A stretch of 64,000 bases of DNA, from NCBI RefSeq assembly GCF_012044895.1, contig NZ_CP050695.1:1208501-1272500 (forward strand), given 5' to 3'. This DNA comes from Aquisalimonas sp. 2447. GTDB taxonomy: Bacteria > Pseudomonadota > Gammaproteobacteria > Nitrococcales > Aquisalimonadaceae. The translations under genes and the position numbers were made by a program. Positions 1 through 64,000 of this stretch are shown piece by piece. The first letter of the stretch is position 1; every line of letters begins with the position of its first letter. The notes beneath the pieces are model-generated. The model saw only the letters and a list, made by a program, of their open reading frames with translations. It ran no database searches and was not told where the DNA came from.

Positions 1-523
1 CCCGCAGGGTCGCTTCCGGGTCGTCGGGAACGCCGTCCAGCCGGATGACCCCGTCGTCGTCAGCGTTGCCGAATACCGGTGTGTCCACGATCAGCAGATA
101 GCCGATCATGTGGTCGTGAATGTTGCAGCCGAGGACCACCACGCCGGCGGTGTCGAAGTGAATCGGTCGCGGCGCCTCGTCGGCGAACAGCCGCAGTTCG
201 AAGGTCTTCGCCTCGGAGAAGGAAAACACGTGGTGGCGGACCTGGTCGTTGTTGGGGAAGCGAACCGAGGTGCCGCGCCGGATGGCCTGTGCATGCGGCA
301 GGAATTGCTGATTCCGCTGGTCGACCTCGCCCTCGGGGCGCGCGTCGTCATCGACGCGAACGCTCAGTTCGGAGGACTCGACATAGGCGACGGCGTCGCG
401 GAGTGGTTCTCCGTCAGCGCCGGTAACCGACAGGGTGAGGTTGCCGGCCCGCAACGGCTGGAGGGCGATGACGGTGGTCATGACAACGGCCGCAAGCCCG
501 CGACGGCCAGAGACAAGTGTCAT
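1..523 (-). CDS. cupredoxin-like 'methylamine utilization' family protein (3' end cut by window)
   Basis: The reading frame starts with ATG at 523, six bases after an AAGGAG ribosome site, and runs off the left edge, so the C-terminus is missing. An N-terminal signal peptide (hydrophobic residues about 10-25, ending LRAG) predicts export. The motifs RFPNNDQVRHHVFSFS and VVLGCNIHDHMIGY place His and Cys residues as in the plastocyanin-like copper fold. Proteins of this kind are usually annotated as methylamine utilization proteins, although no mau genes are present. The next gene upstream on the same strand encodes a DUF3034 protein, a common partner of this family. Copper or electron-transfer function is inferred from the fold motifs only. 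Confidence 0.8.
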   Translation of the reverse strand, partial: MTLVSGRRGLAAVVMTTVIALQPLRAGNLTLSVTGADGEPLRDAVAYVESSELSVRVDDDARPEGEVDQRNQQFLPHAQAIRRGTSVRFPNNDQVRHHVFSFSEAKTFELRLFADEAPRPIHFDTAGVVVLGCNIHDHMIGYLLIVDTPVFGNADDDGVIRLDGVPDDPEATLR

Positions 524-615
524 GCATCGCTCCTTTTTGAGCCGGATTGAGCGGACACGCTAGCACGGTGGGATGGAGCCTCCCACGGCGGCTGACGGGA
601 GATGTGATCCACTGC

Positions 616-1443
616 TCAGAAGCCCCCGCGCAGGGTCAGGAACGGTCCGTCCTGGCGGGGCGCGCCGGCCATGCGACCCAGATCCATCCAGCCAGCGCCG
701 AATTGCACCTCCGGCGTTATCGCGTAGCTCGCATAGGCAGCCCACCAGGCGTCACCGGGATCATCCGTGAGGTAATCCGGTTGCTGACGGTACTCGCCGC
801 CGACATGGACGGACCGGGAGAGCGCGGCGTGAATCCCGCCCTCCAGTTGCACGGTACGGCTGTCGCCGTCGGCGCCACCGAACCCGAACAGTCCCCCGGC
901 ATTGGCGCGGGTCCAGCGGGCGCCGGCGTGGAAGCGCACGGCGCGGTCGCCGCCGAGACGCTGACCCGCACCCACCGTGGCCAGGGCGTCCCAGTCATCC
1001 CGTCGCCGGGGTTCTGCCGCACCCAGACTGCCTTCCAGACCAAAATCGCTCTGGCGGCGGTAGCTGACGCCGAGGCTGGCACCTGGTGCCAGCGGCCGGC
1101 GGGCGGACCCCAGCAGCCGCACCCGGGCGGCGAAGACATTCTGGCGCACATCGTCACTGCTACCCACGCCGAGATTGGGCTGCGAGGCGCTGAGTTCCCA
1201 GCGGTCGTTCACCACCAGGCCGGCGCCTATCGAGGTGAACTGGAAATCCCGCAGGCGGGCGTGAGTGATGAACGCGCGGCCGCCGAGGTCGTCGGTAGGT
1301 CCGTTCAGACCGGGTGCCGGTGTCAGCACACCCCCGGTGCCGCCGTCCACCGGGGCTGGCAGTCCGCCGCGGAAGGGCTGTGCCGCAAGAGTCCCGCTGG
1401 TCAGGCACAACACCAGAACCACGTGGATGCATTTCAGGGCCAT
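616..1443 (-). CDS. DUF3034 family outer-membrane-like protein
   Basis: A 275-residue protein with a clear Sec signal peptide (residues 1-21, ending LAA). Near the N-terminus it carries the family-like GGLPAPVDGGTGGVLTP stretch. The rest is alternating short hydrophobic strands and turns ending in a terminal Phe (LTLRGGF), as expected of an outer-membrane beta-barrel. DUF3034 has no established function. It sits upstream of, and in line with, the cupredoxin-like gene, so the two are probably co-transcribed. The barrel assignment is inferred from strand periodicity and the terminal aromatic residue. Confidence 0.75.
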   Translation of the reverse strand: MALKCIHVVLVLCLTSGTLAAQPFRGGLPAPVDGGTGGVLTPAPGLNGPTDDLGGRAFITHARLRDFQFTSIGAGLVVNDRWELSASQPNLGVGSSDDVRQNVFAARVRLLGSARRPLAPGASLGVSYRRQSDFGLEGSLGAAEPRRRDDWDALATVGAGQRLGGDRAVRFHAGARWTRANAGGLFGFGGADGDSRTVQLEGGIHAALSRSVHVGGEYRQQPDYLTDDPGDAWWAAYASYAITPEVQFGAGWMDLGRMAGAPRQDGPFLTLRGGF

Positions 1444-1491
1444 ACCGAACTCCCGCAGTGGTTACTGATGTTGCCCCGCATTGAGGAGACA

Positions 1492-2160
1492 TTACGCGGG
1501 CAGCGGTGTTTCCGGTCCGATTCGCACCGGCGCCTCCAGCGGGCGGCCGTCCAGCATGGCGGTGTCGCCGTCCAGGCGCAGGCGCCCCTCGGCGCACCAG
1601 CGCACCGCCAGCGGGTAGATGCGATGCTCCTGCTGCTGCACGCGGGCTGCAAGCTGCTCCTCGGTGTCCTCCGGGAGCACGCAGACAACGCCCTGGATGA
1701 TCAGCGGCCCGGCGTCCAGGGCCGGGGTGACGAAATGCACGCTGCAGCCGTGCTGCTCATGGCCCGCCTCCAGGGCACGCCGATGGGTGTGCAGTCCGCG
1801 GAAGGCCGGCAGCAGGGATGGGTGAATGTTCAGCATCCGGCCGCGGAAGTGCTCCACCAGACCGTCGGTGAGGATGCGCATGAAGCCGGCCAGGACCACC
1901 AGCCCGGGCGTGTGGGCGTCAATGCGCTGCTGCAGGGCCGCGTCGTAGCTCTCGCGGTCGGGGAACTCGCGATGATCCAGGGTTTCCGTGGTGATCCCGG
2001 CCGCCCGGGCGCGTTCCAGGCCGTAGGCGTCGGCGCGATTGCTGATCACCGCGCGGATGACGATGGGCAGTTCGCCGGACCGCTGGCCGTCGATCACTGC
2101 CTGCAGGTTGCTGCCGCTGCCGGACACCAGAACCACCACCGGCAGCGGTGCTGCCTTCAT
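1492..2160 (-). CDS. purN: phosphoribosylglycinamide formyltransferase
   Basis: PurN transfers the formyl group of 10-formyl-tetrahydrofolate to GAR, the third step of purine synthesis, in the cytoplasm. The 222-residue protein has the usual length. The phosphate-binding [10 protein letters not shown] is at residues 12-21. The catalytic triad is complete: Asn111 and His113 in [10 protein letters not shown], and Asp149 in PALDAGPL. The ATG at 2160 overlaps the stop of purM in an ATGA arrangement, which implies translational coupling and excludes longer starts. The gene lies downstream of purM on the minus strand. Confidence 0.97.
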
Positions 2161-3215
2161 GCCCCCTCCTGGAAGCGGACCCGGGCCTCGCCGGCCGGTT
2201 CCACATGACCGAGGCGCCAGGCATTTTCGCCGGCGCTGCGCAGGGCTGCCAGCGCCGTTTCCAGTTCTGCCTCCGGCACGCACATCACCATTCCGACGCC
2301 GCAGTTGAAGGTACGCAGCATCTCGGCGGTGGCGACGTTACCCTGCTGCTGGAGCCAGGTGAATACCGGCGGCCAGGTCCAGCTGTCGGGGTCGATCACC
2401 GCACCGCAGTGATCCGGGAGTGTCCGCGGGAGGTTCTCCGGCAGGCCGCCGCCGGTGATGTGGGCCATGGCGCGCACGTGGACTTGCCGGCAGAGGGCCT
2501 GGACGCTGCGGGCATAGATTCGGGTGGGAGCCATCAGTGCGGATCCCAGGGTGCCGCCGTCCAGCTCCTGATCCAGCCCGGCGCCGCTGTGTTCGATTAT
2601 CCTGCGGATCAGCGAGTAGCCGTTGGAGTGGGGCCCGCTGCTGCCCAGGGCAATGAGTGCGTCGCCCTCGTTCACGCGGCTGCCATCGATGATGTCGGCG
2701 CGCTCCACGGCGCCGACACAGAACCCCGCCAGATCGTAGTGGCCGTCCGCGTACATACCGGGCATTTCGGCGGTTTCGCCGCCGATCAGGGCGGCGCCGG
2801 CGTCCTCGCAGCCGCGGGCGATGCCCTCCACCACCGTGGCGGCCACGTCCACGTCCAGCCGGCCGGTGGCGTAGTAGTCCAGGAAGAACAGCGGGTCGGC
2901 ACCGCAAACGATGATGTCGTTGACGCACATGGCCACCAGGTCGACGCCGATGCCGTCGTGGCGCCCGGTCTCGATGGCGAGCTTGAGCTTGGTGCCGACA
3001 CCGTCGGTGCCCGAGACCAGCACCGGCTCGCGGTAGCGATCCACCGGCAGGGCGAACAGGCCACCGAATCCGCCCAGGCCGCCGAGCACTTCCGGGCGCT
3101 GGGTGCGGGCCACAGCCGGGCGGATGCGGTCGACGAGGCTGTTGCCGGCGTCGATGTCCACACCGGCGTCGCGATAGGTGAGGCCGTCGCCGGATGGCGT
3201 CGTGTCGGAAGCCAA
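2157..3215 (-). CDS. purM: phosphoribosylformylglycinamidine cyclo-ligase (AIR synthetase)
   Basis: PurM closes the imidazole ring to make AIR in purine synthesis, using ATP. The protein has all the family hallmarks: [27 protein letters not shown], the [14 protein letters not shown] segment, [11 protein letters not shown] and [14 protein letters not shown] prefer the TTG at 3215 because AGGAG lies eight bases upstream and the resulting 352 residues match the usual length (about 345). An ATG at 3233 in the same frame would add six residues but has no clear ribosome site. The gene overlaps purN by four bases, forming a purMN operon. Confidence 0.96.
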
Positions 3216-3377
3216 GGCGTTTTCTCCTAGCATTGGGCGGTGATTCCTGATCAGGCGCGTATGGTAGCCCATCGGCCGGCGCTGAGCATCCGGCGTGACC
3301 GGCGTGGTATTGTCTCGCTAATTCACTTTTCAGGACATGTTGTTGAACCGGTAGCGTTCCCCAACTGCGAGGAATTC

Positions 3378-4430
3378 ATGGGAAAACGGTTGTTGTGTCT
3401 GCTTCTGCTGTGCCTGTTCCCGGCTCTGGGGTTCGGCGCCAGCAGCATGTTCGATGCCCGTGTTGCGGTGGACAGCCAGTCCGCCGATGAGCGGGATGAC
3501 GCCACCCGGGAGGGGTTGCGCGGGATATTGGTGCGGCTTACCGGGCTGGAGGTGCCGGAGCAGCATCCGGATCTGTCGTCCTTGCTCGGTGACCCGGGGC
3601 GTTTCGTTCAGCGGTACGGCTACGACGACACCGATGATGGACTGGAACTGATGGTTCGCTTCGATGGTCCGGCGATCCAGGGGCGGTTGGTGGAGGCGGA
3701 AGTGCCCATCTGGTCGGTGGACGCGCGGCCCCGCACCATCGCCTGGGTGGCCATGGACCGGGGCGGTGACCGCCGCATCCTTGGTGGTGATGAGAGCGGT
3801 GAACTGCAGGACGTTCTGCGCCGTGCGTCCAGCGCTGCGGGTTTGCCGCTGTTGTTCCCGCTCATGGACCTGGAGGACCAGCGTGCGGTCAGCTCCTCGG
3901 ACATCTGGGGTGGTTTCCGTGGACCGGTGGTTGACGCCTCGGAGCGGTATGACGCCGAAGCGGTTCTGGTTGGTCGGGTTGCTCGCCGGGGTGACGGTTG
4001 GCGTATGCGGTGGGCCATGTTCTGGGAAGGCGATTCCCACGAGTGGACGGTGGAGGCGCCGGACCTTGAGGCGGGGCTCGCGGATGCCGTGAACCAGGGT
4101 GTGACCCAGTTGGCCAGCTTGCATGCGCGTGTGCCGGACCCCGACGCGGTAGGGAGTTTTACCCTGCGTGTGCAGGACATCAACGACCTGCGGGGCTACG
4201 GTGAGGTGGCGCAGTATCTGGCGGGATTGCGTGACGTGGACGCCGTGGAGCCGGTGCGGGTCGGCGAGCGGGAAGTTGATTTCCGTCTGCGGATCCAGGG
4301 GCTGACGGACCGCACCCTGGAGCGCCTGCGCAGCGGCCGCATGCTCACTGAAGTGGAGGACGCTTCGGGGAATGATGACGCCGATGGAGACGCCCTACGT
4401 CCCGATTACCTGTTCCGGTTCGGAGGCTGA
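3378..4430 (+). CDS. DUF2066 domain-containing exported protein
   Basis: A 350-residue protein starting at ATG 3378 after a GAGGA ribosome site. The N-terminus is a typical signal peptide (KRLLCLLLLCLFPALGFGA), so it is exported. The body matches DUF2066 proteins, which in gammaproteobacteria lie beside purM and hda exactly as here; the function is unknown. The region of residues 50-110 (GLRGILVRLTG...) is the conserved DUF2066 start. It is divergent from purM and convergent with the DUF481 gene. Confidence 0.8.
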   Translation: MGKRLLCLLLLCLFPALGFGASSMFDARVAVDSQSADERDDATREGLRGILVRLTGLEVPEQHPDLSSLLGDPGRFVQRYGYDDTDDGLELMVRFDGPAIQGRLVEAEVPIWSVDARPRTIAWVAMDRGGDRRILGGDESGELQDVLRRASSAAGLPLLFPLMDLEDQRAVSSSDIWGGFRGPVVDASERYDAEAVLVGRVARRGDGWRMRWAMFWEGDSHEWTVEAPDLEAGLADAVNQGVTQLASLHARVPDPDAVGSFTLRVQDINDLRGYGEVAQYLAGLRDVDAVEPVRVGEREVDFRLRIQGLTDRTLERLRSGRMLTEVEDASGNDDADGDALRPDYLFRFGG

Positions 4431-4470
4431 GGCCCGCCGGAGCCGCCATTGATGGCGGCACCGGCGGGCC
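4431..4470. terminator. large GC hairpin between convergent genes
   Basis: Directly after the DUF2066 stop codon, GGCCCGCCGG at 4431-4440 pairs with CCGGCGGGCC at 4461-4470, and an inner GCCGCC/GGCGGC stem extends it. It sits between two convergent genes and could stop transcription from both sides. There is no T-run, so intrinsic termination is likely rather than certain. Confidence 0.6.
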
Positions 4471-4483
4471 TGATCGCCGGATC

Positions 4484-5512
4484 TTACCAGCTGTAGCCAG
4501 CGGTGAGTATGTACGCGGTGTCAATGCGGCGATTGTCCAGCGGGGGCTGGTTCTCGTAGTCCACATTGACCTGGAATGTGCCCGTCATGCCGATGACGAA
4601 CGGGAAGCGTACCCCGGTGCGGCTGCTGATGACCACGTCCTCGGTATCCTCGAGATTAACCAGACCGGTCTGGCTGTGGAACAGACGAATGCCGTTGCCG
4701 GCGAAACGTTCCTCGTAATCGATGCCCCAGCGGCCGGCGGGGTTGGACTCGTTCTCGTCCTCGTAGCGATCCTCGTTGACGTAGCTGACGCCCAGTTCGG
4801 CAGAGAGGTTGCGCGTCGGGAACTCGAAGAACTGGTAACCGAGGCCAACACCCACCGTCGACCGCAGGCGCAGGTCGCGGAAGCGGTCACGGGCTAGCGA
4901 GACGTTGCTGTTGAGGTAGAACCGGTCCGAGACGAAATGATCGTAGCGCACGGAGCCGGAGGCATTGTCCACGGTTTCCTCGCCGCCTTCCTCGGAACGG
5001 TTGAAGTCGGCGGCGAAGCGGATGCGGTTGACGTCGGTGCGGACCGTCGCGTCGGCGGTGCCGCTATAGGTCTGGCTGCGCGTGTTGCCGTCGGTGACGC
5101 GGACGCCCAGGCTGATATTGCCGGTGGTCCTGACCGGCTGGCGCACCGGGGTGTCCGGGCCGGTGCCGCGCTGAATCGCGGTGACCGGGAACGTGACCGG
5201 GTCGGTGAACTGCTCGCTGTCCAGGCGGATCTCGCCGTCTTCGCCTTCCACGGCCCGACCTCTGACCTCGGTGCCGTCTTCCATCAGAACCTGAATGATG
5301 TCATCGGTGCGGAGTTGCGCCACCAGGTCGAGGGGATACGATAAGGTCTGGTCTGCATTCTCCGGCTTGAAGCTGACCTTGCCGCCTTCAATCTCCACGA
5401 AAGTGCCGGTGATGCGGTCGCCGTTGGTCAGTACCAGCGTGTCGGCCAGGGCCCCCTGGGCGCACAGCGCGGCGATCAGGGAACCACTCAGGAACAGGTT
5501 TCGGATGCGCAA
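4484..5512 (-). CDS. DUF481 family outer-membrane protein
   Basis: A 342-residue protein. The chosen start is TTG at 5512, eight bases after AAGGAG; it gives the signal peptide RIRNLFLSGSLIAALCAQGALA. An N-terminal domain (about residues 22-115) contains LTNGDRITGTFVEIEGGKVSF, typical of the region preceding DUF481. The C-terminal 220 residues are amphipathic strands ending in Trp (ILTAGYSW), consistent with a beta-barrel. Known DUF481 proteins include E. coli YdiY, which may be salt-induced; no substrate is established. It is divergent from hda. Confidence 0.78.
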   Translation of the reverse strand: MRIRNLFLSGSLIAALCAQGALADTLVLTNGDRITGTFVEIEGGKVSFKPENADQTLSYPLDLVAQLRTDDIIQVLMEDGTEVRGRAVEGEDGEIRLDSEQFTDPVTFPVTAIQRGTGPDTPVRQPVRTTGNISLGVRVTDGNTRSQTYSGTADATVRTDVNRIRFAADFNRSEEGGEETVDNASGSVRYDHFVSDRFYLNSNVSLARDRFRDLRLRSTVGVGLGYQFFEFPTRNLSAELGVSYVNEDRYEDENESNPAGRWGIDYEERFAGNGIRLFHSQTGLVNLEDTEDVVISSRTGVRFPFVIGMTGTFQVNVDYENQPPLDNRRIDTAYILTAGYSW

Positions 5513-5733
5513 GGGAACGGCTCCTTCTGGCAAGGTATGAGTGTGGATCGAAAACCTCGTCGGCGTCGTGCGGTACAGAGACTACACAAATCCCGTACGT
5601 CATTGCCAACGCCAGAGGAGCTGCCGAAAGGTTAGTATTCAGTGTTTCAGTGACGGCGGCCGACGTACAATGGCGGCCTCCATCGGCCGGGCCGAGGGCC
5701 CGGACTTGCTGTGCCAGCTCTCCGGAGGTTCGC

Positions 5734-6459
5734 GTGGGGCCGTCATCGTCATCGTTGCCAATCCAGCTGCCCCTCGGCATTCGCTGGGATGACTCTGCCA
5801 GCGTGGAGAGTTTCCTCGCCGGGGACAACCGGCAGGCCGTCGCGGCCGTGGAGCGCCTGCTGGCCGGGGACGAGGTGTCCGTTTACCTGCGCGGGGGGCC
5901 GGGCACCGGCAAGAGCCACCTGCTGCAGGCGGCAGCCCGTGCGTGCAGTCAACAGGGTGTGCCGGCCGCCTATCTGCCCCTCGGGGCCGATCTCGGCGGT
6001 GGCACCGACGTTCTGGATGGCATGGAGCAGCTCGGCCTGGTGGCCCTGGACGACATCCAGGCCGTGGCCGGTGATTCCGCCTGGGAGGTCGCGCTGTTCC
6101 ACGCCTTCAACCGCATGCGCGATGCCGGTACACCGCTGCTTCTGGCGGCGGTGGACCGCCCCGAGGCCATCGGTCTGCAGCTCCCCGACCTTCTCTCCCG
6201 CCTGCAGTGGGGGCTGATGGAACGGCTGCATCCCATGGACGACGACCAGCGACTGGCCGCCCTGCGCCACCGCGCGGAGCTGCGGGGGCTGGATTTGCCT
6301 CCGGAGGCCGGCCAGTACCTGATGCGGCGACAGCCCCGGGATCTGCGTTCCCTGTTTGGCCTGCTGGAGACGCTGGATCGCGCCGCGCTGGCCGAACAGC
6401 GCCGGCTAACGGTGCCGTTCATCCGCAAGGTGCTGGAGGCGGAAGGGCAGGCTCTCTGA
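5734..6459 (+). CDS. hda: DnaA regulatory inactivator Hda
   Basis: Hda binds the DNA-loaded beta clamp and stimulates ATP hydrolysis by DnaA, limiting re-initiation of replication. From the GTG at 5734, preceded by GGAGG, the protein is 241 residues, normal for Hda. Near the N-terminus, QLPL (residues 11-14) matches the clamp-binding motif. Walker A is GGPGTGKSH (about 54-62), and VALDDIQAV is the Walker B region. Lack of a DNA-binding domain IV separates it from DnaA. Longer in-frame starts exist upstream but have no ribosome site. Confidence 0.93.
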   Translation: MGPSSSSLPIQLPLGIRWDDSASVESFLAGDNRQAVAAVERLLAGDEVSVYLRGGPGTGKSHLLQAAARACSQQGVPAAYLPLGADLGGGTDVLDGMEQLGLVALDDIQAVAGDSAWEVALFHAFNRMRDAGTPLLLAAVDRPEAIGLQLPDLLSRLQWGLMERLHPMDDDQRLAALRHRAELRGLDLPPEAGQYLMRRQPRDLRSLFGLLETLDRAALAEQRRLTVPFIRKVLEAEGQAL

Positions 6460-6484
6460 GGTTCGGCCCGGCGCGTGATGGGGG

Positions 6485-7572
<1,088 letters not shown>

Positions 7573-7654
7573 CTAGTGTTCCAGATCCCCGCGTGTCGGG
7601 GCCAGACCATCGGGCGCGAGGCAGTGTCGGGGGCGATGCAGGGGAGGGACGGCA

Positions 7655-8998
7655 GTGGCCGGACGCATGAGTGAGCGATTTCCGGACCGTGAGCGGCTCT
7701 TGAACGCTGTGCGTGACAGCGGTGCCGAGGTGACCGGGTTCCTGCGCCATGTGGTGCGGCGATTCTTTCAGGACGGGTGTCTGGACAGCGCGGGGACGCT
7801 GGCATACACAACGCTGCTGTCGATCGTGCCGCTGTTCGCCGTGGTCTTCTCGGTGATGACCGCATTCCCCGTTTTCGAGGCCTTCAGCGGCCGCATGCAG
7901 GACTGGCTGTTCGATAACCTGGTCCCTGCGTCCGGCGAGGTGGTCCAGGACTACATCCAGCAGTTTGCCAACCGCGCCGCCGGGCTGACCGCCGTGGGCC
8001 TCATCGGCATCACCGCTGCCGCGATTCTCATGATGGGCGCCATCGACAAGGCCATGAACCGGATCTGGCGGGTGGCCAAGCGACGCTCGCCGATACAGAG
8101 TTTCATGGTCTACTGGACGGTGATCACCGTGGGTCCGTTCCTGGTGGCGAGTTCCCTGGTACTGTCGTCCTATCTGGTGGCGCTGGCGGAGTTTACCGAT
8201 CTGGCGGACGTTGGTGCCGTGCAACAGCGGCTGCTCGCGATTGCGCCGTTCGTCGGCGTGGTCCTGGCCTTCACGTTCCTCTACGCCGCCGTGCCCAACC
8301 GCCGGGTGCCGGTGCTGCATGCGCTGGCGGGAGCGGTGTTCGCCGCACTGCTCTTCGAGGTCGCCAAGCGCGGGTTCGCCGCCTTCGTCACCAACGTGCC
8401 TACCTACGAGGCAGTCTACGGCGCCCTGGCGGCACTGCCGATATTCCTGATCTGGATCTATCTCTGCTGGGTGGTGGTGCTCCTGGGCGCCGAGTTCACC
8501 CAGGCCATTGCCGGTTATCGTCAAGGCCGCGCCGAATCGTTGTCCGATCCGCGCCTGGCGCTGGTGCTGGCGGTGCGGTTGATCGGCGATTTCTGGCGGG
8601 CGCAGCAGGACGGCCGCGGCCTGTCACGCCAGGAATTGCTGGATCTTGAGCCGGATGCCACCGAGGCGGCCATTGCCGAGGCGCTCCAGGCGCTGGAGAC
8701 CACCCGCGCCATCCGTCGTACGGAGGAGGGCGGCTGGGTGCTGGCCCGGGACCCGTCCACATACACACTGCTGGATCTGTACCGCGATTACCCGTTCGTG
8801 CTGGCGGACGTGCCCGCGCGCCTGCGCGACCGGGATGCCTGGAACCGGGCCTTGTCACGCACCCTGCGCGAGGCCGTGGGGCGTATCGAGGACATTCTTG
8901 ACCGGCCGGTGCGGGAGCTGTTCGAGTTGGAGCGGGGGCGGGACGCCCGGGCTGAAACACTGCCCGAGCGCCCCGAGCGCAAAGTCGGAGAAGGATGA
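7655..8998 (+). CDS. YihY/virulence factor BrkB family inner-membrane protein
   Basis: A 447-residue inner-membrane protein. The first 290 residues form the YihY/BrkB domain with about six transmembrane helices, the SAGTLAYTTLLSIVPLFAV signature at residues 46-64, and FLIWIYLCWVVVLLGAEFTQ near residue 280. A soluble tail of about 150 residues resembles a winged-helix region, as in many gammaproteobacterial members. The family was once called ribonuclease BN in error; its real role is unknown. GTG 7655 follows a GGAG-rich site; ATG 7667 in the same frame is a reasonable alternative. It is divergent from wrbA. Confidence 0.88.
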   Translation: MAGRMSERFPDRERLLNAVRDSGAEVTGFLRHVVRRFFQDGCLDSAGTLAYTTLLSIVPLFAVVFSVMTAFPVFEAFSGRMQDWLFDNLVPASGEVVQDYIQQFANRAAGLTAVGLIGITAAAILMMGAIDKAMNRIWRVAKRRSPIQSFMVYWTVITVGPFLVASSLVLSSYLVALAEFTDLADVGAVQQRLLAIAPFVGVVLAFTFLYAAVPNRRVPVLHALAGAVFAALLFEVAKRGFAAFVTNVPTYEAVYGALAALPIFLIWIYLCWVVVLLGAEFTQAIAGYRQGRAESLSDPRLALVLAVRLIGDFWRAQQDGRGLSRQELLDLEPDATEAAIAEALQALETTRAIRRTEEGGWVLARDPSTYTLLDLYRDYPFVLADVPARLRDRDAWNRALSRTLREAVGRIEDILDRPVRELFELERGRDARAETLPERPERKVGEG

Positions 8999-9072
8999 GC
9001 ATGGGACACACTGAATGATTCCCGCCGAGGCTCGCGCGAATGGTTCAGTGTTCGCCTGCAGGGGATGTCGAC

Positions 9073-9348
9073 ATGAGCGAGCGCTGTGTGTTGTGCCACG
9101 TCGCCGGGCGTGTGCAGGGCGTGTTCTTTCGCGGGAGCGCCCAGGAGGAGGCGCGGCGGCTGGGTCTGCGTGGTTACGCCCGGAATTTGCCCGACGGCCG
9201 TGTCCGCATCCTCGCCTGCGGCGATGACCGGAGCCTGGCCGTGTTCCGCGAGTGGGTTGCCGTAGGGCCCCAGGGAGCACGCGTCGACAGTGTGGATTGG
9301 CAGGAGGGCGTGGACGAAGAGCCGCCCGCCGGCTTTCAGGTCCGCTGA
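9073..9348 (+). CDS. acyP: acylphosphatase
   Basis: A 91-residue enzyme that hydrolyses carboxyl-phosphate bonds of acylphosphates. The signature HVAGRVQGVFFR at residues 9-20 holds the phosphate-binding Arg20, and GYARNLPDGRV supplies catalytic Asn38. Length is normal. The start ATG at 9073 was chosen because the family begins just before this motif and a GGGG-rich site precedes it; the frame is open further upstream. It follows yihY by 74 bases. Confidence 0.94.
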   Translation: MSERCVLCHVAGRVQGVFFRGSAQEEARRLGLRGYARNLPDGRVRILACGDDRSLAVFREWVAVGPQGARVDSVDWQEGVDEEPPAGFQVR

Positions 9349-9375
9349 GCGGGTGACCTGTTCGCGGCCGGGCGA

Positions 9376-9406
9376 TTGGATTCCGTGACGCCATAATGGG
9401 TATACT
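9376..9406 (+). promoter_or_regulatory. possible sigma-70 promoter for the cytochrome pair
   Basis: TTGGAT at 9376-9381 and TATACT at 9401-9406 resemble -35 and -10 boxes, separated by a long 19-base spacer. The -10 match is good and the region is non-coding. The two cytochrome c genes follow, with a leader of about 127 bases. This rests on sequence only. Confidence 0.35.
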
Positions 9407-9539
9407 CGGGGCGTCTTTCGGGTCCGCTTTACCGGCGTGACCGATCGTGGAAAGATAGCGACCTGTTTCGGCGCTGGCACGGGGCAGCCTCCGGCGTCGG
9501 GGCCGTGACCGAATCAGATCCAGAACAAGAGAGCACTTG

Positions 9540-9866
9540 ATGAGACTCAACACCCTGTTTCTCGGAGCGGCGCTGGGCGCGCTGGCAATGGCGGGCTCGC
9601 TGCAGGCGGACGAGGGCGGTGATCCGGTGGTCGGCGAGACCCTGGCCACCACCTGCATGGGCTGTCATGCCGTGGAAGGCGCGCGCAACGCCTACCCGTC
9701 CTATCGCGTTCCCAAGATTGGCGGTCAGTACGAGGAGTACCTCGTGGATGCGCTCAAGGCCTATCGCGACGGGGAGCGGCCGCATCCCACCATGCGGGCG
9801 CAGGCGCAGACGTTGACCGAGCAGGATATGCGTGACATCGCCGCCTTCTTCGCCCAGGAGCGCTAG
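9540..9866 (+). CDS. periplasmic monohaem cytochrome c (c4/c5-like)
   Basis: A 108-residue protein with a signal peptide (residues 1-23, ending LQA) and one haem site, CMGCH, at residues 39-43. Met85 in HPTM is the probable sixth haem ligand. PKIGGQYEEYLVDALKAYRDGER resembles one half of cytochrome c4. It should carry electrons in the periplasm; the partner is not shown. A second cytochrome follows 49 bases downstream, so the pair acts like a split dihaem c4. ATG 9540 gives the best signal peptide; a TTG precedes it directly. Confidence 0.88.
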   Translation: MRLNTLFLGAALGALAMAGSLQADEGGDPVVGETLATTCMGCHAVEGARNAYPSYRVPKIGGQYEEYLVDALKAYRDGERPHPTMRAQAQTLTEQDMRDIAAFFAQER

Positions 9867-9915
9867 GCGACACGAGTGTTGCATGGACTACTCCAGTTAC
9901 GGACCGCAGAGAACA

Positions 9916-10260
9916 ATGATGAAATACACCCTTGCTACCGCTGCTGGCGCCATTGCCTTGGTCACCTCTGGCGCTGCCCTTGCCATCGATCGTGGTGACC
10001 CGTCGGCCGGCGAGCGGATTGCCGAAGATCAGTGCATGGCCTGCCATGCGGTGGACGAGTCCCTGGGCAATCCGGAATGGCCCAAGATTGCCGGCCAGTA
10101 CGGCAATTATCTGCTCCACTCACTCAGGGAGTACAAGGACGGTACCCGGGAGAATGCGGTGATGCAGGGGCAGGTGGAGGATCTGTCGCTGCAGGATCTG
10201 CGCGACGTGGCCTCGTACTATTCCCGCCTGGACGGCGACCTGTACGTCCCCCGGCGCTGA
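9916..10260 (+). CDS. periplasmic monohaem cytochrome c (c4/c5-like), second copy
   Basis: A 114-residue cytochrome with signal peptide (cleavage near ALA-ID, residue 23), haem site CMACH at residues 40-44 and probable axial Met83. The segment PKIAGQYGNYLLHSLREYKDG aligns with the equivalent segment of the gene before it, so the two probably arose by duplication. Both should be in the periplasm and co-transcribed. Start ATG 9916 or 9919 cannot be told apart. No oxidase or reductase partner lies next to them. Confidence 0.88.
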   Translation: MMKYTLATAAGAIALVTSGAALAIDRGDPSAGERIAEDQCMACHAVDESLGNPEWPKIAGQYGNYLLHSLREYKDGTRENAVMQGQVEDLSLQDLRDVASYYSRLDGDLYVPRR

Positions 10261-10311
10261 CAGGGCGTCGGGTCTCCCGCCGCTGGCGGCTTTGATACGT
10301 GTCGCCGGCGC

Positions 10312-11718
10312 TCAGTCCCCCGAGACCACGCGATTGCGGCCGTCGCCCTTGGCCTGATAGAGGGCGCGGTCGGCGCGGGTGAACAGGGACTGCCAGGCTT
10401 CCCCCTGGCCCAGTTCCGCGACACCCACCGACACGGTGACGGGAACCTGCGCTTCCCCGTGGCCGTACTGCGCTGCGGCGACGGCACTGCGCAGTTTCTC
10501 GGCGACTCTGTTGGCGGCGCTCCGTGCCGTCTCCGGCAGAATCAAGGCGAACTCCTCACCGCCGTAGCGGGCCACGAAGTCCGCCTGCCGGACCTGACCC
10601 TGCAGCAGCTCGGCCACCTGGGTCAGGACGACGTCGCCGGTGGCGTGGCCGTGCCGGTCATTGACCGGTTTGAAGCCGTCGATATCCACCACCAACAGGC
10701 TCATCGGTGATCCGTATCGCGCCGAGCGGGTCGCCTCCTCCTGGATTCTGCGATCGAATGCCGCCCGGTTGGCGATGCCCGTCAGCGCGTCCAGTTCAGC
10801 CCGCGTCTGCTCTTCCAGCAGCGCCTCCCGCAGGCGCAGTGTTTCCTGCTCTGTCGCCTCAAGCTGCGCATTGAGCGCCTGGTGACGCTCCCGGGCCTGC
10901 TGGCGTCGCGATCCCTGGGACTGTCGGTACGAGGTGACTTCCTGGACCAGGGAGTCCAGGTCGGCACTGATGATCCGGTGCGCCTGACGGGGGTCCCCGG
11001 TGTCGCGCAGCGCGTTCTGAATGGAGTGCACGCGTTCCTGCACGGCCTGGTCCAGCCGTTGCTCGTCGGCATCCGCTTCCAGGGCCTCACCGTCGTCTGC
11101 CCGCAGTACGGCGTGAAGGTCGGCGAGCCGGCGTGATAACTGCACCAGGAACGCCTCCAGTTCGGCCGTCTCGCGCTCGTTGGCTTTCACCAGGACGTCT
11201 GCCAGGCGGTTGAGGCAGCCAGCGAGTTCCTCCACCGTGTCGGCCTCCGCCAGGATCCGCCTGAGCTCATCCAGCCGCTCCTGGTACGGTGCCGGCAGAT
11301 TCAGGCGCGTGGTCATGGTGTCCAGTGGCGGGCGAAACCGTTCCAGCGAGGTATCTGCCGCAGCCGCGTTGTTGTTGGGCGCGCCAGCCTTGCCGAACCA
11401 GCGCTGCCACACGCTCCCCGAGCGCGGCGGTGTCCGGGTATCGGCCTGTGCCCGTTCACCGTTCTGGGCCGTTGGCACGTCACCGGCGTCAAGCTCAGCG
11501 GCAGCGTCCGCTTCTTCGGTGTCATCCAGGGCGAGCAGCCCGCTTTCCAGCGTGCGAACAGCCGCATCGATGGCTTCCGGTGTGGCCTGGTCGTCACGCA
11601 AAGTCTGCCGCAGAGTGTCCAGTGAGCGGTCCAGCACTTCCGAGCGCCCCCGGCTGGCGGTGATCAGGCGCAGGGCCGCCCGCCGCAGGGCCTGCTGCAG
11701 GGGCTCATCCTCGGTCAT
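10312..11718 (-). CDS. diguanylate cyclase (GGDEF) with long coiled-coil N-terminal region
   Basis: A 468-residue protein that should make c-di-GMP. The C-terminal GGDEF domain has an intact active site, YGGEEF (GGEEF at 386-390), and an inhibitory RxxD site (RQAD) five residues before it. The first 290 residues contain no transmembrane helix; they are Glu/Arg/Gln-rich helices predicted to form coiled coils, including residues 245-300. The start ATG at 11718 overlaps the end of the upstream sigma-54 regulator gene by 14 bases, which suggests the two are made together. Input signal unknown. Confidence 0.88.
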   Translation of the reverse strand: MTEDEPLQQALRRAALRLITASRGRSEVLDRSLDTLRQTLRDDQATPEAIDAAVRTLESGLLALDDTEEADAAAELDAGDVPTAQNGERAQADTRTPPRSGSVWQRWFGKAGAPNNNAAAADTSLERFRPPLDTMTTRLNLPAPYQERLDELRRILAEADTVEELAGCLNRLADVLVKANERETAELEAFLVQLSRRLADLHAVLRADDGEALEADADEQRLDQAVQERVHSIQNALRDTGDPRQAHRIISADLDSLVQEVTSYRQSQGSRRQQARERHQALNAQLEATEQETLRLREALLEEQTRAELDALTGIANRAAFDRRIQEEATRSARYGSPMSLLVVDIDGFKPVNDRHGHATGDVVLTQVAELLQGQVRQADFVARYGGEEFALILPETARSAANRVAEKLRSAVAAAQYGHGEAQVPVTVSVGVAELGQGEAWQSLFTRADRALYQAKGDGRNRVVSGD

Positions 11719-13150
11719 GGTGAGGTGTTCCGTCGCCGGGCGGTTCAGGCGCCTCATCCCACGCCTTGAACTTGCGCTCCAGCGTCTTGCGGGAGACCCC
11801 GAGGCGCCGCGCCGCCTCGGACTTGTTCCCCTGGGTGGTGCGCATCACCTTGAGGATGTGCTGCTTTTCCACCTCGGCCAGGGGCATGTCGGCGGGGAAG
11901 CCAAGGTCGCTGTGGCTCTCGCCCAGGGAAATCGGGGCATCGATACGCGTCTGATCGAGGCATTCGGCCGCCTGTCGGTTCAGGAGCATCGCGCGTTCGA
12001 TGAGGTTCTTCAGTTCGCGGACATTGCCTGGCCAGTGATGTTGCTGCAGGCGCTGCAGATCCTCGTCAGTGAAGCGCAACGGCGGCAGCGAGAGCTCGTG
12101 AGAGAGATCCTCCGCGAAGCGCTGCGCCAGGTGCGGAATGTCGGGTCGCCGCTCCCGCAGGGGGGGCAGGCTCAGACCGAGCACGTTCAACCGGTAGTAA
12201 AGGTCTTCGCGGAAACGGCCGGCGGCAACCTCGTCGGCAATCTGCCGGTTGGTGGCAGTGACGATGCGCGCGTCCACCGGTAACTCCCTCTCGGATCCCA
12301 CCGGTCGGATGGTTCGCTCCTCCAGGACCCGCAGCAGCTTCGCCTGCATGGGCAGGGGCATCTCGCAGATCTCGTCCAGGAACAGTGTGCCGCGGTTGGC
12401 GTGAACGAACAGCCCGTCCCGGGACTGGGTGGCGCCGGTGAATGCACCTTTGACGTGGCCGAACAGCTCGCTCTCCAGCAGTTCCGGCGAGATGGAGCCG
12501 CAGTTCACCGGCACGAAGGGCCCCGTGCGGCCACTGAAATAGTGCAGGCAGCGTGCAGCTACCTCCTTGCCTGTTCCCGATTCGCCCTCGAGCAACACCG
12601 TGGTGGACCGTGATGCCACGCGGCGTATCAGGCTCAACAGGCCGCGCATGGCTTCGCTGTGGCCGACGATGCCTTCCAGTCCGCGGGCGGGCTTGTCCGC
12701 CGGGGAGGCGGGTGCCGCCGGCGTCGGCGCTTCCAGGCAGTCCTCCACTGCGGCGAGCATCTGGTCCATGGAGAAGGGTTTGGAAATGAAGCGCACGTTG
12801 GTGAGTTCGGCTGCGTCCCGGGAATCCAGGTCCTCCGGATACGCCGTCATGAGGACAACCGGCGTTGTGACCCCTGCGATTCGCAGCGACCGTACCCAGT
12901 CCACGCCGGAGCGGTCAGGCATGCGCACATCAATGATGATGGCGTCGAAGTGGCAGCGTTGCCGCAGTGCCTCCGCGTTGTAGATACTGTCGGCGACCTC
13001 GATGAAGGCGCAGCGTTTCGCCAGGGCAAAACGCATGAAATCGCGGATGCTGTGGTCGTCATCCACCACCAGCGCGGCCAGCTGTCGAGATGGCTTTTGA
13101 TGATCCTGAGTTCTGGTGCCGGACATCACATCGTTCACGGGTTCATTCAC
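11705..13150 (-). CDS. NtrC-family sigma-54-dependent response regulator
   Basis: A 481-residue activator. The receiver domain (about residues 25-140) has phospho-acceptor Asp74 in IIIDVRMPD and the conserved Lys in ISKPF. The AAA+ domain has Walker A GESGTGKE, the sigma-54-contacting GAFTGA loop, and Walker B GTLFLDE. A Fis-type helix-turn-helix ends the protein (NKSEAARRLGVSRKTLERK). GTG 13150 is the only start preceded by GGAGG. No histidine kinase is adjacent; the overlapping GGDEF gene downstream is the likely partner in output. It is the only sigma-54 activator in the window. Confidence 0.93.
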   Translation of the reverse strand: MNEPVNDVMSGTRTQDHQKPSRQLAALVVDDDHSIRDFMRFALAKRCAFIEVADSIYNAEALRQRCHFDAIIIDVRMPDRSGVDWVRSLRIAGVTTPVVLMTAYPEDLDSRDAAELTNVRFISKPFSMDQMLAAVEDCLEAPTPAAPASPADKPARGLEGIVGHSEAMRGLLSLIRRVASRSTTVLLEGESGTGKEVAARCLHYFSGRTGPFVPVNCGSISPELLESELFGHVKGAFTGATQSRDGLFVHANRGTLFLDEICEMPLPMQAKLLRVLEERTIRPVGSERELPVDARIVTATNRQIADEVAAGRFREDLYYRLNVLGLSLPPLRERRPDIPHLAQRFAEDLSHELSLPPLRFTDEDLQRLQQHHWPGNVRELKNLIERAMLLNRQAAECLDQTRIDAPISLGESHSDLGFPADMPLAEVEKQHILKVMRTTQGNKSEAARRLGVSRKTLERKFKAWDEAPEPPGDGTPHHDRG

Positions 13151-13389
13151 GCAGGAAATACCCTCCGGGCTTCAGCGTGTGTCGGGGTGGCGTCGCCGGT
13201 GCAGGACGCCCGTTCGTTTGAGACGAAATGCACCACTGTCTCGAAATCTGGTGCGTTGTGACGCAGTTGTTCACCCATCGCGCGCCAGTTTAGTTCATCA
13301 GCTCCCCGGAGTCACCCGCTACCGGTCCCTGTTTTCCGTGGCTGGCTGATATGATCGACGTTTCACCACGGGCGAGGCGCAAACGACAG

Positions 13390-14010
13390 ATGCATTCAAC
13401 GGATCCCGGTCCGGTCACCGGTGTGGTTCTTGCCGGTGGTCGGGCTACGCGCATGGGCGGAACCGACAAGGGGCTTCTGGAGGTGGCCGGCATCGCCATG
13501 GTGGACCACGTCCTGCAGCGTCTGCGTCCGCAGACCGAGGCGCTGGTGGTCAACGCCAACCGCAACCATGCAGACTACGCGACGCGCGGTTGTCCGGTGG
13601 TGGCGGACGCCTTCGGCGAATTCGCCGGCCCCCTGGCGGGCATGGCGGCGGGGCTTGCAGCGGCGCCCACGGACTGGTGCGTTACCGTGCCCTGCGACTC
13701 ACCGCTGGTGCCGCAGGATCTTGTCGCCCGGCTGGCCGCTGCCCTCCAGGCCCAGGGGGCGGACCTGGCGGTGGCCGAAGGTGCCGGGCGGATGCAGCCG
13801 GTCTTCGCCCTGCTGCCACGGCGTCTGTTGCCGGACCTCCAGGGCTTCCTGGAAGAGGGCGGGCGCAAGATCGACGCCTGGTACGGGCGTCATGCGGTGG
13901 CGCGGGCGGATTTCTCCGACAGCGAAGAGGCATTTCTCAACATCAACACACCTGAAGAGCGCGATCAGTTAGAAGGGCGACTGACGCCGGGAGGCAGGGC
14001 CGATGTCTGA
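13390..14010 (+). CDS. mobA: molybdenum cofactor guanylyltransferase
   Basis: MobA joins GMP to Mo-molybdopterin to form the bis-MGD cofactor used by DMSO-reductase family enzymes, including the formate dehydrogenase encoded at 26.4 kb. The 206-residue protein has the nucleotide-binding VVLAGGRATRMGGTDKGLLE (about residues 11-30) and VPCDSPLVP with the metal-binding Asp. The preferred start is ATG 13390; ATG 13351 is in frame but adds a basic extension. The 3' end overlaps the next gene by eight bases. Confidence 0.93.
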   Translation: MHSTDPGPVTGVVLAGGRATRMGGTDKGLLEVAGIAMVDHVLQRLRPQTEALVVNANRNHADYATRGCPVVADAFGEFAGPLAGMAAGLAAAPTDWCVTVPCDSPLVPQDLVARLAAALQAQGADLAVAEGAGRMQPVFALLPRRLLPDLQGFLEEGGRKIDAWYGRHAVARADFSDSEEAFLNINTPEERDQLEGRLTPGGRADV

Positions 14011-16390
14011 GCGAGCAGACGCTCCCGACGTGGAGGCCCGCACCCGGGCGGACCATGCCGCCTATGAAGCGCTGCTGGCCGCGGATGAACCACCGAAGGC
14101 GTGGTTACGGCGACTGAACCGGCATGCCGCGCGGCAGGATCCGCCACTGGTGGTCGTCGGTGACGGCACCACGGCTTTGCTGGCCGCCTGGGCCCGTCGT
14201 TACCGGGACAAGCACCGCGAGGTGGTGCTGTTCACGCACTATGTGGGTTGCACCGGCGAAAGCCGGCTCACCGACCGGCTGGTGGAACGCCTGCTGCTGC
14301 GACTCCGTGACGTGGCCGCGCTGCCGGATCCCCTGCCGGCGGATCCGGAGGCCCGCCGGGAGCTACTGCCCAACTGGCTGGCCCGGGCAGCGGCAAGGAC
14401 GAGGCTGATGCTGGTCCTGGCGGACGTGGACCGGCTCACCGACGGTGACGCTGAACAGGCACTGGACTGGCTGCCGGCGCATCTGCCGCCGGGGGTACGC
14501 ATTGTCCTCGGTGTGGCGCTGAACGCCCCTGCCGTAACGCAGATGCGCCAGCGCGGCTGGCAGACAGAGGTGCTGTCCGAGGCGGTTGCCGGCAGGCAGG
14601 AGCTCCCCGACGGCGTGACACCAGAGACGCTGCGGTTGCTGTGGGCGTGCCGCCGGGGGCTCACTGCCGACGAACTCCAGGCGGCGGGGTATCAGGCGCC
14701 GGCTTCGGGGGCGGCAATCTACCGCGCCGAAGAGCGTCTCCAACTGGCCGGCGTCGACGTGCGCGACGCTGTGCGCAAATCGCTGCTGGCGGATGGCGCC
14801 GATCGCCAGGCGGCTCACGAGGCGGTTGCCGGGCTGGTTGCCGCCCACCTGGCACCGGAGCGGCGCCTGGACGAACTGCCCTGGCAACTGGCCGCGGCCC
14901 GGGACTGGGAGCGGCTGGCCCATGTGCTGGCCGATCCCGCCTTCCTGCAGGCGCTCCTGCGCCAGCGTGACCGCCTGGATCTGTGGCACTACTGGCGCGC
15001 CTGGGGCGCCGATGCCGAGCTGGTAGCGTGGTACGCGGAATGCCTGCGCCCCTGGCGGCAAGAGCTGGATGCCGAAACTCTTGCGGATCTGGTCTGTGGT
15101 CTCTGCGCGGCATTCCGGGAGGCCGGCCTGGATGGCGACCTGTCACCGTTCATGAACGCGCTTCACGAGCTGACGTCGAGCTTGCCGCCGGCGCTGCATG
15201 CCCGGGTGCTGGCGACGCGCGGCGCCTGGCTTGCTGAGCAGGGCGAGGCTGCAGCGGCACTGGAGCCGCTGCAGCAGGCACTGGCCCTGCGCCGTGAAGC
15301 TCTGGGTGAAGACCATCCAGAGACGCGCACCAGCCGCCATCAGCTGGCCACCTGGTACGAGGAGCAGGGTGATCTGGATGCTGCCGTAGAGCTGTATCGT
15401 GCCGGTCTCACGGCCCGCGAGACCACTCTCGGGGAGCGGGCCCCGGGGCTGATTCCCTACCTGCACAATCTGGGCGCCGTGCTCAAGGCCCGCAATGACT
15501 TCGCCGCCGCGAGACCCTGTTTCCGGCGAGCGCTGGAAATCGCCGAGCGCCATTACGGCAATGCCCACCCCACCACCGCTGCGTGCCTGGACAATCTCGC
15601 GGGCACGGTCTATGCCGAGCACGATTTCGACCAGGCGGAAACCCTCTATCAACGGGCACTGGGCATCGCCGAGGCGGTGTTCGGCGCCATGCATGCGGCC
15701 ACGGCGGCGGCGGCCCACAACCTGGGCGCGGTCATGGATGCCCGGGAGGATTTCCGCACCGCCGAGATGCTGTTCCAGCGGGCTCTGGATGTCCGCGAGG
15801 AGCTGTTTGGTGCAGAGCACGTGGATACGGCCTCCAGCCTGCACAATCTGGCCGGCGTGAAGGACGCCATGGGCCGTTACGACGACGCCGAGCCCCTGTA
15901 CCGGCGTGCCGTGGCCAACTGGGAGGCAGTGGTGGGCAAGGAACACACGGCGACGGCCACCAGTGTCAACAACCTGGCTGATCTGCTCCGGGAAACCGGC
16001 CAGTTCGGCGAGGCCGAGCAGCTCTACCGGCGCAATCTCGCGACCTGGCGTGCACTCGTGGGTGAGGACCACCCCCATACCCTGATGACGCTCTGCGAAC
16101 TGGCCGGTCTCCATGCCGAGCAGGGACGGCTGGACGAGGCGGAACCCATGCTCCGCGACGCCGTGGAACGCACCGCCCGGGTTCTGGGTCGGGACAATAT
16201 GGACCACATCAATGCGGTGACCCGGCTGGCGGGCCTGCTCCGGGAAACCGGCCGCAAGGACGAGGCGCGCAAACTGCTGAAGCAGACCATTACCGCCGCC
16301 GAAGGAACCCTGGGCATGATCTCCCCGAAGCTGCAGAAGCTGCGCCGCCACCTGGAGGCGCTGGACGTCGATCCGGATCGCCTGCACTGA
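14003..16390 (+). CDS. large TPR protein with degenerate STAND/NPHP3-like NTPase domain
   Basis: A 795-residue soluble protein. The C-terminal half (about 390-785) holds nine kinesin-light-chain-type TPRs of about 42 residues, each with a core such as LHNLGAVLKARND or VNNLADLLRETGQ. The N-terminal half resembles nephrocystin-3-like STAND NTPases: THYVGCTGES (78-87), a Walker-B-like LMLVLADVDRLTD (135-147), and LDWLPAHLPPGVRIVLG. Where the P-loop should be, residues 49-63 read LVVVGDGTTALLAAW, with no GK[ST], so ATP binding is probably lost. The start overlaps mobA. Role unknown: it may be a scaffold or a decayed signalling/immunity ATPase. The NPHP3 relation is inferred from motif order. Confidence 0.8.
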   Translation: MSERADAPDVEARTRADHAAYEALLAADEPPKAWLRRLNRHAARQDPPLVVVGDGTTALLAAWARRYRDKHREVVLFTHYVGCTGESRLTDRLVERLLLRLRDVAALPDPLPADPEARRELLPNWLARAAARTRLMLVLADVDRLTDGDAEQALDWLPAHLPPGVRIVLGVALNAPAVTQMRQRGWQTEVLSEAVAGRQELPDGVTPETLRLLWACRRGLTADELQAAGYQAPASGAAIYRAEERLQLAGVDVRDAVRKSLLADGADRQAAHEAVAGLVAAHLAPERRLDELPWQLAAARDWERLAHVLADPAFLQALLRQRDRLDLWHYWRAWGADAELVAWYAECLRPWRQELDAETLADLVCGLCAAFREAGLDGDLSPFMNALHELTSSLPPALHARVLATRGAWLAEQGEAAAALEPLQQALALRREALGEDHPETRTSRHQLATWYEEQGDLDAAVELYRAGLTARETTLGERAPGLIPYLHNLGAVLKARNDFAAARPCFRRALEIAERHYGNAHPTTAACLDNLAGTVYAEHDFDQAETLYQRALGIAEAVFGAMHAATAAAAHNLGAVMDAREDFRTAEMLFQRALDVREELFGAEHVDTASSLHNLAGVKDAMGRYDDAEPLYRRAVANWEAVVGKEHTATATSVNNLADLLRETGQFGEAEQLYRRNLATWRALVGEDHPHTLMTLCELAGLHAEQGRLDEAEPMLRDAVERTARVLGRDNMDHINAVTRLAGLLRETGRKDEARKLLKQTITAAEGTLGMISPKLQKLRRHLEALDVDPDRLH

Positions 16391-16525
16391 GGCGACCGGC
16401 TCCACCGATGGGGTGATTCTCGCTGCCCGGCGAACCCGGGTCGTGGCTTGCGCTGGACGGGACGTTGCCGTTGGCTGTCCGTATTGTGCTCGCAGGAGCA
16501 CCAGGCAGAGCTGGAGGCGAAGTGG

Positions 16526-16608
16526 GGTGGACTTTCAGGTCCACCATTGCGGGCATCGATGTGCCGCCTTGGCTTGCATGTCGGGAGAAGGTGGACCTGA
16601 AGGTCCAC
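16526..16608. repeat. REP-like pair of inverted repeats
   Basis: Two related palindromes face each other in a non-coding gap. The first, 16526-16545, has arms GGTGGAC and GTCCACC; the second, 16591-16608, has perfect arms GTGGACCT and AGGTCCAC around GA. About 45 bases separate them. The arrangement is that of a bacterial interspersed palindromic element (BIME/REP). No other copy was noticed in this window. It lies between convergent genes, so it may also act on mRNA 3' ends. Confidence 0.6.
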
Positions 16609-16647
16609 GCTACAGCTTCGTCTCCCCCCAGCTGCGCCCGCACGGTT

Positions 16648-17400
16648 TTACCGACGGATTGTCTCCACCAGCAGTCCCGGGTGACGGAGACTGGTGAGCA
16701 CCACACGGTCGAAGCGGTCGCTGCCGGCGAGAATATGCCGGGCCACTGCCCGGGCCGCCTCCAGGTCCACGTCGCCGTCCACCATGTTCAGTACCGGGAT
16801 TGCCGTGACGCCCTCGGTACCGCGCTGGAGGCCTTGCGGATGAGTAAACAGGCGCGCCATGGTGGCCGGGGTCAGGAGCTGTTCCTGTTGCATGCCGGTG
16901 ACCTCCAGGACCTGCTCCAGCCGGTGCGCAATTCGCTCGTTCACCGGGCGGGCCAGGGCGTGTACCGAGCCCACCAGCAGCACCACGTCGGCACCGGCGG
17001 GGATCACCGGTTCGTCCTCCCGCGGGGCCTTGATGCGGCGCATGCGGGCACCGTCAGCCTTGACCACCGTGAGGTCGAATTCACCTGCGCGGTGGATGGC
17101 GGTCAGGGTTTCGGCGCTGACTCCGGCCAGGCGCCCGGCCTTGTCCGAGGGCTGCGCATAGAGAACGCGATTGGCCCGATGGCCTGGCACCCGCTCTCGC
17201 AGATTGCTCTCGCTGTCCACGATCAGGGCTGCCTCCAGGCGCCGCGGAGGTTCATAGGTGAACACCGTAGCGGTCATCGCCGTGCGCCCGGGGTGGTGCT
17301 GCAGTAGATGATAGAGCAGGGTCTTCTTGCCGCCGGCGCCAACCGCGCAGACTATGCCGCGTTCGGCGTTCAGGGCCTCGAGCAGCGGCTGTACCGTCAT
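16648..17400 (-). CDS. yqeC: YqeC-like putative selenium/molybdenum hydroxylase accessory protein
   Basis: A 250-residue protein with a P-loop-like start, IVCAVGAGGKKTLLYHLL (about residues 16-33), followed by TATVFTYEPPRR and the VKADGARMRRIKAPREDEPVIP signature, as in YqeC proteins. YqeC is linked by genome context to selenium-dependent molybdenum hydroxylases, but its biochemistry is not settled. ATG 17400 overlaps the stop of the upstream BNR gene (ATGA). Its position among mobA and moeA fits a Mo-enzyme maturation role, which is inference. Confidence 0.78.
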   Translation of the reverse strand: MTVQPLLEALNAERGIVCAVGAGGKKTLLYHLLQHHPGRTAMTATVFTYEPPRRLEAALIVDSESNLRERVPGHRANRVLYAQPSDKAGRLAGVSAETLTAIHRAGEFDLTVVKADGARMRRIKAPREDEPVIPAGADVVLLVGSVHALARPVNERIAHRLEQVLEVTGMQQEQLLTPATMARLFTHPQGLQRGTEGVTAIPVLNMVDGDVDLEAARAVARHILAGSDRFDRVVLTSLRHPGLLVETIRR

Positions 17401-18524
17401 TTTTGGTCCCCCTCCGGCACAACCCGGGCTTGGACCGAGAGAATGCGCGGCAAAAAGGCGGTCAGGGGCTGCCAGTTCTCGCCGCGGTTGCGGCTGGCAA
17501 ACAGGTGGCCGCTGGAGGTGCCGAAGTACACTCCGCACTCAGGCAGATCATCCACCGCCATCGCATCCCGCAGCACCGTGACGTACGCGTGCTGCTGGGG
17601 CAGGCCGTCGGTGAGCGGCGTCCAGCTGGCACCGGCATCGCCGGTGCGGTAGACGCGCAGGCGACCATCCACGGCGGTGCGCAGGTGATTGCTGTCGATG
17701 GGGATGACGTACAGGGAATCCGGCGCATCACGTTCGGTGACCGCAACGTAGCCGAAGTCGCTGGGCAGTCCGGCGGAGATCTCAGTCCAGGAATCACCGG
17801 CGTCGTCGCTACGGTAGACGCCGTTGTAACACTGTCGGTAGAGGCGGTCGGAGTTCCTTGGATGGGCCACCAGGCGGTGAATGTTGTGCCCGGTGTGCGG
17901 ACATTCCTCGGGCAGGTGTTCCGCGCGGACGCCGCGATTGATGGGTTGCCAGGTAGCGCCGGCATCGTCACTGCGGTAGGCACCGCCGGCGGAGACGGCC
18001 GCAAACAGACGCCGCGGGTGGTCTGCTGCCACTTGGATGGAGTGGACGAAGAAACCGCCCTTGGCCGGCTCCCATTGGGCACGGGTCGAGTGATGGTTCA
18101 GCGCGTCCACTCCGGCCCAGTGGTTGCCGGCGTCGGTGCTGAAGAACAGCCCCGCGGGATCGATGCCGGCGTACAGCATGTCGGGGTCGTCCGCCGGGCC
18201 GGGAGCCAGATGCCAGACGGCACGCAGGGCAGAGTCGTGTTCCCCCACCGGGTGCATCGGCGGCTGCGGCAACGGCTCCCAGTGGCGCCCGTCGTCATCC
18301 GTGCGGTAGACGTGGGCGCCCCAGATCAGGTGATTGGCCGCGGCATAGCCCCGCCCGGGGCGGCGTGGATCCAGCCAGGCGTGGGTGATTTCGTAGCCGG
18401 CGATCAGCGGCCCCTCCATGCGCCATGTCTCCCGGTGCGGGTCGCTCTCAAGGCGAAACAGTCCCTTCTGGGTGCCCACCAGCAGCACGACTCGCGTGCC
18501 GCCATCGGGTGCGGTGTGGCGCAT
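17397..18524 (-). CDS. BNR/sialidase-like beta-propeller protein
   Basis: A 375-residue protein without a signal peptide. It contains repeated Asp-box (BNR) motifs of the S/T-x-D-x-G-x-x-W type: RTDDDGRHW, STDAGNHW, SDDAGATW, SDDAGDSW, TGDAGASW and SRNRGENW. These mark the blades of a six- or seven-bladed propeller. Asp boxes are structural, so sialidase activity is not implied. It overlaps yqeC by four bases and is divergent from the JAMM/ubiquitin-fold pair, sharing a 97-base intergenic region with it. Genes of this type recur next to CysO-like proteins as far as I recall, which suggests a functional link. Confidence 0.8.
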   Translation of the reverse strand: MRHTAPDGGTRVVLLVGTQKGLFRLESDPHRETWRMEGPLIAGYEITHAWLDPRRPGRGYAAANHLIWGAHVYRTDDDGRHWEPLPQPPMHPVGEHDSALRAVWHLAPGPADDPDMLYAGIDPAGLFFSTDAGNHWAGVDALNHHSTRAQWEPAKGGFFVHSIQVAADHPRRLFAAVSAGGAYRSDDAGATWQPINRGVRAEHLPEECPHTGHNIHRLVAHPRNSDRLYRQCYNGVYRSDDAGDSWTEISAGLPSDFGYVAVTERDAPDSLYVIPIDSNHLRTAVDGRLRVYRTGDAGASWTPLTDGLPQQHAYVTVLRDAMAVDDLPECGVYFGTSSGHLFASRNRGENWQPLTAFLPRILSVQARVVPEGDQK

Positions 18525-18605
18525 GGTTCTCCCCGGGTTGCCTTCGATGTGATGTTCACAACGGTTCGTATTGCACCAGAAACGGCGCCTGCCTGCGATG
18601 GCGAG

Positions 18606-18620
18606 CTGGTACCATACCAG
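18606..18620. promoter_or_regulatory. perfect inverted repeat touching the JAMM start codon
   Basis: CTGGTA at 18606-18611 and TACCAG at 18615-18620 form a 6-3-6 palindrome ending one base before ATG 18622. Its place in the divergent region suggests an operator controlling the JAMM/MoaD-like genes and perhaps the BNR gene. There is no ribosome site between it and the ATG, so the message may be leaderless or the true start lies further in. Confidence 0.4.
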
Positions 18621-18621
18621 T

Positions 18622-19116
18622 ATGAGCAATGCTGCAGGATCGCCCCCGGGGCGCCAGGTCGGAAAACGGCAAAACCCGGGTGACAATGACGTGGTGCTCA
18701 AGCCGGAACTTCAGCACCAGCTTCTGGAGTATGCCAGGGCGAGCTGGCCTGAAGAGGCATGTGGCCTGCTGCTGGGTCGTGGTGACAGGGTCGATGAGCT
18801 GGCTCGGTTACGGAATTGCTCCGGCTCGCCGCAAGAGCACTACGCACTGGATCCACTGGACTACATGCACGCCGAGCAACAGTGCGAGAATCGGGGGCTG
18901 ACCGTGCTGGGAATCTGGCACAGCCATCCGGATTCCGCCGGAGTGCCTTCGGTCACCGACGAGCGTGACGCCTGGCCTGGCTGGCTGTACATCATTGTCG
19001 GCCGCCCGCGGGGGGAGGCGCCGGACGTGCGTGGCTGGCGCCTGGATGGCGGACGGTTCAGGCAAGCGGTGCTGCGTTTCGCGGCAAACGATGACACGGC
19101 ACCAGGATCGCGATGA
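18622..19116 (+). CDS. M67-family JAMM metalloprotease (Mec-like)
   Basis: A 164-residue JAB1/MPN/Mov34-type zinc peptidase. The full JAMM site is present: a Glu in PEEACG (residues 44-45), then His100 and His102, Ser110 and Asp113 in HSHPDSAGVPSVTD, matching HxHx7Sx2D. In mycobacteria the homologue Mec cleaves cysteine from the C-terminus of CysO. The ATG at 18622 lacks a ribosome site; GTG 18691 is an alternative and would remove a polar lead of 23 residues. The stop overlaps the start of the ubiquitin-fold gene by four bases, so the two are made together. Confidence 0.88.
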   Translation: MSNAAGSPPGRQVGKRQNPGDNDVVLKPELQHQLLEYARASWPEEACGLLLGRGDRVDELARLRNCSGSPQEHYALDPLDYMHAEQQCENRGLTVLGIWHSHPDSAGVPSVTDERDAWPGWLYIIVGRPRGEAPDVRGWRLDGGRFRQAVLRFAANDDTAPGSR

Positions 19117-19418
19117 CGACAGTAACAGTACGCATTCCCTCGCCCTTGCGCTCCCACGCGGACGGCCAGGCGGAACTGACGGTCAGCGGTGCCACAGTGG
19201 GCGAGATTCTGGTGGAACTCGCGCGGCGGTATCCGGCCCTGGGTCAGCGGCTTCTGACCCCCGAGGGTGCGGTGCGGCCGTACGTGAACCTGTTCGTGGG
19301 CGAACGCAATCTCAACGCGCTGGCCGGCCTGGACACCCCGCTCCAGGGCGGCGAAGTGATTTCCGTCCTGCCTGCCGTCGCCGGTGGCCAGAGGGGGAAA
19401 GGTATCCGCCGCGCCTGA
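19113..19418 (+). CDS. MoaD/ThiS/CysO-family ubiquitin-fold sulfur carrier with C-terminal tail
   Basis: A 101-residue beta-grasp protein. The ISVLPAVAGG ending (residues 83-92) closely matches the end of mycobacterial CysO. Such carriers are activated at the terminal diglycine and hold sulfur as a thiocarboxylate. Here nine more residues, QRGKGIRRA, follow the diglycine, so a protease would have to expose it first. The overlapping upstream gene encodes a JAMM protease suited to that. No E1-like MoeB/ThiF or CysM lies in the window. It could instead act as MoaD for molybdopterin, given moeA next door, but the sequence is closer to CysO. Confidence 0.85.
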   Translation: MTTVTVRIPSPLRSHADGQAELTVSGATVGEILVELARRYPALGQRLLTPEGAVRPYVNLFVGERNLNALAGLDTPLQGGEVISVLPAVAGGQRGKGIRRA

Positions 19419-19436
19419 CCGGCCGGCACGACCGCC

Positions 19437-20714
19437 TTACGCCATCACTCCCTCGAACGGCTGTACTTCCACCAACTCGCCTGCGGGGACGTTGCCGCTG
19501 TCGTGGGGGATGACAATAAAGCAGTTGGCCCGGCTCACCGAGCTGAGGATTCCCGAACCCTGGCTGCCCGTGGATGTGACGAACAGTTCGCCGTGGTCGT
19601 CGCGCTGCAGGATGCCGCGCTGGAACTCCGTGCGCCCGGGACGCTTGCGCAGCTCTTCGCCGGCACGGACCGGGAAGCCCGTGGGTCGTTCCGGCTCCTC
19701 GCCCATGAGCCGTTTCAGGGCCGGCTGCACGAACTGGTACCAGGTGGCCACCACCGAGACCGGATTGCCCGGCAGGCCGAAGAAGCGCGCCTCACCGATG
19801 GTTCCGAAGGCCAGGGGGCGGCCGGGGCGCATGGCGATCTTCCAGAAGCCCACCTTGCCGAGCCGGTTCATGATCTGTTTGACGAAGTCTGCTTCACCCA
19901 CGGAGACACCACCGGAGGTGATAATGGCATCGGCAAAGGATGCCGCGTCGGCGAAGGCGCGCTCCATGGTGTCCGGATCATCGCTGACCACGCCCATGTC
20001 TGTGGCCTCGACGCCCAGATGCTGCAGCATGCCGTAGAGGCTGTAGCGGTTGCTGTCGTAGATCTCGCCGGCGCGCAGGGTGCTGCCGGCGGTGCGTAGT
20101 TCATCGCCGGTGGAGAAGAAGGCCACCCGCACCCGCCGGTACACCGGCACTTCGACCAGACCCAGGCTGCCGAGCACACCCAGCTCCGCCGGTCGTACGC
20201 GTTGGCCCCGGCGCAGCACGACAGCGTCATGGCGCAAGTCTTCGCCGGCGGCGCGGACGTTCTGTCCAGGCGTTTCCCCTGCGGTAATCACCACCTGGTC
20301 GCCATCGACCCGTGTGTTCTCCTGCATCACCACGGTGTCCGCACCCGCTGGGATCGGGGCGCCGGTCATGATACGCACGCACTCGCCTTGCTGCAGGGTG
20401 GTCTCCATGGCCTGGCCCGCCAGAATGGTGCCGACGCAGCGCAATCCGCTGGTTCCGGTGGCGGGGATGTCGGCGCCGCGCAGTGCGTAGCCGTCCATGG
20501 CGGAGTTGTCGTGGAAGGGGACGTTGACCGGGGAGTGGATGTCGTGTGCCAGCACCCGGTCCAGCGCGTTACGCAACGCGACCTGTTCGACGCCGCGCAC
20601 GGCCTGGATCTCACTGCTGATGCGTGCCCAGGCGGCGTCTACGGACAGGGACTGGGGATCGTGATCGCTCTGGCAGGACTGGTCGTTTTGAACTGTGTGA
20701 TCGCTTTCGTTCAT
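19437..20714 (-). CDS. moeA: molybdopterin molybdotransferase
   Basis: MoeA inserts molybdate into adenylylated molybdopterin. The 425-residue protein has the standard layout: NVPFHDNSAMDGYALRG (about 66-82), GECVRIMTGAPIPAGADTVVMQE, the STGDEL and SGGVSVGEADFVK segments of the MogA-like domain, and MRPGRPLAFG...FGLPGNPVSVV. An extra acidic N-terminus of about 25 residues precedes the domain. It is convergent with the CysO-like gene and divergent from the DUF6494 gene. Confidence 0.95.
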   Translation of the reverse strand: MNESDHTVQNDQSCQSDHDPQSLSVDAAWARISSEIQAVRGVEQVALRNALDRVLAHDIHSPVNVPFHDNSAMDGYALRGADIPATGTSGLRCVGTILAGQAMETTLQQGECVRIMTGAPIPAGADTVVMQENTRVDGDQVVITAGETPGQNVRAAGEDLRHDAVVLRRGQRVRPAELGVLGSLGLVEVPVYRRVRVAFFSTGDELRTAGSTLRAGEIYDSNRYSLYGMLQHLGVEATDMGVVSDDPDTMERAFADAASFADAIITSGGVSVGEADFVKQIMNRLGKVGFWKIAMRPGRPLAFGTIGEARFFGLPGNPVSVVATWYQFVQPALKRLMGEEPERPTGFPVRAGEELRKRPGRTEFQRGILQRDDHGELFVTSTGSQGSGILSSVSRANCFIVIPHDSGNVPAGELVEVQPFEGVMA

Positions 20715-20760
20715 GATGCGCGTGTAACACCTGAATGGTTGCTAATGGCCAGCGGAGTAG

Positions 20761-20979
20761 ATGATGAGTGATGATGCCCTGAATGTGCAGATCCGGAAAT
20801 GCCTCAAGCAGTTCGGGGTCACCTCCCAGCAGGAGATTGAGCGGGCCCTGGAGCATGCGCTGGAAAGCGGCTCGCTCAGCGGGGATGAGAATCTGGGGAT
20901 TCGCATGACCCTGGAAGTGGACGGCCTGGCGCTGAAGCACACGGTTTCCGGGCAGCTGCAGCTGGGCGAGGATTCCTGA
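20761..20979 (+). CDS. DUF6494 family small protein
   Basis: A 72-residue soluble protein with no signal peptide. An N-terminal helical part (VQIRKCLKQFGVTSQQEIERALEHAL region) is followed by a beta-hairpin part, VDGLALKHTVSGQLQL. It matches the DUF6494 family as I recall it; no function is known. Two adjacent ATGs (20761, 20764) are possible; the second is better spaced from GCGGAG. It is divergent from moeA with only 46 bases between, so expression may be tied to molybdenum metabolism. Confidence 0.65.
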   Translation: MMSDDALNVQIRKCLKQFGVTSQQEIERALEHALESGSLSGDENLGIRMTLEVDGLALKHTVSGQLQLGEDS

Positions 20980-20984
20980 ACGGT

Positions 20985-21005
20985 TACTAACCTTCAAGGT
21001 TAGTA
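20985..21005. repeat. near-perfect AT-rich palindrome between convergent genes
   Basis: TACTAACCTT (20985-20994) and AAGGTTAGTA (20996-21005) are exact reverse complements around one C. It lies just after the DUF6494 stop and before the end of the regulator gene on the other strand. It could be a bidirectional terminator with a weak stem or a protein-binding site. The arm AAGGTTAGTA also occurs once upstream of hda near 5627. Confidence 0.45.
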
Positions 21006-21039
21006 GTAATGGCCGGCGCTTGTGAGACAGAGCACGAGG

Positions 21040-21987
21040 TCACGCGGCCCAGATCAGGTGGCCGCTGTCACCGAAGCTGTAACCGCCCAGCTCCCGTGCC
21101 CGTTCCTGGCAGGCCGGCTCCAGCAGGGTCTCAAGGATCCGGCGAAGAAGAACCCGGAAGTAGACTCCCCGCGTCATGGCCAGATCCACCGCTTCCCAGC
21201 CCAGGGGAATGAAGGCCAGGCCGTGGCTTATGGCGGCGCCCCGACTCCCCGGCGCCGCATCCGCCTCATCCGCGGCGACGCGTGCCGCAGCCTCGCTCTC
21301 GGAAAGGGCGGTATGGTGGCTACGGGCGCGGACATGGGCGCTGTTCAAGCCGCGTTCCGCCAGGGCATCCAGCAGAAAACGGTCGCTGCCGGAGCCGTCC
21401 TGGCGCATGACCCAGCGTTCCAGGGTTGCGAAGGCTTCCTCTGCATCGCAACGTGCGTCCGGACGAACCATGAGTCCCTGCTCGCGGGCGAAGGCGCGAA
21501 CCAGGATCCATTCCCGGTGCTGCGGGTGACTCCGCAGTAGCGCGGCATGCCGCCGGTGGCTTTCTGCCAGTGGTCCCCAGTGGATGCTGCACACGTCCGC
21601 CCGGCGGCGGGCCAGTTGGCACAGACCCTGGCGCGTCCCGGTGCCGGTGTAGCAGATCAGTGCCTGGTCCCCGGTGGCGGCGGTGACCGCCTCGCTGACA
21701 AAACGCAGCAGCGGGTCGCAGCCACCGACCACGGCGATGCGGTCGGTGAGTACCCCCCCGTAACTGGACTCCATCAGCCACTGATCCACCAGGTCTCTGG
21801 GAAACAGCCACTTGCCTGTGGCCTTGGTGGCCGGCAGGCGACCCTCGCCGGCCAGCGCGTAGATCTTCTTTTCGTTCAGTCGCAGATAGGCCGCCGTCTC
21901 GTGAACGTTCATGAAACGGGGCGGTTCTACGGCAGTGCCCGGTTGCCGCGAGTCAACTGCGGGGTGCCCGGTGGATTCAGGGCTCAT
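21040..21987 (-). CDS. excisionase-type HTH regulator with PBP-like sensor domain
   Basis: A 315-residue protein starting at ATG 21987, right after a strong GGAGG site. An excisionase/MerR-like DNA-binding domain at about residues 26-75 (MNVHETAAYLRLNEKKIYALAGEGRLPATKATGKWLF region) precedes a periplasmic-binding-protein-like domain without signal peptide (about 80-310). This layout is found in regulators of Mo/W metabolism, where the PBP-like domain may sense oxyanions. It is divergent from the formate dehydrogenase locus, so it likely regulates that locus. Ligand and target are inferred. Confidence 0.82.
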   Translation of the reverse strand: MSPESTGHPAVDSRQPGTAVEPPRFMNVHETAAYLRLNEKKIYALAGEGRLPATKATGKWLFPRDLVDQWLMESSYGGVLTDRIAVVGGCDPLLRFVSEAVTAATGDQALICYTGTGTRQGLCQLARRRADVCSIHWGPLAESHRRHAALLRSHPQHREWILVRAFAREQGLMVRPDARCDAEEAFATLERWVMRQDGSGSDRFLLDALAERGLNSAHVRARSHHTALSESEAAARVAADEADAAPGSRGAAISHGLAFIPLGWEAVDLAMTRGVYFRVLLRRILETLLEPACQERARELGGYSFGDSGHLIWAA

Positions 21988-22338
21988 GGGACCTCCTGCC
22001 TGGCCTCGCCAGTACCGCTGAACGGGGAGCCGCTGAGCAGCGTGCGCGTGGCGCCGCACGCCTGCATGGTGCGGGGCAATTCAAGAACCGTGCCCTCGGG
22101 GCGCCTGGCCGCATGGCGGCCAGACAAGCCACAGCGCATGGGGAGGTGGCTGTCCCGGTGGTACCGGTGAACTGGCGAGTGCGAGATGAAATGACCCAGT
22201 GGCGAAGGGGATTGGTGCATTGTGTCGCCATGGTTCCGTTCGCCGACGCGCAGGTGTGACGCGTCGCGACCGGCGGACGGTCCTCCTGGACGAAGGGAAT
22301 CAGAGGCCTGGCCGACGTGGCGCCCGGATGAGGGGCGA
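21988..22338. other. divergent regulatory region upstream of the formate dehydrogenase locus
   Basis: This gap of about 350 bases holds no convincing gene. It lies between the divergent regulator and DUF3305 genes, directly upstream of a sigma-54-type promoter, where activator sites are expected. One perfect inverted repeat, CCGGT-GGT-ACCGG at 22155-22167, is a candidate protein-binding site. No other structure was recognised. Confidence 0.4.
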
Positions 22339-22354
22339 TGGCACCCTGCTTGCA
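22339..22354 (+). promoter_or_regulatory. sigma-54 (-24/-12) promoter for DUF3305-DUF3306
   Basis: TGGCACCCTGCTTGCA matches the sigma-54 consensus TGGCACG-N4-TTGCA at all but one fixed position, with GG (22340-22341) and GC (22352-22353) at the required spacing. The start of transcription would fall near 22365, leaving a leader of about 27 bases before ATG 22392. Confidence 0.75.
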
Positions 22355-22391
22355 TTGAATAGCTGGAAAGACCGTGCGGTGAGGGCATTCA

Positions 22392-22895
22392 ATGAATTCA
22401 TTGCAGGAAGGCGCGAAACCGGCGTCCTATCATGGTGTGACGTCCATTCCAGTGGGGCTGATGATGGCCTCGGAGCAGGTCGACGGTCAGTGGCGCTCCC
22501 GGGTCGACGGCATCCTCTCCGGCGCCCGCTTTGAAGCGGCGCAACCGCAGCAGGAACTGGTGCGGGATGGTGAAGGCCTGCGCCTCTACCTGTGGAAAGG
22601 TTTCCGGCTGCACCTGCGCAAGCGTTACGTGGATGACTACGCGCTCAACATCCGCAATGATCCTCCGGCGGTGTTCGTGGTTGGTCGTTATGCCGCGCCC
22701 GGTGAGTTTCAGCCGTTCCTCGTCACCCTGAGCATGGACGAGGCGCAGAAACTCGACGCGCCGGAACTGCGGGATTCCCATGAGCATGTGGTGCAGGCGC
22801 CCATGCCACCGGAAATCTACCGTTGGCTGGAGGAGTTCGTGCTGGATCACTATGAGCCGCGCAAGCCCAAGGGTAAACGCCGGCGGGAGGAGTAA
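22392..22895 (+). CDS. DUF3305 formate dehydrogenase accessory protein
   Basis: A 167-residue soluble protein. The start of the domain, TSIPVGLMMASEQVDGQWRSR, is typical of DUF3305, which accompanies respiratory formate dehydrogenase genes. The C-terminus is basic (EPRKPKGKRRREE). No biochemical function is known; a role in enzyme assembly is inferred from constant co-location. ATG 22392 follows a GAGG site. DUF3306 begins five bases after its stop, so the two form a transcription unit. Confidence 0.8.
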   Translation: MNSLQEGAKPASYHGVTSIPVGLMMASEQVDGQWRSRVDGILSGARFEAAQPQQELVRDGEGLRLYLWKGFRLHLRKRYVDDYALNIRNDPPAVFVVGRYAAPGEFQPFLVTLSMDEAQKLDAPELRDSHEHVVQAPMPPEIYRWLEEFVLDHYEPRKPKGKRRREE

Positions 22896-22899
22896 TGCG

Positions 22900-23619
22900 A
22901 TGACGGATCGCCCCCTTACCGACGACGAAAACGGTGGTGCCGTTGGTTTCCTGCAGCGTTGGTCCCGGCGCAAGGTGCATGGGGACGACGTGGAGGAAGC
23001 GCAGGAGCATCACGCCGAGGCGAGACCGGCCCCGGAGGATGCCGCAGGTGCGGACGCAGCGCCCGATGACCAGGGAGATGCCCGCATCGATCCGCGTACC
23101 GGCAAGCGCTTCGATGAGCTGACTGATGACGACATGCCGGCGCTATCGGAACTGAGTGCGGACTCCGACGTCAGCGCCTTTTTTGCCAAGGGCGTCAGTC
23201 AGGCCGTCCGGCTGGCTGCGCTTCGGACGCTGTGGCACTCCGCCAAATTCAACAAGGTGGACCTCATGGCGGAGTATTCCGGTGATTTCACCAACTACGA
23301 GAAACTCGGCAACGTCGTGACCCACGACATGCACCGGGCCGTGAAACGGGAGCTGGATCGCGCCCAAGAGCGCCAGGACGCCCTGGAGGCCAGTGCCCGC
23401 GAGGATGCGGAGGCCCGGCAGGCCGGCGTTGAGCGTCATGATAAGGCGTCGGATGATGCCCCGGAATCGGACGACCTGGGTCACAATGACCCAGGTGGGT
23501 CGCGGCATTCTGTATCAAATGGTCCCGTCGAAGGTGGTGAGAGGCCGCCGGAGTCCGGCGCCGAAGATGCAGAGGAGGCCCGTGAGGAGGAGTCACAAGG
23601 CTCCCGAGGGGGCGTATAA
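22900..23619 (+). CDS. DUF3306 formate dehydrogenase accessory protein
   Basis: A 239-residue, very acidic soluble protein. The conserved part is FLQRWSRRKV near residue 18 and LTDDDMPALSELSADSDVSAFFAKGVSQAVRLAALRTLWHS region at about 72-115, with FNKVDLMAEYSGDFTNY after it; this is the DUF3306 core. The last 80 residues are low-complexity Glu/Asp/Gly. The start ATG follows GGGAGGAG, overlapping the DUF3305 end. Function unknown; assembly of formate dehydrogenase is inferred from context. Confidence 0.8.
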   Translation: MTDRPLTDDENGGAVGFLQRWSRRKVHGDDVEEAQEHHAEARPAPEDAAGADAAPDDQGDARIDPRTGKRFDELTDDDMPALSELSADSDVSAFFAKGVSQAVRLAALRTLWHSAKFNKVDLMAEYSGDFTNYEKLGNVVTHDMHRAVKRELDRAQERQDALEASAREDAEARQAGVERHDKASDDAPESDDLGHNDPGGSRHSVSNGPVEGGERPPESGAEDAEEAREEESQGSRGGV

Positions 23620-23691
23620 CACTGTTTCTACGCTGATCCCCGGGAGCGGGTGCCTCAGGCCTGCGACGTTCCCGCTGGGTGCCGTCTGAAT

Positions 23692-23707
23692 TGGTACGCA
23701 GCATGCA
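23692..23707 (+). promoter_or_regulatory. second sigma-54-type promoter, before the structural formate dehydrogenase genes
   Basis: TGGTACGCAGCATGCA keeps the invariant GG (23693-23694) and GC (23705-23706) at the same spacing as the promoter at 22339 and matches 10 of the 12 fixed consensus bases. It lies in the 139-base gap before the polyferredoxin gene, with a predicted start near 23718. Confidence 0.6.
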
Positions 23708-23758
23708 TATTCAAACTGCAGACAGATCACAATAAGGGCGACTACAGCCTGGAGGAGA

Positions 23759-25456
23759 ATGACTAACGAGATGTCGATGTTGCCGACCCTGGCGCTGCGC
23801 GATGCAGGCGTTGCCGGTGCCGCCCGGCGCGCTGCCTTGGAAGCGGTGCTTGCCCACGAGGCAGAAGCGACGTCCCTGGTGGGCTATCGCTCAGCGGGTT
23901 ATGTGCTCATTGTCGGCTCTGCCGTCGACGGTCTGGAGTGCGCGGACCGTCTGCGCGGGCATCTGCACTGCACCGTGCTTGCCGACGCGCCGGCCCCCGG
24001 CGAGTTGCCGGACGGAGCCCGGGCCGCGCAGCAGGACGAGCAGCACGTGCGGCTCGTGTACGGGCAGGCGACCGAGCTTCAGGGACATCTCGGGCGGTTC
24101 AGTGTCCACCTGGAGACGCCTCAGGGCGAAGATCTGGACCTCGCCGCGCTGACCAACGACGATCATCCCTACTTCGATTTGGTCCTGGACCTGCGCCGGG
24201 AGCCGGCTCTGGGCATGGACCTGCCACCCTTCGGTTACTACGCGCCCCGGGGTGATGCCGAGGCGCTGGAGCGGGCGCTGGCGGAAATGCCGGAAATGAC
24301 CGGGGAGTTCGAGAAGCCGCGGTTCTTCAATTACAGCCCGGATATCTGCGCTCACGGTGACAGCGGTCTCACCGGCTGTACCCGTTGTCTGGACGCCTGT
24401 CCCACCGACGCCATCCGTTCCATCGGCGATATGGTGGAGGTGGATCCCTATCTGTGTCAGGGCGGCGGTACCTGTGCGACAGCCTGTCCCACCGGTGCAA
24501 TTATCTACGCCTATCCGGGCCCCAGGGATACGCTGTCCGCAGTGCGCACCATGCTTGCCCGCTTTCGCGATGGCGGCGGCGAGGATCCCGTCGTCCTTTT
24601 CTACGACAGTAGCCACGGACTCGATCTGCTGCGCGAGGGGGCTGCCGAGCTGCCCGAGCAGGTGCTGCCGTTCGCCGTGGAAGAGGTCGGCTCCGTGGGC
24701 ATGGACACCTGGCTTTCCACCCTGGCCTACGGGGCGGCGCGAGTGGAGCTTCTCGATCATGCCCAGGTGCCGCCCACCGTGCGTGGCGAACTCGAGGCGC
24801 AGCTGCTGTTCGCGCGTTCCCTGCTGGAAGGGCTCGGTCATGACACCGGCCGGATCCAGATGCGCTACGGGGAGCTGCCGACGGCGTCGGAATGTGTCAG
24901 CGTGCCCCGTGCGCTGCCTGCCGCCACCTTTGAGACGTTCAACGAAAAGCGCGGCACCCTGCGCCTGGCGCTGGACCATCTGCGTGATGTCAGCGGCGGC
25001 GCCGCGAAGGCGGTTTTCGATCTGCCCGCCGGCGCACCTTTCGGCCAGGTGCTGGTGGACGAGAACGCCTGCACGCTGTGCATGGCCTGCCCCCAGGTTT
25101 GTCCGACCCGGGCCTTGACCGATGCCGGTGACAAGCCGCAGCTGAATTTCACCGAAGATCTCTGCGTCCAGTGCGGACTGTGTCAGACGGCCTGCCCGGA
25201 AGATGCTATCACGCTGCAGCCGCGCTTCCTGGCCGACTGGGAGCAGCGCCGGCAGACCCGCGTTGTCAACGAGGAAGAACCGTTCTGCTGCGTGAGCTGC
25301 GGCAAGCCCTTCGCCACGCCGAGCACCATCGAGCGGATGCTGAGCCGGCTGGACGGACACCACATGTTCGAAACCGAGGAACAGCGGCGGCGGCTGAAGA
25401 TGTGCGGTGACTGCCGGGTGAAGGACATGTATGCCGCGGAAATGGACAACGCATGA
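23759..25456 (+). CDS. polyferredoxin-like 4Fe-4S protein of the formate dehydrogenase locus
   Basis: A 565-residue protein without a signal peptide. Four [4Fe-4S] motifs are visible in two pairs: CTRCLDACPTDAI and CQGGGTCATACPTGAI (about residues 208-245), then CTLCMACPQVCPTRAL and CVQCGLCQTACPEDAI (about 438-484). A C-terminal CCVSCGKPF...CGDCR set may bind zinc. Such proteins occur between DUF3306 and the TorD chaperone in formate dehydrogenase loci and may supply electrons or clusters during maturation; this is inferred. ATG 23759 is very close to its GGAGGAG site, so ATG 23771 or 23777 may be the true start. Confidence 0.85.
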   Translation: MTNEMSMLPTLALRDAGVAGAARRAALEAVLAHEAEATSLVGYRSAGYVLIVGSAVDGLECADRLRGHLHCTVLADAPAPGELPDGARAAQQDEQHVRLVYGQATELQGHLGRFSVHLETPQGEDLDLAALTNDDHPYFDLVLDLRREPALGMDLPPFGYYAPRGDAEALERALAEMPEMTGEFEKPRFFNYSPDICAHGDSGLTGCTRCLDACPTDAIRSIGDMVEVDPYLCQGGGTCATACPTGAIIYAYPGPRDTLSAVRTMLARFRDGGGEDPVVLFYDSSHGLDLLREGAAELPEQVLPFAVEEVGSVGMDTWLSTLAYGAARVELLDHAQVPPTVRGELEAQLLFARSLLEGLGHDTGRIQMRYGELPTASECVSVPRALPAATFETFNEKRGTLRLALDHLRDVSGGAAKAVFDLPAGAPFGQVLVDENACTLCMACPQVCPTRALTDAGDKPQLNFTEDLCVQCGLCQTACPEDAITLQPRFLADWEQRRQTRVVNEEEPFCCVSCGKPFATPSTIERMLSRLDGHHMFETEEQRRRLKMCGDCRVKDMYAAEMDNA

Positions 25457-25480
25457 GCGAAAGGATCAACGGGAGATCGC

Positions 25481-26083
25481 ATGGCTGAATCATCCTCCAA
25501 TGCACGCCTGAGCCACGAGGATGCCCTGCGCGTCGGCACCTACGGCGTGCTGGGTGCGCTCATGGCGGGGCCGCCCGCGCGGGACCTGCTGGAGCGGCTG
25601 TCCACGGCCGGTGGCGAGGAAGGCAGTGACGGTATTGGCAAGGCGTGGTCCGCCGTGGCAGTGGCGGCCCAGCGTGCCGATCCTGCGGAAGTGCGCCAGG
25701 AGTATAGCGACGTGTTTATCGGTGTGTCGCAGGGGGAAATCACTCCCTACGCCTCCTGGTACCTCACCGGCTCGCTGATGGAACGGCCTCTGGTGGAGCT
25801 GCGCCAGTCCCTAAAGGCGCTGGGCGTGGAACGCCACCGGGGTGTCAAGGAGCCCGAAGACCACGCCGGTGCGCTTCTGGAAACCATGGCGCTGTTGATC
25901 AACGCCGACGATGTCTCCTTTGACCGGGAGCAGGCGTTTTTCCAGGCACACCTGGAGCCGTGGCTGAAAGATTGTTTTACGGACGTGCAGGAAGCGGCGT
26001 CCGCTGCGTTCTACCGCCCCGTGGGGCTGTTGGGCGCCGAGTTTATGGATCTTGAAACGAAATACTACCGGATGCCCGTGTAA
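25481..26083 (+). CDS. TorD/DmsD-family molybdoenzyme chaperone
   Basis: A 200-residue all-helical cytoplasmic protein. QEYSDVFIGVSQGEITPYASWYLTG at about residues 73-97 and the EPEDHAGALLETMALL segment (about 126-141) are the TorD family signature, with the conserved Glu-Pro-x-Asp-His. These chaperones bind the Tat signal peptide of a molybdoenzyme until the cofactor is inserted. Its client here is most likely FdhA, two genes downstream, which has a Tat signal. Confidence 0.9.
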   Translation: MAESSSNARLSHEDALRVGTYGVLGALMAGPPARDLLERLSTAGGEEGSDGIGKAWSAVAVAAQRADPAEVRQEYSDVFIGVSQGEITPYASWYLTGSLMERPLVELRQSLKALGVERHRGVKEPEDHAGALLETMALLINADDVSFDREQAFFQAHLEPWLKDCFTDVQEAASAAFYRPVGLLGAEFMDLETKYYRMPV

Positions 26084-26139
26084 ACGGGACTTCCGGACCG
26101 GGCACTCCGTGCCAGGGCAGCGTGAGAGAGGAGCAGACC

Positions 26140-26358
26140 ATGAGCAAGACCAACGGCGACTTCAAGGCCGATGCTTCGCGCCGGCGTTTCCTGCGGGGTG
26201 TGGCCATGACCGGCGGCGCCGCCGTATTTGCCGCCGGCACCGGTGGCGCCTTCGCGGCGGAAACGGACACGGCGGAAGCCCCGCGCGAGACGGAAGGCAA
26301 AGCGGGCTACCACGAGACCAAGCACATCCGTGATTACTACCAGCGCGCGGACTTCTGA
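26140..26358 (+). CDS. small Tat-signal protein of formate dehydrogenase loci
   Basis: A 72-residue protein beginning at ATG 26140 after GAGAGGAG. It carries a complete twin-arginine signal, SRRRFLRGVAMTGGAA, but only about 35 residues follow cleavage, ending GYHETKHIRDYYQRADF. It fits the small 'formate dehydrogenase region TAT target' family known only from such loci. It may be exported alone or bind the enzyme; neither is shown. It lies 44 bases before fdhA. Confidence 0.85.
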   Translation: MSKTNGDFKADASRRRFLRGVAMTGGAAVFAAGTGGAFAAETDTAEAPRETEGKAGYHETKHIRDYYQRADF

Positions 26359-26402
26359 AGCGTTGCGGCGACAAACGGGATTCGGAGTGAGGAGAACACA
26401 CC

Positions 26403-29285
26403 ATGAAATTGGTTAAGAAGCAGAGCACCGGCGGGGCCGCCCCCGCATCAGGGCTGCTTGGCAAGGCCATCAATCGCCGCACCTTCCTCAAGGGGACCGG
26501 GCTTGCGGCGGGTGGCGTAGCCGTGGCCGGCATGCTGCCGACGTCGATGGTCAAAAAGGCCCATGCGGCGCGGCCCTACAATCCGCAGGGTGACATCACC
26601 GAGGTGAAGACCGTGTGCACCCACTGTTCCGTGGGGTGTGGCGTGATCGCCGAGGTGCAGGACGGCGTCTGGGTCGGCCAGGAGCCCAACCTGGACAGCC
26701 CGCTGAACCTGGGGGCGCACTGCGCCAAGGGCGCGTCGCTGCGCAACCACGGTCACAGCACCCGGCGTACCAAGTACCCCATGCGCATGCGCAATGGGCG
26801 CTGGGAGCGGATTACCTGGGAAGAGGCCATCGAAGAGATCGGCGACAAGCTGCTGGAGCTTCGCGAGGAGTCCGGTCCGGACACGCTCTGGTTCGCCGGC
26901 TCGTCCAAGGCCAGCAACGAGGGCTCCTACCTGCAGCGCAAGTTTGCCGCCTTCTGGGGCTCCAATAACGTCGACCACCAGGCGCGCATCTGCCACTCCA
27001 CCACTGTGGCCGGCGTTGCGAACACCTGGGGCTACGGCGCCATGACCAACTCGTACAACGACATGAACCACTCCAAGTGCATTGTCATGTGCGGGTCGAA
27101 TGCCGCCGAGGCCCATCCGGTGTCCATGCAGATGATCCTGCGCGGCAAGGAGAAGGGTGCCAAGCTGATTGTCATGGATCCCCGCTTCACGCGGACCGCG
27201 GCGCATTCGGATATCTACGTCCGCATGCGTTCCGGTACCGACGTGCCGCTGATCTGGGGCATTCTCTGGCACATCTTCGAGAATGAATGGGAAGACACCG
27301 AATATCTGCAGCAGCGGGTGTGGGGCATGGACCGCGTCCGCGAGGAAGTGGCCAAGTGGACCCCGGATGAAGTCGAGCGGGTGACAGGTGTCTCCGAGGA
27401 GGCGCTCTACGAAGTTGCCAAGACCATGGCGGAGAACCGCCCCGGTACCTTCGTCTGGTGCATGGGCGGGACCCAGCACACCATCGGCAACAACTACGTT
27501 CGCGCCTACAACTGCCTGCAGCTGGCGCTGGGCAACATCGGCAAGACCGGCGGTGGGGCAAACATCTTCCGCGGTCACGACAATGTGCAGGGCGCCACCG
27601 ATGTGGGCCCCAATGCCCACATCCTGCCGGGTTATTTCCCGCTCTCCGAGGGTGGCTGGCAGCACTGGGCCCGGGTCTGGGACGTGGACTACGACTACCT
27701 GGTCGGCCGGTTCGACGACGGCGAATACGACGATGGCCAGGGCGGCACCATCAAGCCCATGAACAACGTCGGCATCCCGGTGTCCCGCTGGATCGATGGC
27801 GTCCTCGAGGATCCGGACAACATCTCCCAGAAGGACAACATCCGCGCGGTGATGATGTGGGGCCACGCCCCCAACTCCCAGTCGCGCGGGCCGGAGATGA
27901 AGGAGGCCATGGAGAAGCTGGATCTCCTGGTGGTCATCGATCCCTATCCGACGGTGACGGCGGTGCTGGGCGAGCGGCAGAACAACACCTATCTGCTGCC
28001 GGCCTGCACCCAGTTCGAGACCCGCGGTTCGGTGACGGCCTCCAACCGCTCCATCCAGTGGCGTGATCAGGTGATCGAGCCGCTGTTCGAGGGCAAGCCC
28101 GACCACACTATCGCCTACCTGCTGGCACGGAAGCTCGGGTTCGCCGACGAGATGTTCAAGAACATCTCCATCGATCATGGCGAAGAGCCCAACGTCGAGG
28201 ACGTGCTGCGGGAGATCAACAGCGGCACCTGGACCATCGGCTACACCGGGCAGAGTCCGGAGCGGCTGAAGGCGCACATGCGTAACCAGGCCACCTTCGA
28301 CGTGGAATCGCTTCAGGCCAAGGGGGGCGAGCTGGACGGTGAGTACTACGGCCTGCCGTGGCCCTGCTGGGGCACCGCGGAGATGGGCCATGTCGGTACG
28401 CCGAACCTCTATGACACCAGTAAGGCCGTGGCCGACGGCGGGCTCACCTTCCGTGCCCGGTTCGGCACCGAGTACGAGGGCGAGAACCTGCTGGCGGAGG
28501 GCTCCTATTCCCTGGGGTCGGAGATCGAGGACGGCTATCCGGAGATCACCGCCGACATGATCCGCCAGCTCGGCTGGTGGAACGAGCTCACCGACGAGGA
28601 GAAGGCCGCGGCCGAAGGTCGCGACTGGAAGACGGACCTCTCCGGCGGGCTGCAGCGGGTGGCCATCAACCACGGGCTGGCCCCGTTCGGTAACGCCAAG
28701 GCCCGCTGCATGGTCTGGAACTTCCCGGACCCGATCCCGGTGCACCGTGAGCCGCTCTACACGCCGCGCTACGACCTGGTCAGCGACTACCCGACCTACG
28801 AGGACCGCCGGGCGTTCTACCGGCTGCCCACACGTTGGGAGTCCATCCAGGCCCAGGACTACTCCGGCGACTTCCCGCTGATCCACACCAGCGGACGTCT
28901 CGTGGAGTACGAGGGCGGTGGTGAAGAGACCCGCTCCAATCCCTGGCTTGCCGAGCTCAAGCAGGACATGTTCGTCGAGATCAACCCGGCCGATGCCAAC
29001 GACGCCGGGGTGCGGGACGGACAAATGGTCTGGCTCGAGGGGCCGGAGGGCGGTCGCATCCGGGTCAAGGCTCTGGTGACGCAACGTGTCGGTCGCGGCA
29101 CGGTGTTCACGCCGTTCCACTTCGGTGGGCACTTCCAGGGCGAGGACCTCATCGATCGGTACCCCGAGGGCGCAGCCCCCTACGTGCGCGGTGATTCCAC
29201 CAATACCGCCACCACGTATGGCTATGACTCGGTGACCCAGATGCAGGAAACCAAGACCACGCTGTGCCGCGTGACACCGGCCTGA
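26403..29285 (+). CDS. fdhA: respiratory formate dehydrogenase, catalytic (alpha) subunit
   Basis: A 960-residue enzyme oxidising formate to CO2 with Mo/W-bis-MGD in the periplasm. The Tat signal NRRTFLKG is at residues 24-31. A [4Fe-4S] cluster is bound by Cys72, Cys75, Cys79 and Cys107. The active-site residue is Cys197 in ARICHST, where E. coli FdnG has selenocysteine, so this is a Cys-type enzyme and no selenium machinery is needed. The C-terminal molybdopterin dinucleotide-binding domain (about 815-960) includes FTPFHFGGH. It is the central gene of a locus with chaperone, beta and gamma subunits. Confidence 0.96.
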   Translation: MKLVKKQSTGGAAPASGLLGKAINRRTFLKGTGLAAGGVAVAGMLPTSMVKKAHAARPYNPQGDITEVKTVCTHCSVGCGVIAEVQDGVWVGQEPNLDSPLNLGAHCAKGASLRNHGHSTRRTKYPMRMRNGRWERITWEEAIEEIGDKLLELREESGPDTLWFAGSSKASNEGSYLQRKFAAFWGSNNVDHQARICHSTTVAGVANTWGYGAMTNSYNDMNHSKCIVMCGSNAAEAHPVSMQMILRGKEKGAKLIVMDPRFTRTAAHSDIYVRMRSGTDVPLIWGILWHIFENEWEDTEYLQQRVWGMDRVREEVAKWTPDEVERVTGVSEEALYEVAKTMAENRPGTFVWCMGGTQHTIGNNYVRAYNCLQLALGNIGKTGGGANIFRGHDNVQGATDVGPNAHILPGYFPLSEGGWQHWARVWDVDYDYLVGRFDDGEYDDGQGGTIKPMNNVGIPVSRWIDGVLEDPDNISQKDNIRAVMMWGHAPNSQSRGPEMKEAMEKLDLLVVIDPYPTVTAVLGERQNNTYLLPACTQFETRGSVTASNRSIQWRDQVIEPLFEGKPDHTIAYLLARKLGFADEMFKNISIDHGEEPNVEDVLREINSGTWTIGYTGQSPERLKAHMRNQATFDVESLQAKGGELDGEYYGLPWPCWGTAEMGHVGTPNLYDTSKAVADGGLTFRARFGTEYEGENLLAEGSYSLGSEIEDGYPEITADMIRQLGWWNELTDEEKAAAEGRDWKTDLSGGLQRVAINHGLAPFGNAKARCMVWNFPDPIPVHREPLYTPRYDLVSDYPTYEDRRAFYRLPTRWESIQAQDYSGDFPLIHTSGRLVEYEGGGEETRSNPWLAELKQDMFVEINPADANDAGVRDGQMVWLEGPEGGRIRVKALVTQRVGRGTVFTPFHFGGHFQGEDLIDRYPEGAAPYVRGDSTNTATTYGYDSVTQMQETKTTLCRVTPA

Positions 29286-29311
29286 GCCCGAATTGAGAGG
29301 AGAATGCCGTC

Positions 29312-29902
29312 ATGGCAAGAATGAAGTTTCTCTGTGACGCCGAACGCTGCATCGAGTGCCAGGCCTGTGTGACTGCCTGCAAGAACGAGCATGAAGTGCC
29401 GTGGGGCGTGAATCGGCGCCGGGTCATCGTCATGAACGACGGTCAGCCCGGCGAAAAAGCCATCTCCGTGGCCTGCATGCACTGTACCGATGCGCCATGC
29501 GCCGCGGTATGTCCGGTGGATTGCTTCTACACCACTGCGGACGGGATCGTGCTGCACGACAAGGACCTGTGCATCGGCTGCGGCTACTGCTTCTACGCCT
29601 GTCCCTTCGGGGCGCCGCAGTACCCGCAGCAGACGGCTTTCGGCGTCCGCGGCAAGATGGACAAGTGCACCTTCTGCGCGGGCGGGCCGGAGCCGGCCCA
29701 CTCCCAGGAGGAGCTGACCAAGTACGGCACCAACCGGGTGGAAGAGGGCAAGCTGCCGCTGTGTGCGGAGATGTGTGCCACCAAGGCGCTCATCGCGGGT
29801 GACGGCAACGTGATTGCCGACATCTACCGCAAGCGGGTCATGACCCGGGGTGGCCGGCCGCAGACCTGGGGCTGGCAGTCCGCCTACGGTCAGGACGTGT
29901 GA
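29312..29902 (+). CDS. fdhB: formate dehydrogenase, iron-sulfur (beta) subunit
   Basis: A 196-residue electron-transfer subunit binding four [4Fe-4S] clusters. Cys groups are CIECQACVTACKNEHE (residues 13-28), CMHCTDAPCAAVCPVDC (about 55-71), CIGCGYCFYACPFGAPQ (about 88-104), and CTFC plus CAEMCATKAL. It lacks its own signal and lacks the C-terminal membrane anchor of FdnH, so it is probably carried out with FdhA through the Tat system. It passes electrons from FdhA to the cytochrome b subunit encoded downstream. Confidence 0.94.
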   Translation: MARMKFLCDAERCIECQACVTACKNEHEVPWGVNRRRVIVMNDGQPGEKAISVACMHCTDAPCAAVCPVDCFYTTADGIVLHDKDLCIGCGYCFYACPFGAPQYPQQTAFGVRGKMDKCTFCAGGPEPAHSQEELTKYGTNRVEEGKLPLCAEMCATKALIAGDGNVIADIYRKRVMTRGGRPQTWGWQSAYGQDV

Positions 29903-29982
29903 CGGGGTACCGCCGGGGCTACGGCCCCGGCGGCTCGGCTCGCTGTAGAAGAACAACAGGAACGCTGAGAGAGGAGCATTCC

Positions 29983-30177
29983 ATGATGCCGAAAAAACTG
30001 ACCCTGTCCGCCGTCGCCGCCCTGAGCCTGGGGCTGCTGGCTGGCTGTTCCGATGTGACGCTCTATGAGCCCGGGGTCTACAAGGGTTCGGGAGATGACG
30101 CCGCATCCGAAGAGGCAGCGGAACGTCGGGCCGGTAGCCTGAGAGATCGGGCCCAGCAAGCCCATACGGACCGCTAG
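29983..30177 (+). CDS. small lipoprotein of the formate dehydrogenase operon
   Basis: A 64-residue protein with a lipoprotein signal: basic start MMPKKLT, hydrophobic core, and lipobox LLAGC (Cys24). The mature part is short and polar: TLYEPGVYKGSGDDAASEE. It lies between fdhB and fdhC with a GAGAGGAG ribosome site. Similar short lipoproteins occur at this position in related loci. It may help attach or assemble the enzyme at the membrane; function is not known. Confidence 0.7.
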   Translation: MMPKKLTLSAVAALSLGLLAGCSDVTLYEPGVYKGSGDDAASEEAAERRAGSLRDRAQQAHTDR

Positions 30178-30194
30178 GTGCGGAGGAGATCGCC

Positions 30195-31307
30195 ATGAGC
30201 AAGCATCCTGATCCGGCCGCCCGGGCAAAACGGCGGTGGCGTTCCATGCTGTGGACCATACTGGCCATTGTCTTTCTGGCGGTGGCGCTGCCGTCGGCGA
30301 GCTACCTGTTTGCGCAAACAGGCGCCGGCGAGCAGCAACGGACCTTCTCGGAGCGCAGCGAGACCAATCCGAGGTCCGACATGTGGCGGGACGGCCGGCG
30401 CGGAGAGGGTGGTTTCACCACCCAGACCGGGCCCTACGTCACCAACCAGATGATGACCAACGTCGGCGAGAACTACCGGCAGCTGCGCACGGGGCCGTTG
30501 ATGACGGCGGGTGGCTGGCTGCTGGCCATTGCCTTCTTCGCCGTTCTCGCCTTCTATCTGGTGAGTGGCCAGAAGAAGATCGAGGGTGGCCGCTCGGGGC
30601 AGACGGTGGTGCGCTGGAAGGCGTACGAACGAGCCCTGCACTGGATTACCGCGGCCTGCTTCATCATCCTGGCCATTACTGGTCTCAGCCTGCTGTTCGG
30701 CCGCGCGGTACTGATCCCGATCTTCGGTCACCAGGGGTTCGCAGCCTACGCCGAGTTGGCCTACTGGGCCCACAACGTGGTGGGGCCGGTGTTCTCGGTG
30801 GGGGTGCTGCTGATGATCGTGCTGTTCATCAAGCACAACATCCCCAACAGGACCGACCTGGAGTGGTTCAAGAAGGGTGGGGGTATTATCGGCAACAAGC
30901 ACCCCTCGGCCGGCAAGATGAACGGCGGCGAGAAAGTGTGGTTCTGGCTGGGGCTCGTGGTGCTCGGGTTGGCGGTGATCATCACCGGCTTCATTGCGCT
31001 GTTCCCCAACTGGGGCTTCCAGACCCGTGAGATCATGTCCTGGTCGCTGCTGATTCACGCCTCGGCGGCTATCGCCTGGATTGCTTTCTTCCTGGGGCAC
31101 GCCTATATCGGCACACTGGGGACCGAAGGCGCCCTGGAGGGCATGACCCGTGGACGTGTGGATACGGCCTGGGCCAAGCAGCACCACGACCTCTGGTACG
31201 AGGAGGTGCTGGCCGCCGGCGAGAAACCAGTGTCCGAGGACCAGCTCAAGGAACGGGAGAAACAGGGTGCGCCCGGAGGTGCGCCGGCGGGGCAGCAGGG
31301 TTCCTGA
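30195..31307 (+). CDS. fdhC: formate dehydrogenase, cytochrome b556 (gamma) subunit
   Basis: A 370-residue membrane protein that anchors the enzyme and reduces quinone. It has an N-terminal transmembrane helix (about 17-37), a long periplasmic stretch, another helix near residues 95-117, then a four-helix cytochrome b domain. Candidate haem ligands include His in RALHWITAACFIILAITG (about residue 150) and the WSLLIHASAAIAWIAFFLGHAY helix. FGHQGFAAYAELAYWAHNVVGP is characteristic. The gene closes the operon; a clear terminator follows at 31330. Confidence 0.93.
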   Translation: MSKHPDPAARAKRRWRSMLWTILAIVFLAVALPSASYLFAQTGAGEQQRTFSERSETNPRSDMWRDGRRGEGGFTTQTGPYVTNQMMTNVGENYRQLRTGPLMTAGGWLLAIAFFAVLAFYLVSGQKKIEGGRSGQTVVRWKAYERALHWITAACFIILAITGLSLLFGRAVLIPIFGHQGFAAYAELAYWAHNVVGPVFSVGVLLMIVLFIKHNIPNRTDLEWFKKGGGIIGNKHPSAGKMNGGEKVWFWLGLVVLGLAVIITGFIALFPNWGFQTREIMSWSLLIHASAAIAWIAFFLGHAYIGTLGTEGALEGMTRGRVDTAWAKQHHDLWYEEVLAAGEKPVSEDQLKEREKQGAPGGAPAGQQGS

Positions 31308-31329
31308 ACTCTGTTCCCGCACACCGCAG

Positions 31330-31367
31330 CGGCAGCCGTCCCTCCGGGGCGGCTGCCGTTCGTTTTT
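31330..31367 (+). terminator. rho-independent terminator of the formate dehydrogenase operon
   Basis: CGGCAGCCG (31330-31338) pairs with CGGCTGCCG (31350-31358), followed by TTCGTTTTT. It lies 23 bases after the fdhC stop. This is the most convincing intrinsic terminator seen in the window. Confidence 0.85.
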
Positions 31368-31427
31368 CCGGAGATCAGGTCTCGCCTGGCTCCGGAGCAA
31401 CTCACGCAAGCATGCGCAGGGTGAGCC

Positions 31428-31931
31428 ATGAAGTTCATGTGTGTGGCCCGGCTGGATGACACCGACGAGCATGTCTACGAGCGGGCCGCCCAAGTCGGTG
31501 AGCCCGCGGTGCCGGGTTCCTTTGTGTTCACCTTTTCCGATCGCGACCCGGCTGCGTTCCAGGGCAAGGAGTTGCAGGCCTTCCGTCACGGTTTTTTGGG
31601 CACGCGCTCCTTTGGCTGGGCAACGGTGGTGGTCATCGCCGAGATCGACGACGGTGAGTACAAGAGCGTCATCGAAAGCCTGGCCCGCCACTTTGTCAGC
31701 GAGTACGGCGCCCCGGACCTGGAGGCGGCCCTGCCGGTGGCCCGCGACGAGGCAGAGTATGCGGCCAGTCTGTGCGAACATGAAGTGAATACCCTGTTGG
31801 CGGTGGAGCGCGCCGCGGACGCCGACGGCATTCACGAGGCATTCAAGACCGTGCAGCCCCAGGCCGACTGGGAAGGCGCCGGCAACAAGCCGGTGCGGGT
31901 CTGGGATTTTTTTCGCGAAGATGGCGCCTGA
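31428..31931 (+). CDS. DUF6505 family protein
   Basis: A 167-residue soluble protein beginning MKFMCVARLDDTDEHVYERAA. Other notable parts are GSFVFTFSDRDPAAF and GTRSFGWATVVVIAEI. It resembles the DUF6505 family, which I recall near formate dehydrogenase genes in proteobacteria; no function is established. It follows the operon terminator by 60 bases and has a weak ribosome site, so it may be transcribed separately. Confidence 0.65.
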   Translation: MKFMCVARLDDTDEHVYERAAQVGEPAVPGSFVFTFSDRDPAAFQGKELQAFRHGFLGTRSFGWATVVVIAEIDDGEYKSVIESLARHFVSEYGAPDLEAALPVARDEAEYAASLCEHEVNTLLAVERAADADGIHEAFKTVQPQADWEGAGNKPVRVWDFFREDGA

Positions 31932-31942
31932 GCCTTTTATGG

Positions 31943-31998
31943 CGGGTTGCCCGGACTTCGCGCCCGTCAGGGTGTTGCGTTTTCGCCCGGGCAACCCG
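31943..31998. repeat. 12-bp perfect inverted repeat before phaC
   Basis: CGGGTTGCCCGG (31943-31954) and CCGGGCAACCCG (31987-31998) are exact reverse complements separated by 32 bases. It lies just after the DUF6505 stop. It may fold as a long-loop hairpin that ends DUF6505 transcription or lies in the phaC leader. No T-run follows. Confidence 0.45.
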
Positions 31999-32064
31999 AC
32001 CATGCAGTAAGATGCGGCGTAGGATGACCGACGCATGCACTGCCGAGAAACCGAGGAGGAGTCC

Positions 32065-33867
32065 ATGAGCGAAGCCAGTGGTCGTAGCCCGCAGGTTGAT
32101 CCGGAAAAGCTGTCCCAGTCCATGCTGGAGGTGGCCGGCAAGAGCCAGAAGCTCGTCCAGGATTTTCTCTCCCGCCAGGAATCGGCAGAGCTGATCAGCC
32201 ACGATGACTCCCGCCACATGTTGCAGCTCTTCCAGGATTTCTATGCCCGGCTCATGTCGGATCCGGTCTCGCTGGTGCAGGCGCAGATGCAGTTCTGGCA
32301 GAACTACATGGCACTGATGCACAGCACCAGCATGCGCATGATGGGGATGGACTCCGAGCCCGCCATTGCGCCCAAGCCCGGCGACAAGCGCTTCAAGGAC
32401 GCGCAGTGGGAAGAGAACCCGCTGTTCGACTTCATCAAGCAGTCCTACCTGCTGACGGCGGACCATGTGCACAACACCGTCGCCAACGTTGAAGGCATGG
32501 ACGACAAGACCAAGCGCAAGGTGGACTTCTATACCCGGCAGTTCGTCAACGCCATGTCGCCGACGAACTTCGTCGCCACCAACCCGGAAGTGCTGCAGAA
32601 GACCATCGACACCGGTGGCCAGAATCTCATCAATGGCCTGAACAAGCTGCTGGAGGATCTGGAACGCGGCAACGGTGAGCTCAAGATCCGCATGACCCAT
32701 CCGGAGGCTTTCGAGGTGGGCAAGGACATGGCCGTCACCCCGGGGAAGGTGGTCTACCAGAATGACCTGATCCAGCTCATTCAGTACACGCCCACGACGG
32801 AGCAGGTCCACAAACGGCCGGTGATCATCACGCCGCCCTGGATCAACAAGTACTACATACTGGACCTGCGCCCGGACAACTCCGTGGTCAAGCACCTGGT
32901 GGACCAGGGTCATACCGTGTTCATGACGTCCTGGCGAAACCCCACGCCGGAACTCGCCGACAAGACCTTTGACGACTACATGCTTGAAGGCCCGCTGTCG
33001 GCCATGGACGTGGCGGAAGAGATCACCGGTGAGTCCGAGTTCAACATGGTGGGCTACTGCCTGGGCGGGACGTTGCTCGCCAGCACCCTGGCGTACTGCG
33101 CCGAAAAAGGCGACAAGCGTCCGCAGAGTGCCACCTTCTTCGTGACGTTGCTGGATTTCGAGAGCCCCGGGGACCTGGAACTGTTCATCGACGAGGAGCA
33201 GCTGGAGGTCCTGGAAAAGCAGATGAACGAGCGCGGCGTGCTCAAAGGCAGCCAGATGGCCACCGCCATGAATATGCTGCGGGACAACGACCTGATCTGG
33301 TCATTCTTCGTCAACAACTATCTCCACGGCGAGGATCCGTTCCCCTTCGATCTGCTCTACTGGAACCAGGACTCCACCAACATGCCCGCGCGCATGCACT
33401 CGTTCTACCTGCGCAACATGTACCTGAAGAACAAGCTCCGGGAGCCCGGCGGTATCAGCTTGAACGGTGTGCCCATCGACCTCTCGAAGGTGGAGGTGCC
33501 GGCGTACTACATCTCCACCAAGGAAGACCATATCGCGCCCTGGCGTGCCACTTACGAGGGCGCCAAGCTATTGTCCAGCAACGTCAAGTTCACCCTGGGC
33601 ATGTCCGGGCATATTGCTGGGGTGGTCAACCCGCCATCGAAGAACAAGTACGGCTACTGGACCAATACCCGCACCGGCAAACTGCCGGCGGACCCGGATG
33701 ACTGGTGGGAAAAGGCCGCCTTCCGGGAAGGCTCCTGGTGGCCGGACTGGCACAAGTGGCTGGGCCAGAAGGGCGGCGCCAAAGTGGATGCGCGCACGCC
33801 CGGGAGCAAGAAGCACCCGCCCATCGAGGATGCTCCCGGCAGCTACGTGCGCGAACGCCACGACTGA
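32065..33867 (+). CDS. phaC: class I poly(3-hydroxyalkanoate) synthase
   Basis: PhaC polymerises (R)-3-hydroxyacyl-CoA into storage polyester at granule surfaces. The 600-residue length fits class I. The catalytic triad is complete: Cys332 in the lipase-like box GYCLGG, Asp488 in TKEDHIAP, and His516 in GHIAGVVNPP. The N-terminal region (residues 1-200) is the variable domain, and the PhaC_N part includes LLTADHVHNTVANVEGMDDKTKRKVDF near residue 135. ATG 32065 follows GAGGAGGAG. No phaA, phaB or phasin gene is adjacent. Confidence 0.95.
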   Translation: MSEASGRSPQVDPEKLSQSMLEVAGKSQKLVQDFLSRQESAELISHDDSRHMLQLFQDFYARLMSDPVSLVQAQMQFWQNYMALMHSTSMRMMGMDSEPAIAPKPGDKRFKDAQWEENPLFDFIKQSYLLTADHVHNTVANVEGMDDKTKRKVDFYTRQFVNAMSPTNFVATNPEVLQKTIDTGGQNLINGLNKLLEDLERGNGELKIRMTHPEAFEVGKDMAVTPGKVVYQNDLIQLIQYTPTTEQVHKRPVIITPPWINKYYILDLRPDNSVVKHLVDQGHTVFMTSWRNPTPELADKTFDDYMLEGPLSAMDVAEEITGESEFNMVGYCLGGTLLASTLAYCAEKGDKRPQSATFFVTLLDFESPGDLELFIDEEQLEVLEKQMNERGVLKGSQMATAMNMLRDNDLIWSFFVNNYLHGEDPFPFDLLYWNQDSTNMPARMHSFYLRNMYLKNKLREPGGISLNGVPIDLSKVEVPAYYISTKEDHIAPWRATYEGAKLLSSNVKFTLGMSGHIAGVVNPPSKNKYGYWTNTRTGKLPADPDDWWEKAAFREGSWWPDWHKWLGQKGGAKVDARTPGSKKHPPIEDAPGSYVRERHD

Positions 33868-33886
33868 CGGCTGCGACGGTTACCAC

Positions 33887-33918
33887 GTCACCGGCGACGT
33901 TCTGGCGTCGCCGGTGAC
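33887..33918. terminator. 13-bp perfect hairpin between convergent genes
   Basis: GTCACCGGCGACG (33887-33899) pairs exactly with CGTCGCCGGTGAC (33906-33918) around a six-base loop. It sits between the phaC stop and the end of the convergent MgtC/DUF4010 gene. No T-run is present, but position and strength suggest a shared terminator. Confidence 0.65.
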
Positions 33919-33929
33919 AGTACAGCGGG

Positions 33930-35180
33930 TCACACCAGGATCAGTGCGGCGATCCCCGTGATCGCCATGGCGCCCAGCACGGGAGCCACGCGTACGGCCA
34001 TGGCCCGACCGCCAATGCCGCTGGCGAGGGCAGCCTTGCTCAGACTGTTGGTGGCCGCGGCGATGATCATGCCGGTCACGGCCACGTCGGCCGCGGTGTC
34101 GGCAGCCGCCAGCCGGGCCAGTGACACCAGAATCGCGTCTACGTCCGCCAGCCCGGAGATCGCCGCCAGGACCAGTATGCCGGCGTCCCCGAACCACGCC
34201 TCCAGCGCCGCGGTGAGCAGCAGGATCAGGGCCAGCAGCAGGCCGAATCCGAACGCGGCCTTGAGTTCGATGGGGTTCGGGAGATGGGTCTCGCGGTGAC
34301 TGGTGGCGCTTACCCGCCAGGCGAGAATGGCCGCACCCAGCAGGCCCGTTGCCGCCATCGCCAGCAGTGGCGGCGTGATTTTCGCAAGCAACGCCGGATT
34401 GATGACAGTCAGCAGAACCGCCATGCGCGCGAACATGGTGGTGCACCCCAGGACCAGGCCGGCCGAGAGCACCGCCTGCAGTTCCGGCCGCCCGCGGGCG
34501 AGCCGGGCAAAATTCAGTGTCAGCGCCGTGGACGAGGCCAGCCCGCCGAAGGCGCCGGTCACCAGCAGCCCGCGCGTGGCTCCCACCAGCCGTACGGCAA
34601 TGTAGCCGGCGAACGAGAGGCCGGCCACCAGCACCACCAGCATCCAGATCTGGCGCGGATTCCAGGCATCCCACGGCCCGTAAGCCGTATCCGGGAGCAG
34701 GGGCAGGAGCACCACCGAGAGCAGTAGCAGCGTGAACGCCGCCTGGAGTTCTTCTCGGGTAATACGGCGCAGCCAGTTGTGCAGTTCCGGTTTCAGGCCC
34801 AGGAGCACCACCATGGCCACGGCCGTCGCGGCGGCGATATCCGGGTGGCCCAGACCGGCGAGCGAGCCGAGCACGAACGTCAGCAGGCCGGCCACCGCGC
34901 TGGTAATGCCGCTGTCCCCCTCTTCGGTGGTATGCAGGGCGTAGGCGGTGACCAGGATGACGGTGACGGCGAGCAGCGCCACCACGAATGCGGCCACGCC
35001 GGTTTCCTGCCACAACAGGCCGACCACACCGCCGAGCAGGCCCAGCAGGCCGTAGGTCCGTACGCCGGCAATCCGTGTGCCCTCTTCGGCCTCGCGTCGC
35101 TGCCAGCCGCGCTCGACGCCGATCAGCAGGCCGATGGCCAGTGCGGCGAGCAGCGCGGGGGCGGCTGCTTCAAGGTTCAT
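33930..35180 (-). CDS. MgtC/SapB + DUF4010 membrane protein
   Basis: A 416-residue inner-membrane protein with about 11-12 transmembrane helices. The first 130 residues are MgtC-like: LAIGLLIGVERGW at about 14-26 and RIAGVRTYGLLGLLGGVVG. The rest is DUF4010, with LVTGAFGGLASSTALTLNFARLA and ADVDAILVSLARLAA. Some MgtC proteins relate to Mg2+ stress, but this two-domain form has no proven role; transport is a guess. ATG 35180 follows GGAGGAG closely. It is convergent with phaC and divergent from the porin. Confidence 0.82.
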   Translation of the reverse strand: MNLEAAAPALLAALAIGLLIGVERGWQRREAEEGTRIAGVRTYGLLGLLGGVVGLLWQETGVAAFVVALLAVTVILVTAYALHTTEEGDSGITSAVAGLLTFVLGSLAGLGHPDIAAATAVAMVVLLGLKPELHNWLRRITREELQAAFTLLLLSVVLLPLLPDTAYGPWDAWNPRQIWMLVVLVAGLSFAGYIAVRLVGATRGLLVTGAFGGLASSTALTLNFARLARGRPELQAVLSAGLVLGCTTMFARMAVLLTVINPALLAKITPPLLAMAATGLLGAAILAWRVSATSHRETHLPNPIELKAAFGFGLLLALILLLTAALEAWFGDAGILVLAAISGLADVDAILVSLARLAAADTAADVAVTGMIIAAATNSLSKAALASGIGGRAMAVRVAPVLGAMAITGIAALILV

Positions 35181-35334
35181 GGCTCCTCCGTCGTCCTGCC
35201 GGCCCCCGCGTGGCGGGGCCGCCGGTGCTCCATTGTGCCCCATTGGGGCGGCCGCCCCGGCATGTTTGATGACACGGGCGGCCCGTGCACGCACAATACG
35301 CGCTCATCATTGCGACGCAACAAACGGGGATGGC

Positions 35335-36390
35335 ATGCGGAACCTGGTGCTTACACTGCTGGCCGGTGGAGTGATGGCTGGAACGGGGATGGCCCAGGCA
35401 GCAGACGTGACCATTTACGGCCGCGCTCATCTGGCCACCAGCTACCTGGACGACGGCGCTGACTACAGTGCCGCGAACTTCTCGAGCAATTCCAGCCGTA
35501 TCGGCTTTCGTGTCGGGCACGAGCTGCGTCCCGGTGTGCGCGGGCTCATTCAGCTGGAGGGCGGCGTGAACTTCAGCAACACGGAGGACGAGAGTTTCAC
35601 GTCACGAGACAGTTTTGCCGGTCTGGAAGGGGACTGGGGACTGCTCCGCGGCGGGCGTTTCAATACGCCCAACAAGGTGGTGCGGGGGCGCGTGGACCTG
35701 TTCGGGGACCAGGTGGGCGAGACGCGCAACATCGTACGCGGCAATTATCGCCTGGATCCGAGCGACTCGGATACGGCGCTGGAGGGTTTTGATGAGCGCT
35801 TCCGGCGGGGCATTGCCTATCGCACGCCGATGGTGGGCGGATTTTTTGCGGATGTTCACTACAGCTTTGATACCGCCTCGAGCGCCAATGCCGCGGACGG
35901 CAACGAGAACGACGCCTGGAGCGCTTCGGTCACCTACCATGACGGCCCCCTCTATGCCGCTGTTGCCCATGAACGCTGGAACCGGGAGCAGGGCGACGAT
36001 GAGCGCGATGTCACGCGGTTTGCCGCCTATTACGACGTTGCCGCGTTCCGCCTGACGGGCTTCGCCCAGACCGCGTCGGACCCGGATGACAACGCCTATG
36101 GGGCGGGGGTGCGCTACGCGCTGCGTTCCGATGTCCACCTCAAGGGGCAGTACTACTGGCTGGATGCGGATGACGGCGATTTCGACGCGGACATGATCGC
36201 GATGGGCGTCGATTATCGGTACAGCCCCGAGCTGCAGTTCTACGTGAACTATGCGCGCATCGACAACGACGATCTGCAGACCCGGCAACCGTGGGTGGCC
36301 GCGAGCCCGCTGGAGCAGAGCGGAGGCGATGATTTCGTCGCTGGTGAGACCGCTTATGCCGTGGCATTCGGAGCGATCTACAACTTCTGA
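35335..36390 (+). CDS. Gram-negative general porin (Porin_4 type)
   Basis: A 351-residue outer-membrane protein. The signal peptide (residues 1-22, ending AQA) is followed by ADVTIYGRAHLATSY, the usual first strand of this porin family. LFGDQVGETRNIVRG is part of the long constriction loop. The sequence ends in Phe (AIYNF), the outer-membrane insertion signal. The protein is strongly acidic (many Asp), in keeping with a halophile. It stands alone, with the Hen1-like gene convergent downstream. Confidence 0.88.
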   Translation: MRNLVLTLLAGGVMAGTGMAQAADVTIYGRAHLATSYLDDGADYSAANFSSNSSRIGFRVGHELRPGVRGLIQLEGGVNFSNTEDESFTSRDSFAGLEGDWGLLRGGRFNTPNKVVRGRVDLFGDQVGETRNIVRGNYRLDPSDSDTALEGFDERFRRGIAYRTPMVGGFFADVHYSFDTASSANAADGNENDAWSASVTYHDGPLYAAVAHERWNREQGDDERDVTRFAAYYDVAAFRLTGFAQTASDPDDNAYGAGVRYALRSDVHLKGQYYWLDADDGDFDADMIAMGVDYRYSPELQFYVNYARIDNDDLQTRQPWVAASPLEQSGGDDFVAGETAYAVAFGAIYNF

Positions 36391-36431
36391 GGCGTTGCTG
36401 TTATCGGACGCGGGTAGCTGGTTCTCCGCGT

Positions 36432-37094
36432 TCAGGCGACCGCGTTGTCAACAAGGCGTCGCGTGAACCGCGCCGCCTGGGTGGGGCAGCCGAACTCCGG
36501 GTGGGCCTCGCCGATGCCGCTGATGCACACCTGGTAGCCGTGCTGCCGCGCCAGGCGGTGGGCCCAGGCGCCGAAGCGGCGGCGATCCCACTCGAAGCGA
36601 TGGTCCGGGTCCCGGCGTTCGTCCTGATGCAGGCCGTAGAGCACGTTGTACTCCCGGTTGGGCGTGGTTACCACGATGGTCCCCGGGCACGCATGGGCGA
36701 ACAGATTGGTTTCCAGGCGCGACAGGTGGCGCGGGTCCAGGTGTTCGATGGTTTCCACCAGGGCGGCGGCATCGAAGCCCGCAAGTCGTTGCGGGTCGTC
36801 CAGGCAGGAGCCCTGGATCAGTTCCAGGGGCTCGCCACCGTGGAGATGGTCCCGGAGTTCCCGTCGCGCCACTGCCAGGGCCTCGCCGGAGACTTCCAGG
36901 CCGACGATGCGCCGGAATCGGGCCTGTCTCACTGCGCGTTTGAGCAATGTCCCGGAGCCACAGCCGATATCCAGCAGCGAGTCCGCGCGACTGTTCATGA
37001 CGGCGCCGAGAGCATAACGCAGCCGCGCCTCGTGCAGATCCTGTTCCTGATCCATCCAGAATTCCGGCGTTAGCGATGCAACCGGCCCATACAT
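36432..37094 (-). CDS. stand-alone Hen1-like 3'-terminal RNA ribose 2'-O-methyltransferase domain
   Basis: A 220-residue methyltransferase. LLDIGCGSG at residues 40-48 is the SAM-binding motif. The Hen1 metal-binding set is present: Glu114, Glu117 and His118 in VETIEHLDP, and His165 in PDHRFEW, together with VVTTPNREYNVL. In the Hen1 family these residues bind the metal that activates the terminal 2'-OH of RNA. Bacterial Hen1 normally has an N-terminal activator domain and a Pnkp kinase-ligase partner; neither is present. Substrate is therefore uncertain. ATG 37094 is the first start before the fold; a longer frame upstream looks non-coding. Confidence 0.78.
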   Translation of the reverse strand: MYGPVASLTPEFWMDQEQDLHEARLRYALGAVMNSRADSLLDIGCGSGTLLKRAVRQARFRRIVGLEVSGEALAVARRELRDHLHGGEPLELIQGSCLDDPQRLAGFDAAALVETIEHLDPRHLSRLETNLFAHACPGTIVVTTPNREYNVLYGLHQDERRDPDHRFEWDRRRFGAWAHRLARQHGYQVCISGIGEAHPEFGCPTQAARFTRRLVDNAVA

Positions 37095-37165
37095 CGTCGG
37101 CTCACGGAGCGAAACGCAGGGCGGCGACCGAAAGTCGCGCAGAATACAGCACAAAGGGCGCGGCG

Positions 37166-37324
37166 TCAGTGGCGGGGAGCCGGGGTCTGCGATTCGAAGG
37201 CGGTGCGCAGCAGATGGCGTACGCGTGCCATCAGACTGCGGCGTGGCTCCGGGGCGCGGCCATGGCCTGTCGAGGTGCGCCGGGTTTCGGTGTTGTTGCA
37301 GTAGACGTACAGCAGGCCGGTCAT
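37166..37324 (-). CDS. 52-residue ORF upstream of the Hen1-like gene
   Basis: A short ORF starting at ATG 37324 after an AGGA-type ribosome site, ending 71 bases before the Hen1-like gene on the same strand. It reads MTGLLYVYCNNTETRRTSTG at the start, and a C-terminal amphipathic helix, SLMARVRHLLRTAFE, follows. I do not recognise a family. A well-formed sigma-70 promoter and a Fur/Irr-like palindrome lie just upstream, which supports expression. It could also be only a leader for the Hen1-like gene. Confidence 0.4.
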   Translation of the reverse strand: MTGLLYVYCNNTETRRTSTGHGRAPEPRRSLMARVRHLLRTAFESQTPAPRH

Positions 37325-37356
37325 GGTCCTGATCCTCTCGCGGGAATCGTATCCCG

Positions 37357-37400
37357 TTTAGACTTGGTCTAAGTCTAAGACCTGTGGTCAGGATTTTCAA
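37357..37400 (-). promoter_or_regulatory. promoter overlapped by a Fur/Irr-like 7-3-7 palindrome
   Basis: On the minus strand TTGAAA (37400-37395) and TAGACT (37377-37372) form -35 and -10 boxes with a 17-base spacer. TTTAGAC-TTG-GTCTAAG (37357-37373) is a 7-3-7 inverted repeat resembling the Irr/ICE box of Fur-family regulators. It covers the -10 box and the predicted start, as a repressor site would. The neighbouring VIT-family gene makes a metal signal plausible. Confidence 0.5.
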
Positions 37401-37457
37401 GTGCTTGGTGCGCTGCAAGGTTCAGTTATGCCGGTTTCGCGGTTGGGTAGGGTGACG

Positions 37458-38210
37458 TCAGAGAAAGCGGAGATCGGCGAGCATCGGTTCCAGCACGGTA
37501 CCCACCAGGAAGGCCACCAGGGCCGCGCCACCGCCCATCAGCAGGGTTTCCATGCCAGCGCGCCAGCGATTCATGTCCAGGATCACGCCCTTGACGTAAC
37601 CGATACCGAACAGGGCCAGAGCGGTAATCAGTGCGCTGGCAACGAAATACTCGCCGCCGGTGAAGACCGGCACCAGAAAAGGCAGCAGGGGAATGAACCC
37701 CACGAACACGAAAGTGGTGAAGGTGGCCAGCCCTGCCTTGCCCGCGGAAGGCCCGGTGAGGGCCAGGCCGTGCTCTTCCATAAGCATGGTGTCAACCCAC
37801 AGGCGGTGGTCGTCGGTGATGGTCTCGACGATGTTCTCCAGGGCGTCGCCCTGGAATCCCTTGGCCTCGAAGATGGCCCGGATCTCCTCACGCTCTCCGT
37901 GTGGATCCGTGGCGACATGGCGTTTTTCCTGTTCGCGCAAGCGGCGGCGTGCGTCCTCGGTGCTCTTCACCGCCTGATAGTTGCTCACGCCCATGCTGAA
38001 GGCATCGGCGATGAGGCTGGCAACACCGAGCACGAAGGCGACCACGCCGGGCAGCCCGGCACCGGCGACACTGGCGACGACCGCCAGGGTGGTGATGCAG
38101 CCGTCGATGCCGCCGAGAATGGCATCCGGCAGATAACTGGGGCGATTGCCGGATGCCAGACGCCGCCGAATCGCCTGGGGATCGTGGCTGTGTTCGAGTT
38201 GCTGCGTCAT
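37458..38210 (-). CDS. VIT1/CCC1 family membrane protein (probable Fe/Mn transporter)
   Basis: A 250-residue inner-membrane protein with the VIT1/CCC1 layout: YLPDAILGGIDGCITTLAVVASVAGAG region at about 26-52, then FVLGVASLIADAFSMGVSNYQAVKS with the conserved acidic residue in the second helix, a cytoplasmic helical Glu-rich metal-binding part (about 85-145), and three C-terminal helices. Plant and yeast homologues move iron or manganese into vacuoles; bacterial members probably export the same metals. The gene ends about 60 bases before the Irr-like box. Confidence 0.85.
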   Translation of the reverse strand: MTQQLEHSHDPQAIRRRLASGNRPSYLPDAILGGIDGCITTLAVVASVAGAGLPGVVAFVLGVASLIADAFSMGVSNYQAVKSTEDARRRLREQEKRHVATDPHGEREEIRAIFEAKGFQGDALENIVETITDDHRLWVDTMLMEEHGLALTGPSAGKAGLATFTTFVFVGFIPLLPFLVPVFTGGEYFVASALITALALFGIGYVKGVILDMNRWRAGMETLLMGGGAALVAFLVGTVLEPMLADLRFL

Positions 38211-38338
38211 GTGGTGGATACCGTCGCTGCCCTGGCCCCGGTGGTTCCTGTCAGGCTACGTACCCGGACGTGCCTATGCTACCTTCCGGGTAACACGAAA
38301 CCGGAAGGCTGAAGCGGAGACTCGGCCCTGGAGCCAGG

Positions 38339-40943
38339 ATGACTCGATCCAAGTCCACTGCCCGCCACGGAATTGTCCTGGGCGCGGCTTCAGTGACCGC
38401 TGCCCTGGTGGGCGGTGCCCTGGTTCTCGTGGGCTCGCCGCCGGCGGAGCCCGAGCAACAACTGCGGGTGGGCCTGTATCAGAACCCCCCGAAGATCTAC
38501 GCCGGTGACGATGGTGTTCCGGCGGGTTTTTTCCCGGGGCTGCTGGATCGGGTCGCGGCCGAAGAGAACTGGCGCATTACCTATGTGCCGTGTTCCTGGT
38601 CGGACTGCCTGGACCTGCTACGCGCCGGTGAGCTCGATCTCATGCCCGACGTGGCCGCGTCGCCGCAGCGGCGCGAGACCATGGCGTTTCACCAGGTGCC
38701 CGTGGTACAGGCGTGGAGTCAGGTGTATGCGCCGGCCGAGGCACGCATCAGTAGCCTGGAGGATCTTGCCGCCCGGGGTCTCGCCGTGCTGGGGGGGTCG
38801 GTTCAGCACGAGCGCCTGCGTACATGGCAGGAGGTTGAAGGGCATGACTATCAGATCGTCACCGTCGCCACTATGGATGAGGCCTTCACCCGCGTGGAGG
38901 CGGGAGAGGCGGCCGCCGCGGTGGCGAACAACTTCTTCGGGCGGCGCCACGCCATGGATTCCGGCCTTACGGAGACGCCGATCACCTTCGGCCTGAGCAA
39001 TCTCTACTTTGCCGCCAGACCGGATGCTGGCGCTGCGTTGCTCGAGACGCTGGACGCATACTTCAGCACGTGGAAGGCCGAGCCCGATTCCCCATACTAC
39101 GACGTCCTGCGCGAGGCCACGGCCGCCCCGGAAGCGAGGGAGATACCTGTGTGGCTACTGCCACTGCTTGCCGTCTCCCTGGGGGGGAGCCCTGATCGCC
39201 GGTGGTATGGCGTGGCTGCTGCGCTGGCAGGTGAAGCGACGCACCCGTGAGTTACGGGAATCCACCCGACGGCTGCAGCACGTGCTCGACAGTAGCCCCG
39301 TGGTCATTTATTCCCTGAGTGGGCCGCGGCTGACTCCGGACTGGATCAGCGGCAACATCGAGAGAATCCTCGGCGTGTCGGTCGCCGAAGTCATGCGTCC
39401 CGACTGGTGGCGCGAGCATTTGCATCCGGACGATCGGGACGTTGTCGAAGAGGAAACCGAGGAGCTTTGCCGGCGAAGTTCGCTGGTGCAGGAATACCGT
39501 GTCATCGACGGCGCCGGCAGCCAGCGTCATATCCGGGACGAGAAACAGGTGGTGGAAACCGCTGATGATGGCACCCCGTTGCAGGTCATCGGCTCCTGGA
39601 CCGACATGACCGAAAGCCGTCAGCAGCAGGCGCGCATGGAGACCCTGGCCCATTTCGATGGTGTGACGGGCCTGCCGAATCGGGCGCTACTGCATCAACG
39701 GATCGAGGATGCGGTGTTGCGGGCCGGCGATGCCGACAGTCACTTTGCGGTGGTCCTGCTGGATCTGGATCGCTTCAAGAGCATCAATGAAACCCTGGGC
39801 ATGTCCGCGGGGGATGAACTCCTGAAGGCTGTGGCCCGGCGGCTCAGCGGCCTGGTCCGGCCCGGGGATACCGTGGCGCGGGTTGGTGGTGACGGTTTCG
39901 GGGTGGTGCTGGCTTCGGAGGTGAACGCCCTGGCCCTGACCCGCTGGCTGGACCAGTTGCTGGTCCAGTTCCGCGAGCCTTTGCGCATTGCCGGGCAGGA
40001 GCTGATCATCACCATCAGCGCCGGAGTTGCCGGGTATCCCGCCGATGGCCGCACCCGGGAAGAACTGGTTACCGGTGCCGAGCTGGCCATGGAAGACGCC
40101 CGGCGCGCCGGCGGTGATTGTTGGGTGACTTACGATGCAAGCCTGGGTGAGCGCTCCTCCCGCCGACTGTTCCTGGAAAGCGACCTGCGACGCGCCGTGG
40201 CCAACGGCGAATTCGTCCTGCACTACCAGCCGCAGTTCGTGCTGGCCACGGGGTAGCTCGCCGGTGTGGAAGCGTTGGTGCGCTGGCGGCAGCCGGAGCG
40301 CGGCATGGTGCCACCGGATGAATTCATCCCCCTGGCTGAAGAAACCGGGCTCATCAGCCAGATCGATCGCTGGGTCATGGCCGAAGCGTGCCGTCAGCTG
40401 GCGCAGTGGGATGCCGCTGGCATAAGCGTGCCGCGCGTGGCTGTGAACCTCTCCGCCCGCGAACTTCATGACGGTGAACTGCTGTCCTGGCTGCGGTCGC
40501 AGCTGGAAGCCAACGGCCTGAGCCCCGGCCGATTCGAGGTGGAAATCACGGAAACCAGGCTCATGGAGTTTCCCGAGCAGGCCCTGCCATTGCTCCAGCA
40601 GTTGGCGGATCTGGGGGTGTATCTGGCCATGGATGATTTCGGTAGCGGCTATTCCAATCTGGCGCACCTGGAAGGGTTGCCCCTGCACCGTTTGAAGATC
40701 GACCGTTCCCTGATCTGGGACATCGGCAAGGGGCCGCAGAACGACGCCATTGTGCGTGCGGTGCTGGCCATGGCCCGGGCATTGCACCTGGAAGTGGTTG
40801 CCGAGGGTATCGAGGATGACGCGCAAAGCGCATTCCTGGAGGGCGAGGGTTGTTGGGTGGGGCAGGGTTTTTTCCTGGGGCGGCCGGTATCGCCGGAACG
40901 GCTGGTGGTCACGCTTGATCAGGATGCGCCTGAAAGGGGGTGA
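38339..40943 (+). pseudogene. disrupted sensor GGDEF-EAL protein (SBP_bac_3-TM-PAS-GGDEF-EAL)
   Basis: Three segments read as one protein of about 867 residues if two lesions are repaired. Segment one encodes a signal/anchor and an SBP_bac_3 domain (RVGLYQNPPKIYAGDDG...). At a run of seven Gs (39181-39187) the frame shifts; with six Gs the transmembrane helix continues into WQVKRRTRELRES, a PAS domain, and a GGDEF domain whose motif is GGDGF. At 40254-40256 an in-frame TAG interrupts the EAL domain between YQPQFVLATG and LAGVEALVRW; CAG would restore it. The remaining EAL half is otherwise intact (DDFGSGYSNL). Two lesions suggest real decay, but sequencing error or G-tract phase variation could explain the first. 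Confidence 0.85.
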
Positions 40944-40945
40944 TA

Positions 40946-41038
40946 ATGCGCCGGTTTCTGTTTGTCGGTGTGGTCCTGGGGCTGTTCGCCTGGGCGACGC
41001 TGGCGTGGGCGGCTGTCACCGGCTCGGCTCGGGACTGA
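40946..41038 (+). CDS. possible 30-residue membrane peptide
   Basis: A short ORF directly after the broken EAL gene, with an AAGGGGG ribosome site six bases before ATG 40946. The peptide is one hydrophobic helix (FLFVGVVLGLFAWATLAWAA) with basic MRR in front. It could equally be a secretion signal without a body. The rest of the gap to 41197 contains no convincing gene. Confidence 0.35.
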   Translation: MRRFLFVGVVLGLFAWATLAWAAVTGSARD

Positions 41039-41197
41039 GAGGCATCGGCGTGCACGAGGAAGGCGCCGGGCAGGAGCGGGTGGGCACCGGCATCGACGGG
41101 CTCGACCGCGTGCTGGCGTTTGATGATCTTGACTGGGACACGCTGCGTGAGCAGAACGGCGATGGGGGCGGCCGCGGGGGCGGACACTGATTCAGGC

Positions 41198-42256
41198 TCA
41201 CTCGGGGCGGTCGCCGCCCTGACGGTCCAGGTAGGCCCTCAGGGCGGGGCTGGTGCGGGTACGGAACCCGTCATCACCGCGTACGATCAACAGCACTTTC
41301 AGCTTCTGTTCTTCCGCGACCGCCATGGCGTCGTCGGGGCCCAGGATCATCAGCCCGGTGGCGAAGGCGTCCGCCCGCGCCGCCAGGGGGTGCAGGACGG
41401 TCACCGAAGCGAGGCGGTGGTCCACCGGGCGGCCGGTGCGGGGGTCGATCAGGTGGGAGTACCGTTGACCGTCCTCCTCGTAGTAGTTGCGGTAGTCCCC
41501 GGAGGTGGTGATGGCCATGTGCTCCAGGGGCACGATGGTCATTGGCGTCGGTTGCCGATCATCGGGTTGCTGGATGCCCACACGCCAGGCGCGCTCGCTG
41601 CTGGGCCGCTCGCCGGCACGCATGTCACCGCCGATGTTGACCAGGTAGCGCCCAACGCCCTGGTCGTCGAGGAACCCGGCCACGGCATCAATGCCGTAGC
41701 CCTTGGCAGTGGCGGAGACGTCCAGTTCGAAGTCTGCCGTGCGTCGCGCCATGCGCTGCTCCGGGTCGAGTTCCAGCCCGGCATGACCCACGGCGTCCAG
41801 GGCGTCTTCGAGGTCCTTCGCCGAAGGTGTGCGTTCCGGGCGTTGATCGGGCCCGAACCCCCAGCGTCGGACAACGCCGCCCACGGTGATGTCGAAGGCG
41901 CCGTCCGTTGCCCGGGCCACCTCCTGGCTGATGGACAGCACCTGGTAGAGCGGCCCGGAGACGGTCACCCATTCCCCCGTGGGCGTGCCGCTGAGACGGT
42001 TGAGCTCCGAGTCGTCCCGGTAGGTGGACATGGTGCGGTCAACGTCCTCCAGGACCTCCTCCACGCCGGCCTGCAGTTCCCCGAGTTCCGGTTCGGACCA
42101 GTCGCCGGAGAGGGTGATCTGATAAAAGGTGCCGAAGGTACTGCCGTGCACGACAGTGGGCTCGGTGGCCGTCCGCGCCTCGTTTCCGCATGCAACAGCC
42201 AGCAGCACTGCAAGGAACAGGAATGGTGTAAGACGGTTTGCCGTGGGCGTCGTCAT
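41198..42256 (-). CDS. apbE: FAD:protein FMN transferase (ApbE lipoprotein)
   Basis: ApbE attaches FMN covalently to Thr/Ser of proteins such as NqrB, NqrC and RnfG in the periplasm. The 352-residue product has a lipobox LLAVAC after a hydrophobic signal. Family motifs are GSTFGTFYQITL, VDRTMSTYRDDSELNRLS, GAFDITVGGVVRRWGFG, SATAKGYGIDAV, YLVNIGGDMRAG and YSHLIDPRTGRPV with the metal-binding residues. ATG 42256 gives the best signal; an ATG at 42289 is possible. Neither nqrM nor nqr/rnf genes are adjacent. Confidence 0.93.
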   Translation of the reverse strand: MTTPTANRLTPFLFLAVLLAVACGNEARTATEPTVVHGSTFGTFYQITLSGDWSEPELGELQAGVEEVLEDVDRTMSTYRDDSELNRLSGTPTGEWVTVSGPLYQVLSISQEVARATDGAFDITVGGVVRRWGFGPDQRPERTPSAKDLEDALDAVGHAGLELDPEQRMARRTADFELDVSATAKGYGIDAVAGFLDDQGVGRYLVNIGGDMRAGERPSSERAWRVGIQQPDDRQPTPMTIVPLEHMAITTSGDYRNYYEEDGQRYSHLIDPRTGRPVDHRLASVTVLHPLAARADAFATGLMILGPDDAMAVAEEQKLKVLLIVRGDDGFRTRTSPALRAYLDRQGGDRPE

Positions 42257-42417
42257 TCGCGTGGCAGCTTTGCTATGTCGGGTTGTCATATTGTAACTGA
42301 CCGGCCACGCGGGAATAATCATGCGCCATTTCAGGGGGCATCGCACTGCGTCATGGTGGCGTACCGGGTCCCATGGAATCGTAACAACGGGCTCTAAACA
42401 GGGGTTTTCGAACGCTC

Positions 42418-42843
42418 GTGAACAAAGACATATCGCAGTGTCTGAAGAAGGCGGATGCGCCCAGGGTGCTGATCGCCGAGGATGACCCGGCGAATCTGGT
42501 CATGATGCGCGCCATGTTCGAGCGCCTGGGCTGCCAGGTGGATACGGTGACCAATGGCGAAGATGCCGTGCAGACCGCCCTGGCGAAACGCTACACTCTC
42601 GTCTGCATGGATGTCACCATGCCCGGCATGGCGGGCGACGAAGCTGTACGGCTGATTCGCTGCAAGGAACGGCAGGGCCACGATGGTGGCGCGCTTACGC
42701 CCATTATTGCGCTCTCCGGGCATGCCCATGCCGAGGCGCGGGAGTCGCTTTTCGCCGCCGGGGTGGATGACTATGTCACCAAGCCGGTGCGGCGGGAAAC
42801 CCTGGAGGACCTGTTGCGCCGTTATATCGACGTCTCGGCGTAA
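42418..42843 (+). CDS. stand-alone response regulator receiver protein
   Basis: A 141-residue single-domain receiver. It has the acidic pair in AEDDP (about 20-24), phospho-acceptor Asp65 in CMDVTMPGM, and Lys122 in VTKPV. There is no output domain, so it probably works by contact, for example in a phosphorelay with a hybrid kinase encoded elsewhere. The C-terminal layout resembles receivers of hybrid kinases. It begins with GTG. The next gene follows 47 bases downstream. Confidence 0.88.
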   Translation: MNKDISQCLKKADAPRVLIAEDDPANLVMMRAMFERLGCQVDTVTNGEDAVQTALAKRYTLVCMDVTMPGMAGDEAVRLIRCKERQGHDGGALTPIIALSGHAHAEARESLFAAGVDDYVTKPVRRETLEDLLRRYIDVSA

Positions 42844-42890
42844 TGCACCGGGCGGTGAGTCCGCCCGCGCTGGCACCCGACGGGAGATTT

Positions 42891-43187
42891 ATGCCCCCCT
42901 CGCTCACCGGTCTGCTGCTGGTCGTCTTTCTCATCCACCTGGTGGCTTTCGCCGTGCTCGGCCTCCGCCGCCGACAGGTCTACTACCTGGCACTGGTGGT
43001 GACCTTCTCGCTATTGAGTGCCTCCATGGCAGCCCGCCTGGCGATGCCGGACAGCCATCTGCGGGATGATGGCATGACCGTCGACGAGGTGTTGCGCATT
43101 GCCGCATGCGCAGCTGCGGCCGTGTCTATCGGTTGGACACTGGTGCGACTCAGGGCGCGCATTGCCCGCAACCGAAGTAACGGCTGA
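42891..43187 (+). CDS. small membrane protein of unknown function
   Basis: A 98-residue protein with three predicted transmembrane helices: LTGLLLVVFLIHLVAFAVLGL, VYYLALVVTFSLLSASMAARL, and VLRIAACAAAAVSIGWTLV. The chosen start, ATG 42891, follows GGGAG at good spacing; an ATG at 42843 overlapping the receiver stop would add 16 polar residues. No family was recognised. It may be co-transcribed with the receiver gene. Confidence 0.55.
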   Translation: MPPSLTGLLLVVFLIHLVAFAVLGLRRRQVYYLALVVTFSLLSASMAARLAMPDSHLRDDGMTVDEVLRIAACAAAAVSIGWTLVRLRARIARNRSNG

Positions 43188-43224
43188 GGAAACGCTCAAC
43201 CGGACGTGCACCGTTACGATGACA

Positions 43225-43821
43225 CTATCGCCAGCGTGTGCGCTGTCCGCGCAATCGGGCCCAATTCCGGCGCAGGAAGTCCTCCATTGTGGTGCGGGAA
43301 TAGGCGGCCGTGATCATGGCGGCGAGCTGCCACCAGTTGGCGCAGTAGATCTGGGCCTCGGGTGGGCTGCCTTCGTAGTCCCAAGGGCCCGTGTAGAGCA
43401 CACGCGGGAGTACGCGCTTCTGCGTTTGCGCGAGCTTCGGACTGATCGAGCCGCCCACGACCCAGCGCCTGCGTGTCGCAAGCGCGTCCATGGCCGCGAG
43501 CAGATAGACATTGTTGCGCTGCTGGGTGGTAAGGCGAGCCCGGTTCAGCCAAAGGCAGGCGATCTCGCAGGCGTCCCCGCCGTCAAGGATCGACGAGATT
43601 GCCTTCTGCTCACGCTGGGGGCCGGGAATCATCTGCAGGTACCGCAGGGGTTGTCTCGCATTGACCACATAGCCGCCAACCATGTGGTCGCCGCGGAAGA
43701 AAGCCCGTACACGATCCGCGCCGCCGAAGTAGTCGATATCGACCGGGTTACGGCAGACGCTGGAGAACATCTCCGCGAAAGGCCTGATCTGGTCATGGGA
43801 ATAAAGGAGTTGTGAATCCAT
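43225..43821 (-). CDS. uncharacterised protein, possibly an acyltransferase-like fold
   Basis: A 198-residue soluble protein with an AAGGA ribosome site before ATG 43821. The segment FFRGDHMVGGYVVNARQPLRYLQMIP (about 42-67) resembles beta-strands 3-4 of a GNAT/acyl-homoserine-lactone-synthase-like fold, followed by CLWLNRARLTTQQRNNVYLLAAMDAL and PRVLYTGPWDYEG. No catalytic motif could be assigned. It is divergent from the GGDEF gene across 210 bases. The fold suggestion is tentative. Confidence 0.6.
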   Translation of the reverse strand: MDSQLLYSHDQIRPFAEMFSSVCRNPVDIDYFGGADRVRAFFRGDHMVGGYVVNARQPLRYLQMIPGPQREQKAISSILDGGDACEIACLWLNRARLTTQQRNNVYLLAAMDALATRRRWVVGGSISPKLAQTQKRVLPRVLYTGPWDYEGSPPEAQIYCANWWQLAAMITAAYSRTTMEDFLRRNWARLRGQRTRWR

Positions 43822-44031
43822 AGGGCACTTTCCTTGCGCTGTTGGGTCCTGTCCACCAAAGGGTTAGGTCCCGTCTTGGAGCTCTGATACTCTCGAAGGG
43901 GTTATGCCTTATCGCGCAATCGCGTGTGTTGTTCGATGCCACATTTTCTGAATGAATCGGGTGGCGTCGTTGACCGTGAACCGCTCCAGTGGGGCTTGGA
44001 TGCATGACGATCGCGGCCGGGATGCTGCCGG

Positions 44032-45114
44032 ATGATGACACCGATGACGGACAGGGCGGTAGGTATTGAACCCCAGCGACTGCTGGTGTTTCAGACTCTG
44101 CTGATATTTACCGTCGCCGGATGCCTGTTGTTCGGTGCGCTGAATATCAGTCGCGGGATCTACCCGCTGGCGGCCATCGAGCTGATGATGGGCGGCGTGT
44201 CCGTCTGGCTGTTCGTTCGCAGCATGAAGGACGGGCTGACCCAGAACTGGCTGATGGTGTATCTGGCACTGTTCTTCAGCGCCATGATGGCGGCGATTGC
44301 CACGCCGGAATCCAGCCCCACCGTTTTTGTCTGGGTCTTCCTGATTCCCCTCGTCTCTCACCTGCTGCTTGGCGCACGGCGCGGGCTGATCTTTTCCCTG
44401 CTGTTCCTATCGGTCGCGGCCGTCACGTATTTCTACCGGCTCGGCGGGTCCGCAGCGCTCCTGGAGCCGGTTGCCATTGCCAACGTGGTCGTTTGCGCAG
44501 TCCTGTTGACAGGGCTGTCCTATGCTTACGAATCCGCGCGTGAGAAGACCGAGCGCCGGCTGCAGGAGCTGGCGTCCACTGATCCCCTGACAGGGTTGCC
44601 GAACCGCTCCATGCTGGAGCCGGCGCTGCAACGCCAGATCGGTGACGCCGCGCGCCGGCGGACGCCGTTTGCGATGCTTTCCATGGATCTCGACCATTTC
44701 AAGACCATCAACGACCAACGTGGCCATGAGGCCGGCGATCGCGCGCTGCTTGCGTTTGCTGACCTCCTGCGACAGCGGCTGCGTGCCAGCGATCTGCCAT
44801 GCCGCTGGGGCGGCGAGGAGTTCCAGGTGCTGCTGAGCGATACGGAGCCGGACGGCGCAGCCCGCATTGCCGAGGAAATCCGCAGCAGCCTGGAGAACAT
44901 GCGGGTGGAACTCGATGACGGCGAACTGGTCATGACAGTCAGTATCGGGGTAGCGTCGTATCCTCTGGACGCGGAAGATCCCGCCAGCCTGCTCATCATG
45001 GCCGACCGCAGGCTCTATCAGGCGAAGGTAAGGGGGCGGAACCAGGTGGTGGACAGCCGTAGCCTGCCCGTCAAGTGGCCCGAGGCCGGCGAGATTGGGG
45101 AGGCGCCCGGCTGA
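44032..45114 (+). CDS. membrane-bound diguanylate cyclase (GGDEF)
   Basis: A 360-residue protein with five or six transmembrane helices in the first 165 residues and a C-terminal GGDEF domain. The catalytic motif is WGGEEF, and an RASD inhibitory site lies five residues before it, so feedback by c-di-GMP is expected. STDPLTGLPNR marks the start of the domain at about residue 183. The membrane part resembles 7TMR- or MHYT-less sensors of unknown ligand. The first ATG is 44032; ATG 44044 is also possible. Confidence 0.9.
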   Translation: MMTPMTDRAVGIEPQRLLVFQTLLIFTVAGCLLFGALNISRGIYPLAAIELMMGGVSVWLFVRSMKDGLTQNWLMVYLALFFSAMMAAIATPESSPTVFVWVFLIPLVSHLLLGARRGLIFSLLFLSVAAVTYFYRLGGSAALLEPVAIANVVVCAVLLTGLSYAYESAREKTERRLQELASTDPLTGLPNRSMLEPALQRQIGDAARRRTPFAMLSMDLDHFKTINDQRGHEAGDRALLAFADLLRQRLRASDLPCRWGGEEFQVLLSDTEPDGAARIAEEIRSSLENMRVELDDGELVMTVSIGVASYPLDAEDPASLLIMADRRLYQAKVRGRNQVVDSRSLPVKWPEAGEIGEAPG

Positions 45115-45176
45115 GCCGAGCGCGCATGCTCGTCGTCTGTTGCCATCAGTACGCTGTTCGCGAGGCTGTTTTCTCG

Positions 45177-45905
45177 ATGACACACCGTCTGGCTTCTGAA
45201 TCAGCGTGTGCCCGCAGCCGGCCACGAAGGCCCTTGGGAGTGCCCCAGGTGGCGTGTCGGCACTGGCTGGTGTTCATTGCGCTTCTCGCGCTGCTGCTTG
45301 TGCCCGGGCCTGCGACCTCTCACCCGCATGCCTGGATCGATCTGCGTACCCAGCTGGTGGTCGACGACGATGGTCAGGCGAAGGGGCTGCGCCAGCACTG
45401 GGAAATCGATCCGCTCTACAGCCTGATGCTCATGGAGGAGTTCGGCGCTGGCGGTGACGATGGGGACCGGGGTGAGGCGCTGCAGCGCCTGGCAGACACC
45501 ATGCTCGGCAACATGGCGGAGTTCGACTACATGACCAGGCTGAGCATCGACGGCGAGCGCGCGGTCTGGGAACAGGTCCAGGACGTGCAGCTGACGGTGG
45601 ATGATGCTACCGACTCCCTGCATTTCCGGTTCACCCTGCTGTTGAGTGAGCCACTGGCCCTTGCTGGGCGTGAAATGGAATACGCGGTTTATGATCCGAC
45701 CTATTACATTGAGGTGTTGCATGTGGACGATGAGGCCATCGACACCGGCGCGCTGGGTTCCGAGTGCTCTGTCCGGATCCGGGAGCCGGATCCGCCGGAG
45801 TCCCTGGTGGAGCGCATGGCCCGGATCGATCGTAGCGGCGAACCCGCGGAAGAGGACATAGGCCAGCGGTTCGCCGAGCGGGTGAGGATCGCCTGCAGTG
45901 CATAG
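45177..45905 (+). CDS. DUF1007 family exported protein, metal transport partner
   Basis: A 242-residue protein with a signal peptide whose cleavage lies near PATS-HPHAWIDL (about residue 47). The HPHAWIDLR start of the mature part is the DUF1007 hallmark and could bind metal. The family accompanies metal transporters, and here its end overlaps the following nickel/cobalt transporter gene by eight bases. It probably acts in the periplasm with that transporter. ATG 45177 gives a long n-region; an internal start is possible. Confidence 0.82.
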   Translation: MTHRLASESACARSRPRRPLGVPQVACRHWLVFIALLALLLVPGPATSHPHAWIDLRTQLVVDDDGQAKGLRQHWEIDPLYSLMLMEEFGAGGDDGDRGEALQRLADTMLGNMAEFDYMTRLSIDGERAVWEQVQDVQLTVDDATDSLHFRFTLLLSEPLALAGREMEYAVYDPTYYIEVLHVDDEAIDTGALGSECSVRIREPDPPESLVERMARIDRSGEPAEEDIGQRFAERVRIACSA

Positions 45906-46905
45906 AGTCGTCCTGCTCCTGGTGCCTTTGCTGTTGTTCCTTGCCGCTCCCGCGTCGGGCTCGCCGCTGTCGGACCGTGACGGGGCCGACGGGGGTCAGC
46001 AGCAGCAAACGGCAGAGCATGATTCTGGCGAACGATCACTGTGGCAGCGCTACATCGGTTGGATCGTCGCCGAGCAGCGGTCGCTGCACCGCGCGCTCAC
46101 CGAGAGGGTCAGGGCGCTACGCAGCGACGCCGGTGTCTCGGAGTTCGTCGCATTGCTGGGGCTGTGTTTTCTCTACGGTCTGTTCCACGCTGCCGGGCCC
46201 GGCCACGGCAAGGCGGTGATCAGTACCTACCTGCTCACCCATCGCACCCGCGTGCTCCAGGGAGTTGCGTTGTCCACCGCGGCGTCGCTGCTTCAGGGGG
46301 CCACCGCCGTTGTGCTGGTTCTGGCACTGGTCCACGTCGCCGGCTGGCTGAGTCGGGACGTGATGCAGCAGTCTGTGTCCATGGAGCTGGTCAGCTTCGG
46401 TCTCATCGCCGGCCTGGGTGGTTTCCTCATGGCTCGGGCCGGGCGCCAGCTCTGGCGAACTCACGGCACCGGGCGTCTCACGGGTGCAGATGCGCACCAC
46501 GCAGGTTCCGGGCACTGCTGCGGTGGCCACCATGTGGCGCCGGATGCCGGGGAGGGCGGGCGTGTCTGGCCGGCGGCGGCAACGGTACTGGCTGTGGGTG
46601 CGCGGCCATGCACGGGCGCTATTCTGGTTCTTGTGGCGGCCAATCTGCTGGGGCTCTGGTTCGTGGGGGTTGCCGCCGTGGCGGCCATGTCCCTGGGCAC
46701 GGCCCTGGCGGTGGCAGTGCTTGCCTGTATCGCGGTTTACGCCCGCGGCTGGGCCGGGCGTATCGCTTCCGCGCGCACCGGCCGCTGGCGGTATGCCGGG
46801 GACGTCGTTGCGTTCACCGGCGGTGCCATCATCTGTCTGCTGGGCATGCTTCTTCTGGTGACCGCCCTGTCCACGCCCCTGGCGTCGCCAGGCGTTCTGG
46901 CCTAG
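45898..46905 (+). CDS. NiCoT/RcnA-like nickel-cobalt transporter
   Basis: A 335-residue inner-membrane protein with a signal-like first helix and six further helices. LFHAAGPGHGKAVISTYLL at about 100-118 is the family signature, with conserved His residues. A His/Cys-rich loop, HHAGSGHCCGGHH (about 201-213), probably binds Ni or Co. AVGARPCTGAILVLV is the second family motif. The GTG start overlaps the DUF1007 gene. Direction of transport is not certain; RcnA is an exporter, while DUF1007-linked members may differ. Confidence 0.85.
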   Translation: MHRVVLLLVPLLLFLAAPASGSPLSDRDGADGGQQQQTAEHDSGERSLWQRYIGWIVAEQRSLHRALTERVRALRSDAGVSEFVALLGLCFLYGLFHAAGPGHGKAVISTYLLTHRTRVLQGVALSTAASLLQGATAVVLVLALVHVAGWLSRDVMQQSVSMELVSFGLIAGLGGFLMARAGRQLWRTHGTGRLTGADAHHAGSGHCCGGHHVAPDAGEGGRVWPAAATVLAVGARPCTGAILVLVAANLLGLWFVGVAAVAAMSLGTALAVAVLACIAVYARGWAGRIASARTGRWRYAGDVVAFTGGAIICLLGMLLLVTALSTPLASPGVLA

Positions 46906-47052
46906 TTACGGCAGACCAGATAAACAACCCTCCGTCAGCCTTATTTCCTTTCTGTCATGTTCCTCAGCAGGTTATCGCAGAACCCGCGCACGTCCGCCGC
47001 AGTAACCCGACACTGGCACCACCTACAAAGCCAGTGACCTGCGGAGGACACC

Positions 47053-47487
47053 ATGACACACACCATCACACACACCGGGCTCGGTCTTGTTCTGGGGCTG
47101 GGGGTTGTCGCTGCCCAGGCGGCGGATCTGCGGGTTTCGGTGGAGAACCTCAAGTCGGATACCGGCCACCTGATGATCGCCGTCTACGGCAGCGAAGCGG
47201 CGTTCGATGACCGCGAAGGTGCGGTGGAGGAAATCCGCAAAGCGGTCAGCGGTGACCGCGTGGCGGTCACGTTCGCCGACCTCGATGCCGGTGACTACGC
47301 CATCGCCGCCTTCCAGGACGTCAACGGCAATGGCGACCTGGACACCAACCTGCTCGGAATGCCGCGGGAGCCCTGGGGGTTCAGCCGGGATGCCTCGGGC
47401 GGCATGGGCCCGCCGGCGTTCGGTGACGCCGCGTTCGCCATCGACGGCGAGACCGTGGACATGACCATTCGCCTCAATCGTCCCTGA
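47053..47487 (+). CDS. DUF2141 family exported protein
   Basis: A 144-residue protein with a signal peptide (cleavage near AQA-AD, residue 23). The mature part is a single beta-sandwich domain: LRVSVENLKSDTGHLMIAVYG, then DLDAGDYAIAAFQDVNGNGDLDTN with an Asp-rich calcium-like loop, and GMPREPWGFSRDA. This is the DUF2141 pattern; function unknown. It is 12 bases upstream of the carotenoid oxygenase gene and likely in the same operon. Confidence 0.85.
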   Translation: MTHTITHTGLGLVLGLGVVAAQAADLRVSVENLKSDTGHLMIAVYGSEAAFDDREGAVEEIRKAVSGDRVAVTFADLDAGDYAIAAFQDVNGNGDLDTNLLGMPREPWGFSRDASGGMGPPAFGDAAFAIDGETVDMTIRLNRP

Positions 47488-47499
47488 AGGAGGCACCTC

Positions 47500-48981
47500 A
47501 TGAATCGCAGGGATTTCATGCAGCTGATGGGGCTGGGGGGCGCCGGGCTGGTGCTGCCGGGCTCCATGACCCACGCACTGGCCGGCGAGCCCGCGAGCCC
47601 GGACTGGCATCTGGGTTTTCAGAACCCCCGCGCGGAGGAGTTGTATACACCGGCACTGACGCTGGATGGGCGGCTGCCGAGAGGCCTGGCGGGCACCTTC
47701 TACCGCAACGGGCCTGCGCGTCACGAGCTCGGCGATCGCCGCTACAGCCACTGGTTCGACGGCGACGGCATGGTCCACGCCTACCGCCTCGGGGACGGCC
47801 GCATCAGCCACCACGCCCGTTTCGTGGGCACGCCCAAGTACCGCGCCGAGACCTGTGCCGGGATCTTCCGGCGACCGGCGTTCGGGACGGTGTTCCCGGA
47901 TGCCGAGCCCACCGGCAGCCCCGATGCCATCAACACCGCCAACACCAACATCCTGCCCTTTGACGACCGCCTCCTGGCATTGTGGGAGGGCGGCTCCGCC
48001 TGGGAGGTAAACCCCGAGACACTTGCCACGGGGCAGCGTGTGACCTGGAGCGAGGAGCTGGAGGGAGCGCCGTTCTCCGCCCACCCCGCCGTGGACACCG
48101 ACGGTACGCTGTGGAACTTTGGCGTGGTTCCGGGTGACGGGGCACTTGTGCTCTACGAGATCGCGCCGTCGGGGGCGCTTCGGCAGGCCGAGGTGGTGTC
48201 CCTGGACGCGTCGCCCATGGTGCACGACTTTGCCATCACCCGCCGCCACCTGGTGTTCCTGCTGCCGCCGTTCCGGCTGGATCCGGAACGCTTCGGCCGC
48301 GGTGAGAGTTTTATCGACAGCCACCGCTGGCACGGCGACGACCCAATGCGGGTGCTTGTCATTGACAAGAGTGACTGGTCGCGCAAGCGCTGGTTCGACC
48401 TGCCCGCCGGTCTGCACTTCCATATAGGCAACGCCTGGGAGGACCGTGCCGGGGTGATCCGCTTCGACTACACCCGCTATGAAAACGCCGATTTCGTGAC
48501 CAGGGCCGCCCGCGGATTCATGCGCGGCGAGGAGATCCCGTACGCCGGTGGGCACACGGCGCTGGTGCGCCTTGACACCCGCAAGGCCCGGATCGAGCAG
48601 GCCGTCATGCCCGAGGAGACCGAGTTCCCGCGGGTGGACCCGCGCCGCACAGGCAAGCGCTACCGGCAGCTCTACACCACGCTGCGTACCGAAGCGGCCG
48701 CCCATCCGCTCTCCAACGGCGTGTTGCGGCGTGATCTCGACAGCGGTGAGACCGAGCATTACGACTTCGGCGCCCGCGTGATCACCGAGGAACACGTGTT
48801 CGTTCCCCGGCAGGGCGGCGAGGGCGACGGCTGGCTGATCGGCACGGCACTGGATCTGGACCGGCAGGTGTCGCTGGTCTCGGTGTTCCGGGCCGGAGCC
48901 CTGGCCGACGGGCCGGTGGCCCAGGCGCATCTGCCGTACCCGCTGCCCCTGGGTTTCCACGGCAACTGGAAGGAGGCATGA
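47500..48981 (+). CDS. carotenoid oxygenase (RPE65 family) with Tat signal
   Basis: A 493-residue non-haem iron dioxygenase of the carotenoid cleavage family. The four iron-binding His residues are visible: His195 (SAHPAVD), His242 (MVHDFAIT), His308 (HFHIGNAW) and His487 (GFHGNW). GTFYRNGPARHE and HWFDGDGMVHAYRL are family motifs. A Tat signal, NRRDFMQLMG, starts the protein, so it should be exported folded; most relatives are cytoplasmic. The substrate may be a carotenoid or a lignin-type stilbene. DUF2141 and DUF2269 genes flank it. Confidence 0.9.
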   Translation: MNRRDFMQLMGLGGAGLVLPGSMTHALAGEPASPDWHLGFQNPRAEELYTPALTLDGRLPRGLAGTFYRNGPARHELGDRRYSHWFDGDGMVHAYRLGDGRISHHARFVGTPKYRAETCAGIFRRPAFGTVFPDAEPTGSPDAINTANTNILPFDDRLLALWEGGSAWEVNPETLATGQRVTWSEELEGAPFSAHPAVDTDGTLWNFGVVPGDGALVLYEIAPSGALRQAEVVSLDASPMVHDFAITRRHLVFLLPPFRLDPERFGRGESFIDSHRWHGDDPMRVLVIDKSDWSRKRWFDLPAGLHFHIGNAWEDRAGVIRFDYTRYENADFVTRAARGFMRGEEIPYAGGHTALVRLDTRKARIEQAVMPEETEFPRVDPRRTGKRYRQLYTTLRTEAAAHPLSNGVLRRDLDSGETEHYDFGARVITEEHVFVPRQGGEGDGWLIGTALDLDRQVSLVSVFRAGALADGPVAQAHLPYPLPLGFHGNWKEA

Positions 48982-49451
48982 CCATGGAGATCTACAGCCT
49001 GCTGAAACTGCTCCATATCCTTGGCGCGGTCCTGCTTCTGGGGAACATCATGGTCACCGCCTGGTGGAAGGCAATGGCGGACCGCACTCGCGACCCTGTC
49101 GTGCTCGCCTTCGCCCAGCGGCAGGTCACCCTGACGGACATCCTGTTCACCACCGTCGGCGTGCTGCTGCTCGGTGGCAGTGGCTACGCCATGGTGTTCA
49201 CCGGGCCCTGGAGTCTGGATACGCCGTGGCTGGACTGGGGCCAGACGCTGTTTCTCGCCACCGGCCTGATCTGGGTGGGTGTTCTCATTCCAATCCAGGT
49301 GGTCCAGGCGCGCATGGCCCGCGCCTTCACCGACGGCGGCGAGATTCCCGTTCGCTACCGGCAATTGTCGGTCCTCTGGATGGGGGTCGGCGTCATTGCT
49401 GTGATTTTACCCCTGGCCGCGTTCTCGCTTATGGTGCTGAAACCGGTCTAG
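48978..49451 (+). CDS. DUF2269 family membrane protein
   Basis: A 157-residue inner-membrane protein with four helices. LKLLHILGAVLLLGNIMVTAWWK (about 8-30), with a conserved His, is the family start. The ATG at 48978 overlaps the carotenoid oxygenase stop by four bases. The function of DUF2269 is unknown; conserved His in membrane helices hints at haem or metal binding. The LytS-type kinase follows ten bases downstream. Confidence 0.85.
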   Translation: MTMEIYSLLKLLHILGAVLLLGNIMVTAWWKAMADRTRDPVVLAFAQRQVTLTDILFTTVGVLLLGGSGYAMVFTGPWSLDTPWLDWGQTLFLATGLIWVGVLIPIQVVQARMARAFTDGGEIPVRYRQLSVLWMGVGVIAVILPLAAFSLMVLKPV

Positions 49452-49461
49452 GAGTGGCGGC

Positions 49462-50529
49462 GTGGCAGACGAGCAGGGCAACACGGTCCCGCAGGGTGCC
49501 AGCGGCTGGGGTGGCATGCGATTTCTCTGGCGGCTGCTCTGGACGTTGGTGTTCAACAGCTTCATCGCCGCCTTTCTCACCGCCATTGGCTACGGCGGCA
49601 CCTTCGCGGTGAACATGCTGTTCGCCCAGTGCATTGGTCTGAGCATCTTTGCGATGATCGAACTGGTGCCGTTTCGACGGCTGGCGGGTGGCGGACTGGT
49701 GCTGGCCATTGTCATTGCCGTGGCTGTCGGGGCGTTGCTTGGGGTCGTGCTGGCGCTGTGGATGACCGGCGTCGCCGATGAACGGGCGCGTGCACCGGTC
49801 ATTCTGTTCCTGCAGACGGTGGCCATCGCGCTGGTGTTCGGCGGGATTGCCGGCTATTACTTCTTCAGCCGGGAACGTCTTCTGCGCACGCGGACCAGTC
49901 TGCAGCGCCAGGAGCTGCTACGTCTCGAAGCCGAGCGAGACAGGGCGGCCACGGAGCTTCGCCTGCTCCGTGCTCAGGTCGAGCCGCACATGCTGTTCAA
50001 CTCACTGGCCCATGTGCAAAGCCTGATCGACAGCAACCCCGAACTCGGCAAGCGCATGCTCGGCCATCTGATCGGGTACCTGCGGTCCGCGCTCATCCAT
50101 GCACGCCAGCCACGCGCCCCGCTCGGAGAGGAGATCCGCCTGCTGGAGCATTACCTGGCAGTGTATCGACTGCGGACTGGGGACCGCCTGGACTACCGGA
50201 TCGACGTCCCCGATGCCTTGCGCACAGCGGTGTTGCCGCCCATGTTGTTGCAGCCGCTGGTGGAGAACGCCATCCGGCACGGGATCGAGCCGGCCATGGA
50301 GGGTGGCGAGGTCAGGATTGCGGCGACAGGTGCCCATGGCCGGCTGTCCCTGGTGGTCAGCGATAGTGGCGCTGGATTCGGTGCGGCCGGCGGCGGCACC
50401 GGCACGGGGCTGGCCAATCTCCGTGAGCGTCTCACTGCGTTGTACGGTAATCAGGCCTGTCTGCGCCTGGTGGAGAGGCCAGGCGGCGGCGTGGAAGCAC
50501 GCCTGGAGCTGCCGCTGGAGGATGCATGA
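49462..50529 (+). CDS. LytS/YehU-family sensor histidine kinase
   Basis: A 355-residue membrane kinase. Four helices occupy about residues 20-140. The phospho-acceptor His176 lies in VEPHMLFNSLAHVQSLI, the His_kinase domain motif, and the ATPase has MLLQPLVENAIRHG (N box) and DSGAGF, GTGLANLRERL (G boxes). The membrane part does not match the 5TM-5TMR_LYT sensor and has no known ligand. GTG 49462 follows GGAG. The response regulator overlaps its 3' end by four bases. Confidence 0.92.
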   Translation: MADEQGNTVPQGASGWGGMRFLWRLLWTLVFNSFIAAFLTAIGYGGTFAVNMLFAQCIGLSIFAMIELVPFRRLAGGGLVLAIVIAVAVGALLGVVLALWMTGVADERARAPVILFLQTVAIALVFGGIAGYYFFSRERLLRTRTSLQRQELLRLEAERDRAATELRLLRAQVEPHMLFNSLAHVQSLIDSNPELGKRMLGHLIGYLRSALIHARQPRAPLGEEIRLLEHYLAVYRLRTGDRLDYRIDVPDALRTAVLPPMLLQPLVENAIRHGIEPAMEGGEVRIAATGAHGRLSLVVSDSGAGFGAAGGGTGTGLANLRERLTALYGNQACLRLVERPGGGVEARLELPLEDA

Positions 50530-51275
50530 CAGTGCGGGCTGTGATCGCCGACGACGAGCCGGAGCTGGCCACCTATCTGCAACGCGAGCTGAAACAGGCG
50601 TGGCCGGAACTGACCATTGCGGGCGTGGCCAGGACCGGGCCGGAAGCCGTGCAACTGCTGGAGCAGGAGCGCCCGGACGTGGCGTTCCTCGATATCCGCA
50701 TGCCGGGGCTCTCGGGACTGGAGGTGGCGGCACGGGTTCCGCCGCACTGCCGGGTGGTGTTCGTGACAGCGTTCGATGAATACGCGGTACAGGCGTTCGA
50801 GCGGGAAGCGGTGGACTATCTGCTGAAACCGGTGTCGGCGGAGCGCCTTGCCAGTACGGTGGAACGACTGCGGCGACAGCCCGCGGACGGGTTCGGAACG
50901 TCCGCGCTGACGGATCTGCTGCAGCGGCTGCAGCCCGCGACAGCGCCGGAGTACCTGCAGTGGATACGTGCCGGTTCCGGTGAGCGGGTCGAGCTTGTGG
51001 GCGCCGATCAGGTGATCTATTTCCATGCGATCTCGAAGTACACCAGCGTGTTGACTGCCGATGGCGAATATACAATTCGCACCCCCATCAAGATGCTGGC
51101 CGAGCAGCTCGATCCGCAGCTGTTCTGGCAGATTCACCGGGCCAACATCGTCAATGTCCGCCGCGTGGAGCGGGTCCATCGAGAGTTCGCCGGGCGGTTG
51201 ACCCTGGTCCTCAAGGAGCGTCCGGAGCAACTCACGGTGAGTCGGGCCTTCGCCCACCTGTTTCGGCAGATGTAG
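50526..51275 (+). CDS. LytTR-family response regulator
   Basis: A 249-residue DNA-binding regulator paired with the LytS-like kinase. The receiver has ADDEP near residue 8, Asp56 in FLDIRMPG and Lys in LLKPVSAERL. The LytTR domain (about 145-249) has YFHAISKYTSVLTADGEYTIR and FWQIHRANIVNVRRVERVHRE. LytTR proteins bind tandem direct repeats. Possible targets are the carotenoid oxygenase operon it belongs to, but no repeat was identified. Confidence 0.93.
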   Translation: MTVRAVIADDEPELATYLQRELKQAWPELTIAGVARTGPEAVQLLEQERPDVAFLDIRMPGLSGLEVAARVPPHCRVVFVTAFDEYAVQAFEREAVDYLLKPVSAERLASTVERLRRQPADGFGTSALTDLLQRLQPATAPEYLQWIRAGSGERVELVGADQVIYFHAISKYTSVLTADGEYTIRTPIKMLAEQLDPQLFWQIHRANIVNVRRVERVHREFAGRLTLVLKERPEQLTVSRAFAHLFRQM

Positions 51276-51414
51276 CCGTGCCGGGGTTGGCAAAGCTGCC
51301 GCTATCAGCAGTGTCGAAGCCATGCCGGGAGCGGCTAACATGTGTCGGATACAACACGTTGCCTGGCCTCGGCAGTGAGTCTGTCCGTTCGTCAATGATT
51401 GCGGAGATTTGTCC

Positions 51415-52719
51415 ATGCCCGTAGACAACTGGGACGAGGCGCTGCGTTTCGACCGCGAGCACCTCTGGCACCCCTATACCTCCATGCTTGAGCCCTCTCC
51501 CGTGTGGCCGGTGGAGTCGGCCGAGGGTGTGCGCCTGAGGCTGGCTGACGGCCGGGAACTCATCGACGGCATGGCGTCCTGGTGGTGCGCCGTCCACGGT
51601 TACAACCACCCCGCCCTGAATGCGGCCATGCAGGCGCAGCTGGCAAAGACTCCGCACGTCATGTTCGGTGGTCTCACCCACGAGCCGGCCATCGAACTGG
51701 GCCGGCGCCTGGTGGAGCTCACGCCGGAGCCGCTGGAGAAGGTGTTCCTCGCGGATTCAGGCTCGGTGTCCATCGAGGTGGCCATGAAGATGGCCATCCA
51801 GTACTGGCAATCGCGGGGTGAGCCGGGCAAGCACCGCATGCTGTCCCTGCGCCAGGGCTACCATGGGGACACGCTCGGTGCCATGTCGGTTTGTGATCCC
51901 GTAACCGGCATGCACCACCTGTTCAGCGGCGTGGTTGCCGAGCAGCTCTTCGCCCCGGCGCCGACCTGCCGTTATGACCAGCCCTGGGACCCCGCTGACC
52001 TGGATGCCATGGCCAGCATGATCGAGCAGCACCACGAGGAACTCGCGGCGGTGATTCTCGAGCCGGTGGTGCAGGGCGCCGGCGGCATGCACTTCTACCA
52101 CCCCGAATATCTGCGCGGTGTGCGGGAACTGTGTGACCGCCATGGCGTGCTGTTGATCGCCGACGAGATCGCCACCGGTTTCGGTCGCAGTGGTCGCCTG
52201 TTCGCCTGCGAGCACGCTGGCATCAGTCCGGACATCATGTGCCTCGGCAAGGCCCTGACCGGTGGCACCATGACCCTGGCGGCGACGCTGGCAACCCGCG
52301 AGATCGGTGAGACCATCTCCCGGGGCGGCGCCGGCTGTTTCATGCATGGACCCACCTTCATGGGCAATCCGTTGGCCTGTGCCGCCGCCGTGGCCAGCAT
52401 CGACCTGCTGCTGGCGAATGACTGGCAGGGGGCCGTGCAGCGACTGGAGACCGGGCTGCGTCGGGGTCTCTCTCCCTGCGCTGACCTGCCGGGTGTTACC
52501 GATGTGCGGGCGCTGGGTGCCATCGGCGTGGTGCAGCTGGAACAGGCCGTGGACATGCATGATCTGGTGCCGCGGTTCGTCGACGCAGGTGTATGGGTGC
52601 GGCCATTCGGGCGCATGGTGTATCTGATGCCGCCGTATGTCATCAGCGACGTGGACCTGACCGCGTTGACCGGGGCCGTGTACCGGGTGCTTGCGGAGGT
52701 TCAGGGTCGCCAAGTGTAA
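51415..52719 (+). CDS. bioA: adenosylmethionine-8-amino-7-oxononanoate aminotransferase
   Basis: BioA uses S-adenosylmethionine as amino donor to make DAPA from KAPA in biotin synthesis. The 434-residue PLP enzyme has HLWHPYTSM at residues 16-24, [16 protein letters not shown], the PLP-phosphate contact [11 protein letters not shown], Asp250 in [12 protein letters not shown] and catalytic Lys279 in [12 protein letters not shown] 51415 is preferred over a TTG two codons earlier. bioF follows 79 bases downstream. bioB, bioC, bioD and bioH are not in the window. Confidence 0.95.
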
Positions 52720-52798
52720 ACCAGTGGAATCAAAAAAGGTTGACACTGGTCTCGGGGCACTGGACCCTCCCGGCGGGGAAAAATGTCGGGGGAATGCC

Positions 52799-53992
52799 GT
52801 GAGCACGATGCTGGACCAGCGACTGGAAGCCGGCCTTGGGCAGCGCCGGGAGCAGGATCTTTACCGGCGTCGCCGACAGGTGGAGCACCTGCGAGGCGCC
52901 TGGCTGCGGGTGGACGGCCGGGATTGCCGGAACTTCTGCAGCAACGACTACCTCGGCCTGGCCGGCGATCGGCGGGTGGCACGGGCCATGTCCGATGCCC
53001 TGGAGCGCTGGCACGCGGGCAGTGGCGCGGCGCATCTCATCACCGGGCACAGCAGTGAACACGAGGCCCTGGAAGAGGAATTGGCGGACTTCGTCGGTCG
53101 ACCCCGGGCACTGCTGTTCTCCACCGGTTACATGGCCAACATGGGCACCATCAATGCCCTGGCCGGCCCGGACGATCGCGTCTTCGAGGATCGTCTGAAT
53201 CATGCTTCCCTGCTGGATGGCGGCTGGCTGTGCCGCGGGGGCATGGAGCGTTATGACCACGCCGATACGGCCGATCTGGCGACACGGCTGCGGAGCAGTG
53301 AGGCGGACCACAAACTGGTGGTGACGGATACCGTCTTCAGCATGGACGGCGACGTGGCGCCGCTTGCGGAACTCGCCGCAACGGTTGCTGCGCGGGATGC
53401 CACCCTGATGGTGGATGACGCCCACGGGGTCGGCGTACTCGGGCCGCAGGGTGGTGGCGCTGCCCGGGAGGCGGGCCTGGGCACGGACGCGGTGCCAGTC
53501 TACGTGGGAACCCTGGGCAAGGCCCTGGGGACCTTCGGGGCCTTCGTCGCCGGCAGCGAGACGCTGATCGAGTACCTCATCCAGCGTGCGCGGACCTACG
53601 TCTACACCACCGCGCCGCCGCCGGCGGTGGCTGCCGCCACCCGTTCCGCACTGCGCATTGCCCGGGAGGAGGGTTGGCGTCGTGAGCATCTGGATGCCCT
53701 GGTGCGGCGTTTCCAGCAGGGATTGCGACACCTGGGCTTGCCGGTATCGTCGTCGCGAACTCCCGTCCAGCCCCTGGTGGTGGGCGAGCCTGCGGTGGCG
53801 TTGCGCCTGGCCAGGGCGCTGGAGGGGGAGGGACTGCTCATTACTGCGATACGTCCGCCCACGGTGCCGGCGGGCACCGCAAGGTTGCGCGTGACGTTCT
53901 CTGCCGCGCACCGCGAGGCAGACGTGGACGCACTCCTGGAGGCCCTGGGACGCCATCTCTCCGGCAGCTGCGCTCCGCTCACGGAGACCTGA
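52799..53992 (+). CDS. bioF: 8-amino-7-oxononanoate synthase
   Basis: BioF condenses pimeloyl-ACP/CoA with L-alanine to KAPA, the substrate of BioA. The 397-residue PLP enzyme has CSNDYLGLA at about 47-55, GSGAAHLITGHSSEH, the PLP aspartate in MVDDAHGVG and catalytic Lys241 in VGTLGKALG. The GTG at 52799 follows a GGGGGA site; ATG 52808 is an alternative. With bioA immediately upstream this gives two consecutive pathway steps in one likely operon. Confidence 0.94.
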   Translation: MSTMLDQRLEAGLGQRREQDLYRRRRQVEHLRGAWLRVDGRDCRNFCSNDYLGLAGDRRVARAMSDALERWHAGSGAAHLITGHSSEHEALEEELADFVGRPRALLFSTGYMANMGTINALAGPDDRVFEDRLNHASLLDGGWLCRGGMERYDHADTADLATRLRSSEADHKLVVTDTVFSMDGDVAPLAELAATVAARDATLMVDDAHGVGVLGPQGGGAAREAGLGTDAVPVYVGTLGKALGTFGAFVAGSETLIEYLIQRARTYVYTTAPPPAVAAATRSALRIAREEGWRREHLDALVRRFQQGLRHLGLPVSSSRTPVQPLVVGEPAVALRLARALEGEGLLITAIRPPTVPAGTARLRVTFSAAHREADVDALLEALGRHLSGSCAPLTET

Positions 53993-54012
53993 CAATAATT
54001 CTGAAAGGGTTA

Positions 54013-55506
54013 TTACAGGGCGTCGTCCGCGGCATGGTTGAACGCCCAGCGCAGTACAGCGTTCTGGATGGCCGTTCCGGACCCGCGGTGGGCATCCTGG
54101 TGGTTGATCAGCACGGCGACCATCAGCGTTTCGTCGCTCAGGTTGCGCACGTAACCGCCGATGCCGGAGACGTGGTTGATCGAGCCGGTCTTGGCGCGGA
54201 TGCGCCCGGCCTCCGGCTCGCCCCTGAAGCGGTTGCGTAGCGTGCCGTCCACTCCCGCCACCGGGAGAGAAGCCAGGAATTCCGGCATGATCAGGCTGGC
54301 GTGGACGTGATCCAGCAGCTCGGCCACATGCTCGACGGTGATGCGGTTGTCCCGCGACAGCCCCGCGACTTCGTCCAGCTGAAAGCCTTCCAGAGCGAGA
54401 CCCTGGCGGCGTAGCACGTCCATGACGGCTGCACGGCCATCTGCTTCCGATGCCGGTCTCGTGCCTTGCTCCGCGGCAATGCTCAGGGCCAGTTGGCGGG
54501 CCATGACGTTGTTGCTGTACTTGTTGGTTGTCTGCACCACGGCTGACAGCGGGCGGGATTCGTGGCGGGCCAGGGGGTCCGCAGTGACGTTGGCCCAGGT
54601 GCCCGTGCGCCAGCCACCGGAGAACTCGCCGCCCCAGTGCGTCCACAGTGCATCGAACAGGCCGTGGACGTAGGTTTCCACGGGCAGGCCGGCGCGGTGC
54701 AGGCGGCGCGGCCCGCAACCGGCACCCTGGCGGCCTTCCAGGACCGCCAGCGGGGCGCCGGCGTCGCCGGCCAGCCGGTAATCGACATGCCAGCGATACG
54801 CCCCGCACCAGACCGACGGGTCTGCCCGGAGACGATTCTCCACCGGCAGGTTACCCAGGGGCGGGTGCATGGACACCCGGACCCCGTCGCCGGTCTGGAG
54901 TGATTCCAGCTCGAACTTGATGGCGTTGAGGTTGACCAGCAGCGGGTGTGGCGGCTGGTTGTAGGCGTGATAAGGCCGGTTGTCGAAGGCGCCTGGATCG
55001 CGCTCGGCGGCTGCGAACCGGCTGTCGTCGAAGACCAGATCGCCGTCGATATGCGCAATGCCGCGACGGCGCACCGATCCCAGCAGGCCCCAGAAGTCCT
55101 CGGCGGTCAGGAACGGATCGCCACCACCTTCGAACCAGAGGTCACCCTGGAGTCGTCCGGCGCGAACCGGGCCACCGGCATGCACCCTGGTCTCCCATGT
55201 GTGGCCGGGGCTCAGCGCCTCCAGGGCCGCATAGGTGGTGAACAGTTTCATCACCGACGCGGGGTTGCGCGGTGTTTCGGCATTCACCCGCAGGCGCGGT
55301 GAAGCGTCGCCGCGCGCCTGGACGAGGATGCTAACGGCCTCGCCGGGCACGTCCCACTGGTCGAGGATGGCCTGGATGGAAGGGGGGAGCTGATCGCCGG
55401 CCATGACCTTCTGGCCGGACAGCAGCGCGACGCCCGCCAGGAGGCAGCAAAGAAGCAATATGGAGCGAGCGTCCGGAATGCGTATGCGCATTCCGGAATA
55501 ATGCAC
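54013..55506 (-). CDS. dacB: D-alanyl-D-alanine carboxypeptidase/endopeptidase (PBP4-type)
   Basis: A 497-residue exported penicillin-binding protein of class C that trims or cleaves peptidoglycan cross-links. A hydrophobic signal (about 16-36) is followed by the S-x-x-K motif SVMK (Ser84-Lys87), the large insert typical of PBP4 (about 110-300), the SNN motif in TNKYSNNVMARQLA and KTG in IRAKTGSINHVSG. GTG 55506 has a GGAAG site; ATG 55491, five codons in, is the alternative. It is convergent with bioF. Confidence 0.93.
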   Translation of the reverse strand: MHYSGMRIRIPDARSILLLCCLLAGVALLSGQKVMAGDQLPPSIQAILDQWDVPGEAVSILVQARGDASPRLRVNAETPRNPASVMKLFTTYAALEALSPGHTWETRVHAGGPVRAGRLQGDLWFEGGGDPFLTAEDFWGLLGSVRRRGIAHIDGDLVFDDSRFAAAERDPGAFDNRPYHAYNQPPHPLLVNLNAIKFELESLQTGDGVRVSMHPPLGNLPVENRLRADPSVWCGAYRWHVDYRLAGDAGAPLAVLEGRQGAGCGPRRLHRAGLPVETYVHGLFDALWTHWGGEFSGGWRTGTWANVTADPLARHESRPLSAVVQTTNKYSNNVMARQLALSIAAEQGTRPASEADGRAAVMDVLRRQGLALEGFQLDEVAGLSRDNRITVEHVAELLDHVHASLIMPEFLASLPVAGVDGTLRNRFRGEPEAGRIRAKTGSINHVSGIGGYVRNLSDETLMVAVLINHQDAHRGSGTAIQNAVLRWAFNHAADDAL

Positions 55507-55572
55507 CGACTTCCGCCCCAGGGGAACTGTTGTCAGCGTTTCCCTGGTCGATCCGTGACCGCGGTCACCGGG

Positions 55573-55740
55573 TCAGCCAGTGCACTTGCAGCCGACGTGC
55601 CCGCAGCCGGAGCCATCGGTATGGCCTTTGGCACAGGAATCGCCGCAGAACAGCTGGCCATTCCGCTCCACCGCCTTCTCCGGCGCAATCACGCAAACAC
55701 AGTCATTGCACGCACATTTGACGCGATCCACTTCGCTCAT
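55573..55740 (-). CDS. smtA: bacterial metallothionein
   Basis: A 55-residue metal-binding protein. Nine Cys (9, 11, 14, 16, 32, 36, 46, 51, 53) and two His (40, 48) follow almost exactly the pattern of cyanobacterial SmtA, which binds four zinc ions in one cluster. Recognisable parts are KCACNDCVCVI, RNGQLFCGDSCAKGHTDG and CGHVGCKC. The ATG at 55740 overlaps the stop of the SmtB-like repressor gene (ATGA). The protein should buffer zinc or cadmium in the cytoplasm. Confidence 0.92.
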   Translation of the reverse strand: MSEVDRVKCACNDCVCVIAPEKAVERNGQLFCGDSCAKGHTDGSGCGHVGCKCTG

Positions 55741-56054
55741 GTCGGACCTCCCGAATCATTCGGCTCTTCACGGATGTGTTCCACCATGTTCAGCAACATG
55801 GTGCGTACATGCTCATCGCTGACCTGGTACAGCACACTGCGACCCTGCCGGGTGTTTCTGACCAGCCGCGTGGCCCGCAGTAGCCGCAGGTGATGACTGA
55901 TCAGGGACTGGGACGCGTCCAGCCGTTCCGCCATGTGCCCCACGCTGACAGGCTCATCCATGCAACTGAGCACAATCCCCAGTCGCGTCGGGTCACCGAG
56001 CATGCGGAACATCTCGCCCAGTTCAGTCAGTTGGTCGGTGCTCAGCGATCTCAC
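55737..56054 (-). CDS. smtB: ArsR/SmtB-family zinc-responsive repressor
   Basis: A 105-residue winged-helix repressor. The helix-turn-helix is LDASQSLISHHLRLLR (about 45-60). The alpha-5 metal site of SmtB is fully kept: Asp80, His82, His93 and Glu96, with the same spacing as in SmtB (D-x-H-x10-H-x2-E). Metal binding there releases DNA. The gene is translationally coupled to the metallothionein gene it should control. A palindromic site lies 20 bases before its start. Confidence 0.9.
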   Translation of the reverse strand: MRSLSTDQLTELGEMFRMLGDPTRLGIVLSCMDEPVSVGHMAERLDASQSLISHHLRLLRATRLVRNTRQGRSVLYQVSDEHVRTMLLNMVEHIREEPNDSGGPT

Positions 56055-56073
56055 ATGGTCAGGATAGTAGATA

Positions 56074-56087
56074 TGAATACATATTCA
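56074..56087. promoter_or_regulatory. ArsR/SmtB-type operator
   Basis: TGAATA (56074-56079) and TATTCA (56082-56087) form a perfect 6-2-6 palindrome in an AT-rich stretch between the smtB start and the small upstream ORF. Such sites are bound by ArsR/SmtB repressors, so smtB-smtA is probably autoregulated by zinc. Confidence 0.7.
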
Positions 56088-56095
56088 AGTGTTAA

Positions 56096-56227
56096 TCATA
56101 ACGGTCGCAGCACCAGGCCGATGACGATGAACGCCACCACGGCCACGGCGATCGCCCCCAGCACCGGGTGGCGTCTGAGGCCGCCGGGTCGGAACAGGTC
56201 ACGAATGGTGTCGCGGAGTCGCATCAT
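56096..56227 (-). CDS. 43-residue single-helix membrane protein
   Basis: A small ORF whose ATG (56227, or 56224) overlaps the stop of the matrixin-like gene, implying translational coupling. The peptide has a basic amphipathic N-terminus (MMRLRDTIRDLFRPGGLRRH) and one transmembrane helix, VLGAIAVAVVAFIVIGLVL, ending RPL. No family was recognised. The coupling and sound membrane topology support it as real. Confidence 0.5.
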   Translation of the reverse strand: MMRLRDTIRDLFRPGGLRRHPVLGAIAVAVVAFIVIGLVLRPL

Positions 56228-57195
56228 CTCTGGGAATCCTCCACGCCGATGTTACAGGCGTCAGCGAGGGCGGCTCGGTCTGCCGCAGTGAGGGCGGTTC
56301 GTTCCCGGTTCGCGGAGGACAGGTCCGCATGCATCACGGCCCGCTGATCGTTCACGTGGCCGATGCCCAGGGCGTGCCCGAGCTCGTGGGCGAGCACCAC
56401 CCGCAGTTCATTATCTCCCATGGCACGAAACACCCGTATTGCCCGGTCGTCCCCGTGGCGTTGGTAGCGTGCCATCTGGAAGCCGACGCTGTCGGCGGCA
56501 GCCCGATTGTATGCGGCGACACGCTCGTTGAACTGCCGGGCGTCCTCCTCGAGCTGCTGTTGCCGGGCGTGCAATGTTTCCTGGCGCTCCTGCAACTGGC
56601 GTCGGGCCTCCGGGAGTTGCTGTCTCGCCTGTTGCAGTTCCTCGCGCTCGCGCTCGAGCTCCGCCCTGCGGGCGGCTGTCTGTTCCACGCGGCCGGCATT
56701 CCAGTCCGCAACCGCCTCTTCGTGTTGGCGCCCCCGGGTGTTGTACGCGTTCTGCCGGTCGTCGAACGCTGCCAGGTCATCGCTCAGGTGGTCCCGCTCG
56801 CGGCGTAGACGCGTCTGTCGCGTCTGCAGGGTCTCCTCCATCCGCGCCAGCTCGTCGCGGTCGCGGCCGCGGGCTTGAGCTGATTCCTGGCGTTCGTCGA
56901 ATTCCAGGGTGACCGCCATGCCGAGATCCTCGGTTTCGCGGAACAGGGTGTGGTCCGAGGCCCCTTGCCACATGGCGATGGCGTCCCGAAGGGCGCGGCT
57001 CACCGTGCTCCGGTCCAGATCGAAGCGGTCATCGACGGCGCCCAAGTGGAGCGCGATGGGGATGTCGCAGTCGTCGGCGATGGACGGTCCGGTGCCCTGC
57101 AGCCGGCCATCCCCTGACAGGCCCTGGTTCACCAGCGGTATCATCGCAATACCCGCCAGGGTGACGACGCCGACGTGCCATACGGAAATACGCAT
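56224..57195 (-). CDS. secreted matrixin-like metalloprotease with coiled-coil insert
   Basis: A 323-residue protein with an N-terminal signal/anchor (about 8-25). The zinc site HELGHALGIGH near residue 280 fits HExxHxxGxxH, and VMHADLSS may be the Met-turn of a metzincin. Between the first matrixin strands (IPIALHLGAVDDRF, then FDLDRSTVSRALRDAIAMW) and the zinc site lies a helix of about 130 residues rich in Arg, Glu and Gln, predicted as a coiled coil (for example REREELQQARQQLPEARRQL). Such an insert is unusual. Substrate unknown. A small membrane ORF overlaps its end. Confidence 0.82.
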   Translation of the reverse strand: MRISVWHVGVVTLAGIAMIPLVNQGLSGDGRLQGTGPSIADDCDIPIALHLGAVDDRFDLDRSTVSRALRDAIAMWQGASDHTLFRETEDLGMAVTLEFDERQESAQARGRDRDELARMEETLQTRQTRLRRERDHLSDDLAAFDDRQNAYNTRGRQHEEAVADWNAGRVEQTAARRAELEREREELQQARQQLPEARRQLQERQETLHARQQQLEEDARQFNERVAAYNRAAADSVGFQMARYQRHGDDRAIRVFRAMGDNELRVVLAHELGHALGIGHVNDQRAVMHADLSSANRERTALTAADRAALADACNIGVEDSQR

Positions 57196-57319
57196 GCTGC
57201 TCCCGGGAACCGACCTTGCCAAGCCACGCTGTCACGTTGCCACGGAGCCTCGAGGAGAACCAGCACCACGACGTCCATGCCGGAGACTGCGACGAACCCG
57301 CACAGGGCCAGGCTGACGA

Positions 57320-57333
57320 TTGACGTGGATCAA
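57320..57333 (+). promoter_or_regulatory. FNR/Anr-type box
   Basis: TTGAC-GTGG-ATCAA fits the FNR/Anr consensus TTGAT-N4-ATCAA with one change common in Anr sites. It lies 60 bases before the universal stress protein ATG; if centred at -41.5, transcription would start near 57368. Universal stress genes are known Anr targets in pseudomonads. Confidence 0.55.
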
Positions 57334-57392
57334 AAGGTGGAAGCCGCAACTGTGTTGTTCTTGGCAAAACGATAGGTGATTGGAGAAAGGCC

Positions 57393-58340
57393 ATGAGCAC
57401 TGCGAACCGCACCCTGATTGTTCCCGTGGACGGGTCCGAGCACGCTTCGGCGGCCGCAAGGTACGCCTCCAGGCTGGCGACGGCGCTGGAGTTGCCCGTT
57501 GTCCTGGTGCATGCCTTCCCCGCCTCGGCCACCGACCTGTTCGAGAAACTGGGCGCCGGGACCGAGGGCATGACCCTCAGTCACCTCTCGGGGCAGGGGT
57601 TCGAGAGCATTCGCAAGGAGAGTGCGGACACGGCGTTCCAGCGGGCGCGCGAGCACATGGGGCAGGGCCTGAAGGTGGAGGAACGGTTGCTGACCGGTGA
57701 AGCCAGGGAAGCACTCCCCCGATTCGTCAACGACCAGGAGGCGCCCCATGTGGTCATGGGTCGGCGCGGTCTCGGTGTCTTCCGGGAGGCATTACTGGGA
57801 AGCGTCAGCGAGCGGTTGATCCACGAGGTGGCCGAGCCGGTCACCGTTGTCAGCAGCGGCCAGAACCGGTCTGCCGAGGTCGGCCCGCTGGTAGTCCCCG
57901 TAGATGGTTCGGAGTTTGCCGCGACGGCGGTGCGTTATGCCGGGGAGCTGGCCGCCGCGCTGGGCCTGGATATTCACCTTCTGCACGCCTCGCCGGCGAC
58001 CGCGGGGGAAATCCCTGCACTGGAGAGTCGACTGTTGGACTCCTCGGCGGCCTGGCCCGACGAAGGCGCATTGGCCGAGTTCGGGCAGCAGAGTGGTGAC
58101 AACGCCTTCGCTGTCGCCCGGGATGTCATCGCCGATACCGGCGCCAAGGGCCTGTACATCAAGGATGTGCGCCGCAGCGGCCATCCGGCGCAGGCGGTGA
58201 ACGACTATCTGCGGGAGCTCGAGTGCGGGGAGATCGTCATCGGCCGCCGCGGCATGGGACGCATCCAGACCATGCTGTTGGGAAGCGTCAGCCAGCGCGT
58301 GCTGCGGGGGGCGACGGGGCCGGTCACGGTGATCGGCTAG
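57393..58340 (+). CDS. tandem universal stress protein (two UspA domains)
   Basis: A 315-residue protein with two UspA domains, residues 1-153 and 162-315. Each starts with the same pattern (LIVPVDGSEHASAAARYA; LVVPVDGSEFAATAVRYA) and ends with an ATP-binding loop, GRRGLGVFREALLGSVSERL and GRRGMGRIQTMLLGSVSQRV, matching G-x2-G-x9-G-[S/T]. Tandem proteins of this type help survival under anaerobic or energy stress. An FNR/Anr-like box upstream fits oxygen-dependent control. The gene stands alone. Confidence 0.93.
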   Translation: MSTANRTLIVPVDGSEHASAAARYASRLATALELPVVLVHAFPASATDLFEKLGAGTEGMTLSHLSGQGFESIRKESADTAFQRAREHMGQGLKVEERLLTGEAREALPRFVNDQEAPHVVMGRRGLGVFREALLGSVSERLIHEVAEPVTVVSSGQNRSAEVGPLVVPVDGSEFAATAVRYAGELAAALGLDIHLLHASPATAGEIPALESRLLDSSAAWPDEGALAEFGQQSGDNAFAVARDVIADTGAKGLYIKDVRRSGHPAQAVNDYLRELECGEIVIGRRGMGRIQTMLLGSVSQRVLRGATGPVTVIG

Positions 58341-58342
58341 GG

Positions 58343-58361
58343 CCTTGCGTGGTGTGCAAGG
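58343..58361. terminator. weak hairpin between convergent genes
   Basis: CCTTGC (58343-58348) pairs with GCAAGG (58356-58361), just after the universal stress protein stop and before the end of the convergent SDR gene. No T-run follows. It is a possible shared terminator only. Confidence 0.35.
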
Positions 58362-58386
58362 ACGCGCCCCCGCTGCCATGGCTTGA

Positions 58387-59151
58387 CTACTGTCGGTTCC
58401 CGAGCAGTTTGCCGGCGTCCACCAGAACCGTTTCGCCAGTGGTCTTGGCGGCGCCCGTGAGTAGCCACGTCACGGCCTCGGCCACATCCTGTGGCTGGAC
58501 GCTGTCCTGGAGAGGCGTGCTGGCGGCGTAGGCGGCGCGCTGTTTGTCGTAACGCTCACCCAGGCCGGCTTTCAGCCACCCGGTCTCCACGAAGCCCGGG
58601 CAGACCGCGTTGACACGGATTTCCGGGCCCATGGCCCGGGCCAGGGACAGGGTCATGGTGTTGAGCGCGCCCTTGGACGCCGCATAGGCCACCGATGAGC
58701 CCACACCGCGAATGCCGGCAATGGAGGAGACATTCACCACGGCACCGCGCCCCTGTGCCTTCATGGACGGCACCACCGCCCGCACCATCTGGTAGGGTCC
58801 GATGACGTTGACGTCGAAAATGGCGTGAAAGTCGTCGGCCTGCAGCGCCTCCAGATCGTCGTGACGGGCGAAGCGGGTGGTGCCGGCGTTGTTCACCAGG
58901 CCATCAATGCGGCCCCACTGGTCAAGGGCGGCCTGGGCCAGACGTCGGCAGTCCGCATCCACGGCGACGTCTGCCTGCACGGTGATGGCGTCGCCGCCGA
59001 GCTCCCGGCAACGCCGGGCCACCGCTTCGGCCTCGGCCTCCCGGCGTGCGTAGTTGACGACCACCCGCGCCCCTGTTGCCGCCAGGTGTTCGGCGCATGC
59101 CTGGCCGATGCCGGCCGAGGCGCCGGTGACGATGTGAACGGGTTGGGCCAT
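58387..59151 (-). CDS. short-chain dehydrogenase/reductase
   Basis: A 254-residue classical SDR. The cofactor motif TGASAGIG (residues 9-16), NNAG, catalytic Ser in VNVSSIAG and the YAASK motif are all present. The Arg in YARREAEAEA after strand 2 suggests NADP(H). The end, TGAAKTTGETVLVDAGKLLG, resembles 3-oxoacyl-ACP reductase-like sugar or polyol dehydrogenases. ATG 59151 follows AGGAG. Substrate cannot be named. It is divergent from the amidotransferase gene. Confidence 0.88.
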   Translation of the reverse strand: MAQPVHIVTGASAGIGQACAEHLAATGARVVVNYARREAEAEAVARRCRELGGDAITVQADVAVDADCRRLAQAALDQWGRIDGLVNNAGTTRFARHDDLEALQADDFHAIFDVNVIGPYQMVRAVVPSMKAQGRGAVVNVSSIAGIRGVGSSVAYAASKGALNTMTLSLARAMGPEIRVNAVCPGFVETGWLKAGLGERYDKQRAAYAASTPLQDSVQPQDVAEAVTWLLTGAAKTTGETVLVDAGKLLGNRQ

Positions 59152-59322
59152 GGGGTGTCTCCTGTGAGTCCGGCGGGGATGATTGGTGTCATGTGCAGTA
59201 AAGCACACGCTGATGGCTCCGGGGCAGGTTGCGCCGGTGATATGATCGGAGCGGGGCGAACGACGAAGCTCATCGTCGAGCCCCGGTTTGTTGTGCCGCC
59301 GTAGGGAGAACGGAGGACGTCC

Positions 59323-60144
59323 ATGTGCGAGTTGCTGGCCATGAGTGCCAATACGCCGACCGATCTGTGTTTCAGCTTTACCGGGCTGGCGCGGCGCGGT
59401 GGTGAGGCCGGTCCGCACGCCGATGGCTGGGGTGTTGCTTTCTACGAAGGGCGCGGTGTCCGGGTGTTTCACGACCCCGGCGCCAGCGCCTCCTCGCGCA
59501 TTGCCGAACTGGTGCAGACGCATCCGATCAAGAGCGAGGCCGCCATCTCCCATATCCGTCAGGCGAACGTGGGGAGAATCTCACTGGAGAATACTCACCC
59601 GTTCATCCGCGAACTCTGGGGCCGCTACTGGACGTTCGCCCACAACGGGCAGTTGCACGGCTTCGCGCCCCGTCGCGGGGTGTACCGGCCGGTGGGTGAG
59701 ACCGACAGTGAAGCGGTATTCTGCGATCTGCTCAACGGTATCCGCGAGGCGTTCGACGCCGACACCCCGGATGCCCAGCTCATCGATGCCGTCGTGGCGG
59801 CGTGCAGGAACTACGCCCGCTACGGCGTGATCAACCTGTTGCTCAGCAATGGCGAGTGGGTGTTCACCTTCTGCACCACCCGTATGTGCGCCATTACCCG
59901 CCGCGCCCCGTTCGGCCCCGCCCGCCTGCGGGATGCGGATGTCACCGTGGACTTCGAGGCCGAAACCACCCCCGACGACATTGTCAGCGTCATCGCCACC
60001 GACCCGCTGACCAGTGACGAGCAGTGGGATGCCTATCAGCCGGGCGAGTGGCGGCTGTGGCGCAAAGGCGAGGTGGTGGCCCGGGGGCGTGAAACCGTTC
60101 CCGCGCACCGCCATCCGGCGGTCGGTGGCAGTGCGGTGAGCTGA
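59323..60144 (+). CDS. class II glutamine amidotransferase (YafJ-like)
   Basis: A 273-residue Ntn-hydrolase. After removal of Met, Cys2 (MCELLAM) is the nucleophile that hydrolyses glutamine. GPHADGWGVAFYEG, ISHIRQANVG, ENTHPF and WTFAHNGQLHGF are the glutamine-site motifs of this family. No synthase domain is attached, so the acceptor of ammonia is unknown; YafJ-type proteins are similarly undefined. The DUF2062 gene follows directly with no gap. Confidence 0.9.
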   Translation: MCELLAMSANTPTDLCFSFTGLARRGGEAGPHADGWGVAFYEGRGVRVFHDPGASASSRIAELVQTHPIKSEAAISHIRQANVGRISLENTHPFIRELWGRYWTFAHNGQLHGFAPRRGVYRPVGETDSEAVFCDLLNGIREAFDADTPDAQLIDAVVAACRNYARYGVINLLLSNGEWVFTFCTTRMCAITRRAPFGPARLRDADVTVDFEAETTPDDIVSVIATDPLTSDEQWDAYQPGEWRLWRKGEVVARGRETVPAHRHPAVGGSAVS

Positions 60145-60690
60145 ATGAAACCCGCAGGATCCAGTCGCAGTCGGGGTGGTTTCCTGGAACGCTTCCGCGG
60201 CCGGCAGCGGGAGTTCAGCCGTCAGGGGCGTGACTGGTTACGCCGCTATCCCCGGGTGCAACGGCTGCTCGAGGCTACTGGCTGCCTCAAGGGTGGCGCC
60301 GAGGCCATGGCCCGCGGGGTGGCGGTGGGTCTGTTCATCGGCCTGACGCCCACCGTGGGGTTTCAGACTCCCCTGATGATCCTCGGGTGCATGCTCGTTC
60401 GGGGCAATTTCCTCACCGCCTTCATGGTCTCCTGGATCAGTAACCCGTTTACCATGGGGCCGTTGTACTGGGGCTTCCACACCGTTGGGCAGGGCTTGTT
60501 CAGGCTGTTGCCGTTACAGCCCGGCGAGGCCTCGGCATGGGTGCTGCGCGGGCCCGGCGATGAAATGCTCTTCACCGTGGTGGGCAGTCTGATGGTCGCC
60601 CTGCCCGCGGCCCTGATCGGTTACCTGGTATCGCACCGGCTGTCGGTGGCGCTGGCTGCGCGCAGAAGGCGCCGCGGCCTGCAAGGTTAG
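60145..60690 (+). CDS. DUF2062 membrane protein
   Basis: A 181-residue protein with an N-terminal basic amphipathic region and three or four membrane segments. GGAEAMARGVAVGLFIGLTPTVGFQTPLMI (about 51-80) and WISNPFTMGPLYWGFHTVG (about 97-115) are the DUF2062 signatures. The function is unknown; some members are fused to glycosyltransferases. Its ATG directly follows the amidotransferase stop, so the pair is an operon. The 3' end overlaps modC on the other strand by four bases. Confidence 0.88.
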   Translation: MKPAGSSRSRGGFLERFRGRQREFSRQGRDWLRRYPRVQRLLEATGCLKGGAEAMARGVAVGLFIGLTPTVGFQTPLMILGCMLVRGNFLTAFMVSWISNPFTMGPLYWGFHTVGQGLFRLLPLQPGEASAWVLRGPGDEMLFTVVGSLMVALPAALIGYLVSHRLSVALAARRRRRGLQG

Positions 60691-61805
60691 TCATTTCCGG
60701 CGGCGTTCGCCTCCGGCAGCGATGTCATCACATGAATGCCACTGCTCAGCAGCGACACCCGTGCCTCGGCGCCAGGCTCCAGACCGTTGCGCCGCGCCGC
60801 GTGGGTCGACACCGATAGCCGGATGTCGGCCGCGGTGGCGTGACAGTGCAGGGTGATCGACGTTTGTGCGCCGAGCACCACGCACTCGGTGACCGTACCG
60901 GTCACCGGGTTCTCCCGCTCACCGCGGGAGGGGCGCCCACGGCGATGGAGGAGGATGTCCGAATCCGGCACGTACCAGTGCACCCGGGCGCCGTGGGGCA
61001 TGCCGGTGGGTCGTCCCAGCTCCAGTTCCAGTTCGCCCCAGGCCAGTCGCTCGCCCTCCGATCGCCGGACGATCGTGCCCGTGAACACATTGTGTCGTCC
61101 CAGCAGTCGCGCGACATGAGGGGTCGACGGATGGCGGAACAGGCGCTCCGGGGTCTCCGTCTGCAGGCTCGTACCCTCGTGCAGCACGCAGATGCGATCC
61201 CCCAGTGCGGTGGCCTCCTGGAGGTCGTGGGTCACCAGGATCATGGGGATCTCGATCTGCCGGCGCAGGAGCGCCAGCTCCCGCTGCAGACGCTCCCGGG
61301 TCATCATGTCCACGGCGGAGAAGGGTTCGTCCAGCAGCAGTACATTGGGATCCCGTGCCAGGGCCCGGGCGACGGCGACGCGCTGCTGTTGCCCGCCGGA
61401 AAGTTCCCGCGGCAAGCGCTGTTCCAGGCCGTCCAGGCGGACGCGGGCAAGCAGCTGGTGCGCCTGCTCCCGGCGACCCTCCATGGGCCCCGACTCCATG
61501 GCAAGCAGGAGGTTATCCAGGGCAGTGAGGTGAGGGAACAGCGCATAGTCCTGGAACACCATTCCCACTCTGCGCTGTTGCGGTGGCAGATGGACGCGAC
61601 GGCTGCTGTCCAGCCATGTCCGATTGCCGCAACGGACGAGACCCTGGGCCTTCCGGTGAAGCCCGGCGATGGCCCGCAGCACCGTTGTCTTGCCGCTGCC
61701 TGACGGTCCCACCAGAGCCAGCACCTCTCCGGGCGCCACCTGGAAGCTGGTCTGCAGCGGGATCGGAGCCCTGGCGCGGAGCTGGACGGTAAGACTAGCG
61801 GACAC
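60687..61805 (-). CDS. modC: molybdate ABC transporter ATP-binding protein
   Basis: A 372-residue ATPase. Walker A is GPSGSGKTT (about 34-42), the Q-loop VFQDYALFPHLTALDN, the ABC signature LSGGQQQRVAVARAL, Walker B VLLLDEPFSAVD and the switch VTHD. Two C-terminal parts (about 235-370) form Mop/TOBE domains, which bind oxyanions in ModC. GTG 61805 after a GGAAGG-rich site overlaps modB by 11 bases. Tungstate specificity cannot be ruled out. Confidence 0.92.
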   Translation of the reverse strand: MSASLTVQLRARAPIPLQTSFQVAPGEVLALVGPSGSGKTTVLRAIAGLHRKAQGLVRCGNRTWLDSSRRVHLPPQQRRVGMVFQDYALFPHLTALDNLLLAMESGPMEGRREQAHQLLARVRLDGLEQRLPRELSGGQQQRVAVARALARDPNVLLLDEPFSAVDMMTRERLQRELALLRRQIEIPMILVTHDLQEATALGDRICVLHEGTSLQTETPERLFRHPSTPHVARLLGRHNVFTGTIVRRSEGERLAWGELELELGRPTGMPHGARVHWYVPDSDILLHRRGRPSRGERENPVTGTVTECVVLGAQTSITLHCHATAADIRLSVSTHAARRNGLEPGAEARVSLLSSGIHVMTSLPEANAAGND

Positions 61806-62466
61806 CGACCCCCCTTCCCCGGCCGGCAAGACCGTAGACCAGGCCGATGGCGATGAACGAGACCACCAGCAACAGCAGCGACATGGCCCCGGCGGCTTCG
61901 TCATCGAAGGCCTGGACGCGGTCATAGATGGCGATGGCCACGGTCTTGGTCTCGCCGTCAATGGCCCCACCCACCATGAGCACGACGCCGAATTCGCCGA
62001 TGGTGTGTACGAAGGTCAGTACGAAGGCGGAAATCAGCCCGGGCCAGACCAGCGGCACTTCAACGCGCAGAAACGTGCGCCAGGGTGACAGCCCGGAACA
62101 CCAGGCGGCCTCGCGCAGATGCCCCGGTACCGTCTCGAAGGCCCGCTGGGCGGGCTGGATGGCGAAGGGCAGGTTGAAGACCACCGAGGCAAGGACGATA
62201 CCGGCGAACGAGAAATTGAGGCCGTCGCCGGTGAGTGCGTGCCAGAGCTGACCGACGGGCATGTCAGTGCTGAAGCTCACCAGCAGGTAGTACCCCAGTA
62301 CCGTGGGGGGCAGCACCAGGGGCAGGGCAACAAGTGCCTCGACGAAGCCGCGGCCACGGAACCGGTGGGTGGCCAGCCAACGGCCAACGATAATGCCAAT
62401 GGGCAGGAGGATCACCGTGGTCCACGCGGCCAGTTCCAGCGAAAGGCGAAACGCGGTCCAGTCCAC
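61795..62466 (-). CDS. modB: molybdate ABC transporter permease
   Basis: A 223-residue membrane permease with five helices. ALPLVLPPTVLGYYLLV (about 44-60) and the coupling-helix region EAAWCSGLSPWRTFLRVEVPLVWPGLISAF (about 138-167) are typical of ModB. It starts with GTG 62466. With ModC it forms the import channel; the binding protein ModA, usually encoded directly upstream, is absent here. The pair supplies Mo for the enzymes of this region. Confidence 0.92.
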   Translation of the reverse strand: MDWTAFRLSLELAAWTTVILLPIGIIVGRWLATHRFRGRGFVEALVALPLVLPPTVLGYYLLVSFSTDMPVGQLWHALTGDGLNFSFAGIVLASVVFNLPFAIQPAQRAFETVPGHLREAAWCSGLSPWRTFLRVEVPLVWPGLISAFVLTFVHTIGEFGVVLMVGGAIDGETKTVAIAIYDRVQAFDDEAAGAMSLLLLVVSFIAIGLVYGLAGRGRGVGVR

Positions 62467-62570
62467 GGGTTACCGGCCCCTCCACGGGAGGGTGTGCTCC
62501 GGGAGTGCAGTCTGGATGTTCCGGTAATCTGTCACCAACGTCCGTGCTCCCCTGGCCATGGTGCCGGCGC

Positions 62571-62590
62571 GATACGGCGGCGACCGTATC
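62571..62590. promoter_or_regulatory. inverted repeat upstream of modBC
   Basis: GATACGG (62571-62577) and CCGTATC (62584-62590) form a 7-6-7 inverted repeat about 105 bases before the modB start. A regulator of molybdate uptake may bind here. It does not match the E. coli ModE consensus closely. Confidence 0.4.
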
Positions 62591-62653
62591 CCGTTCACAT
62601 TTGATCCGCAGGCCGGGGGGCAACGCAAGTGTCCGACTGGTTTTCCCCGCTGA

Positions 62654-63028
62654 TTACTGCGGCGGCCAGCGTACCGCCACCCGGTCGGCCCGCAGTCGGC
62701 AGTCCACCGCCTTGCGATGTGCGGCGACGGCATCCGGGAAGCGCAATGGTGCGCCGTCCTCATGGGCGAGGTAGTACCAGGACGTGGCGCCATCACAGTT
62801 GCCGCGGAGCCAGACCAGATAGCCGCCGTAGCCATCGCTGTTGGGCGCAATCTGTCCGTCGGCGATGGCACCGCGCTCGCTCAGTGCGCGTGCCCGGGAT
62901 GGCGGGCAGGGTTGCGCCGATTCCGGCAATCCGGTGATCCGGTCGGGCATTGCTTCACGTCGTCCCGCAACGGGCGGGAACACGACGAACTCGTCCTGCA
63001 TTGTGTTGCTGTAGTTGGCCTTTTCCAT
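62654..63028 (-). CDS. unrecognised 124-residue protein
   Basis: A soluble protein with a strong GGAGGAG ribosome site before ATG 63028. The C-terminal half includes NSDGYGGYLVWLRGNCDGATSWYYLAHEDGAPLRF region (about 63-97), a compact beta-rich domain, and ends VDCRLRADRVAVRWPPQ. There is no signal peptide or known motif. It stands between modBC and the antiporter gene on the same strand, where modA might be expected, but it does not resemble ModA. Confidence 0.6.
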   Translation of the reverse strand: MEKANYSNTMQDEFVVFPPVAGRREAMPDRITGLPESAQPCPPSRARALSERGAIADGQIAPNSDGYGGYLVWLRGNCDGATSWYYLAHEDGAPLRFPDAVAAHRKAVDCRLRADRVAVRWPPQ

Positions 63029-63259
63029 GGATTCTTCTCCTCCACAACGGCTTGGCCTGGTGTTGCTGATTTTGATGTTCCTCCGGCCTGTCCGCAGCGA
63101 TGGCCGGTGGTCCGGTGCTGGAATCGCACCGGTTTCGCTCTATTGTTCTTATGGGCGTCATGCTGAATATGGGGCAAGTTGCCAGAACCTGAATACCACA
63201 TTGGTGGTAGGCGATACTTGATTTGCCTCAATTCGGGAAAAGGCTATCGGAAAGGCATG

Positions 63260-64000
63260 TTATCCGTGTGACAGGATCAACCAGGGGAACACCAGCAGCA
63301 GAGCCAGCAGGATGATGCCCGTGCAGACGATGCCCGGTTCGGCGGGCAGTCGGCGTGGGCTGATGCTCCGAATGCGCTGCTGGATGGTCGGCAGGGAGGG
63401 AGGCCGCACGGACTCCATGGCGTGTCCTGTGCAAGCGGTAATCCAGGCGTGTGCCCGTTCCGCGGGGATCACCAGATCGCCTTCGGCAAGCGTGGGGCGG
63501 TCTGCCCACCAGCGGGTTGCCGCCATGGCGATGGCCAGCCCTGCCAGACCCGGCCAGACCGCGTCCACCAGGTTTCCCGCCTGGAAGGCATACTCCAGGT
63601 GCCCCGGAGTGGCGATCAGCCAGGGCAGCACCAGGCCCAGGGCAACCAGTGCCACCCAGGCGAGCAGGGCGTCGGCGGGTATGGCTCCCTTTGGCTCCGG
63701 ACCTCGGGGCCACGCCACTGCGAGGAAACGCAGCAACAGAACCGTTGTGGTGACGCTGGTGAGGGTAATGATCAGCGGCAGCGGGTCCGGCGCGACGCCC
63801 TTCAGTGCGCCCTTGGCGATCAGCCCGGAGGTCATGGGGGCGCCGATGATGGCCAGGGTCGGCAGCAGGGTGACCAGCGCCGCGCGTCGGCCCACGGCTT
63901 TCAGGTGATCCATGGACAGGAACAGGGCGCCTTTTGCCAGCGCATGGTGGACAGCAAATACCGTGATGGCCGGGACAGCCACCGCTGGCTGCACGTGTCC
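63260..64000 (-). CDS. NuoL/MrpA/MrpD-type proton-conducting membrane subunit (5' end cut by window)
   Basis: The frame enters from the right edge, so the N-terminal half is missing; 246 residues are seen. About seven membrane helices follow. VHHALAKGALFLSMDHL matches the H-x-x-x-K-x-x-LFL motif with the proton-path lysine of complex I antiporter-like subunits, and PTLAIIGAPMTSGLIAKG is the following family segment. It may belong to an Mrp Na+/H+ antiporter, a hydrogenase-4-like complex or a stand-alone DAB-type transporter. The part seen cannot decide. Confidence 0.85.
   Translation of the reverse strand, partial: GHVQPAVAVPAITVFAVHHALAKGALFLSMDHLKAVGRRAALVTLLPTLAIIGAPMTSGLIAKGALKGVAPDPLPLIITLTSVTTTVLLLRFLAVAWPRGPEPKGAIPADALLAWVALVALGLVLPWLIATPGHLEYAFQAGNLVDAVWPGLAGLAIAMAATRWWADRPTLAEGDLVIPAERAHAWITACTGHAMESVRPPSLPTIQQRIRSISPRRLPAEPGIVCTGIILLALLLVFPWLILSHG

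Follow-up and report, generated by a model that had tools for sequence, protein, structure and literature searches.

How could a ubiquitin-like sulfur carrier be activated when its diglycine is buried under extra residues? This question is raised by a two-gene locus of Aquisalimonas sp. 2447, which we analyzed within a 64,000-nt stretch of its genome (the window). The first gene (18622..19116, + strand) encodes a JAMM/Prok-JAB metalloprotease (Prok-JAB E=5.2e-22), and the second (19113-19418, + strand; Pfam ThiS E=4.7e-10) encodes a 101-aa ubiquitin-like protein (Ubl). The ubiquitin-fold domain of the Ubl (19113..19388) ends in PAVAGG and is followed by a nine-codon tail and a stop codon (19389..19418), giving the C-terminus ISVLPAVAGG-QRGKGIRRA and then TGA. 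The two genes share an ATGA overlap, in which the Ubl ATG (19113-19115) lies on the TGA of the JAMM gene (19114-19116). With the JAMM start taken as 18622, positions 44 and 45 are Glu, 100 and 102 are His, 110 is Ser and 113 is Asp; the Glu, HSH, Ser and Asp elements of the metal site are thus complete, and the site is kept in 21/21 aligned sequences. The homologue alignment suggests that the true start lies further in, for example at a GTG at ~18691, which would leave the metal site unaffected. A preliminary description, made from the sequence alone, had reported the diglycine followed by nine residues, the start-stop overlap with a complete JAMM gene and a CysO-like identity. All three were confirmed, the last by a match of the family profile to M. 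tuberculosis CysO (3dwg, E=1.7e-25), and PAVAGG is invariant in the Ubl alignment. We ruled out that the tail is an annotation or sequencing artefact or chance, because the 85%-identical relative G004 stops at the same position, nine residues past the GG.

The relatives point to the origin of the tail. The Ubl is present in 14/14 genomes of the bacterial family. In nine of these, it forms the N-terminal domain of a ~480-residue chain with the Pfam order ThiS, Rhodanese, ThiF and with the JAMM gene in front; the fusion behind a JAMM gene also occurs in G015 and G018. The diglycine is internal in these chains (...PAVAGG-AGRARDRRLERLRQ...), which run into the rhodanese-E1 part at the position where the window gene has its tail. 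The rhodanese-E1 part is missing in five family genomes (the window genome G000, G001, G004, G005 and G007; hereafter the solo genomes). The residues after the GG number nine in G000, nine in G004 (HGPTAICRA) and 38 in G007, where they run into the antisense of moeA; in G001 and G005, the Ubl has nothing beyond the GG. The moeA match starts 31-84 bases past the GG codons in the solo genomes versus about 1.2-2.1 kb in the fused ones, and no single deletion breakpoint was readable in this comparison. A tree of the neighboring genes BNR, YqeC and MoeA, with weak support at several inner nodes, also included G015 and G018, two fused genomes from outside the family; parsimony on it makes the fusion the ancestral and the solo state the derived condition. 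The rhodanese-E1 losses on this tree fall on the G000/G004 line, on G001 and on the G005/G007 line, amounting to two or three events. The Ubl domain itself is too short for a tree that resolves deep relations.

The substitution pattern within the window gene agrees with such an origin. When G000 is compared with G004, 175/184 codon positions 1+2 (95%) and 62/92 third positions (67%) of the Ubl body are identical, and the body is under clear purifying selection. The corresponding figures for the tail are 12/18 and 7/9, with 3/9 residues in common, and body and tail differ at positions 1+2 (Fisher p=0.0006). Since the tail exhibits no protein-level constraint, and since moeA lies close behind the GG in solo genomes and far behind it in fused ones, the tail is best explained as a stub left by the lost rhodanese-E1 fusion, not as an evolved propeptide. 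We rejected a conserved propeptide on the divergence between G000 and G004. More generally, a functional role of the tail as propeptide or inhibitor, with recognition of its own, would fit its equal length in these two close relatives, but such a role is extremely improbable: positions 1+2 of the tail are no more conserved than third positions, and G001 and G005 have no tail. The preliminary description had treated the tail as a feature in its own right and proposed aligning homologues for its length and charge; both vary among relatives, and this part of the description was not supported. It had also named close relatives ending exactly at GG as evidence against its reading. Two such relatives, G001 and G005, exist, while G004 carries a nine-residue tail as the window gene does.

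Adenylation at a terminal glycine is impossible for a Ubl that is still fused or tailed. Processing by the JAMM enzyme is therefore the best reading of the pair, because the buried diglycine would have to be freed before activation, and the earlier proposal that the diglycine needs to be exposed is supported. Among 96 CysO-like genes, a JAMM gene was found in the locus for 21/22 of those having at least four residues or a fused domain past the GG, versus 24/74 of the rest. The association (Fisher p=1.3e-7) is mostly shared ancestry and is therefore only descriptive; independent-pair counts gave too few informative pairs for significance. Every fused gene sampled has a JAMM gene in its locus, and the L076 and L151 Ubls, which are encoded with a separate rhodanese-E1 and without a JAMM, end at GG. 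The actinobacterial CysO genes L040, L042, L065 and L095 extend 10-18 residues past the GG; L095, with a 15-residue tail, counts against the reading, since the stretch seen around it lacks a JAMM gene. The JAMM is intact in every solo genome, G001 and G005 included.

A second candidate substrate lies elsewhere in the genome. Three ThiS-family proteins are encoded in G000: ThiS, which ends in GG, the window Ubl and a single MoaD (C1:2763891-2764133, - strand). This MoaD is encoded beside MoaE and ends in LLPPVSGG followed by SHSMPPEAR, again nine residues; its stop codon overlaps the moaE start (TGATG). In the family, the MoaDs of ten genomes, including all solo genomes, have 5-9 residues of varied sequence past the GG, and those of three genomes of one genus (g3) end at GG, as do 33/33 MoaDs found in the rest of the order. 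When a JAMM was counted as present on a strong Prok-JAB match, MoaD tails occurred in 10/18 JAMM-bearing genomes of the order versus 0/28 without (p=1e-5), a distribution that probably reflects one or few origins. At most tailed moaD junctions, the tail codons contain or adjoin both a GGAGG-like ribosome-binding site and the start of moaE, and a TGG codon in the moaD of G006 stands at the position of the TGA in the g3 genomes, whose MoaD ends at GG. These two features suggest that the MoaD tails are stop losses that were tolerated. Such a loss in moaD would be harmful unless MoaD is trimmed. Since MoaD is tailed in G001 and G005, it would also explain why the JAMM is intact there, though the Ubl needs no trimming. 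The fusion in relatives and the tailed MoaD, neither of which the preliminary description could see, together argue for JAMM processing more strongly than the tail does by itself. Against a general role of the JAMM in maturation, the g3 genomes have a JAMM while their MoaD ends at GG, and another peptidase could trim the tails.

The same observations could be read as decay, with the CysO-like protein disused after the loss of the rhodanese-E1, its tail never removed and the JAMM kept just for MoaD. The unconstrained tail, its varying length among solo lineages, the retention of the JAMM everywhere and the tailed MoaD of every solo genome would all fit. We consider this improbable given the purifying selection on the Ubl body and the invariant PAVAGG.

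Maturation by the JAMM would have to be followed by activation, and the choice of enzymes in the genome is narrow. Whole-genome searches of G000 (3.97 Mb, one contig, complete) found a single real ThiF/E1, a MoeB without a rhodanese domain (C1:3238815). Two other weak ThiF matches were rejected by eye as a second E1, since they look like D-2-hydroxyacid-dehydrogenase-type and TrkA-like proteins. Likewise, there is a single canonical (non-RadC) JAMM, and two further weak matches look, by eye, like RadC-type proteins. The solo genomes G001, G005 and G007 have a single strong ThiF match each, and in most fused genomes a MoeB is encoded in addition to the fusion. The preliminary description had found no E1 or CysM nearby and suggested a shared MoeB. 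The first point is correct, as the whole genome contains one MoeB and one cysteine synthase far from the locus, and the second is strengthened, as MoeB is the only possible E1; it must therefore serve ThiS, MoaD and the Ubl, if these are activated at all. A precedent for sharing is MoeZR, one E1 for both MoaD and CysO (PMC3227635). In that system, however, MoeBR did not activate CysO and MoeZR alone did (PMC3227635), and we therefore only infer that a plain MoeB activates the window Ubl.

What would the activated carrier be used for? One answer is the Mec/CysO cysteine pathway, with the JAMM mainly freeing cysteine from a CysO-cysteine adduct of cysteine synthase and removing the tail by the same activity. 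The Ubl is clearly homologous to CysO, JAMM-CysO-CysM is the usual gene order in actinobacteria and others, and a JAMM-[Ubl-Rhod-E1]-cysteine synthase order occurs in other gammaproteobacteria (L157, L158 and L162). Moreover, the whole-genome search found no CysK in G000, leaving one cysteine synthase (C1:2076687). This enzyme, however, lies far from the locus, and its match to the enteric CysM (2jc3, E=6.8e-119) is much stronger than that to the M. tuberculosis CysM, which uses CysO (3dwg, E=3.4e-69). The genes conserved around the locus, moreover, belong to the molybdenum cofactor (Moco) and not to cysteine synthesis. With no cysteine synthase in the locus and the only one in the genome of the enteric kind by its match, the case for the cysteine route is weak, and we regard it as unlikely.

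The surroundings of the locus are a molybdenum-cofactor/formate-dehydrogenase neighborhood and not a cysteine operon. Behind the Ubl gene and convergent with it lies the gene of the molybdopterin molybdotransferase MoeA (19437..20714, - strand), followed by a regulator with an HTH and a PBP-like domain (21040..22059, - strand) that adjoins MoeA in several relatives. Adjoining Mo-enzyme genes (22392..31307, + strand) encode DUF3305 and DUF3306 proteins, a ferredoxin-type protein, a TorD-like chaperone, a formate-dehydrogenase-like alpha subunit, an Fe-S subunit and a cytochrome b. On the other side are a BNR/Vps10-repeat protein, a constant neighbor of the Ubl (17397..18701 as listed, - strand; its true start is probably downstream of 18701), a YqeC-family protein of the selenium/molybdenum hydroxylase maturation family (16648..17538, - strand; TIGR03172 over cut-off) and a MobA-like nucleotidyltransferase (13351..14010, + strand). 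The order TPR, YqeC, BNR, JAMM, Ubl[-rhodanese-E1], MoeA was seen across the family in all stretches long enough to read. Outside the family, L153, L155 and L156 (family f4 of the same order) have a same-strand BNR-YqeC-Ubl-MobA-like-MoeA arrangement without a JAMM, with MobA assigned by sequence motif and the Ubl ending exactly at GG; this gene order appears to tie the Ubl to Moco biosynthesis. In many other gammaproteobacteria (L167, L170-L174, L176-L178, L183 and L184), a BNR-repeat protein is encoded beside a ThiS-like Ubl ending in ALSGG, with no JAMM detected, and the BNR-Ubl pairing thus seems widespread in gammaproteobacteria. The genomic context favors molybdenum-enzyme maturation over cysteine synthesis as the end use of the CysO-like protein.

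This Moco neighborhood would also suit a modifier similar to the archaeal SAMPs, in which the Ubl is attached to proteins such as Moco enzymes or MoaE, the JAMM detaches it and trims the tail only incidentally. In Haloferax, MPT synthase is under reversible control by SAMP1/HvJAMM1 (PMC4443979), and the best NCBIfam matches of the pair are SAMP1 and desampylase. Both matches nevertheless fall under the curated NCBIfam cut-offs (55.3 vs 60 bits for SAMP1 and 92.2 vs 130 bits for desampylase), there is no direct sign of conjugation, and we judge this reading very unlikely.

We thus favor, with a probability of roughly two in three, the reading in which the JAMM is a maturation peptidase for Ubl sulfur carriers with a buried diglycine. 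In the ancestor of the family, the JAMM would have cut the Ubl-rhodanese-E1 chain after the diglycine, thereby separating the carrier from its activating enzyme. In the window lineage, the rhodanese-E1 would then have been deleted to leave the nine-residue stub, which the same JAMM would remove, and MoaD with its nine-residue tail would be a likely second substrate. The freed carriers would be adenylated by MoeB and would receive sulfur from another source. A stronger version, which we put forward tentatively and rate slightly below even odds, is that Moco synthesis in this family cannot do without the JAMM as a maturation enzyme. Here MoaD would always be synthesized as a precursor with a tail, the CysO-like carrier would once have formed one chain with the rhodanese-E1, and the protease would have permitted the loss of a stop past the diglycine and the placing of the moaE ribosome-binding site inside moaD. 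Should the JAMM free all of these proteins, Moco synthesis in this family would rely on a deubiquitinase-type enzyme.

In eukaryotes, ubiquitin is synthesized in precursor or fused form and proteases then release it; to our knowledge, bacterial examples of such precursor processing are few. Two of them are HcyS/HcyD of Wolinella and QbsE/QbsD of Pseudomonas, which act in methionine and thioquinolobactin pathways, respectively, and in which residues past the GG are removed by a nearby-encoded JAMM. They resemble the window pair in having short extra residues past the diglycine, but their tails comprise 1-2 residues and the window tail nine. The CysO-Mec-CysM system of M. tuberculosis shares with the window a homologous Ubl with an AVAGG end and a JAMM gene directly 5', as in many JAMM-CysO-CysM loci. 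In contrast, the diglycine of the window Ubl is not C-terminal as translated, the locus has no cysteine synthase and the one in the genome is of the enteric type by sequence, and the E1 is a plain MoeB, not a MoeZR with a rhodanese domain. Because several defining features fail, the window pair is not a member of that pathway as defined. Operon class 4b of Iyer et al. 2006 (PMC1779556) combines a JAB with an E1-rhodanese and, in some cases, ThiS/MoaD, and the accessible part of that paper predicts that the JAB frees fused ThiS/MoaD. The class resembles the fused relatives (G002, G003 and others) in gene content, unlike the window locus, which has no E1-rhodanese. In the same part of the paper, we found no description of a GG-Ubl fused to a rhodanese-E1, of its loss or of a short-tailed MoaD. 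As far as that part goes, the fusion, its reduction to a stub and the short-tailed MoaD in the same genomes are new here. One bacterial family shows together a Ubl fused to its own E1, a Ubl with a stub, a Ubl with a terminal GG and a MoaD with an acquired tail. A functional parallel is provided by JAMMs that cleave MoaD-MoaE (Deinococcus DRJAMM) and SAMP1-MoaE (Haloferax HvJAMM1), cleavage being needed for the activity of these proteins (PMC8832034; PMC4443979), and by the fused M. tuberculosis MoaD-MoaE (MoaX), which works only after cleavage at the diglycine by an unknown protease (PMC4326299). All of these have a Ubl with an internal GG that needs release, in a Moco setting, as in the family studied here. 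The downstream part differs, being a rhodanese-E1 or a short stub here, and MoaD is followed by a short tail instead of MoaE. Two features of a JAMM-processed pre-Ubl pair, residues past the GG of the Ubl and an adjoining JAMM with a complete metal site, are present in the window, and by analogy the pair likely works in the same way as these processed carriers.
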